A stretch of 32,819 bases of DNA from Alphaproteobacteria bacterium (lineage in GTDB: Bacteria; Pseudomonadota; Alphaproteobacteria; Elsterales; Elsteraceae). A program made the translations under genes and the position numbers. The number at the start of each line of letters is the position of its first letter. Within the stretch, counting starts at the first letter, position 1. Location of the stretch: NCBI GenBank assembly GCA_013298565.1, contig JAAFIC010000033.1, positions 1 through 32,819 of the forward strand, in the 5' to 3' direction. Below are positions 1-32,819 of the stretch, piece after piece. Under the pieces are notes generated by a model, which saw only the letters and a program-made list of their open reading frames with translations, was not told the origin of the DNA and did not search any database.

Positions 1-515
1 ATGGCGATTTTGATTTCTTTACCGCTGGCGGCAACGCCCTTGAACACATCCCTCAGCGGGGCCGAATTGAGGCCCACCTTGAGGTCTTTATAGGCATTCG
101 AGACCGAAATCGCCTGACCGTTGGTATTGAGGCGCAAGACGATAGAAATGGGTACAGGCCGATTGTTTTTGCTGATCTTGCCAAGCTGGAGCAGGTACGG
201 CATCGGGGTGAGAATATGCGCGCCATCAACGCCGCCGCCGCCCGAGCCGAGTTCGAGATTATCGCGCGTTGTACCCCAGCTTGCCTGCTTCACCACGTCC
301 ACATCGGGCATACCATATTTGGCGAATAAGCCTTTTTCCTTGGCGATAATCAGCGGGCTGGCGTCCGTGAGGGCGATATAGCCCAAGGTAGCCTTCGTCG
401 TTTCAAGACCGGCCCCTTGGGCAAAAGCCCCTGCCGGAAACAGGGTTTTCGCAGCGGCCAGCGTCGCAGCCGCGCCAGAGACGTGCAGGAGAGAACGGCG
501 GGAAAAATCACGCAT
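1..515 (-). CDS. nrtA: Nitrate ABC transporter substrate-binding protein, NrtA/CmpA family (N-terminal part, runs off the window)
   Basis: This is the first ~171 residues of a periplasmic oxyanion-binding protein that would deliver nitrate to an NrtBC-type ABC permease. A twin-arginine signal is visible at the N-terminus (RDFSRRSLL, then a hydrophobic Ala-rich stretch and an AFAQ cleavage site), so it is probably exported folded by Tat. The mature part has family hallmarks: GYIALTDASPLIIAKEKG, KQASWGTTRD, a GGVDGAHILTPMPY block and LNTNGQAISV. The ATG lies 5 nt after the nasS stop, with AAGGAG inside the end of nasS as ribosome site, so the two genes are co-transcribed. Nitrate is the likely ligand because of the nasST context; bicarbonate or cyanate relatives cannot be excluded. 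The C-terminus and any permease genes lie outside the window. Confidence 0.88.
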   Translation of the reverse strand, partial: MRDFSRRSLLHVSGAAATLAAAKTLFPAGAFAQGAGLETTKATLGYIALTDASPLIIAKEKGLFAKYGMPDVDVVKQASWGTTRDNLELGSGGGGVDGAHILTPMPYLLQLGKISKNNRPVPISIVLRLNTNGQAISVSNAYKDLKVGLNSAPLRDVFKGVAASGKEIKIA

Positions 516-520
516 GGGGG

Positions 521-1588
521 TCAAGCTCCTTGATCGGCGGAAAAAGCAAGGTCGAACAAATCGGCTCTCAGGCAGTGGGCCACCGCCGCCGATCCAGTTT
601 CGGGCGGCACTAAGCGCCAGCGTTTCAGGCCCGTGAGCAGCGCCTGCCCCGCGCCGAAATCCGGGCGCTGCCAAGGGCCGCTGAACTGGTGAAAACGCGG
701 CGTGAACGGCGGTTCTGCCGTGAGCGAGGCCGCAATCACAGCATCGGGCAGGCCCAGCAGGTCTGGGGCGGCCAGACGGCGGGCAAGCTCCGCCCGATTG
801 GCGGGCGTATCGCACCAGGCCCCGGCTTTCACCAGAGCGCGAATAAGCGCCGACACGGTTTGCGGCGCGCGGGCAGCAAAATCGGCGCGAACAGCGAAGA
901 CTTTTTCCGGCATTCCCGGCGTGATGTCGGAACTAAGCGCGACCGGTTGGCCTACGCCCCGCGCCGCTGCCCACGATCCCCAAGGCTCGCCCGCACAAAA
1001 CCCATCCAGATTCCCGGCCTCGATTTGGGCCACGGTTTGCGCCGGCGGCACGACGATGACGCGCAAATCCCTATCCGGGTCGATCCCGCCCGCCGAAAGC
1101 CAGTCGCGCAGTTGCAGCATGTGCGTGGAAATGCCGAAAACAGCAGCAAACGTCAGCAGCCGACCCCGCCGAGCGGTCAATTCCGGCAGAATTGCTTTGA
1201 GGTGAGCGGCAGACAGCGGGCGTTCTAATGCTGCCCCTGGCGCAATCGCATCCAGCAGGCTTTGGGCGATGGTAATGGTATTGCCTTGTACCGAAAGCGT
1301 TAGCAAGGTTGTCATTGGCGTTACGGGCGCGCCAAGGCCAAGGCTCATGGCCAGCGGCATTGGCGCGATCATCTGCGCGCCATCCAGCGCCCCCACCAGC
1401 ACCTTATCGCGGATATTGGCCCAAGAGGCTTCGCGCGACAGGCTTACGTCCAACCCTTCAGCCGCGAAATAACCTTCCTGCTGCGCCACGATCAACGGTG
1501 CAGCGTCCGTTAGCGGCATAAAGCCTAGGCTAACCGCCACGCGGCCAGCGGGGCGAGCAATCGCTATAGAATCGACCAGAAAGGGCAT
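521..1588 (-). CDS. nasS: NasS-type cytoplasmic nitrate sensor
   Basis: A 355-residue NrtA-like protein with no signal peptide or lipobox, as expected of NasS, the cytoplasmic nitrate/nitrite sensor. In characterised systems NasS binds the ANTAR protein NasT when nitrate is absent and releases it when nitrate binds. Family motifs include LGFMPLTDAAPLIVAQQEG, REASWANIRDK, GALDGAQMIAPMPL and GEPWGSW. The ATG at 1588 is chosen because GGAG sits 6 nt upstream. An in-frame TTG at 1606 lies inside the terminator U-tract and is unlikely. The gene lies 3' of nasT and 5' of the exported nitrate-binding protein, behind a sigma-54 promoter and ANTAR attenuator. It could be a second, leaderless transport receptor, but the nasT neighbour makes the sensor role much more likely. 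Confidence 0.87.
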   Translation of the reverse strand: MPFLVDSIAIARPAGRVAVSLGFMPLTDAAPLIVAQQEGYFAAEGLDVSLSREASWANIRDKVLVGALDGAQMIAPMPLAMSLGLGAPVTPMTTLLTLSVQGNTITIAQSLLDAIAPGAALERPLSAAHLKAILPELTARRGRLLTFAAVFGISTHMLQLRDWLSAGGIDPDRDLRVIVVPPAQTVAQIEAGNLDGFCAGEPWGSWAAARGVGQPVALSSDITPGMPEKVFAVRADFAARAPQTVSALIRALVKAGAWCDTPANRAELARRLAAPDLLGLPDAVIAASLTAEPPFTPRFHQFSGPWQRPDFGAGQALLTGLKRWRLVPPETGSAAVAHCLRADLFDLAFSADQGA

Positions 1589-1604
1589 GGGCGGCTCCAA
1601 AAAC

Positions 1605-1664
1605 AAAAAAGCGCCCGAAGCTCCAAATATCCCCGGTTTCGGGGATCATTCAGTCTTCGGACGC
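1605..1664 (-). terminator. Intrinsic terminator in the nasS leader (attenuator)
   Basis: Read on the minus strand, GCGTCCGAAG (1664-1655) pairs over 10 bp, with one G-U, with CTTCGGGCGC (1620-1611). Six T follow (1610-1605). A smaller perfect hairpin (ATCCCCG...CGGGGAT, 1629-1646) lies inside the loop. It ends 16 nt before the nasS ATG. Its 5' arm shares bases with the second ANTAR hairpin, so the two structures cannot coexist. Confidence 0.9.
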
Positions 1665-1697
1665 CGTTGTCCTGCGGGTTCGGGACGCCATTGCCCC
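1659..1697 (-). promoter_or_regulatory. Tandem ANTAR-target hairpins P1 and P2 (antiterminator for NasT)
   Basis: On the minus strand, P1 is GGGGC-AAUGGC-GUCCC (1697-1682; 5 bp with one G-U). P2 is GGAC-AACGGC-GUCC (1672-1659; 4 bp). They are separated by 9 nt. Both have six-base loops with A at loop position 1 and G at position 4, the signature established for ANTAR-protein RNA targets. The last two loop bases and the 3' arm of P2 lie in the 5' arm of the terminator, so NasT-stabilised P2 would let polymerase read into nasS. NasT is encoded immediately upstream. Confidence 0.88.
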
Positions 1698-1716
1698 TCA
1701 CACCTAAGCCCTATTC

Positions 1717-1733
1717 AGCAAACTGCGTGCCAA
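1717..1733 (-). promoter_or_regulatory. Sigma-54 (RpoN) -24/-12 promoter for the nasS-nrtA transcript
   Basis: The minus strand reads TTGGCACGCAGTTTGCT, a near-perfect match to the RpoN consensus TGGCACG-N4-TTGCW. The GG and GC doublets have exactly 10 bp between them (GG at 1731-1730, GC at 1719-1718). The predicted start is near 1706, about 8 nt before hairpin P1. This makes the operon a candidate for NtrC-type nitrogen control. A convincing NtrC dimer site was not found in the gap; it could lie within the 3' part of nasT. Confidence 0.82.
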
Positions 1734-1799
1734 CCCTCTTTCTTGCGGCAGTGCAGCACATCGGTCAGGGGTTAAGCCCTAATTGTTCGATACCTCTGC

Positions 1800-2402
1800 C
1801 TATTTCGACAGCAGCGCGGTGATAGTGATGATTTGTTGAGCAATTTCACTGAGGCGTTGCCCGCGATCCATCGCCAAGCGGCGCAAATGGCGATAGGCTT
1901 CTTCCTCCCCGCAACCGCGCTCGCGCATGACGATGCCCTTGGCGCGTTCGATCAGCTTGCGATCGGCCAGCGACTGTTGCGCCGCAGCAAGCTCCGCCTT
2001 CAACGTAGAGAAGGCCCTGAAATGAGCAATGGCAAGATCGAGCAGGGGTTTGACCTTGGCAAAATCTAGCCCCGGCGCGGCATAGGCGCTCACCCCTGCG
2101 CGCAAGGCTTCCGCTACCGCCTCCTCATCACCGCCCGGCGCGAACAGCAGGATGGGAGCACCGCGCCCGCTGGGCTGAAGAATATGCGCTTGCTCCAGCG
2201 CGTCGCGGTTGGGGTTGTCCATTTCGATTAACACGGCATCGGGCCGCAGCACCTGCACCAAATCGGCCAGCGGCGGCACAGGTGCCGGGGGCGGGGTGAG
2301 CACGATGCAGCCTTCTGCCGCCAGCGCGGCCTGTGTGCCCGCCGCGCGCGCTTCATTCGCATCAATGACCAGAACTCGGAGTTTCATCAAGTCACGTTTC
2401 AT
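1800..2402 (-). CDS. nasT: NasT, ANTAR-domain antitermination regulator of nitrate assimilation
   Basis: A 200-residue protein with an N-terminal receiver-like domain (LRVLVIDANEARAAG; IEMDNPNRD, with Asp at about residue 62 in the phospho-acceptor position) and a C-terminal ANTAR RNA-binding domain (LIERAKGIVMRERGCGEEEA...RRLAMDRGQRLSEIA). NasT binds paired hexaloop hairpins in leader RNA and prevents termination; NasS restrains it when nitrate is absent. A matching RNA target lies directly downstream, ahead of nasS. The start is uncertain. The first ATG has no ribosome site but has TATAGT ending 6 nt before it, so a leaderless message is possible. A second ATG five codons in (MKLRVLV) matches usual NasT N-termini better. 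No nasT promoter can be named firmly. Confidence 0.92.
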   Translation of the reverse strand: MKRDLMKLRVLVIDANEARAAGTQAALAAEGCIVLTPPPAPVPPLADLVQVLRPDAVLIEMDNPNRDALEQAHILQPSGRGAPILLFAPGGDEEAVAEALRAGVSAYAAPGLDFAKVKPLLDLAIAHFRAFSTLKAELAAAQQSLADRKLIERAKGIVMRERGCGEEEAYRHLRRLAMDRGQRLSEIAQQIITITALLSK

Positions 2403-2500
2403 GAAGCCACTATAAGCAAAGCGCGGGCCATCAAGACGACTTGAGAATGACTAAGAACGCTGGATAGACGGCCCCGAAAGCGCTCGCGCGCTTGGCTTAC

Positions 2501-3073
2501 TCACACTGGGTTCGTTTTTGAGCGCAGCGACAGACCCCGTATCGCCCGATAGGTCGGCTTCAAAGCCTCCCGCACCGAGCCGCCAGCGCGGCGCTCGCGG
2601 TAAATGCCAATGATGTTCGTGAGGCAGGTGAGCGCGTCCGAGGCGAGGCCGAAGAACGAGCCAACAATAAGATTATGGCCCGCCCACCCGGCGATGCAGA
2701 GAATGAACAGCAGTCGCATACGGATCGGGTTGGTTTCCCAGCGCCCCAACGCCGACACGAACAGCCCAAAAGCCGCGCCCGCACTCTGCGGCCCCGCCCA
2801 GGTAGCGGCGACAAAGGCTAGCATCACAGGAATGGTCAGCCAGAAAATAACGCCCGCCCAACGCGCCGGGCGGGAACTGGCCGTCAGCGCCTGGATCACC
2901 ACCAGCGTACACATAATCGCTCCGGTATAGGCTTCCGGGCCAATCGCGGCGTAATGAGCCGCCCACAGCAGGCTGGCGGCGGCTTGAAGCCCCAACAATA
3001 AACGCCGCCCGCGCACGACGGGCCACACGAGACCAGACGCAATAGCAAGCGCGCCAAGAACTTCCGCCAGCAT
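2501..3073 (-). CDS. YgjV family inner-membrane protein
   Basis: A 190-residue very hydrophobic protein with about five to six membrane segments. The spacing of conserved parts (LLWAAHYAAIG near residue 40, a mid-protein LTIPVMLAFVAATW segment, then GRWETNPIRMRLLFIL and HNLIVGSFFG) matches the Imp-YgjV family. Members are integral membrane proteins of unknown function, so none is assigned. It is read in the same direction as nasT and starts about 100 nt upstream of it, but nothing ties it to nitrogen metabolism. The basic C-terminal tail after about residue 160 probably lies in the cytoplasm. The 152-nt stretch upstream (3074-3225) has no gene that I can see and presumably carries its promoter. 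Confidence 0.75.
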   Translation of the reverse strand: MLAEVLGALAIASGLVWPVVRGRRLLLGLQAAASLLWAAHYAAIGPEAYTGAIMCTLVVIQALTASSRPARWAGVIFWLTIPVMLAFVAATWAGPQSAGAAFGLFVSALGRWETNPIRMRLLFILCIAGWAGHNLIVGSFFGLASDALTCLTNIIGIYRERRAGGSVREALKPTYRAIRGLSLRSKTNPV

Positions 3074-3225
3074 GGGGGACCAAGCCTATTTATCCAGAGA
3101 TGCGAGGGAAGGCTTGGAGCCGCGCGGCTTTATCCTACTCAAGTCCAATCATCATACCAAATTGCCGACAGTTTGGATTCTGCTTTCCGTGCGCCTCTGC
3201 CCTCACCGGAACGCATATGCCAGGA

Positions 3226-3522
3226 TTAAGGGCTGGAGTTAGCCGCTGCAAAGGCCGCCTTCTGCTCGGCTGTCGCGTCCGGCTGGTGCTGCTTTTTCCA
3301 ATCCTCATAGGGCATCCCATAAACGATTTCCCGCGCCTCTGGGTCGGTCAAGGCCACGCCTTTTTCCTCTGCCGCCGCCCGATACCATTTCGAGAGGCAG
3401 TTGCGGCAGAAGCCTGCCAAATTCATCATATCAATATTTTGCACATCGGTACGCGCGCGCAAATGCTGCACGAGACGGCGAAAGGCGGCGGCTTCAAGTT
3501 CAGTGCGAGTGGTATCGTCCAT
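3226..3522 (-). CDS. DUF1244 family protein
   Basis: A 98-residue soluble protein matching DUF1244 almost end to end: AAAFRRLVQHLRARTDVQNIDMMNL, a paired-cysteine CRNCLSKWY segment near residues 39-47, and REIVYGMPYEDWKKQHQ, followed by an Ala-rich tail. The family is widespread in alphaproteobacteria and has no established function; the two close cysteines could bind metal or take part in redox chemistry (inference). The start is supported by AGGAG about 7 nt upstream on the minus strand. It is the last gene of a set with the YbdK-type ligase and N-formylglutamate amidohydrolase, with a 65-nt gap before it. DUF1244 genes commonly neighbour formylglutamate amidohydrolases in this class. Confidence 0.88.
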   Translation of the reverse strand: MDDTTRTELEAAAFRRLVQHLRARTDVQNIDMMNLAGFCRNCLSKWYRAAAEEKGVALTDPEAREIVYGMPYEDWKKQHQPDATAEQKAAFAAANSSP

Positions 3523-3587
3523 AATCGGCTCCTGTAACGGGGTGTTTTAGAGGGAGGGAGCTTTTTTGTTTATTCCAGCCTGAAAGC

Positions 3588-4718
3588 CTAAACCCCCATC
3601 ACCGTCTCCGCGATGAGATGATCGACCACCGCCTTCAGTGCGTCGTCCTTCTCCGCGCCCGCTGCGAGCGCCGCTTGGAACACGCTGCGCTGCCGATCCG
3701 CACTGGTGCCACGTGCCAGGATCGTGCGGGCAGAGAGAAGTTCGGCGGTGCAACCGAAGTGGGCGGCGTCTTCGGCGCACAGCTCGATCATCTCTTCCAG
3801 AAGATCGGAGAACGGCACGATGGTGCCCTTGCCAAAGTCCGCCAAGCCTTCCTCCAGCCCATAGCGCTGCGCGCGCCAGCGGTTTTCGGAAATCAGCATC
3901 CGCGCGTACAGCCGCCAGCGTTGGTTGGAGCGGCGCAAGCGCCACAGCATCCGCAACAGGCAACGGTAGAGCGTGGCGATGGCAATGGTATCGTCCAGCC
4001 GCGTGCATATATCGGTAATGCGAAGTTCCAGGGTTGGGAAGCGGGCGGAGGGGCGCAAATCCCACCACAGGCGCGTCGCGTCGTCGATCACGCCCGTGTT
4101 CACCAGGCCCTGGACCTGACGCTGATACTCGCCCCAAGACTCGAACACCTCCGGCAAGCCCGTGCGCGGCAACCCATTGAAGACCGACAGGCGGAAGGAT
4201 TTCAGCCCGGTATCATCCCCCCGCCAAAACGGCGAGGACGTTGAGAGCGCTAAGAGATGCGGGAGAAAATAGGTAATCTGGTTCATGAGATCGATACGAA
4301 GTTCTTCATCCTCAATCCCCACATGCACGTGCATCCCGCAGATAACCAAGCGCCGCCCCACCATTTGTAAATCGCGCGCCAGCAGCGTGTAGCGTTCGGC
4401 ATCGGTATGTTGGGTGCGGCCCCAGTCGGTGAACGGGTGCGTGGCGGCGGCAATCGGGGCCAGTCCAAAGCGGCCCGCAACCTCCGCCACAGTGCGCCGA
4501 AGCTGCGCCAAATCGGCGCGCGCGTCGGCCAGAGTGGAACGGACTTTCGTGCCAACCTCGATTTGCGCTTTGAGAAACTCCGGGCTGACTTGATCGGCCA
4601 GCGCCGCCTTGCACTCGGCCATCAACTCGGGCGGTGGCGACACGGCAATGTCGCGGGTTTGCCGATCTACTAGAAAATATTCTTCCTCGATGCCGAGGGT
4701 AAAGGCGGGTTCCGTCAC
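3588..4718 (-). CDS. YbdK-type carboxylate-amine ligase (glutamate-cysteine ligase 2 family)
   Basis: A 376-residue enzyme of the GCS2 superfamily, which uses ATP to join a carboxylate, often glutamate, to an amine. The N-terminus has the nucleotide/metal signature TLGIEEEYFLVD. Other blocks are ICGMHVHVGIEDEE, STSSPFWRGDDTGLKSFR, NGLPRTGLPEVFESW and WWDLRPSARFPTLELRITD, all typical of YbdK-like proteins. Weak glutamate-cysteine ligase activity is known for E. coli YbdK; the natural substrate is usually unknown. A true gshA lies elsewhere in this window at 31021-32388, so glutathione synthesis is probably not its role. The ATG overlaps the stop of the amidohydrolase gene by 4 nt (ATGA), implying coupled translation and a shared pathway. 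Confidence 0.88.
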   Translation of the reverse strand: MTEPAFTLGIEEEYFLVDRQTRDIAVSPPPELMAECKAALADQVSPEFLKAQIEVGTKVRSTLADARADLAQLRRTVAEVAGRFGLAPIAAATHPFTDWGRTQHTDAERYTLLARDLQMVGRRLVICGMHVHVGIEDEELRIDLMNQITYFLPHLLALSTSSPFWRGDDTGLKSFRLSVFNGLPRTGLPEVFESWGEYQRQVQGLVNTGVIDDATRLWWDLRPSARFPTLELRITDICTRLDDTIAIATLYRCLLRMLWRLRRSNQRWRLYARMLISENRWRAQRYGLEEGLADFGKGTIVPFSDLLEEMIELCAEDAAHFGCTAELLSARTILARGTSADRQRSVFQAALAAGAEKDDALKAVVDHLIAETVMGV

Positions 4719-5512
4719 GGTTGCCCCCCCAGCACAATCGGACGCAAGACGCGGGTGAGCCGGTCGGCCCAGGCAGTTATGCCCGCGTCGTCGCTAATCA
4801 AATCCTGGCGGATTTCCAGCAGCACATGGGGCAGGCCGCGCGCTTCGGCGTGGCGATGGATTGTGTGGCTATCGTGATCGCGCCCAGAATAGGGCTGATT
4901 ATCGCCGACGATAAGGTTGCCCTCGGCCTCCAACGCCCGCATGAGCGGTAGGGCGATGCGCCCATCTTCGTTCCACAGAACCCCGATATGCCAGGGCCGC
5001 TTTACCCCCGCCAACACGGGCGTGCAGGAATGTAGGGAGATAATCGCGGGAGACGTGCCGCGCGCCTTCAGCCCGTCTAGCATCTCAATGATCGCGTTGT
5101 GATAGGGATAATAGAGCGCCGCCGCCCGCACCCATCGCGCGTCTGCCGACAGATGCTGATTGGCCGGAATTTTCGTGCCGTCGCTCACGGGCGGGATCGA
5201 CGTGCCATCTTCCAGCGCGCGGTTGAGATCGAGCACGAGGCGCGAGTAACCCGACAGAATCGCGGGGGCCTCGAACCTGTCCGACAAAAGCCGCGTTACC
5301 GCCGCAGCCCCAATATCGTAAGCAATATGGCGCTGCCTATCCTCGGGCGACACGCCGAAGCCGCCGGTTTCAGGCTGATCCAGCGACCGAGGCACGCGCG
5401 CGCTGGCGTGATCGCATAGAAACAGTATGGGAGCGCTGCCCGCCGCGTTCAGCACGGTCACGGCGGGCGGCTCGTCAGGCGCCAGCAGGGGCGCTACAGC
5501 GGGGGCAGTCAT
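4715..5512 (-). CDS. N-formylglutamate amidohydrolase family protein
   Basis: A 265-residue member of the N-formylglutamate deformylase family, zinc-dependent amidases related to HutG of histidine breakdown. Visible family blocks are ILFLCDHASARVP near residue 30, YDIGAAAVTRLLSDRF, SRLVLDLNR, IISLHSCTPVL, a PYSGRDHDSHTIHRHAE segment and LLEIRQDLI near the end. No other histidine-utilisation gene is nearby. The adjacent gene encodes an ATP-dependent carboxylate-amine ligase, so the true substrate may be another N-acyl or amide compound made by that ligase (inference). It is the first gene of the three-gene minus-strand set. The ribosome site, GAGG right before ATG, is closer than usual, so the exact start is slightly uncertain. 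Confidence 0.87.
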   Translation of the reverse strand: MTAPAVAPLLAPDEPPAVTVLNAAGSAPILFLCDHASARVPRSLDQPETGGFGVSPEDRQRHIAYDIGAAAVTRLLSDRFEAPAILSGYSRLVLDLNRALEDGTSIPPVSDGTKIPANQHLSADARWVRAAALYYPYHNAIIEMLDGLKARGTSPAIISLHSCTPVLAGVKRPWHIGVLWNEDGRIALPLMRALEAEGNLIVGDNQPYSGRDHDSHTIHRHAEARGLPHVLLEIRQDLISDDAGITAWADRLTRVLRPIVLGGQP

Positions 5513-5543
5513 CCCTCTTTCAAATCCTGAAGCCGCGCGGGCG

Positions 5544-6251
5544 TCAAGGGGCGATCACATCAAGAGGCTGTAAAACAGCGGGCCGCCTGAGAAGCAGATT
5601 ATGCACATCACTGCTCTTCCACACCCATTCAGCGGTATCTCGGCAAATCCATCCGATGAGCATGACCGTATCCTCGAATTTCTGATCTGGGTTTCGATCA
5701 AAAAGAATCCGGTGATGAAAGACCCGATTACGCCACTGGCGAACGGTTTGAAGGCGCGCGCCGATCTGCCTAATTGTTAATCCCTCGTTATAGGCGTTGG
5801 GAAAAGGATGCTTTATGCCTCGTAACCACAACAGTCGGTCAAACCGCTTTGTTGTAAGATGTTCCCAAAAACCAAAGGTTAGGCTTGATACAATATGATC
5901 ATCAGTTAAAGCTGACTCGTGTTGAACTTGCTCACGCTCCACGACATCATCCAACTGGCGTCTATGGTGGCTGTCTAAAAGCTCCAGAAAAACGGTTTGG
6001 CTATACCAAGGCGATTTTAAGCGAGCTTGCAATGTGCCTTGTATCGCATTTCGGCAAACAATTTCTGCGATGTGCAGCGGAAAACAGAAGGCTGCGGCCA
6101 GACGGCAATTCCACAGATACACCTCTAGCGCCTGCTCGGTATCGTAAGTGATTTCCCGCAAATGTCGCTGGAGACGCAACCGATTGAGGCTTTTTTCAAG
6201 CGCCTGAAGCGTTTGTTTCGCGACATCAGCGGTTCCAACATACTGTTGCAC
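5544..6251 (-). CDS. Abi-like HEPN-domain protein (putative abortive-infection RNase)
   Basis: A 235-residue protein resembling Abi-family proteins. Supporting segments are YLWNCRLAAAFCFPLHIAE near residue 45, SSLTFGFWEHLTTKRFDRLL near 122 and the HEPN-type motif RQWRNRVFHHR at about 171-181 (R174-x4-H179). HEPN proteins with this motif are often RNases acting in phage defence or toxin-antitoxin systems; that role is family knowledge, not shown here. It starts at GTG, supported by a strong GAGGAGG 4 nt upstream. Base composition is visibly less GC-rich than in the flanking genes, suggesting horizontal acquisition. No partner gene, antitoxin or integrase is seen on either side, so it stands alone between housekeeping-type genes. 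Confidence 0.72.
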   Translation of the reverse strand: MQQYVGTADVAKQTLQALEKSLNRLRLQRHLREITYDTEQALEVYLWNCRLAAAFCFPLHIAEIVCRNAIQGTLQARLKSPWYSQTVFLELLDSHHRRQLDDVVEREQVQHESALTDDHIVSSLTFGFWEHLTTKRFDRLLWLRGIKHPFPNAYNEGLTIRQIGARLQTVRQWRNRVFHHRILFDRNPDQKFEDTVMLIGWICRDTAEWVWKSSDVHNLLLRRPAVLQPLDVIAP

Positions 6252-6332
6252 AGAGCCTCCTCTTGTGTCTTATAGTGTCAGTGTGAGTTGCGGACAGGTT
6301 GTGCCTAGCACCCCTGCCGTGGCCAAAAATTA

Positions 6333-6367
6333 GAGGGCAGCCCTACGGGAGCTGCCCTCGCTTTTTT
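6333..6367. terminator. Bidirectional intrinsic terminator
   Basis: A perfect 9-bp stem, GAGGGCAGC (6333-6341) with GCTGCCCTC (6351-6359), is followed on the plus strand by six T (6362-6367). On the minus strand it is followed by TAATTTTT (6332-6325). The minus-strand reading closes the FecR-OmpA transcript. It also insulates the HEPN gene downstream, which must then have its own promoter in the ~70 nt between. Confidence 0.85.
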
Positions 6368-6403
6368 GGTATTAGCCGCAACGCACAACAACCCTACGCC
6401 ACG

Positions 6404-6991
6404 TTACTGCAAAGTCACCGTTACCCGCCGATTGCGCGGTTCGGCTACGCCATCGGGCGTTGGGATAAGCGGATTGCGTTTGCCGTGGGAGGAGAGCGCT
6501 AGGCTCGCTTGGTTCAAGTTGCCCTCCCGCAGGCGCTTCGCCACGGCTTCGGCCCGCTCCCGCGATAAAGCTAAGTTGAGCGCGTCGGAGCCGGTGGCGT
6601 CGGCGTGGCCGATGACTTCCAGGTGCGGGAAGGGCCGTAAGGCGAGTTCCGCCAGAATCGTCGGGATCAATGCCACCGAGGCAGGCGTGAGCGTGGCCGT
6701 ACCACTCTCGAAAGAGAGAATATACGTCACGGGCGTCGTCGGCATGGCGGCCAGCGCCACCCCCCAGGTTTCGCGCACGGCGGCTTCGGTTAGAACCGTC
6801 GGCGCGGCGGGGGTGCCGCCCTTGGTGTCGAAGCGGGTTGCTTGCAGCGGCGCTTCGAGAAGCTGGCTCGCGCCGCCTGCCTCCACCACAACTTTACCAA
6901 CGCGCCCGCCGTCTTCCGGCAGCAGGGCTACGGTCGTTTGCCCGGCGCAACCCGCCAGCAACAGCACCGCAAAGAGAGCGAGTTTATTCAT
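6404..6991 (-). CDS. OmpA-family peptidoglycan-binding lipoprotein
   Basis: A 195-residue protein with a lipoprotein signal (MNKLALFAVLLLAGC, lipobox LAGC) and a C-terminal OmpA-like domain over roughly residues 85-195. That domain carries FESGTATLTPASVALI, HLEVIGHADATGSDALNLALSRERAEAV and a PRNRRVTV ending, the blocks that bind meso-diaminopimelate in peptidoglycan. It is probably anchored in the outer membrane facing the periplasm. The middle region is not recognised. The ATG overlaps the end of the upstream FecR-domain gene by 8 nt, so both proteins are made from one message and probably act together in the envelope. Confidence 0.85.
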   Translation of the reverse strand: MNKLALFAVLLLAGCAGQTTVALLPEDGGRVGKVVVEAGGASQLLEAPLQATRFDTKGGTPAAPTVLTEAAVRETWGVALAAMPTTPVTYILSFESGTATLTPASVALIPTILAELALRPFPHLEVIGHADATGSDALNLALSRERAEAVAKRLREGNLNQASLALSSHGKRNPLIPTPDGVAEPRNRRVTVTLQ

Positions 6992-7433
6992 CGGCTTCCA
7001 CCTTCACGACAAACTTGGTTCCGCGAATGCCGATATTGGCGCTGGGGGTGGTAATTTTGGTGCGGTCGGGGGCAAGGCGCGCGATTTGGCCCGTCAGCAC
7101 GGCAAAAGTGCCGCGATGCAGTTTGGCGGCGAACCCGAGCTTATCGGCGGCGGGATCGAAGATGAAATTATCCAACGTCAGCCGCGCGTTCGGCCCGAGC
7201 GAAAGCGTCGTGTCGTCGCGCAAGGTCAGGCCCAGGCTACCATCCGCCGCCGTGGCAAAATGATCGCCCGACAAGATGTTCATTCCCGGCACGACAGGTT
7301 CGGGTTGGCCCGCCCGCGTGAGCAGGGCCGATCCGCTGAGAGTTTTCACTTGGCCGGCAACCGCAGGCGGCTCTTGAGCGTGCGCCATCGGCATACACCC
7401 CAACACGCACCCTAAGATAAATCCCACACGCAC
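6984..7433 (-). CDS. Secreted FecR-domain protein
   Basis: A 149-residue protein with a cleavable signal peptide (cleavage around AHAQ) and one FecR domain covering nearly the whole mature chain. Visible elements are VKTLSGSALLTRAG, a PGMNILSGDHFATAADGSLGLTL block, DDTTLSLGPNARLTLD, GTFAVLTGQ and a C-terminal TPSANIGIRGTKFVV. Unlike classical FecR it has no membrane-spanning anti-sigma part, and no sigma factor or TonB receptor gene is nearby. A scaffold or sensing role in the periplasm is therefore more likely than iron signalling (inference). GTG is taken as start because AGGAGG lies 8 nt upstream; the intervening ATG is out of frame. It forms an operon with the OmpA-type lipoprotein gene. 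Confidence 0.82.
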   Translation of the reverse strand: MRVGFILGCVLGCMPMAHAQEPPAVAGQVKTLSGSALLTRAGQPEPVVPGMNILSGDHFATAADGSLGLTLRDDTTLSLGPNARLTLDNFIFDPAADKLGFAAKLHRGTFAVLTGQIARLAPDRTKITTPSANIGIRGTKFVVKVEADE

Positions 7434-7621
7434 GTTTCCATCCTCCTACATCGTAAGATTTTATCGTAACAGATCTGCCGAGGGGCGAAAATCCTCTTCC
7501 GACACGCAGACGATGCCCTTGATGATCCTGGGATTAACGACAGCACCCTTTCAGCACGAGAATCTTTCAAGAATGGTGCCGCCATGCCGACGCTTGCTCT
7601 TGAGCGGCCTTAAGATTCGTG

Positions 7622-7657
7622 TTGCGAAGGTAACAGCGGATTATTACCTTTACGCAA
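7622..7657. repeat. Imperfect inverted repeat in the fecR-SCP2 divergent region
   Basis: AAGGTAA (7627-7633) and TTACCTT (7644-7650) form perfect 7-bp arms. They are extended by TTGCG on the left and CGCAA on the right, with two unpaired bases. The repeat sits about 30 nt before the SCP2-protein start, so it could be an operator or a 5' UTR hairpin. The remainder of the 254-nt divergent gap (7434-7687) is AT-richer and presumably holds promoters for both genes; none could be fixed. Confidence 0.5.
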
Positions 7658-7687
7658 AAGTAAGCCTGGTTTTAAGAGGAACGGGAT

Positions 7688-7978
7688 ATGCTTTCAACGC
7701 GCTTGAGGGCGGCCCTGGCGAGGCTTTCTGGCCTGGGGGAAATCGTGCGCTTCGATTTGGGCGACGATGGCACGTACACGATTGATGCGCGCCCGCCGCA
7801 ACCGCTGTTGTTGACCGATAGCGACGAAGAGGCAGCCTGCACGATTCGCCTCTCGAAAGAAAACCTGGATAAGCTGATTGAAGGCCAGCTCGATCCGATG
7901 CTGGCCTACACGTTCGGCAAAATCAAAGTTTCAGGCTCGCTTGGCGTGGCCATGAAGTTGGTGAATGCGCTGGGATAA
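7688..7978 (+). CDS. SCP2 sterol-binding-fold protein
   Basis: A 96-residue single-domain protein of the SCP2 fold, a lipid-binding cavity found in sterol carriers and in bacterial quinone-biosynthesis accessory factors. It shows a central strand series (IVRFDLGDDGTYTIDA), an ACTIRLSKENLDKLIEGQLDP block, and the family's typical ending MLAYTFGKIKVSGSLGVAMK. Length is normal for a free-standing SCP2 domain but short for UbiT. A ribosome site (AAGAGGA) lies 7 nt before ATG. It converges on tldD with only 5 nt between the genes and no terminator. Lipid or quinone precursor binding is a family-based guess; no pathway partner is adjacent. Confidence 0.85.
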   Translation: MLSTRLRAALARLSGLGEIVRFDLGDDGTYTIDARPPQPLLLTDSDEEAACTIRLSKENLDKLIEGQLDPMLAYTFGKIKVSGSLGVAMKLVNALG

Positions 7979-7983
7979 CCGCG

Positions 7984-9435
7984 CTAAGCCGTTCCCCCCA
8001 CGGTCATCCCATCAATCCGTAAGGTTGGCTGCCCAACGCCCACCGGAACCGACTGGCCATCCTTACCGCACGTGCCAACACCATCGTCGAGGCGAGTGTC
8101 GTTACCGATCATGCTAACGCGGGTGAGGGCATCCGGCCCATTGCCAATCAGCGTTGCGCCCTTCACGGCGGGGCCGAGTTTTCCGTCTTCGATTAGATAG
8201 GCTTCGGTCGCGGAGAACACGAATTTACCCGAGGTTATATCGACCTGCCCCCCGCCGAAATTGACGGCATAGAGGCCCTTTTTAACGGAGGCGATGATTT
8301 CCGCCGGGTTTTTGTCGCCATTGGTCATGAAGGTATTGGTCATGCGCGGCATCGGCGCGTGGGCATAGGATTGCCGCCGCCCGTTGCCGGTAGGGGCCAT
8401 GCCCATTAGGCGCGCATTGAGCCGGTCTTGCAGAAAGCCTGTCAGAATCCCGTCTTCGATCAACACAGTGCGCCCGGTTGGCGTGCCTTCATCGTCGAGG
8501 GTTAGCGAGCCGCGCCGATCCGGCAGAGTGCCGTCATCAACCACCGTCACGCCAGGGGCGGCGACGCGCTGGCCGAGCAATCCCGAGAAAGCGGAGGTTT
8601 GCTTACGGTTGAAATCGCCTTCCAACCCATGCCCTACCGCTTCGTGCAGCAGCACACCGGGCCAACCCGCACCGAGCACGACGGTCATTTCGCCCGCAGG
8701 CGCAGGGACCGAGCCGAGGTTCACCAGCGCTTGTCGCAGCGCTTCATCCACCATTGCCTGCCAGCGCTGGGGGTTCAGGTAAAGATCATAGGCCGTGCGC
8801 CCGCCCGCGCCTGCCGAACCGGATTCCATTTTATCGCCCTCGCCCACCATCACAGCGACATTCAGCCGCACGAGCGGGCGAATATCAGCGAAGCGCGCGC
8901 CATTGCCGCGCAAGATTTGCACTGCCGACCATTCGCCGTAAAGCGACGCCATAACCTGCCGCACACGCGGATCACGGGCGCGGGCGTAGGCATCAATCGC
9001 TTCCAGCAGTTTGATCTTGGCATCGAAGCCAACCGTAAGCAGCGGATTGAGATCGGAATAGAGCGCGATACCTCCAGGGGCTGGCTGCGGGCTGAGGGCC
9101 ACGCTGCCATCATAGCCCTTCCGCACCGCGCTCACGGTTTCCCCAGCGCGGCGGAGGGCGGATAAATCGAGCACAGAAGCGTGGGCATAAGCAGTGGTAT
9201 CGCCCAAAACTGCCCGCAATCCAAAGCCTTGCGTGGTGTCGTAGCTCGCGCTCTTCAGGCGGCCATCGTCGAAGGAGAAACCCTCCGACTGAGTGTATTC
9301 CAGATATAGTTCGCCATCGTCCACCGCGCGCAGCGTATCGGCCACCAGGGTCTCCGCCGTGCGCTGATTAAGCCCCGAGGCGGAAAAAAACAGCGCGTCG
9401 CTTTGGGCGAGAGCGGTGACAGCGGAAACAGACAT
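7984..9435 (-). CDS. tldD: TldD metalloprotease subunit
   Basis: A 483-residue TldD protein. With its partner TldE/PmbA it forms a heterodimeric zinc protease that degrades unfolded peptides and matures certain modified peptides. The active-site HExxxH motif is plain as HEAVGH (His264-His269), inside GVLLHEAVGHGLEGDFN. Other family blocks are GFGLRAVLGD near residue 71, SYAHAPMPRMTNTFM and the C-terminal GGGQVDITSGKFVFSATEAYLIEDG. The start at 9435 is preferred over an in-frame ATG 11 codons upstream because GGAGT lies 6 nt before it. The partner tldE is not in this window. It is transcribed away from the cytochrome oxidase cluster, and the two share the 327-nt region 9436-9762. Confidence 0.95.
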   Translation of the reverse strand: MSVSAVTALAQSDALFFSASGLNQRTAETLVADTLRAVDDGELYLEYTQSEGFSFDDGRLKSASYDTTQGFGLRAVLGDTTAYAHASVLDLSALRRAGETVSAVRKGYDGSVALSPQPAPGGIALYSDLNPLLTVGFDAKIKLLEAIDAYARARDPRVRQVMASLYGEWSAVQILRGNGARFADIRPLVRLNVAVMVGEGDKMESGSAGAGGRTAYDLYLNPQRWQAMVDEALRQALVNLGSVPAPAGEMTVVLGAGWPGVLLHEAVGHGLEGDFNRKQTSAFSGLLGQRVAAPGVTVVDDGTLPDRRGSLTLDDEGTPTGRTVLIEDGILTGFLQDRLNARLMGMAPTGNGRRQSYAHAPMPRMTNTFMTNGDKNPAEIIASVKKGLYAVNFGGGQVDITSGKFVFSATEAYLIEDGKLGPAVKGATLIGNGPDALTRVSMIGNDTRLDDGVGTCGKDGQSVPVGVGQPTLRIDGMTVGGTA

Positions 9436-9578
9436 GGCGGACTCCTGAAAACAACGGCGGGGCAGCAATTCCCCCCTAAAGCAATGGGGTGTTCGGGCCG
9501 TAAGATCAATCGGGCTAATGTGTTATGTGCGATGCCGAAACGTGATATTGCGTTGCGAAGCAGTCGGCAAACTCTGCA

Positions 9579-9633
9579 TTGATCCAAATCAGTGCGGCTA
9601 GTCTTTGACAGATCGGGTTGCCCACGCCAAAAT
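9579..9633 (+). promoter_or_regulatory. Candidate coxB promoter with an FNR-type box just upstream
   Basis: TTGACA (9605-9610), a 17-nt spacer and CAAAAT (9628-9633) form a plausible housekeeping promoter with start near 9640. That leaves a ~120-nt leader before coxB. TTGAT-CCAA-ATCAG (9579-9592) matches the FNR/FnrL consensus TTGAT-N4-ATCAA in nine of ten positions, centred about 54 nt before the predicted start. Oxygen control of an aa3 oxidase is plausible, but the spacing is not a classical activating one. The rest of the tldD-coxB gap shows nothing else clear. Confidence 0.5.
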
Positions 9634-9762
9634 GCCGCCCATTATCCAGGCACCCAAAGGGTCGCCAGGGGTGGACACGCTTGGCGGTTGCCCTAACTCG
9701 CTTCTCAATACCGGCTTTGGCTGGGACGAGCGGCGGAAGAGGCTGAGAGGACCGGAGGAAGG

Positions 9763-10623
9763 ATGACCATGTTGCGTAATTGGGGTTGGTTTGCGGCCAT
9801 ACTGGCAATACTCCCGCTAATGCTGGGGGCACCCGGCAGCTTTGCCGTCGAACCCTCACTCCCCGCCAACTGGGCGATGGGAATGATCGACGCGGCGTCG
9901 CCCGTAAAAGACCGCATTCACGACTTTCACGATCTGTTGCTGTGGATCACTGCCGCGATTGTCGTATTCGTGATGGCATTGCTGCTGATCGTGATTGTCC
10001 GTTTTAATGCCAAGGCCAATCCGACGCCGAGTAAGACCACGCACCACACGGGGCTGGAAATTGCTTGGACGCTGATCCCAGTGTTGATTCTAGTCGCCAT
10101 CGCGGCCCCGTCCTTCCGCCTGTTGTACTTCCTAGACCGTGCGCCGAATGCCGAAATGACGATTAAAGTCGTGGGTCATCAGTGGTACTGGTCCTATGAA
10201 TACCCGGACAATGGCAATTTTACGTTCGATAGCTACATGTTGGACGAAAAGACGGCTGTCGAACAGAAAATGCCGCGCCTGCTTGGTGTTGATAACCGCC
10301 TCGTCGTTCCAGTCGATACGCAAGTGCGCGTGCTCGTAACATCGGCGGACGTGATGCACTCTTGGCTGGTGCCGCCGTTCGGCGTGCAGGTTTATGCTTT
10401 CCCTGGCCGCACTAACGAAACGTGGTTGCAGGCTAAGAAGGAAGGTTTGTTCTTCGGCCAGTGCAATCAGATTTGCGGCATCAACCACGGTTTCATGCCG
10501 ATTGCGGTTGAGGTCGTGTCGAAAGAAAAATTCGCGGCCTGGGCTAAAGAAGCGCAGACCAAATTCGCGGCTAACCGGTCCGGCGTTGACGGCACTGCCG
10601 TCGCCCAGACCGTCGCCCAGTAA
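9763..10623 (+). CDS. coxB: aa3-type cytochrome c oxidase subunit II
   Basis: A 286-residue subunit II that takes electrons from cytochrome c at its CuA centre and passes them to heme a in subunit I. It has a signal peptide (cleavage near residue 28), two membrane helices (about 57-80 and 97-120) and a periplasmic cupredoxin domain. The aromatic patch GHQWYWSYEY starts at 138. CuA ligands are visible: His199, Cys234, Cys238, His242 and Met245 in CNQICGINHGFM. Residue 236 is Gln, where the textbook motif has Glu, the residue bridging CuA and the Mg site. ATG at 9763 or 9769 both fit the GGAGGAAGG ribosome site. It is the first gene of the oxidase cluster, 27 nt before coxA. Confidence 0.97.
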   Translation: MTMLRNWGWFAAILAILPLMLGAPGSFAVEPSLPANWAMGMIDAASPVKDRIHDFHDLLLWITAAIVVFVMALLLIVIVRFNAKANPTPSKTTHHTGLEIAWTLIPVLILVAIAAPSFRLLYFLDRAPNAEMTIKVVGHQWYWSYEYPDNGNFTFDSYMLDEKTAVEQKMPRLLGVDNRLVVPVDTQVRVLVTSADVMHSWLVPPFGVQVYAFPGRTNETWLQAKKEGLFFGQCNQICGINHGFMPIAVEVVSKEKFAAWAKEAQTKFAANRSGVDGTAVAQTVAQ

Positions 10624-10650
10624 GCGATCTCAGGATCAGGAGATAGACCC

Positions 10651-12273
10651 ATGGCGCACCCAACGGCAGCTCATGGTCACGATGCCCACCATCACGCCGA
10701 CCCAACTGGGTGGCGTCGTTGGTTGCTCTCGACCAATCACAAAGACATTGGCACCCTCTACATCCTCTTCGCGATTTGCGCGGGGCTGGTTGGCGCGGCT
10801 TTCTCCGTTTATATGCGGATGGAACTCCAGAACCCAGGGCTACAGTATATGGCGAATGGCCATGTGTGGAACGTGTTCACCACGGCCCACGGCGTTATCA
10901 TGGTGTTCTTCGTCGTTATGCCCGCGTTGATTGGCGGTTTTGGCAACTGGTTCGTGCCGATTATGATTGGCGCGCCGGATATGGCTTTCCCGCGCCTCAA
11001 TAATATCAGCTTCTGGCTCATGGTTCCGGCCTTGGCCCTGCTGCTAGGGTCCGCCTTCGTCGGTGGGGAGAATGCCGGGGCAGGGGTAGGCTGGACGATT
11101 TATCCGCCACTATCCTCCAAGCTCGGCACCCCGAATGCGTCGATGGATATGGCGATTTTCTCCCTCCATCTGGCTGGGGCGTCGTCGATCCTCGGCGCGA
11201 TTAACTTCATTACGACCATTTTCAACATGCGGACGCCGGGCATGACCCTGCACAAAATGCCGCTGTTCGTGTGGGCGATGCTGGTCACGGCGTTCCTGTT
11301 GTTGCTGGCTGTGCCGGTACTCGGCGGCGCGATCACGATGCTGCTGACCGATCGTAATTTCGGCACGAGCTTCTTCGATCCGGCAGGCGGCGGCGACCCG
11401 ATGCTGTTCCTGCATCTGTTCTGGTTCTTCGGCCATCCCGAAGTGTACATTATGATTTTGCCGGCTTTCGGCATCGTCAGCCACATCATCGCCACCTTCT
11501 CGCGTAAGCCGATTTTCGGTTATCTCGGCATGGCCTATGCGATGGTCGCCATTGGTGTGGTCGGCTTCGTCGTGTGGGCGCATCACATGTACACCGTCGG
11601 CTTGGACGTGAACACGCGCGCCTACTTTACAGCGGCAACGCTGGTGATTGCCGTACCGACGGGCGTTAAAATCTTCTCATGGATCGCCACCATGTGGGGC
11701 GGCTCCATTACCTTCCGCACGCCGATGCTGTTCGCCATCGGCTTCATCTTCCTGTTTACCGTTGGCGGTGTAACCGGCGTAGTGCTGGCGAATGCCGGGG
11801 TGGACGTAGCGTTGCACAACACCTACTACGTGATCGCCCACTTCCATTACGTGCTGTCACTGGGTGCCGTGTTCGCCATGTACGCTGGGTTTTACTATTG
11901 GATCGGCAAAATGTCGGGCCGTCAGTACTCGGAAACTTTGGGTAAGTGGCACTTCTGGATGACGTTTATCGGTGTGAACTTGACGTTCTTCCCCATGCAC
12001 TTCTTAGGCCTGTCGGGCATGCCGCGCCGTATTCCTGATTATCCCGATGCCTTTGCGGGCTGGAACCAGGTGGCATCCTACGGGGCTTACCTGTCGTTTG
12101 CAGGCGCGCTGTTGTTCGTCTATATCGTCATTCGCACGCTTACCTCGGGCCAGAAGGTTGGCGCGAACTATTGGGATGCGGAAGACTCGACGCTGGAATG
12201 GACCGTATCGTCCCCGCCGCCGTTCCATACCTTCGATGAACTGCCGGTTCTGAAGCAGACCAACACCCATTGA
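10651..12273 (+). CDS. coxA: aa3-type cytochrome c oxidase subunit I
   Basis: A 540-residue catalytic subunit with twelve predicted membrane helices, carrying heme a, heme a3 and CuB; it reduces oxygen and pumps protons. Key segments are [20 protein letters not shown] with the following NNISFW (D-channel region), [12 protein letters not shown] (CuB His and the cross-linked His-Tyr), [11 protein letters not shown] (CuB His pair), the TGVKIFSW K-channel lysine and [13 protein letters not shown] (heme a3/a ligands). The N-terminal tail is His-rich. AGGAG precedes ATG by about 7 nt. The length and motifs fit an A-type enzyme, the branch from which the mitochondrial oxidase derives. Confidence 0.98.
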
Positions 12274-12282
12274 GCCTAAACC

Positions 12283-12308
12283 GGGGGCGCCCGCGTTAAA
12301 GCGCTCCC
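12283..12308 (+). other. Intercistronic hairpin between coxA and ctaB
   Basis: GGGGGCGC (12283-12290) pairs with GCGCTCCC (12301-12308) over 8 bp with one G-U, around a 10-nt loop. Only GTTTCCCT follows, a poor U-tract, so it may act as a weak attenuator or mRNA 3'-end stabiliser and not as a full terminator. It could lower ctaB and assembly-factor expression relative to the structural subunits (inference). Confidence 0.5.
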
Positions 12309-12348
12309 GTTTCCCTCTATCAAGCCGCCGCTCGGGGAGAGAACCAGC

Positions 12349-13296
12349 GTGAGTGATATGACCGTGAGTGTGGAAACCAGGGGTGCCGCCGGGCAAGGAG
12401 CCACGGCGCGCGATTTTTTTGCCCTGTTGAAACCGCGCGTTATGTCGCTCGTTGTCTTCACGGGCGGCATTGGCTTATTCCTTGCGCCGGGCGAGTTGCA
12501 TCCGGTCCTCGCCTTTGCCGCGATCCTGTGCATTGCCGTGGGGGCAGGCGCGAGCGGGGCGATCAATATGTGGTACGACCGCGATATTGACGCGATTATG
12601 ACCCGCACGCTGAACCGCCCAATCCCCAGTGGCCGCGTCGATCCGTCCGATGCGCTGGCGTTTGGGGTGGTGCTGGCGGTGGCCTCGGTGATCGTAATGG
12701 GGCTGGCGGTTGGCTATGCGGCGGCGTTGATACTGGCTGTCTCCATCGCCTTTTATGTCTTCGTTTATACAATGTGGCTGAAGCGCCGCACGCCGCAGAA
12801 TATCGTGATTGGCGGGGCGGCGGGCGCGTTTCCGCCGATGATCGGCTGGGCGGCGGTAACGGGCGATATTTCGCTGGCAAGCGTGCTGCTGTTCGGCATC
12901 ATCTTTATGTGGACGCCGCCGCACTTCTGGGCGCTGGCCTTGTACCGCTGCCAAGATTATGCGCGCGCGGGCGTGCCGATGCTCCCCGTTACGGCGGGCG
13001 AACGCGAAACCAAGAAGCAGATTCTGCTCTACGCTCTGCTATTATGGCCGTTAACTCTGGCCCCTGTTGTGATTGGAACCTTGGGCGCGGTCTATGCCGG
13101 GGCGGCGCTGGTTCTGGGGGCGCTGTTTGTCGCGCAGACGGTTGCGGTGGCGCGGGCCGATTTAACGGCGACTCACTATAAAGCAGCTAAGCGCCTGTTT
13201 GGTTATTCGATTCTCTACCTTTTCGCGCTGTTTGCGGTTATGCCGTTAGATCGTTGGCTCGGTCTGCCGGTCCCCGCTTGGATGGTGTTCTCATGA
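12349..13296 (+). CDS. ctaB: Protoheme IX farnesyltransferase (heme O synthase)
   Basis: A 315-residue membrane prenyltransferase of the UbiA superfamily that adds a farnesyl group to protoheme, making heme O, the precursor of heme A for the oxidase. The first aspartate-rich site is NMWYDRDIDAIMTRTLNRPIPSG; further family blocks are RTPQNIVIGGAAGAFPPMIGW, WTPPHFWALALYR and GVPMLPVTAGE. Seven to nine membrane helices are apparent. It starts at GTG, with GGGGAGA about 8 nt upstream; an ATG three codons on is the alternative. Its stop overlaps the start of the small downstream gene (ATGA), implying coupled translation. Confidence 0.96.
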   Translation: MSDMTVSVETRGAAGQGATARDFFALLKPRVMSLVVFTGGIGLFLAPGELHPVLAFAAILCIAVGAGASGAINMWYDRDIDAIMTRTLNRPIPSGRVDPSDALAFGVVLAVASVIVMGLAVGYAAALILAVSIAFYVFVYTMWLKRRTPQNIVIGGAAGAFPPMIGWAAVTGDISLASVLLFGIIFMWTPPHFWALALYRCQDYARAGVPMLPVTAGERETKKQILLYALLLWPLTLAPVVIGTLGAVYAGAALVLGALFVAQTVAVARADLTATHYKAAKRLFGYSILYLFALFAVMPLDRWLGLPVPAWMVFS

Positions 13297-13433
13297 CCCT
13301 GCCGACGCAACCTGAAACGCCCACGAGCCGCGCCAAGCGCGTGCGGGGCAAGAATATGGCGATGCTGTGGGCGCTGATCGGCCTCGTCGTGCTGTTCTTC
13401 GCAATCACGATGGTGCAGGTGGGGCGATTATGA
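13293..13433 (+). CDS. CoxF-like small membrane protein (46 aa)
   Basis: A very short gene easily missed by length cut-offs. It encodes 46 residues: a basic N-terminal tail (SRAKRVRGKN) followed by one membrane helix (AMLWALIGLVVLFFAITMV) and a short end. It is joined by ATGA overlaps to ctaB upstream and ctaG downstream, so all three are translationally coupled. Small single-helix proteins at this position between ctaB and ctaG are typical of alphaproteobacterial oxidase clusters and are annotated as CoxF or cytochrome oxidase assembly proteins. Its exact function is unsettled; a role in oxidase assembly or stability is inferred from position. Confidence 0.82.
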   Translation: MTLPTQPETPTSRAKRVRGKNMAMLWALIGLVVLFFAITMVQVGRL

Positions 13434-14017
13434 GCGCACCTCTTCCAAACCCTGAAAAACGCAACACGCGCACCTTGCTGTCGCTGGCGATGCTGGCGAC
13501 AGGTATGCTCTGCCTCGCGTATGCCGCTGTGCCGCTCTATCAGCTTTTCTGCCAAGTAACAGGCTTCGGTGGCGCGACAACGCGGGCGGAGATGGCTTCG
13601 ACGCATACGGTCGAGCGGATGATTACGGTGCGTTTCGATGCCAATACCGATGTTTCGTTGCCCTGGCGGTTCGAGCCGGTTCAGCGCAGCGTGAACGTGA
13701 AATTAGGCGAGAACAGCCTGATTTTCTACCGCGCCAAGAATTTGTCCGACGTGCCGGTTACGGGTATTGCCAGTTTCAACGTAACCCCGTTAAAGACGGG
13801 CGGCGTGTTTAGCAAAGTCGCGTGCTTCTGCTTTGACGAGCAGACGCTGCAACCCGGCGAAGAAGTTGAAATGCCGGTAAGCTTCTATATCGACCCCGCA
13901 ATGGCCGATGATCGGACGCTTGCTGACGTTAAAACCATCACTCTGTCTTACACCTTCTACCGTGCGAAAGCGCAGTCGGCGGCAGTGGCGGGGCCTCAAA
14001 CGGCGTCGGGCGGTTAA
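13430..14017 (+). CDS. ctaG: Cytochrome c oxidase assembly protein CtaG/Cox11 (copper delivery to CuB)
   Basis: A 195-residue Cox11-type copper chaperone: one N-terminal membrane helix (about residues 14-33), the VPLYQLFCQVTGFGG block right after it, and a periplasmic immunoglobulin-like domain. The copper-binding CFC motif is present (KVACFCFDEQTL), as are NVKLGENSLIFYRAKN and MPVSFYIDP. It inserts copper into the CuB site of subunit I. Its ATG overlaps the stop of the 46-residue gene, which fixes the start. In-frame codons further upstream belong to overlapping reading of that gene. The C-terminus ends in a short Ala/Gly-rich tail. Confidence 0.96.
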   Translation: MSAPLPNPEKRNTRTLLSLAMLATGMLCLAYAAVPLYQLFCQVTGFGGATTRAEMASTHTVERMITVRFDANTDVSLPWRFEPVQRSVNVKLGENSLIFYRAKNLSDVPVTGIASFNVTPLKTGGVFSKVACFCFDEQTLQPGEEVEMPVSFYIDPAMADDRTLADVKTITLSYTFYRAKAQSAAVAGPQTASGG

Positions 14018-14072
14018 ACTCGGCGTTTTTATATGATATGTTCCTCTCGGAATGACGTTAAGGAATAAGGTT

Positions 14073-14873
14073 ATGGCCCAACAAAAGCATCCGTTTCATC
14101 TGGTTGATCCTAGCCCTTGGCCACTGCTGTCGTCGTTGGCAGCGGGCGGGCTTGCGGGCGGCGCAGTCCTGTACATGCACGGCAGCGGGCCGATTCTGCT
14201 GATCATCGCCTTTCTGGCGGTGCTGGGCTGTATGGCGGGCTGGTGGATGGATGTCGTGCGCGAAGGGGTGCACGAGGGCCATCACACGAATATCGTGAAG
14301 ATCGGTCTGCGCTACGGCGTGATCTTTTTCATCATTTCGGAAGTGATGTTCTTTTTGGCCTTTTTCTGGGCCTTCTTCGATATGAGCCTGTTCCCGCGCT
14401 TAGGCCAGTGGCCGCCGGAAGGGATTAAGGTTTTCAACCCGTTCGAGTTGCCGCTGCTGAACACGCTGATCTTGCTGCTATCGGGTACGACGGTAACGTG
14501 GGCGCATCACGCACTGCTGCACAATGATCGTAAGGGGCTGGTGCAAGGCTTGGCCTGGAGTGTGGCGCTTGGGTTCATCTTTACGCTGCTGCAAATTTAT
14601 GAATATGCCCACGCGGCTTTCGGGTTCCGCGACGGGATTTACGCCTCTACATTTTATTTGGCGACGGGTTTCCACGGCTTTCATGTGTTAGTGGGTACGA
14701 TCTTTCTGGCGGTCTGCCTATTCCGTGCCAAGAATGGCCATTTTACACCGGAATCCCACGTTGGGTTCGAGGCGGCGGCTTGGTACTGGCATTTCGTCGA
14801 TGCCGTGTGGTTGTTCCTGTTCGTCTGCATCTATTGGTGGGGCAGTGCGGGCGGTGTTATCGCCGCGCATTGA
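14073..14873 (+). CDS. ctaE: aa3-type cytochrome c oxidase subunit III
   Basis: A 266-residue subunit III with seven membrane helices; it stabilises the core and supports sustained proton pumping. Conserved parts are KHPFHLVDPSPWPLLSS at the start, EGVHEGHHTNIV, a long SEVMFFLAFFWAFF helix, TTVTWAHHAL, ATGFHGFHVLVGTIFL and WYWHFVDAVWLFLF. The ATG at 14073 is chosen because AAGGA lies 8-9 nt upstream and the protein then begins at the usual subunit III N-terminus; an in-frame ATG seven codons earlier lacks support. It follows ctaG after 55 nt and is followed by a terminator hairpin before surf1. No DUF983 gene, often present here, is found. Confidence 0.97.
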   Translation: MAQQKHPFHLVDPSPWPLLSSLAAGGLAGGAVLYMHGSGPILLIIAFLAVLGCMAGWWMDVVREGVHEGHHTNIVKIGLRYGVIFFIISEVMFFLAFFWAFFDMSLFPRLGQWPPEGIKVFNPFELPLLNTLILLLSGTTVTWAHHALLHNDRKGLVQGLAWSVALGFIFTLLQIYEYAHAAFGFRDGIYASTFYLATGFHGFHVLVGTIFLAVCLFRAKNGHFTPESHVGFEAAAWYWHFVDAVWLFLFVCIYWWGSAGGVIAAH

Positions 14874-14901
14874 TCCGAACGGTTTCCGGGAATGCAGGGA
14901 G

Positions 14902-14930
14902 GGGGCGCAGTTTGCGCCCCTTCTCGTTTT
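14902..14930 (+). terminator. Intrinsic terminator after ctaE
   Basis: A perfect 8-bp GC stem, GGGGCGCA (14902-14909) with TGCGCCCC (14913-14920), has a 3-nt loop and is followed by TTCTCGTTTT. It lies between ctaE and surf1 and probably ends most oxidase messages, with partial read-through or a separate promoter serving surf1 onward. Confidence 0.78.
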
Positions 14931-14955
14931 CGGCAGAATGCGCTACCTGACTGCT

Positions 14956-15717
14956 ATGACATATCTTCAGTCCGAAAAACCGCTGAGTAATCTGCCCCTG
15001 TTTCTTGCCGCCGGAATCGCTGTAGTGATTCTGATACTGCTGGGTACGTGGCAGTTGCAGCGCTTGCACTGGAAGCAGGGCATTATGACCGCGCGGCAAA
15101 ACGCCGTTGCCCAAGCGCCGCTAACCTTGGTGCCAACCGGGGATGTGTCGGAAATCGCGTTCCGGCGGCTACGCTTAACCGGCACCTATGATCCTCAGAT
15201 CGAGTTTCATTTATCAGGTCAATCGCTCACCGATGCGCGCGGCATGGGGCAGGCGGGTTGGCACGTGATAACACCGTTCACGCTTGCCGATGGGGTGACA
15301 GTGATGGTGGATCGTGGCTTCGTGCCCTACGATTTGAAAGACCCAAGCCGCCGCGCGCCGGTGCCTTCTGGCGTGCAGAGCATCGAAGGGCTTATTCGCC
15401 CCATTGGTTTACGCGGCTGGATAGTGCCAGAGAATGACGTGCGCCAAAATGTTTGGTTCACCGTGAATGCCGAGGCTATGGCGAAAGCGGCGGGGCTAAC
15501 GGGGGTGGTGCCCTTCACGCTGGATTTGGTCGCGACCAGCGGGCCAGCGAACGATTGGCCTCGCGCTGGGCGAACGCGGCTCGATCTGCCGAATAACCAT
15601 TTGCAATATGCCCTTACCTGGTATTCGTTGGCGGGAGTGCTGATTGTTGTTACGGGCCTATTTGCACGGTCGCGGCAGCGTGCAGCCGCACGGCTACTGA
15701 AGGAAACGCAAGGATGA
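14956..15717 (+). CDS. SURF1 family cytochrome oxidase biogenesis protein
   Basis: A 253-residue Surf1 homologue, which helps place heme a in subunit I. It shows the two-helix topology of the family: an N-terminal helix (PLFLAAGIAVVILILLGTWQ) ending in the conserved GTWQLQRLHWK, and a C-terminal helix within NNHLQYALTWYSLAGVLIVV, with a periplasmic domain between. Typical internal blocks are FRRLRLTGTYD, GWHVITPF and MVDRGFVPYD. Two starts are possible (14938 and 14956); neither has a good ribosome site, and the later is used because the helix then lies at a usual distance. The stop overlaps the next gene by 4 nt. Confidence 0.94.
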   Translation: MTYLQSEKPLSNLPLFLAAGIAVVILILLGTWQLQRLHWKQGIMTARQNAVAQAPLTLVPTGDVSEIAFRRLRLTGTYDPQIEFHLSGQSLTDARGMGQAGWHVITPFTLADGVTVMVDRGFVPYDLKDPSRRAPVPSGVQSIEGLIRPIGLRGWIVPENDVRQNVWFTVNAEAMAKAAGLTGVVPFTLDLVATSGPANDWPRAGRTRLDLPNNHLQYALTWYSLAGVLIVVTGLFARSRQRAAARLLKETQG

Positions 15718-17204
15718 GCGCACAGGCGGCGTATAAAAACCTCACCGATCATTTCGCTCGGATAGGTGCCTTGCGGGCTGTTTCGGGCATTCTCGGGTGG
15801 GACGCGGCCACGATGATGCCAAGCGGTAGCGCGGCGGCCCGCGCTGAACAACAGGCCGCGCTGGATGTTGCCATTCACGAAAAGCTGACCGATCCCCGTG
15901 TGCAGGACTGGTTGGCGACGGCGGAAGCGGCCTCGCCAGACGCCAAAGCCAATCTCCTTGAAATCCGCCGCGATGTGGTGCACGCGACGGCGGTTCCGGC
16001 GGATTTGGTCGATGCGTTTGCCAGGGCCACCTCCGATTCTGAAATGACCTGGCGGGTTGCTCGCGCCGAGAACGATTACGCTGGCCTGCTGCCAAAGCTC
16101 CGCGTGCTGTTGGGGCCAGTGCGCCAGATAGGGCAGGCGAAGGCTGAAGCCCTCGGTACGTCCGTTTACGATGCGCTGCTGGATCAGTTCGAGCCGGGCG
16201 GGCGGTCTGCCGATATTGATGTTTTGTTTGCCGATCTTGCGGCCTTTTTGCCCGATCTCACCGAAAACGTGCTGGCGGCGCAAGCCCGTCGCCCGGCCCC
16301 CCTCGATCTGCCCGGCCCGTTTCCGGTCGCGACGCAAAAGGCGCTGGCGGAACGGCTGATGCGGGCGCTGGGGTTCGATTTCGAGCGCGGGCGCCTGGAT
16401 GTCTCGCACCACCCTTTTTGCGGCGGTGCGCCCGGTGATGTTCGTATTACCACGCGCTATAGCGAGGAGAGTTTCTTTCCCGCAATGATGGGCGTGCTGC
16501 ACGAAACCGGCCACGCGCTTTATGAAATCGGCCTGCCGCAGCAGTATCGCGGCCAACCCATCGGGTCGGCGCGCGGCATGAGCCTGCACGAAAGCCAATC
16601 CTTGTTGGTCGAGATGCAGGTGAGCCGCTCGCAGGCGTTTCTGACTTTCGCGACGCCTTTGATCCGCGAGGCGTTTGGCGGCACTGGCCCGGCCTGGAGT
16701 GTGGGTAATCTCTATGCTCACGCTACGCGCGTGTCGCGCGGGTTGATCCGCGTGAATGCCGATGAAGTTACTTACCCCGCGCACGTCATTCTGCGGTATC
16801 GGCTGGAGCGCGCGTTGATTGATGGATCGCTCGATCTTGCCGATCTGCCCGGCGTGTGGCGCGCGGGGATGCAGGAGTTGGTGGGCATCACCCCGCCCGA
16901 CGATAAAGACGGCTGCTTGCAGGATATTCATTGGCCCGCTGGGCTGTTCGGCTATTTCCCCACTTATACGATGGGCGCGATGACGGCAGCGCAACTCTAC
17001 GCAGCAGCGCAGGAAGCCCTGCCGGGCATCCCCGATGAAATCGCCAAGGGTAACTTCGGGCCGCTTTTAGGCTGGCTGCGGGAGAAAATTCATGGGCTTG
17101 GCTCGACCCAAAGCACGCGCGATATTCTCATTGCTGCTACGGGCGCGCCCCTCTCGGTCACGCCGTTCCGCCGTCATTTGGAGCGGCGCTATCTTCCTGC
17201 TTAA
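15714..17204 (+). CDS. M32 family carboxypeptidase (carboxypeptidase Taq type)
   Basis: A 496-residue cytoplasmic metallo-carboxypeptidase that removes C-terminal residues from peptides. The zinc motif HExxH is clear as HETGH in GVLHETGHALYEIG, followed by the GMSLHESQSLLVEMQV block with the third ligand glutamate. Other M32 landmarks are LGWDAATMMPSGSAAARAEQ near the N-terminus, HPFCGGAPGDVRITTRY, INADEVTYPAHVILRY-like text near residue 345 and HWPAGLFGYFPTYTMGAM. Start and surf1 stop overlap as ATGA. The enzyme has no evident part in respiration; its place here is a conserved neighbourhood and not a pathway. Confidence 0.94.
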   Translation: MSAQAAYKNLTDHFARIGALRAVSGILGWDAATMMPSGSAAARAEQQAALDVAIHEKLTDPRVQDWLATAEAASPDAKANLLEIRRDVVHATAVPADLVDAFARATSDSEMTWRVARAENDYAGLLPKLRVLLGPVRQIGQAKAEALGTSVYDALLDQFEPGGRSADIDVLFADLAAFLPDLTENVLAAQARRPAPLDLPGPFPVATQKALAERLMRALGFDFERGRLDVSHHPFCGGAPGDVRITTRYSEESFFPAMMGVLHETGHALYEIGLPQQYRGQPIGSARGMSLHESQSLLVEMQVSRSQAFLTFATPLIREAFGGTGPAWSVGNLYAHATRVSRGLIRVNADEVTYPAHVILRYRLERALIDGSLDLADLPGVWRAGMQELVGITPPDDKDGCLQDIHWPAGLFGYFPTYTMGAMTAAQLYAAAQEALPGIPDEIAKGNFGPLLGWLREKIHGLGSTQSTRDILIAATGAPLSVTPFRRHLERRYLPA

Positions 17205-17231
17205 CCCTTTGCCTTAAGGATTGGACAGACT

Positions 17232-18638
17232 TTGCGCTATGTGAGCACGCGCGGTTCCGCGCCTGATCTGGCTTTCGATGATCTATTGCTGACCGGCCTC
17301 GCCCGTGATGGCGGTCTCTACGTTCCGGCGGAATGGCCCAGCTTCACCCTGGCTGATTGGCGCGCGCTGCGTGGCCTGTCTTATACCGAGCTTGCGACCC
17401 GGCTGCTGGCCCCTTACGTCTGCACGACGATTTCAGAGGATGATCTGGCGGCGATCGTTACCAAAGCCTATGCTGGGTTCCGTCATAAAGCCGTCGCTCC
17501 GCTAAAGCAGCTTGATACGAATGCGTATCTGATGGAGCTATTCCACGGGCCAACGATTGCGTTTAAGGATTATGCGCTGCAACTGGTGGGGCAGTTGTTC
17601 GATCACGTGCTGCATAAGCAGAGCAAACGGGTAACGATCTTAGGCGCAACCTCTGGCGATACGGGGTCGGCAGCGATTGAAGCCTGCCGCGACCGTGATG
17701 CTGTGGATGTGTTCATCCTCTACCCTCATGGCCGCGTGTCGGACGTGCAGCGGCGGCAGATGACAACAGTTCCGGCAGCCAACGTGCGCGCGATTGCTGT
17801 GGAAGGCACCTTCGACGATTGCCAAGATATCGTTAAGGAACTCTTCGCCGATTTGGCCTTCCGCGACGCGGCGCACCTGTCGGCGGCAAACTCGATCAAT
17901 TGGGCGCGGATCGTGGCCCAAATCGTCTATTATGTGTATGCCGCCCTGCAACTGGGCGCGCCAGATCGGCCCGTGAATTTTGCCGTGCCGACGGGCAATT
18001 TCGGCAATGTCTTCGCCGCCTATTGCGCCAAACGCATGGGGTTGCCGATTGATCGGCTGGTGATTGGCACGAACCGCAACGATATTCTCACGCGGTTCTT
18101 CACCACGGGCGACATGTCGATTACCGGGGTGGAGCCAAGCCTGTCGCCGTCGATGGATATTCAGGTATCGAGCAACTTCGAGCGGCTGTTGTTCGACCTT
18201 CTGGAGCGCGATGGGGCAGAAGTTACGCGCCGGATTGCCGAGTTCCGCGCGACCGGCAAACTGCATTTGGAAGCCGATAGGCTAAAGCGGGCGCAACGCC
18301 TCTTCACCGCCACTCAGCTTTCCGATGACGAGACGCTAACAACTATGCGCCGCGTGTACGAGCAGACGGGCGAGATTCTCGATCCGCACTCCGCCATTGC
18401 CGTGGGCAGCTTGCAGCGCTTGCAGGGCAATGATCGCGACCCGATGGTGGCGCTCGCCTGCGCGCATCCCGCTAAATTCCCAGGCGCGGTGCGGCAGGCG
18501 TTGGGCTTTGAAGCGCCGCTGCCGCCGCATCTGGGGCATTTGATGACGGCGAAAGAACGCTTCACGGTTCTGCCCGCCAAAGCCGCCGCCATTCGAGATT
18601 ACGTAAGCGCCGAGTTGCGCCTGGGAGCCTTTGCTTAA
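17232..18638 (+). CDS. thrC: Threonine synthase
   Basis: A 468-residue PLP enzyme converting O-phosphohomoserine to threonine, the last step of threonine synthesis. Length and motifs match the long fungal/proteobacterial type: MRYVSTRG at the start, FHGPTIAFKDYALQ with the PLP lysine at Lys112, ILGATSGDTGSAAIEA, NSINWARIVAQIVYYV and FAVPTGNFGNVFAAY (phosphate-binding loop). The start is TTG; it is chosen because the protein then begins with the conserved MRYVSTRG, with AAGGA about 12 nt upstream. The stop overlaps the next gene by one base (TAATG), so thrC and the peptidase are coupled. Confidence 0.97.
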   Translation: MRYVSTRGSAPDLAFDDLLLTGLARDGGLYVPAEWPSFTLADWRALRGLSYTELATRLLAPYVCTTISEDDLAAIVTKAYAGFRHKAVAPLKQLDTNAYLMELFHGPTIAFKDYALQLVGQLFDHVLHKQSKRVTILGATSGDTGSAAIEACRDRDAVDVFILYPHGRVSDVQRRQMTTVPAANVRAIAVEGTFDDCQDIVKELFADLAFRDAAHLSAANSINWARIVAQIVYYVYAALQLGAPDRPVNFAVPTGNFGNVFAAYCAKRMGLPIDRLVIGTNRNDILTRFFTTGDMSITGVEPSLSPSMDIQVSSNFERLLFDLLERDGAEVTRRIAEFRATGKLHLEADRLKRAQRLFTATQLSDDETLTTMRRVYEQTGEILDPHSAIAVGSLQRLQGNDRDPMVALACAHPAKFPGAVRQALGFEAPLPPHLGHLMTAKERFTVLPAKAAAIRDYVSAELRLGAFA

Positions 18639-19918
18639 TGGTTACTTTATCCACGCTCCGCAATGGGTTAACAATTTTAACGGACTATATGCCGAGCGCT
18701 GAAACGGTTTCGCTCGGCGTTTGGGTTGGCGTTGGCACGCGCGATGAAGCCGCCGAGCAAAACGGCATCGCCCATGTGCTGGAGCATATGGCTTTCAAAG
18801 GCACCTTGAGCCTGTCGGCACGCGAGATTGCCGAGAAGATCGAAGACGTGGGCGGGCATCTCAACGCCTATACCACGCGCGAGCACACGGCTTACTACGC
18901 CAAGGTTTTAGCCACAGATACGCCGCTCGCCGTATCGTTACTGGCCGATATTTTGCAGAACTCAGTGTTCGATGCGGAAGAATTGGGCCGCGAGCGCGCG
19001 GTTATTCTGCAAGAAATTGGTCAGGCGATGGATACGCCGGACGATATTATTTTCGACCAATTCCAAGAAATCGCCTACCCGGATCAGCCGTTGGGCCGCC
19101 CGGTGTTGGGCCGCGCCGAGATTGTTGAAAGCATCACGCGGGAGCAGCTTTTCGCGTACCTCAAGCGCCATTATCACCCGAAGAATATGATCGTGGCCGC
19201 CGCTGGGAAGGTCGATCATGCCGCCTTCGAGGCGCTGGTATCGGCGGCGTTCGGGGCGATGGGCGGGGTTGAGGGCGGTGCGGGAGTTGAGGCGTTGCCA
19301 TCCCTAGCGCGCTACATCGGCGGCAGCCACATCGAAGCGCGGGAGTTGGAGCAAAGCCACCTCGTGCTCGGCTTCCCCACGGTCAGCGCCAACGATCCCG
19401 ATTATTACGCCCTGTCTGTGTACTCGACAATTTTGGGCGGCGGTATGTCGTCGCGTCTGTTCCAGGAAGTGCGGGAGAAGCGCGGGCTGGTCTATTCCGT
19501 CTATAGCTTCGCCTCCACGTACCGCGATACCGGGGTGATGGGGATTTACGCGGGCACCGGGCCGGATGAGTTGGCAAAGCTGCTCCCCGTGATCGCCGAT
19601 GAAATTCAGCGCCTGCCCGATACGCTGACCGCGCCGGAAATCGCCCGCGCTCACGCCCAACTGCGGGCGGGAACCCTGATGGCGCGCGAAAGCACCTCGG
19701 CGCGGGTGGAAGCCCTCGCGCAAAACTTCCTCACCTATGGCCGCACGGTGGAAGTGTCGGAAGTGCTGGAGCGGTTGGCGGCGGTTAGCCCCGACGATAT
19801 TCGGCGCTTAGGCGGCAGTTTCATCACAGCGAAGCCGACGCTTGCCTTGTTGGGGCCGCAGGCGACGTTGGACCCGATGGCCCTGTTCACCGCCCGCCTG
19901 TCCCGCGCAGCGGCGTAA
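18638..19918 (+). CDS. M16 family zinc peptidase (processing-peptidase type)
   Basis: A 426-residue M16B peptidase similar to the mitochondrial processing peptidase beta subunit. The inverted zinc motif HxxEH is intact: His46, Glu49, His50 in AHVLEHMAFKGT. The distal glutamate lies within RAVILQEIGQ near residue 125. The Gly-rich active-site segment GGGMSSRLFQEVREKRGLVYSVYSF is present near 267-291. No signal peptide is seen, so it is probably cytoplasmic. Genes of this kind follow thrC in many alphaproteobacteria. The bacterial substrate is not established; peptide turnover is the default assumption. Confidence 0.94.
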   Translation: MVTLSTLRNGLTILTDYMPSAETVSLGVWVGVGTRDEAAEQNGIAHVLEHMAFKGTLSLSAREIAEKIEDVGGHLNAYTTREHTAYYAKVLATDTPLAVSLLADILQNSVFDAEELGRERAVILQEIGQAMDTPDDIIFDQFQEIAYPDQPLGRPVLGRAEIVESITREQLFAYLKRHYHPKNMIVAAAGKVDHAAFEALVSAAFGAMGGVEGGAGVEALPSLARYIGGSHIEARELEQSHLVLGFPTVSANDPDYYALSVYSTILGGGMSSRLFQEVREKRGLVYSVYSFASTYRDTGVMGIYAGTGPDELAKLLPVIADEIQRLPDTLTAPEIARAHAQLRAGTLMARESTSARVEALAQNFLTYGRTVEVSEVLERLAAVSPDDIRRLGGSFITAKPTLALLGPQATLDPMALFTARLSRAAA

Positions 19919-19934
19919 CCCCATCAGGCGGGGC

Positions 19935-20534
19935 ATGGGACTCTTCGGCCTAGGCTTTCCCGATGTGCAGCGGCGGGGCAACCGCGTGTTGATCCGCCCG
20001 CCGCGCCTGACCGACTTTGCCCGTTGGGCCGAACTCCGCGCCGCCTCCCGCAGTTTTCTCGAACCGTGGGAGCCTGCGTGGGGGGAAGACGCTTTATCGC
20101 GCCAACGCTTCCGCGCCCGCCTTACCGAGCAAGGCCAAGCGTGGCGGGATGATCGTGGCTATGCGTTCTTCATTTTTGCCCTTACCGACCACGGGCCAAC
20201 GGGGGAAGGCGCGCTGGTGGGCGGCATCACCCTCTCGGCAGTGCGGCGCGGCGTGGCGCAAATGGCCTCGGTCGGCTATTGGACGGGCGCGCCCTTCGCC
20301 CGAATGGGCTATATGCGCGACGCCTTGGGCCTAATGCTGGCGTTCGCTGCAACCGACGCGGGCCTGCACCGCGTGGAAGCCGCCTGCCTGCCGCGCAATA
20401 TCCCCAGCCGCGAGTTGCTGCTGACGTCCGGGTTCGTTGAAGAAGGCTTTGCCGAGCGGTATTTGAAAATCAACAGCGTCTGGGAAGATCACTGCCTATT
20501 CGGCAAGATTATTGGGGAGCCGCAAGCCCTCTAG
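19935..20534 (+). CDS. GNAT family N-acetyltransferase (RimJ/RimL-like)
   Basis: A 199-residue GNAT enzyme using acetyl-CoA, closest in style to RimJ/RimL protein N-terminal acetyltransferases. Features are RVLIRPPRLTDFARWAELRAAS at the start, FLEPWEP, ALVGGITLSAV, a YWTGAPFARMGYMRDALGLML helix that follows the CoA-binding region, and HRVEAACLPRNIPSRELLLTSGF with the usual ending YLKINSVWEDHCLFG. This fits the ribosomal-protein or small-molecule acetyltransferase group; the substrate is unknown. ATG at 19935 follows GGCGGGG and the M16 gene by 16 nt. The stop codon forms the first bases of a long palindrome. Confidence 0.9.
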   Translation: MGLFGLGFPDVQRRGNRVLIRPPRLTDFARWAELRAASRSFLEPWEPAWGEDALSRQRFRARLTEQGQAWRDDRGYAFFIFALTDHGPTGEGALVGGITLSAVRRGVAQMASVGYWTGAPFARMGYMRDALGLMLAFAATDAGLHRVEAACLPRNIPSRELLLTSGFVEEGFAERYLKINSVWEDHCLFGKIIGEPQAL

Positions 20535-20569
20535 AGCGTCTTGCGTCAACCTTTACGTAAGACGCTCTA
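20532..20569. repeat. 15-bp-stem palindrome closing the GNAT gene
   Basis: TAGAGCGTCTTGCGT (20532-20546) and ACGTAAGACGCTCTA (20555-20569) pair over 15 bp with a single G-U on an 8-nt loop. The GNAT stop codon TAG is the first three bases. There is no U-tract, but such a stem between convergent genes may act as a bidirectional terminator. Its form resembles the dispersed TAGAGC...GCTCTA intergenic palindromes known from alphaproteobacterial genomes. No second copy was seen in the window. Confidence 0.7.
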
Positions 20570-20581
20570 GCACAGATAAAG

Positions 20582-21574
20582 CTACAGCATCCCCTCAAAC
20601 ACCCGGTCGGGCGGGCGGTGGCCGTCGGCGAAGGTTTTGATGTTGATGATCACGCGCTCGCCCATATCCACGCGCCCTTCTAGCGTTGCCGAGGCCATAT
20701 GCGGCAGCAGCACGGCGGTTTTGGCGCGCAGCAGCTTGGGATTGATATTGGGTTCGCGCTCGTACACATCCAGGCCCGCGCCGCCGATATCGCCCGCCAG
20801 CAGCAAATCGGCCAGTGTTTTTTCATCAATCAACTCGCCACGCGCGGTATTGATGACGATGGCGTGTTTTTGAATGAGCTTCAGCCGCCGCGCCGATAGA
20901 ATATGATAGGTCGCGGGCGTATGCGGGCAGTTGACCGAGATAATATCCATGCGCGCCAGCATCTGATCGAGGCTTTCCCAATACGTCGCCTCCAACTCGC
21001 CCTCAAGGTCCGCCGCAACCCGATTCCGGTTGTGATAATGCACCGACAGCCCGAAGCCGCGCGCGCGCCGCGCCAAGGCCGTGCCGATACGGCCCATGCC
21101 AACGATGCCAAGGCGCTTGCCGTGAATGCGCCGCCCCAGCATCCAGTTGGGCGACCAGCCGTACCACTCGCCGTCGCGCAAAATTCGCTCGCCTTCGGTA
21201 ATGCGGCGGCAGACGGCAAGAATGAGGGCCATCGCCATATCGGCGGTATCTTCCGCCAGCACGCCGGGCGTGTTGGTAACGGTGATGCCCTTTTCCGTCG
21301 CCGCCTTCAAGTCGATATGATCGACGCCTGTGCCGAAGCTGGCGATGAGCTTTAGGGTTGGCCCGGCTTCGGCCAGGAGGGTTTCATCAATACGGTCCGT
21401 CACGGTTGGCACCAGCACGTCGGCAGTGCGGACGGCCTCGGTGAGTTGCTCTGCGGTCAGCGGTTGATCGTCCAGGTTCAGGCGCGTATCGAACAGCTCC
21501 ATCATCCGGGTTTCGATCACGTCGGGCAGTTTGCGCGTGACGACAACGATGGGTTTTTTGCGGCTTGTCGGCAT
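20582..21574 (-). CDS. D-2-hydroxyacid dehydrogenase, glyoxylate/hydroxypyruvate reductase type
   Basis: A 330-residue NAD(P)-dependent D-isomer-specific 2-hydroxyacid dehydrogenase, most like GyaR glyoxylate reductases. The nucleotide-binding fold shows GIVGMGRIG (residues 157-164). The catalytic triad is visible as Arg245 in NTARGELID, Glu274 in DVYEREP and His292 in LLPHMASAT. FGTGVDHID near residue 80 and the PNWMLGRRIHGKRL segment support the glyoxylate/hydroxypyruvate subgroup. The reaction is reduction of glyoxylate or hydroxypyruvate to glycolate or D-glycerate; exact preference cannot be read from sequence. GAGGGAG lies 10 nt before ATG. It is divergent from the SH3-protein gene across 114 nt, which holds no further gene. 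Confidence 0.92.
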   Translation of the reverse strand: MPTSRKKPIVVVTRKLPDVIETRMMELFDTRLNLDDQPLTAEQLTEAVRTADVLVPTVTDRIDETLLAEAGPTLKLIASFGTGVDHIDLKAATEKGITVTNTPGVLAEDTADMAMALILAVCRRITEGERILRDGEWYGWSPNWMLGRRIHGKRLGIVGMGRIGTALARRARGFGLSVHYHNRNRVAADLEGELEATYWESLDQMLARMDIISVNCPHTPATYHILSARRLKLIQKHAIVINTARGELIDEKTLADLLLAGDIGGAGLDVYEREPNINPKLLRAKTAVLLPHMASATLEGRVDMGERVIINIKTFADGHRPPDRVFEGML

Positions 21575-21688
21575 CCGGGCAGGCTCCCTCGGGCATTTTG
21601 CAAATTTGTTCGGGCAAGGCGATAAAAGGCCCTGGGTTCGGTAAGGTCAATCTTGAAATCAAAGCGCGCGGCTGCCAATGGTTCTGTC

Positions 21689-22207
21689 ATGAATAAGTTT
21701 TTTGTAGCGTGGCGCGCGTGCGCCCCGGTTTTCGCTCTCACGCTGGCCCTGATTGTGCCGGGCGAGATGGTTTTCGCGCAAGGCACCGATACGTCCCTGC
21801 CTATTCCGCGTTTCGTGTCGTTACGCTCGGACGAGGTGAACCTGCGCTTCGGCCCCGGCCAACAATATCCCATCGAATGGGTGCTAACCCGCGCCAGTAT
21901 GCCCGTGGAAATCACGCAAGAATATGAAACTTGGCGCAAAATCCGCGCGGTCGATGGCACCGAAGGCTGGGTGCATCAGCGCATGGTGGCCGGTAAACGC
22001 ACCGCGATCGTTATCGGCACCGAACCCCAAATTCTCCGCCGCCGCCCGGAAGCTGGCAGCCCGGCAGTGGCGCGGCTGGAGCCAAGGGTGATCGGCGATC
22101 TCAAGGAATGCAAAGGCGACTGGTGCCGCCTAGAACTCCCCAAAGTGCGCGGCTGGCTGCGCCGAACGGAGATTTGGGGAGTATCCCCGAAGGAGAATTT
22201 TGAGTAG
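21689..22207 (+). CDS. Secreted bacterial SH3-domain protein
   Basis: A 172-residue exported protein. The signal peptide runs to about VFAQG (hydrophobic core APVFALTLALIVPG). The mature part has two SH3-like repeats. The first is SDEVNLRFGPGQQYPIEWVL...WRKIRAVDGTEGWVHQRMV, the second ILRRRPEAGSPAVARLEP...CKGDWCRLELPKVRGWL. Two Cys residues sit four apart in the second repeat (CKGDWC). Bacterial SH3 proteins of this class sit in the periplasm and are thought to bind cell wall or peptides; function is unproven. ATG at 21689 is preferred; an in-frame TTG 12 codons upstream gives a poorer signal peptide. The stop codon begins the palindrome in front of the toxin gene. Confidence 0.85.
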   Translation: MNKFFVAWRACAPVFALTLALIVPGEMVFAQGTDTSLPIPRFVSLRSDEVNLRFGPGQQYPIEWVLTRASMPVEITQEYETWRKIRAVDGTEGWVHQRMVAGKRTAIVIGTEPQILRRRPEAGSPAVARLEPRVIGDLKECKGDWCRLELPKVRGWLRRTEIWGVSPKENFE

Positions 22208-22240
22208 GTCATTGACCTAGCTGTTTGATCAGTCTAAATT
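22205..22240 (+). promoter_or_regulatory. Promoter with overlapping operator for the BrnT/HTH toxin-antitoxin operon
   Basis: TTGACC (22212-22217), a 17-nt spacer and TAAATT (22235-22240) make a good promoter. The expected start falls at about 22247, the A of the toxin ATG, and no ribosome site precedes that ATG, so the message may be leaderless. A perfect palindrome, TAGGTCA-T-TGACCTA (22205-22219), covers the -35 box and is a natural operator for the HTH antitoxin. Confidence 0.68.
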
Positions 22241-22246
22241 TTAAGT

Positions 22247-22534
22247 ATGGGATTTGGCTGGGATCCGAATAAAAGCCGTAAAAACGCGACGGAACGCGGA
22301 CTGCCGTTCACGGTGGCGATGAGCTTGTTTGACTCTGGAACTCTTGAGTTTGATGATACGCGCCGTGACTATGGGGAGCGCCGAATTATCGCTTCCGGCC
22401 AAGTTGCAGGGCGGGTTTTTATCTGCGTTTACACGTGGCGCGGTACGGTCGAAGACCCTATACGCTGGATTATCAGTCTTCGGAAAGCCGATAAGGGAGA
22501 GTCTTATGCCTATCGACAAACATTTCCGCAGTGA
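22247..22534 (+). CDS. brnT: BrnT family toxin
   Basis: A 95-residue BrnT protein, a RelE-fold ribonuclease toxin that arrests translation when free. Family elements in order are FGWDPNKSRKNATERGLPF, SLFDSGTLEFDD, RRDYGERRIIASGQVAGRVFIC, VYTWRG and RWIISLRKADKGESYAY, the last forming the Arg/Lys-rich active face. Length is normal (about 90-95). It precedes its antitoxin, the usual BrnTA order, and the two genes overlap by 29 nt. No ribosome site is seen upstream and the promoter is placed for a leaderless transcript. The start region is less GC-rich than its neighbours, consistent with a mobile module. Confidence 0.86.
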   Translation: MGFGWDPNKSRKNATERGLPFTVAMSLFDSGTLEFDDTRRDYGERRIIASGQVAGRVFICVYTWRGTVEDPIRWIISLRKADKGESYAYRQTFPQ

Positions 22535-22919
22535 CCTTGATCTCGCTAAAATTGACTGGACCAAGGTTGATGCAACCAGCGATGCTGAGATTCAAGCACA
22601 GGTGGACGCCGACGAGGACACTGCGCCGATTTTTTCCGCGCAGGATCTAGCGGCTGCGGCCCGCATCGTCCAGCCGCCGACGGCAGAAGATGTGAGATTG
22701 CTTCGGCTGCGTCTTGGGCTGACGCAGGAAGCCTTTGCCGCGCGCTATGGATTTTCGGTTCACGCGGTTCGACAGTATGAAACAGCTCGCCGGGTGCCCA
22801 ATGGGCCGGTCCGAACCTTATTGCGGGTTATCGCGCAAGAGCCGGACGCTGTGACGCGCGCTTTAGCGCGGTCGGCCCGTCTAAATGAAAGCGATTCTAA
22901 GCCATCAACGCATAAATAA
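22506..22919 (+). CDS. HTH (XRE-type) antitoxin partner of BrnT
   Basis: A 137-residue protein. An acidic N-terminal half (LAKIDWTKVDATSDAEIQAQ, then DADEDTAPIFSAQDLAAAAR) resembles the toxin-binding part of BrnA-like antitoxins. The C-terminal half is an HTH domain (RLLRLRLGLTQEAFAARYGF, SVHAVRQYETARRVPNGPVR) followed by LRVIAQEPDAVTRAL. It should neutralise BrnT and repress the operon at the upstream palindrome. Classical BrnA uses a ribbon-helix-helix fold, so this is a variant pair with an XRE-type DNA-binding domain. The ATG lies inside brnT, implying coupled translation. Its end overlaps the convergent methyltransferase gene by 23 nt. Confidence 0.82.
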   Translation: MPIDKHFRSDLDLAKIDWTKVDATSDAEIQAQVDADEDTAPIFSAQDLAAAARIVQPPTAEDVRLLRLRLGLTQEAFAARYGFSVHAVRQYETARRVPNGPVRTLLRVIAQEPDAVTRALARSARLNESDSKPSTHK

Positions 22920-23550
22920 CCGTCTCCCGCGCCTCGCGGTCTTCCAGGTCGAGGCTGGTGGGGATGGTATAGCGCGCGCGTTCGATAAGCCCTGTCTTCG
23001 GCATATAGGCGCGGCCTGGGTCGGCGAGCAGTACCGGCACCCCGCGTGATGCCACGATTTTGGCCCAGGCGATTGCTTTTTCGGCCAGCGTTTTCTCGTA
23101 GCACATATCGCCCACCAGCAGCAGATCAAGGCTCTCGGGCGGCGGGTTTGCCAGCAGATCGGTGCTGAGGGCGCGCACTTGCGGCAAGCCGTTGGCTTCA
23201 GCGTTCAGAGTGATCGCGGTGCAGGCGTAAGCATCGATATCGGCAGCCAGCACCGATACTGCACCGGCTTTTGCCGCCGCGAGCGCGGTAATCCCGCAGC
23301 CTGCCCCGAGATCGAGCACGCGCTTGCCTGCCGCCACGTCAGGGTTATCGAGCAGATAGCGCGCCAGCGCCTGCCCGCCCGGCCACGCGAAGGCCCAATA
23401 GGGCGGCGGCAGGTTCGATTGCTGTAACTCGGCTTCGGTCGCCTGCCACAGCGGCAGGGCTTCGTCGGCGAGATGCAACAGCAGTTCGGGAACGGCGCTC
23501 GGGGATTTCAGCGCCGTTTGCGCGCGGATGAAGGTGAGCGCGTCAACCAA
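22897..23550 (-). CDS. SAM-dependent methyltransferase (PrmA/ETFB-lysine methyltransferase-like)
   Basis: A class I methyltransferase of about 217 residues. The SAM site is VLDLGAGCGITALAAAKAGA, followed by LAADIDAYACTAITLNAEAN, and motif IV-like DLLLVGDMCYEK. The N-terminal LPPPYWAFAWPGGQALARYLL block is typical of the group containing electron-transfer-flavoprotein beta lysine methyltransferase and ribosomal L11 methyltransferase relatives, so a protein lysine is the likely substrate (inference). Both possible starts are TTG. The one at 23550 has GGGGGA 6 nt upstream and is preferred; one at 23568 would add six residues. It overlaps the end of ubiA by 8 nt and is co-transcribed with it. Confidence 0.85.
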   Translation of the reverse strand: MVDALTFIRAQTALKSPSAVPELLLHLADEALPLWQATEAELQQSNLPPPYWAFAWPGGQALARYLLDNPDVAAGKRVLDLGAGCGITALAAAKAGAVSVLAADIDAYACTAITLNAEANGLPQVRALSTDLLANPPPESLDLLLVGDMCYEKTLAEKAIAWAKIVASRGVPVLLADPGRAYMPKTGLIERARYTIPTSLDLEDREARETVIYALMA

Positions 23551-24454
23551 AAAACAATCCCCCGACAAGTAATGGGATCAGCACGAGCCAGCCGATGAAA
23601 CGGTTGGCGCGGAACAGCACTAGGCACTGTTCGGGATCATCAATGCGAAGCCACACTAACTGCCACAGGCAATGCCCGGCGACCAGGACGGCGATCAGCA
23701 GCGCAAGCCCCACGCTCCACCCTGCTGCGAGAACGGCAGCAGCCATCAACACGATTGTTCCGGCATAAAAGAAGCCCAACCACTGCCCCGTCGCAGCCCC
23801 AAAGCGCAGGGCGGTGGATTTCACGCCGATGCGCGCGTCGTCGTCCTTATCCTGATGGGCGTAGATCGTATCGTAGCCAAGCGTCCAAAGAATCCCCGCG
23901 CCGTAGAGCAGGAGGGCTGGCAGATCGAGAGTGCCGCGCGCTGCGGTCCAACCCATCAAAGCCCCCCAGTTGAAGGCGAGGCCCAGCACAAATTGCGGCC
24001 AGTGAGTGACGCGCTTCATCAGCGGGTATAGGGCGATCAACAGCGTCGAGGCCAGCCCCAGGGCGACGGCGGTATTGTTCAGCGTCAGCAGCACCGCAAG
24101 ACCAACGAGACATTGCGCCGCGAGGAAAACCGTCGCGTGCCTCATCGAGAGTTCCCCCGACGCGAGCGGGCGTAGGGCCGTGCGGGCAACTTGCCGATCG
24201 AACTCCCGGTCCATCATATCATTGACCGTGCACCCCGCGCCGCGCATGGCGAACGCGCCAAGGGCGAAGAGGAGATACAGCCAAAAATTCTGCGACCCCG
24301 CCAGCGCGAGGCCCCACCAGCATGGGAACAACAGCAGCCAAGTGCCGATGGGCCGGTCCAGCCGCGCCAGCTTGGCATAGGGCCGCAACGCTGCGGGCAG
24401 CAGAGCGATGAGGCCGGTTTCCTGAATATCACTGCGGTTCGTCATGGGCGGCAT
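23543..24454 (-). CDS. ubiA: 4-hydroxybenzoate polyprenyltransferase
   Basis: A 303-residue integral membrane prenyltransferase that joins a polyprenyl chain to 4-hydroxybenzoate in ubiquinone synthesis. Both aspartate-rich sites are visible: NDMMDREFDRQVARTALRPLASG and AHQDKDDDARIGVKSTALRFG. The N-terminal block PYAKLARLDRPIGTWLLLFPCWWGLALA is typical of UbiA, and eight to nine membrane helices are evident. Ubiquinone would feed the respiratory chain that ends in the oxidase encoded earlier, though other oxidases may be used. Two starts (24454 and three codons in) are possible; neither has a clear ribosome site. Confidence 0.96.
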   Translation of the reverse strand: MPPMTNRSDIQETGLIALLPAALRPYAKLARLDRPIGTWLLLFPCWWGLALAGSQNFWLYLLFALGAFAMRGAGCTVNDMMDREFDRQVARTALRPLASGELSMRHATVFLAAQCLVGLAVLLTLNNTAVALGLASTLLIALYPLMKRVTHWPQFVLGLAFNWGALMGWTAARGTLDLPALLLYGAGILWTLGYDTIYAHQDKDDDARIGVKSTALRFGAATGQWLGFFYAGTIVLMAAAVLAAGWSVGLALLIAVLVAGHCLWQLVWLRIDDPEQCLVLFRANRFIGWLVLIPLLVGGLFFG

Positions 24455-24499
24455 GATTGGCGCAGCGCCTCAAGAAAACAAGGTGAATTGATCTTCGAG

Positions 24500-24539
24500 T
24501 GCCGGAGGCGGCGCGTCGGCACCCTCCGGCATTCCGACG
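24500..24539. repeat. Two mutually exclusive hairpins in the ubiA-DUF4394 gap
   Basis: TGCCGGAGG (24500-24508) pairs with CCTCCGGCA (24523-24531). CGTCGG (24514-24519) pairs with CCGACG (24534-24539). The stems interlock, so they either compete or form a pseudoknot. There is no U-tract. The 272-nt divergent gap 24455-24726 otherwise shows only the AAGGA ribosome site of the downstream gene. Confidence 0.45.
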
Positions 24540-24726
24540 ATTTCTGCAGCCTGATTTCAAGAAAAGTGAAATAGCCCGATAGCGCCTACGGCAAGGGCCA
24601 GACCCTTATATTTTTCCTAACGTCGATTTTCGGTGAACTGCTGCATCTGGCGGCGGGTCTCGCGCCTAAAGAGGGTGGGGGATGCCTCTGCTGTTTTTCC
24701 AAAATTCCAATCGAAGGATGCGACAC

Positions 24727-25536
24727 ATGACACGCTTTTCGAGCCTCGGGCTGACCGGATTGATCGTCGCTGTTGGGGCCGCGTTGGTTCCGGCGGCAGC
24801 TTCCGCGCAAACGGCGGTGTCCTGGGTGGGGCTGCTGCCGGGCAATAAGCTGGTGCAAATTGAGGGGCAGACGGCCCGCGTTTCCAAAGCCATGCCGATT
24901 AAAGGCGTCGAAGGCACTGTCGTCGGCATCGACGTGCGCCCGGCCAACGGCAAGCTCTACGCCCTCACCACGAGCGGCGGGCTTTACACGGTCGATGCCA
25001 AAACAGGCACGGCGACGATGGCAAGCCAACTCTCCCAAGCCGTCAATACGGGCCTGAACCCGGTGGTGGACTTCAATCCGCTGGCTGATCGGCTGCGCGT
25101 GTTGGGCGTGGGCGGGGCGAGCTACCGCATCAATGTCGATAACGGCATGGTCACGGTCGATGGGTCGCTGAAATATGACGCGGCAGACGCAGCCGCCGGG
25201 AAAACCCCGATGGTGCAGGCTGGGGCCTACAGCAACGCCTTCGCTGGAACCAAGGAAACCGCGCTCTATGATATTGATAGCAGCCTCGGCACCTTCCTTG
25301 TGCAAGCCCCGCCGAACGATGGGATTCTGAAGACCCGTGGGCCGTTGGGTGCCAAGCTCACCTCCCCCCTGGCCTTCGATATTGTCGCCGATGGCGCGGG
25401 CGGGAACCTTGGCTATCTCGTGTCGGGCAAAAGCCTCTACACGGTCGATATTGCCAGCGGCAAGGCCACGAGGAAGGCCGCTTTGAAGGGCCTGTCGGGC
25501 GTGCTCATTGATATTGCGGCCCTGCCGAAGATGTAA
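24727..25536 (+). CDS. Secreted DUF4394 domain protein
   Basis: A 269-residue exported protein. The signal peptide is LGLTGLIVAVGAALVPAAASAQ; the rest is a DUF4394 domain, a beta-propeller-like repeat. Visible repeats are VVGIDVRPANGKLYALTTSG, GLYTVDAKTGTATMASQL, VDFNPLADRLRVLGVGG, ALYDIDSSLGTFLVQAPPND and LYTVDIASGKATRKAALKG. The family is common in proteobacterial and actinobacterial secreted proteins and has no proven activity. ATG at 24727 is fixed by AAGGA 8 nt upstream and by the signal peptide beginning there; an earlier in-frame ATG at 24682 is not needed. It is a single-gene transcript closed by a strong terminator. Confidence 0.86.
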   Translation: MTRFSSLGLTGLIVAVGAALVPAAASAQTAVSWVGLLPGNKLVQIEGQTARVSKAMPIKGVEGTVVGIDVRPANGKLYALTTSGGLYTVDAKTGTATMASQLSQAVNTGLNPVVDFNPLADRLRVLGVGGASYRINVDNGMVTVDGSLKYDAADAAAGKTPMVQAGAYSNAFAGTKETALYDIDSSLGTFLVQAPPNDGILKTRGPLGAKLTSPLAFDIVADGAGGNLGYLVSGKSLYTVDIASGKATRKAALKGLSGVLIDIAALPKM

Positions 25537-25546
25537 GCCCAACCGG

Positions 25547-25577
25547 GCGGGCGGGGGCGTTTGTCCCCGCCCGCTTT
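25547..25577 (+). terminator. Intrinsic terminator after the DUF4394 gene
   Basis: A perfect 10-bp GC stem, GCGGGCGGGG (25547-25556) with CCCCGCCCGC (25565-25574), has an 8-nt loop and is followed by TTTGTG. It stands between convergent genes and ends 5 nt before the stop codon of the SDR gene. Confidence 0.82.
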
Positions 25578-25581
25578 GTGA

Positions 25582-26343
25582 TTATTTCGCCGCCATGCGA
25601 ATCGCGCCGTCCAGCCGAATCGTCGAGCCGTTCAGCATGGTCTGGCGGCAAATCGTTAGAACTAGGGCTGCATAATCTTCTGCCGTGCCGAGGCGGGACG
25701 GAAAAGGGACGGAAGCCGCAAGGCTTTCTTGTACCGCAGGCGGCATGGCGGCCAGCATGGGCGTGCCGAAAATCCCCGGCGCAATGTTCATTACGCGAAC
25801 GCCCTTGGATGCGAACTCCCGCGCCAGCGGTAGCGTCATCGCGGCCACCCCGCCCTTGGAGGCGGCATAGGCGGCTTGACCGATTTGGCCTTCAAACGCC
25901 GCGACCGAGGCCGTGGTGATAATCACGCCGCGTTCGTTATCGGCGAGCGGATCTAACGCCAGCATTCCGGCGGCAGCGAGGCGCACGGCGTTGAACGTGC
26001 CAATCAGATTGACCGAAATCACCTTGCTGAAGGCGTCCAGCGCCAACGGCCCATCGCGCCCCACCGCGCGCGCTGCCGGCGCAATCCCGGCGCAGGCGAC
26101 GAGAATGCGGGCGGGGCCGTGGGCAGCAGCGGCTTTAGCGCAGGCGCTTTCGAGGGCGCTCGCATCGGTTACATCGGCGGGGCAGGCGAGGGCACCAAGG
26201 GCGGCGGCGGCTTGGTCCAGCTTTACCCCTGGAAGATCGACCAACGCCACTGTCGCCCCAGCGGCGATCAGCGCTTGTGCGGTGCCGTAGCCAAGGCCCG
26301 ACGCGCCGCCCGTCACCAGTGCGACCTGTCCTGAAATCTCCAT
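25582..26343 (-). CDS. SDR family 3-hydroxyacyl-CoA dehydrogenase type II (HSD10-like)
   Basis: A 253-residue short-chain dehydrogenase very like the HSD17B10/HADH2 group, which oxidises 3-hydroxyacyl-CoA with NAD in branched-chain or fatty-acid degradation. The cofactor loop is TGGASGLG (residues 11-18) and the catalytic residues are Ser146, Tyr159 and Lys163 (QAAYAASKGG). Group-specific text includes VAAFEGQIGQAAYAASKGG, NIAPGIFGTPMLAAMP, VPFPSRLGTAEDYAALV and the ending IRLDGAIRMA. The usual NNAG motif reads ACAG. GGGGGAAA lies about 7 nt before ATG. The gene stands alone; no acyl-CoA dehydrogenase or thiolase is nearby. The 51-nt gap to the chemoreceptor gene upstream holds nothing else. 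Confidence 0.92.
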   Translation of the reverse strand: MEISGQVALVTGGASGLGYGTAQALIAAGATVALVDLPGVKLDQAAAALGALACPADVTDASALESACAKAAAAHGPARILVACAGIAPAARAVGRDGPLALDAFSKVISVNLIGTFNAVRLAAAGMLALDPLADNERGVIITTASVAAFEGQIGQAAYAASKGGVAAMTLPLAREFASKGVRVMNIAPGIFGTPMLAAMPPAVQESLAASVPFPSRLGTAEDYAALVLTICRQTMLNGSTIRLDGAIRMAAK

Positions 26344-26394
26344 TGGTCGTTTCCCCCTAAACCATTGTTTGCAAGTCTGTGCCGACGATGCAGG

Positions 26395-28089
26395 TTATGC
26401 GACGCGAACGGACTGAACGAAGTTTTCTACTTCCAGCTTAAGTTTGTCGGATTGGCTGGCGAGGTTGGCGGCAGCACTCAGCACATGGGCGGCGGAGGAA
26501 CCTGTTTCCGCCGCGACCGCCGAAACGGTGGTAACGGCTTTGGAGGCTTCTTCGGTACCGCTTGCCGCCTGCTGCACATTGCGGCTGATCTCGCCAGTCG
26601 CGGCCCCTTGCTGTTCAATCGCCGCTGCAATCGTGGTGGTGATCTCGTTGATCTGGCCGATGACCGTGCCAATCGCGCCAATTTCGGTCACGGTTTCCGA
26701 GGTGGCCGATTGAATTTGGCTCACTTGGGCTTGAATTTCCTGGGTTGCCTGGGCCGTTTGATTCGCCAGCGTCTTCACTTCGGCTGCCACTACGGCAAAG
26801 CCTTTGCCCGCATCCCCGGCGCGCGCGGCTTCGATGGTGGCATTGAGGGCGAGCAGATTGGTTTGACTGGCAATCGATTCGATAATCTGTACGATCTCGC
26901 CGATGCGCTGGGCCGCGACCGCAAGCCCACTCACTGAACGGCTGGTTTTCTCGGCTTGGCTCACCGCCTGCCCGGCAATCGTCGTGGATTGCGACACTTG
27001 GCGGGAGATTTCACGGATCGAGGCCGAAAGCTCTTCTGCGGCTGCGGCGACAGAATGGACATTCGTTGCGGTTTGTTCTACGGCAGAGACGGCGTTTTGC
27101 GTTTGTTGATTGGTGCTATCGGCAGCGGCGGTCATCGAGCGTGCGTCGATATTCAAATCGCGCGCTGCCGTGCCGAGGGTATCGACAACGGCGCTCACGC
27201 TGCGCTCGAACCTATCGGCCAGCGCGCGCATCGCCTCGGCACGCTCGGCAGCAGCGCGAGCTTTTGCGGCTTCCTGTTCGGTAGTCAGGCGAGCCACTTC
27301 GGTGGCATTATCTTTGAAAATCTGCACGGCTCCGGCCATTTCGCCCACTTCATCGCCCCGGCCCGTACCGGGAATAGTGACCGATAGATCCCCCGTAGCG
27401 AGCTTTCGCATCGCCTCGGCCAAGGTCCGCAAGGGCCGAACCGCAGCCATCGACCAAAAGGCGAAGCCAGCGCCCAGCACAACAGCCCCACCTGCCAGTA
27501 ACAGCGTTAAAAACTGAAACCCGCGCGCAATTTTGCTGGCCCTATCGGCGATGATGTTATTCTGCTTTTCCTCAAGATCAATGAACTGGTTGATCCGCGC
27601 CAACCACTCCACGAACAATGGGCGCGAAAGCTCAACGCTTTTCTTAATTTGTTCCAAGTCGCCCTTTTGCTGCGCTTCTACCGCTTGCTTGATGAGCGGC
27701 ATGGTCTTGCTCTCGGTTTCTTTAATGCTGGCGAGAATGCGGCGCTCTTCAGAGTCAGTGTCTTTGCGTTGCGCTAAGAGAGCATCGAGCGACGCGGCGG
27801 ACTCGGCGTAGAAGCGCGCCAGCCTTTCGGTATCGCTCACCACTGCCTTAGCGGCGGCTGGGTCGGTCAGGAGCGCCAGATCGCGCACATTGATCGACCG
27901 ATCATGCACACTGCCGCGAAAGTTGATCGCATAGCGTTGCTTTACGCTATTGATGTCGTGGATCTGCGTTAGATCGGCATCAATCTGATTGACTTCGTGG
28001 ATGCTGATGACGGTAAGCGCCACAAGGAATACCAGAATGGCGGTAAACCCAAGGGCCAAACGTGGCCCAATTCGCATCGACATCGCCAT
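26395..28089 (-). CDS. Methyl-accepting chemotaxis protein with four-helix-bundle sensor
   Basis: A 564-residue chemoreceptor. TM1 spans about residues 11-30. A periplasmic helical domain (about 31-189) resembles the four-helix-bundle MCP sensor (4HB_MCP). TM2 spans about 191-213, a HAMP domain about 214-267 ([20 protein letters not shown]), and the rest is the cytoplasmic signalling coiled coil. The hairpin tip reads [40 protein letters not shown] across roughly 380-440 (given in parts: [20 protein letters not shown] then [17 protein letters not shown]). There is no C-terminal NWETF-type CheR tether. Ligand is unknown; no che genes adjoin. The start could also be the third codon, since no strong ribosome site decides it. 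Confidence 0.95.
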
Positions 28090-28161
28090 TGGTTTCTCAC
28101 TGTCTCACAAGAAAAATAGAGTACGCCGGAACCCTAACCGCGCCTGCGGATCGGCGCAAGC

Positions 28162-29967
28162 CTACCCGATGCGACGCCTGAAGCGAATGCCCTCGCGCAG
28201 CATTCGCGTAATCTTCGCCCACCGCTCCATACCCTCGGGCGGGCGTTCCGGTTCAAGGTCGATCCCGACTTCCAGAATGCGGTCTTCCTCCACCGTTTTG
28301 ACGATTAGATCAATAGGGCCTAAGCGGGCGCGGTCGCCGATGGTCGGTAGGATCGCGAGTGCATCGGCCATATAGCTCGCGATCGTAAGGCCGCCTGCGC
28401 CTTGCGGGACCGGTACACCATACAGCTTACCAAGCTCGTCCATCGTGTGTGATCCGTCGATGGTGAATTCGCCTAGCAGGGCATCCGGGTCGGCAATTCG
28501 GGTCGATTTCGGGCCGAACAGCCGGTCGATAGGGCCAAGGTGCGCGGTATCGGTGCGAACCAGCAGATAATCGCCCGGCACCAGGGTTGCGGCGGCATTT
28601 GGGCCGAGGGCGAGGCCCTCCCGCAAGACCATCAACACTTTAGCGTCGCCCGGCAACGACAGCGCACCATCGGGGCGGGTCAGAATCGCGCTATCTGCCG
28701 CGATTGCGTAGCCCGACACGGCGTTCTCCCCCTCTACCGTGCCGGGGAGGGCGATATCGAAGCGGGCGGGCGGCGGCGCTTCCGCTGGAACCGTGAGGCG
28801 CAGCAGGCGTGCCAGCGGGGCCAGCGTCCAGCCTTGCACCAGGAGCGAGAGCACCACCACCACGAACGCCACCGAGAAATAGGCCATGCCGCCCGGCGCA
28901 CCCGCCAGCACCGGCACAATTGCCAAGAAGATCGGCACCGCCCCGCGCAATCCCACCCACGAGACGAAAATCACTTCGCGCCAGTTAAAGCGGAACGGCA
29001 GCAGGCACAACGCAGTCGCTAAAGGCCGCGCCACAAACATCAACACTAAGGCAACCCAAAGCGCGGGGCCGAGATATTCGACCAAGGAGGCGGGCGTCAC
29101 CAGTAGCCCCAACATAAGGAACAGGGCAATTTGCGCCAGCCACGCGAAAGCATCCAAAAATCGTTCAATCCCCGCGTGCGCCTTGCTGCGTTGATGGCCA
29201 ACCAGCAGCCCAACCAGGTAGATCGCCAGAAAGCCGGAGGCGTGAACGCTTTGGGCCGCGCCGAACACCATCAGCGCGCCGGCCAGCGTGAAAATCGGGT
29301 AGAGGCCAGGTTCGATGTCAATTCGCCGCAAAATTCCGCGCAAGGCAAACCCGCCTGCCGCGCCAAACGCCGCCCCGCCAACCATTTGCAGAAGAAAGAA
29401 CGGGATTGGACCGATACTCACGGCCCCCTCGCTGTTCGGCGCGAGGATTGTTACCAGCAGCAGCGTGAGGAAAATCGCCATCGGGTCGTTCAAGCCGGAT
29501 TCCACCTCCAGCGTCGCCCGCACGCGCTTGTGAATATCCACCTTATTTTGCCGCATCAGCCCGAACACGGCGGCGGCATCGGTGGATGCCACAATGGCCC
29601 CCATCAGCAGCGCCTGCACCCAATTATGCGAGAAGGGCGCAATCGCCCCGGCAACAATCCCCGCCGACAGCCCCACCCCGACGGTTGCCAGCACGAAGGC
29701 CGGAAGCCCCGCTTGTCGAAACTGGCTGAGCGGCGTTCGCAAACCGCCCTCGAAGAGAATGATCGCCAGCGCGGCACTGCCAATTGTATAGGCGGCTTGG
29801 AAGTCGGAAAACAAAATCCCGCCCGGCCCGTTTTCCCCCGCGAGCATACCGAGGGCGAGGAAAACCACCAGCAAGGGTGCGCCAACGCGCGTCGAAACCA
29901 TGCCCGCAAAAATGCTCAACAACAGCAGCGTACCGATAAGCAGAATAAGCTGATTGCTGGCGTCCAC
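28162..29967 (-). CDS. K+/H+ antiporter, NhaP2/CvrA type
   Basis: A 601-residue CPA1-family antiporter expelling K+ in exchange for H+. About twelve to thirteen membrane helices occupy residues 1-390. They include the transport-site helix GAIVASTDAAAVFGL and the EVESGLNDPMAIFLTLLL motif. The cytoplasmic part carries a RCK_C/TrkA-C-like region (about 395-480: LPGTVEGENAVSGYAIAADS and following) and a CorC/HlyC-like C-terminal domain, the NhaP2 architecture. GTG start with GGGGAG 4 nt upstream. It is a single gene; the 72 nt between its stop and the chemoreceptor start show no clear terminator. Confidence 0.92.
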   Translation of the reverse strand: MDASNQLILLIGTLLLLSIFAGMVSTRVGAPLLVVFLALGMLAGENGPGGILFSDFQAAYTIGSAALAIILFEGGLRTPLSQFRQAGLPAFVLATVGVGLSAGIVAGAIAPFSHNWVQALLMGAIVASTDAAAVFGLMRQNKVDIHKRVRATLEVESGLNDPMAIFLTLLLVTILAPNSEGAVSIGPIPFFLLQMVGGAAFGAAGGFALRGILRRIDIEPGLYPIFTLAGALMVFGAAQSVHASGFLAIYLVGLLVGHQRSKAHAGIERFLDAFAWLAQIALFLMLGLLVTPASLVEYLGPALWVALVLMFVARPLATALCLLPFRFNWREVIFVSWVGLRGAVPIFLAIVPVLAGAPGGMAYFSVAFVVVVLSLLVQGWTLAPLARLLRLTVPAEAPPPARFDIALPGTVEGENAVSGYAIAADSAILTRPDGALSLPGDAKVLMVLREGLALGPNAAATLVPGDYLLVRTDTAHLGPIDRLFGPKSTRIADPDALLGEFTIDGSHTMDELGKLYGVPVPQGAGGLTIASYMADALAILPTIGDRARLGPIDLIVKTVEEDRILEVGIDLEPERPPEGMERWAKITRMLREGIRFRRRIG

Positions 29968-30022
29968 GCGGCTCCCCCGATCTTTCTCGACTCAAGGCTC
30001 ATCATGACCGATTTTCAGCCCA

Positions 30023-30054
30023 GCGGAAGACGGTAAAGGCGGAAGACGGTAAAC
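30023..30054. repeat. 16-bp tandem duplication upstream of rsmE
   Basis: GCGGAAGACGGTAAA occurs twice, at 30023-30037 and 30039-30053, in a 16-bp head-to-tail arrangement differing only in the last base. It lies between the divergent antiporter and rsmE genes, 66 nt before the rsmE start. It could be paired activator or repressor half-sites or a recent slippage duplication. The rest of the 152-nt gap has no gene. Confidence 0.75.
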
Positions 30055-30119
30055 TCTGCCGCATTACGTTTGCTGTGCCCGTCTGCTCGGGATTTTCTTA
30101 AAAGGATCAAGGCGACATC

Positions 30120-30992
30120 ATGGCCTCCGACGATGATATTTTTGCGGCACGGTTGTTCGTGCAGGCCGATTTGACGCCGGGGGACGGCCTTACGCTCGAC
30201 GCGCAGCAAACCCACTATTTGCGTGCCGTCTTGCGCCTCGGCCCTGGCGACAAGCTGGCGCTGATCAATGGCCGCGATGGCGAAGCCTTGGCCGTGGTGG
30301 AAAAGCTCGATAAACGCAGCGGCCTCGCGCGGATCGAAAAGCTCACGCGCCCTTTCGCGCCCGAGCCGGATTTGTGGCTGTGCTGTGCGCCCATCAAACG
30401 CGCCCGGCTGGATATGATGGTGGAAAAAGCCACCGAACTTGGGGTCTCTCGCCTGATCCCAACCCTCACCCGCCGCACCAACGCCGGGCGTGTCACCACC
30501 GAGCGGCTGCGGGCGATTACCCAGGAGGCAACCGAACAATGCGAGCGCCTGACGCTCCCGGAGGTGGCGGAGGCGGTGCCGCTCGCAAAACTCCTCGCCG
30601 ATTGGCCAGAGGGCCGCGTGCTGCTGATGGCCGACGAAGCGGGGGATGCCCCCGATGCCCTATCGGCCCTCGCAACCCTGCCCCAGAACGCAAAGCTCGC
30701 CGTGCTGATCGGCCCCGAAGGCGGCTTCGATCCCACTGAGCGGGAGATGCTGAAGGCGCTTGCAATCGGGGCCGTGTCTCGGCATGGTGAGGATGAGGTT
30801 AACAGCGTTAGCTTGCCCGGCTCTGGGGGGTCAGGCTTTGTCTTGCGCGTTAGCCTAGGGCCGCGCATTCTGCGGGCCGACACGGCGGCGATGGCCTTGC
30901 TGGCGCTGGTTCAGGCGCAGCGGGGCGATTGGCGGGAACACGGGCCGCGCGGCAGCGCGCTGGCGTCAGGATTAAAGCCCCCGGCCTTCTGA
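30120..30992 (+). CDS. rsmE: 16S rRNA (uracil(1498)-N(3))-methyltransferase
   Basis: A SPOUT-class methyltransferase modifying U1498 of 16S rRNA. Typical parts are a PUA-like N-terminal domain (RLFVQ, then THYLRAVLRLGPGDKLALIN), CCAPIKRARLDMMVEKATELG, RLIPTLTRRTN, EATEQCERLTLPEV, LIGPEGGFDPTEREMLKAL and VSLGPRILRADTAAMALLAL. At 290 residues it is longer than the usual ~240-250. The excess is an in-frame block of about 25 residues (219-243) between the GPEGGF loop and VSLGPRIL, both parts of the cofactor knot. AAGG precedes ATG. It lies 28 nt before gshA, a pairing common in alphaproteobacteria. Confidence 0.93.
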   Translation: MASDDDIFAARLFVQADLTPGDGLTLDAQQTHYLRAVLRLGPGDKLALINGRDGEALAVVEKLDKRSGLARIEKLTRPFAPEPDLWLCCAPIKRARLDMMVEKATELGVSRLIPTLTRRTNAGRVTTERLRAITQEATEQCERLTLPEVAEAVPLAKLLADWPEGRVLLMADEAGDAPDALSALATLPQNAKLAVLIGPEGGFDPTEREMLKALAIGAVSRHGEDEVNSVSLPGSGGSGFVLRVSLGPRILRADTAAMALLALVQAQRGDWREHGPRGSALASGLKPPAF

Positions 30993-31020
30993 AGGCGGCG
31001 CGGCAGAAACGAGGGATTTT

Positions 31021-32388
31021 ATGGCGGGCACCCCTTCCGGTCTGGGCGATGTGATTACCGATACGCGCCAACTGGTCGCTTATCTCGACAGCGGCTCCAA
31101 ACCCGCCGACCACTGGGCGATTGGCACGGAGCACGAAAAATTCGTCTTTCATCGCGATAGTCTCGCAGCCCCCAGCTACGACGGGCCGAACGGTATTCGC
31201 GCGCTCCTGGACGGTCTGGCGGCTGACTATGGCTGGACGCCCGTACTGGAAGGCGATCATCCGATTGCGCTAACGCGCGGTAAAGCCTCGGTCAGCCTCG
31301 AGCCGGGCGGGCAGTTCGAGCTTTCTGGCGCGCCAGTGGAAACCCTGCACGAAACCGAAGCCGAACTGCTGAACCATCTGCAAGAAGTGACCGCTATTGG
31401 CGATAAGCTCGGTCTTGGCTTCCTTAGCGCGGGCTTCAATCCGCTGGCAACACGGGCAGACGTGCCGTGGATGCCCAAGGGCCGCTATGCCATTATGAAA
31501 GCCTATATGCCGAAAGTCGGCAGCCTCGGCCTCGATATGATGCTGCGAACCTGCACCGTGCAGGTAAACCTCGATTACGGCTCCGAAGCCGATATGGTGA
31601 AGAAGTTCCGCGTGTCGCTGGCGCTGCAACCGCTGGCTACGGCGCTGTTCGCCGCCTCGCCCTTCACCGAAGGCCGCCCGAACGGCTTTCAGAGCTTCCG
31701 TAGCCACATTTGGACCGATACCGACGCCGACCGCTGCGGCATTCTGCCGTTTGTGTTCGAGGATGGCATGGGGTTCGCGCGCTATGTGGACTATATGCTC
31801 GATGTGCCGATGTATTTCGTCTATCGCGACGGCAACTATATTGATGCTTCAGGCCAGAGTTTTCGCGCCTTCATTGATGGCAAACTCCCGGCCCTGCCCG
31901 GCGCGCGCGCGCATATCGGGGATTTCATCGACCATCTTTCCACCGTTTTCCCCGAAGTGCGGCTAAAGAAGTTCCTTGAAATGCGCGGGGCCGACGCCGG
32001 GCCGACCAAGCGATTGCTGGCGCTGCCCGCCCTCTGGGTTGGGCTGCTCTACGATACGACCGCGCTCGATGCCGCCTGGGACTTGGTGAAGACCTGGACG
32101 CCGGAAGATCACGCGAGCTTACGCACCAATGTTCCGGCGCGCGGCCTTGCAACGGCGTTCAAGGGCCAAACCGTGCGGGAGGTAGCCCTGACCATGCTCG
32201 CTATCGCCCGCGAGGGCCTACGCAACCGCCGTCGCTTCAACGGCCACGGCGAGGATGAAACCCACACGCTCGATGCCCTGTTCGCCATCGCCGCCAGTGG
32301 CCGCAGCTTCGCGGATGATTTGCTGGACGCCTTCCACGGCCCCTGGCAGGGCGACGTGCGGAAGATGTATGGGGAGCGGGCGTTTTAG
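31021..32388 (+). CDS. gshA: Glutamate-cysteine ligase (plant/alphaproteobacterial type)
   Basis: A 455-residue ligase making gamma-glutamylcysteine, the first step of glutathione synthesis. It belongs to the plant-like group: WAIGTEHEKFVF (ATP/metal site), ALTRGKASVSLEPGGQFELSG, FNPLATRADVPWMPKGRYAIM, MLRTCTVQVNLDYGSEADMV, SPFTEGRPNGFQSFRSHIW and LEMRGADAGPTKRLLALPALWVGLLYD (shown in parts: LEMRGADAGPTKRLL, ALPALWVGLLYD). It follows rsmE in the same direction and probably shares its promoter. It is distinct from the YbdK-type GCS2 protein at 3588-4718. No gshB is in the window. Confidence 0.96.
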   Translation: MAGTPSGLGDVITDTRQLVAYLDSGSKPADHWAIGTEHEKFVFHRDSLAAPSYDGPNGIRALLDGLAADYGWTPVLEGDHPIALTRGKASVSLEPGGQFELSGAPVETLHETEAELLNHLQEVTAIGDKLGLGFLSAGFNPLATRADVPWMPKGRYAIMKAYMPKVGSLGLDMMLRTCTVQVNLDYGSEADMVKKFRVSLALQPLATALFAASPFTEGRPNGFQSFRSHIWTDTDADRCGILPFVFEDGMGFARYVDYMLDVPMYFVYRDGNYIDASGQSFRAFIDGKLPALPGARAHIGDFIDHLSTVFPEVRLKKFLEMRGADAGPTKRLLALPALWVGLLYDTTALDAAWDLVKTWTPEDHASLRTNVPARGLATAFKGQTVREVALTMLAIAREGLRNRRRFNGHGEDETHTLDALFAIAASGRSFADDLLDAFHGPWQGDVRKMYGERAF

Positions 32389-32407
32389 GGGGAAGGAGGT
32401 GAGGTTT

Positions 32408-32459
32408 TTGACGGCGCGGTGGTTTTCAGCAATACTAACTTTGATGGTCATTATTGCTG
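32408..32459 (+). promoter_or_regulatory. Promoter and inverted-repeat operator of the Phd-type antitoxin gene
   Basis: TTGACG (32408-32413), a 17-nt spacer and AATACT (32431-32436) form a plausible promoter. CAGCAATA (32427-32434) and TATTGCTG (32452-32459) are perfect 8-bp inverted arms, 17 nt apart, spanning the -10 box and start region. This is the usual place for autorepression by Phd/YefM antitoxins. Confidence 0.62.
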
Positions 32460-32468
32460 GGAGGACAG

Positions 32469-32696
32469 ATGAGCTTAACCCAAGTTTCTGTCGCGCAGGC
32501 TAAAGCGGAGTTTGCTGCCCTCGTATCGCGGGTGGAGGCTGGTGAGGATATTGTCGTAACCCGCAACGGAAAGCCCGTGGCGCGGCTGTCGGCCCTCACC
32601 GGGTGTCCCGCCGTTTATGGCGACCTGCGAGGCTTGCGGATCAGCGACAACCTTTCCCTCCCCGATGACGTTCTCGACGGGTTCATGCCGCGCTGA
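32469..32696 (+). CDS. Phd/YefM family antitoxin (partner toxin degraded)
   Basis: A 75-residue antitoxin of the Phd/YefM group: MSLTQVSVAQAKAEFAALVSRVEAGEDIVVTRNGKPVARL forms the DNA-binding and dimer part (shown in parts: VSVAQAKAEFAALVSRVEAG, EDIVVTRNGKPVARL). The DLRGLRISDNLSLPDDVLDGF tail would wrap the toxin. GGGAGG lies 5 nt before ATG. Such genes normally precede a VapC PIN-domain RNase; here only a short remnant of one follows. The antitoxin itself looks intact and keeps a promoter and operator-like repeat, so it may persist as a free regulator or as protection against related toxins elsewhere (inference). Confidence 0.85.
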   Translation: MSLTQVSVAQAKAEFAALVSRVEAGEDIVVTRNGKPVARLSALTGCPAVYGDLRGLRISDNLSLPDDVLDGFMPR

Positions 32697-32754
32697 AAAC
32701 CTGACGTTGCTGACCCGAGACGCCATGATTGCCCGTTACGAGGGTACCGCGTAA
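32680..32754 (+). pseudogene. VapC PIN-domain toxin remnant (C-terminal stub)
   Basis: In the frame one base after that of the antitoxin, the sequence reads AENLTLLTRDAMIARYEGTA and stop. This is the characteristic end of VapC toxins (last strand, catalytic-region TRD and the I-x-x-Y tail). The remaining ~100-110 residues, with the N-terminal DxS/T and central acidic residues, are missing. The antitoxin stop lies directly at the junction, so an internal deletion fused the end of the antitoxin gene to the end of the toxin gene. Confidence 0.7.
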
Positions 32755-32773
32755 GCGCCAACGCTCCGTTTCC

Positions 32774-32819
32774 CTACCCCCGCATCTGCCGCAGAAACTC
32801 GATCTCTTCCGGGTGCCGG
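32774..32819 (-). CDS. C-terminal end of an unidentified gene entering from beyond the window
   Basis: On the minus strand the last 15 codons read RHPEEIEFLRQMRG and stop (TAG at 32776-32774). The reading is charged and helix-like, as in a real protein end, and no gene lies on the other strand. It is too short to identify and could be chance. It would converge on the antitoxin locus. Confidence 0.35.
   Translation of the reverse strand, partial: RHPEEIEFLRQMRG

Follow-up and report, generated by a model that had tools for sequence, protein, structure and literature searches.

Gene organization at the locus

The window, i.e., the whole stretch of 32,819 nucleotides that was analysed, comes from an alphaproteobacterial genome of 3.02 Mb (97% complete, 126 contigs). 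On its minus strand, nasT (2402-1800) is separated by about 210 nt from nasS (ATG at 1588), after which nrtA runs off the contig end:

1800..2402, minus strand: nasT, encoding a receiver-like domain and an ANTAR RNA-binding domain; probable start ATG 2387
1595..1598, minus strand: ribosome-binding site GGAG, 6 nt 5' of the nasS ATG and, by its sequence, outside the terminator helix described below
521..1588, minus strand: nasS, encoding a nitrate/nitrite-binding protein of the NMT1_2 fold without signal peptide (PF13379, E 9.3e-78)
1..515, minus strand: 5' part of nrtA, encoding a nitrate ABC-transporter binding protein with a Tat signal (PF13379), cut by the contig end

In a domain search, NasT matched the ANTAR family (PF03861, E 5.5e-21) and, weakly, the receiver family (PF00072). 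It is the product of the single ANTAR gene in the genome, and a cognate ANTAR protein is thereby encoded. The product of nasS, presumed to be the inhibitor of NasT, falls in a tree among NasS proteins that likewise lack a signal and have nasT as a neighbouring gene, apart from Tat-signal NrtA; together with the absence of a Tat signal, this marks it as a paralogue distinct from the transporter component. The window nrtA is 87% identical to its counterpart in a genome of the same genus (G001).

The first 178 bp of the window, inside nrtA, overlap the end of contig C102 of the same genome (window 1-178 = L165:11680-11857, G000:C102) at 99.4%. This contig carries, in the same direction, the rest of nrtA and genes for a permease, an ATPase, NirB, a molybdopterin nitrate reductase and a siroheme synthase. 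The nitrate operon is accordingly read as split by an assembly break between the window contig and C102, with the order nasS-nrtA-nrtB-nrtD-nirB-nasA-cysG across both contigs and nrtB onward on C102. Owing to the overlap and the continuation in the same direction, the leader between nasT and nasS very probably stands at the head of the entire assimilation operon, and genes for both nitrate transport and nitrate reduction stand behind it.

Architecture of the leader

The gap between nasT and nasS contains the following elements:

1717..1732, minus strand: sigma54 (-24/-12) promoter, TGGCACGCAGTTTGCT, the sole perfect match in the window
1697-1682, minus strand: P1 hairpin, GGGGC[AAUGGC]GUCCC, with a stem of 5 bp including one G-U; loop 1692-1687, A1 at 1692, G4 at 1689
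1681-1673, minus strand: linker between P1 and P2, GAACCCGCA, 9 nt
1672-1659, minus strand: P2 hairpin (antiterminator), GGAC[AACGGC]GUCC; loop 1668-1663, A1 at 1668, G4 at 1665
1605..1664, minus strand: intrinsic terminator, with arms 1664-1655 and 1620-1611, an inner hairpin at 1646-1629 and a U-tract at 1610-1605

Both hairpins have stems of at least 3 bp and 6-nt loops with A1 and G4, and the linker falls within the range of 5-12 nt found in Enterococcus faecalis eut leaders (PMC3369931). The terminator helix, formed by GCGUCCGAAG (1664-1655) with CUUCGGGCGC (1620-1611), comprises 10 bp with zero mismatches and is followed by U6 at 1610-1605 and then GUUUUU. The last two loop bases of P2 (G5-C6) and its 3' arm are at the same time the start of the terminator 5' arm (common strand 1664-1659), so P2 and the terminator are predicted to be mutually exclusive. 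RNAfold assigned -34.1 kcal/mol to the terminator alone, -6.7 to P1 and -4.0 to P2; given the difference between terminator and P2, termination would be the default fold. A simple terminator scan did not list the leader terminator because its loop exceeds the 8-nt limit of the scan.

An earlier note on this DNA, made from the sequence alone, had described a complete ANTAR attenuator beside the gene for NasT, with AAUGGC and AACGGC loops 9 nt apart and a second hairpin that shares its last loop bases and 3' arm with a strong terminator. Read on the minus strand, both hairpins agreed base for base with this description, the shared strand and the strength of the terminator were confirmed, NasT and NasS are encoded on either side, and with all claimed parts present the overall reading is supported. 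Two features had been overlooked, namely the sigma54 promoter and the continuation of the operon on another contig.

The chance level of this anatomy depends on how much of it is required. The whole leader folds with z = -5.0 against 200 shuffles. Nearby pairs of A1/G4 hairpins are not rare by themselves: the window has 4, where about 1.1 would be expected. When a composite was defined as tandem A1/G4 hairpins in which the 3' arm of P2 begins a helix that runs into five or more T, it occurred once in the window; of 400 shuffled window strands one contained it, and of 20,000 shuffled nasT-nasS gaps two did.

Promoter and predicted transcript

By the usual sigma54 spacing, transcription would start near 1706, which leaves about 9 nt ahead of P1. 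Since the promoter lies between nasT and P1, the leader most likely belongs to a separate transcript starting at this point, and the terminated RNA would be about 100 nt long. The leaders of relatives are likewise preceded by a sigma54 element at a matching distance; in the two-hairpin relatives G001, L043, G288 and G378, promoter and P2 are separated by 59-68 nt, as in the window. NtrC-type enhancer sites (TGCACC-N5-GGTGCA, at most 3 mismatches) occurred at chance frequency, and none lay near the promoter.

A further sigma54-like site with one mismatch, TGGCCCGCGCTTTGCT, is located at 2415-2430 on the minus strand, immediately 5' of nasT. It suggests that nasT is transcribed from a nitrogen-regulated promoter of its own, behind which the leader would be very short.

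Conservation and covariation

A covariance model (R1) was built from 7 leaders. In its own genome, the window leader was the one strong match (E 2e-19); no convincing second leader was found there, and the ORFs listed beside the best candidate (E 0.175, on contig C55) include none for nitrate functions. Across the class, 16 of 386 genomes were matched, and leaders outside the training set were recovered in the same genus (G001, E 6e-14) and the same family (G006, E 1.3e-12). A weak match in another genome of the class (G005, L113) was not taken as support, as it shows neither a clear A1/G4 tandem nor an adjoining nas gene.

Comparison of the leaders, which the earlier note had proposed as a check on P1, P2 and the terminator, revealed the compensatory changes it had looked for in a set of 28. 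For P1 and P2 together, 98.0% of alignment cells are paired and 7 of 9 pairs show two-sided changes, a level reached by none of 500 shuffles, with counts that lean towards the proposed structure because the alignment (A3) was model-fitted to it. Two-sided changes affect all five pairs of P1 and 2 of the 4 pairs of P2, in which 100% of cells are paired, while in the terminator helix 98.8% of cells form pairs and compensatory changes are likewise present. In addition, the dual A1/G4 hexaloops are kept in most relatives compared.

The strongest evidence is a three-way covariation that involves the 5' arm of P2, the shared strand and the 3' arm of the terminator. These three segments read GGAAC/GUUCC/GGAAC, GGAGC/GCUCC/GGAGC and GGGC/GCCC/GGGC, as against GGAC/GUCC/GGGC, and in G273 a change of loop G5 to A is matched by U in place of C in the terminator arm. 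A joint change of the shared strand and both of its partners is the outcome that mutual exclusion predicts.

Variation in hairpin number was also observed. Many NasT leaders contain three stem-loops from promoter to terminator (L032:3187-3317, L036:5608-5720, L041:5626-5737, L068:5367-5492, L039:6702-6846, L116, L117), and in L034, L037, L038, L042, L044 and L051 the middle stem-loop has no A1/G4. With this middle hairpin bridging them, the two A1/G4 hairpins of these leaders are spaced more widely than the EutV linker rule permits.

Genomic placement of the leader

Most of the relatives examined have the leader behind nasT or nasTS, with several variants in gene order. It stands directly 5' of nasS in the window, G008, G006, G378 and G273, and nasT lies just upstream of it in the same genomes except G006. 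In this genome of the same family, leader-nasS-nrtA (L112, G006:C11) are apart from nasT (L168, G006:C61), which is located elsewhere, and no leader match was found behind nasT on G006:C61. In G201 and G288, nasS is placed further downstream, behind the leader and nrtA. A Paracoccus-like order, with the leader after nasT-nasS and before other genes, occurs in G050 and Telmatospirillum; the gene next after the leader in G050 begins like NirB. In the same-genus G001, the arrangement YgjV-leader-nrtA is kept (L111, G001:C32), neither nasT nor nasS adjoins the leader, and a NIT-ANTAR protein of the NasR type is encoded elsewhere (L169, G001:C33). From this placement across relatives, it follows that the leader persists when its regulator is exchanged and that nasS often lies inside the regulated unit. 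These arrangements suggest that, in a single genus, one and the same RNA can come under the control of either NasT or NasR.

These data also bear on the function of the terminator. A strong terminator between two genes could simply be constitutive and end the nasT transcript; nasS-nrtA would then depend on the sigma54 promoter alone, and P1 and P2 would be incidental. However, the terminator lies downstream of that promoter and would block the nasS transcript too. Furthermore, P1 is outside the terminator and yet is kept, with A1/G4 loops and the two-sided changes given above, and in G001 the leader precedes nrtA without nasT upstream. A purely constitutive role is therefore judged highly improbable.

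Predicted recognition of the leader by NasT

In the crystal structure of EutV with RNA, base contacts are made by G4, whereas A1 has no specific contact and probably only aids loop folding; the residues that contact G4 are R142, K149, E160 and Y164 (PMC8934654). Alignment with 6WSH/6WW6, in which an offset of 2 between chain and published EutV numbering was inferred, showed that NasT keeps the residues corresponding to R142, K143, K149, E160, Y164, M172 and R177. At other positions, K147 is replaced by R, N173 by D and R175 by G. The last two differences count against the attenuator reading, although NasR likewise carries D and a residue other than R there. The prediction that a change of either A1 or G4 should abolish induction was thus too even-handed: it stands for G4, which is contacted, and less so for A1, which is not specifically contacted. 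Since G4 of P2 adjoins the terminator arm, G4 of P1 would offer the cleaner test.

Proposed mechanism and feedback

Altogether, it is considered very likely that the leader is a NasT-responsive ANTAR transcription attenuator heading nasS-nrtA-nrtB-nrtD-nirB-nasA-cysG. Transcription would proceed from the upstream sigma54 promoter, which is expected to be active in nitrogen limitation via NtrC. By default, the nascent RNA would fold the 1664-1611 hairpin and RNA polymerase would stop in the U-tract near 1605. In Paracoccus, nitrate or nitrite causes the NasS-NasT complex to come apart, and NasT binds to the nasA leader (PMC3795266), in which mutation of hairpin I leads to no growth on nitrate (PMC5424462). 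By analogy, nitrate or nitrite bound to NasS would release NasT, and the freed NasT would bind the hexaloops of P1 and P2 via G4 and hold P2. With the 5' arm of the terminator taken up by P2, polymerase would then read through. The combined leader would act as an AND gate for nitrogen limitation (via sigma54) and nitrate (via NasT), the nitrate arm being derived from the Paracoccus studies (PMC3795266; PMC5424462). Such a leader represents a compact nitrate switch in a single RNA, in which every base pair is open to testing.

Mutually exclusive hairpins are also found in other kinds of attenuators, and a second input would be compatible with the sequence. The leader might in principle be another cis-acting switch, based on leader-peptide attenuation, a riboswitch or an RNA thermometer, with hexaloops that arose by chance. 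No Rfam riboswitch or thermometer reached its gathering score in the window, and the predicted transcript leaves little room for a leader ORF 5' of P1. A1/G4 loops on covarying stems are moreover the ANTAR signature, and the leader is found behind nasT or nasTS in most relatives examined. Little weight is consequently given to a switch of another kind.

With nasS placed immediately after the switch, negative feedback is predicted. Freed NasT would raise the level of its own inhibitor, which would keep the NasS:NasT ratio balanced; this step is read from the gene order. In such a self-balancing loop, free NasT would open the terminator, more NasS would be made and NasT would be recaptured unless nitrate is present. 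We regard the chances of this loop, with a wiring unlike the cotranscribed nasTS of Paracoccus and recurring in several alphaproteobacterial families, as evenly balanced. With nasS behind the switch in at least five genomes, the expected dynamics would shift from open-loop to negative feedback.

A competing possibility is that the ANTAR attenuator serves nrtA and the reductase genes, with nasS also expressed by read-through from the nasT promoter or from an internal promoter, so that NasS feedback would not operate. Cotranscription of nasT and nasS upstream of the attenuator in Paracoccus (PMC5424462) and the one-mismatch site before nasT (2415-2430) are in its favour. A transcript from the nasT promoter must, however, still cross the same terminator before nasS, and a weak scan of the minus strand from 1500 to 2600 found no sigma70-like promoter. 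A second source of NasS thus appears rather unlikely, though clearly less remote than the two alternatives considered above.

Relation to known ANTAR systems and narK RNA

The leader is classed with the ANTAR attenuators because their defining sequence features were tested and found, with binding and antitermination remaining predictions. The kind of mechanism is already known from Klebsiella nasF, Paracoccus nasA and EutV/eutP; what sets the window apart is the placement of nasS downstream of the switch. Klebsiella nasF has an Ntr/sigma54 promoter. It also shares an ANTAR protein, a dual hairpin with terminator and a nitrate assimilation operon with the window (PMC3369931), but NasR unites sensor and RNA-binding domains in one protein (NIT-ANTAR), the type that G001 pairs with the same leader. 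In Paracoccus denitrificans, nitrate-released NasT, a two-hairpin leader, a nas operon and NtrC input correspond to the present locus (PMC3795266; PMC5424462), whereas nasT and nasS share a transcript there and both precede the attenuator; in the window the attenuator lies between nasT and nasS, and nasS belongs to the controlled unit. Enterococcus eutP, controlled by EutV, resembles the leader in its dual A1/G4 hexaloops, its linker of 5-12 nt, a P2 that overlaps the terminator and the aligned G4-contact residues; it differs in that an ethanolamine signal is transmitted via histidine-kinase phosphorylation, not via release from a binding protein.

A search of Rfam at the gathering threshold gave zero matches in the window. 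The comparison with a covariance model proposed in the earlier note succeeded with R1, which matches the leaders, and fell short with the Rfam narK RNA (RF03032), which aligns over 1731-1658 at 24.6 bits, below its gathering score of 43.2 bits. At the leader of one relative (L043:5703-5772), narK RNA passes the threshold. The sigma54 promoter aligns with the 5' part of narK RNA, whose consensus combines such a promoter with an AACGGC hexaloop hairpin and CGAC[AAAGAC]GUCG; in contrast to the leader, the Rfam consensus structure pairs P1 only. A search of the open literature found no mechanism assigned to the family and no paper linking narK RNA to an ANTAR leader, a link that may nevertheless be known. 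From a phylum sample of matches above and below the gathering score, 30 narK loci (L127-L156) were checked by a mechanical rule, and 22 of them contain two A1/G4 hexaloop hairpins and a T-run. Based on these loci and on the alignments of the window and L043, narK RNA is most likely a sigma54-promoter-plus-ANTAR leader, and the comparison thereby suggests a mechanism for this Rfam family.
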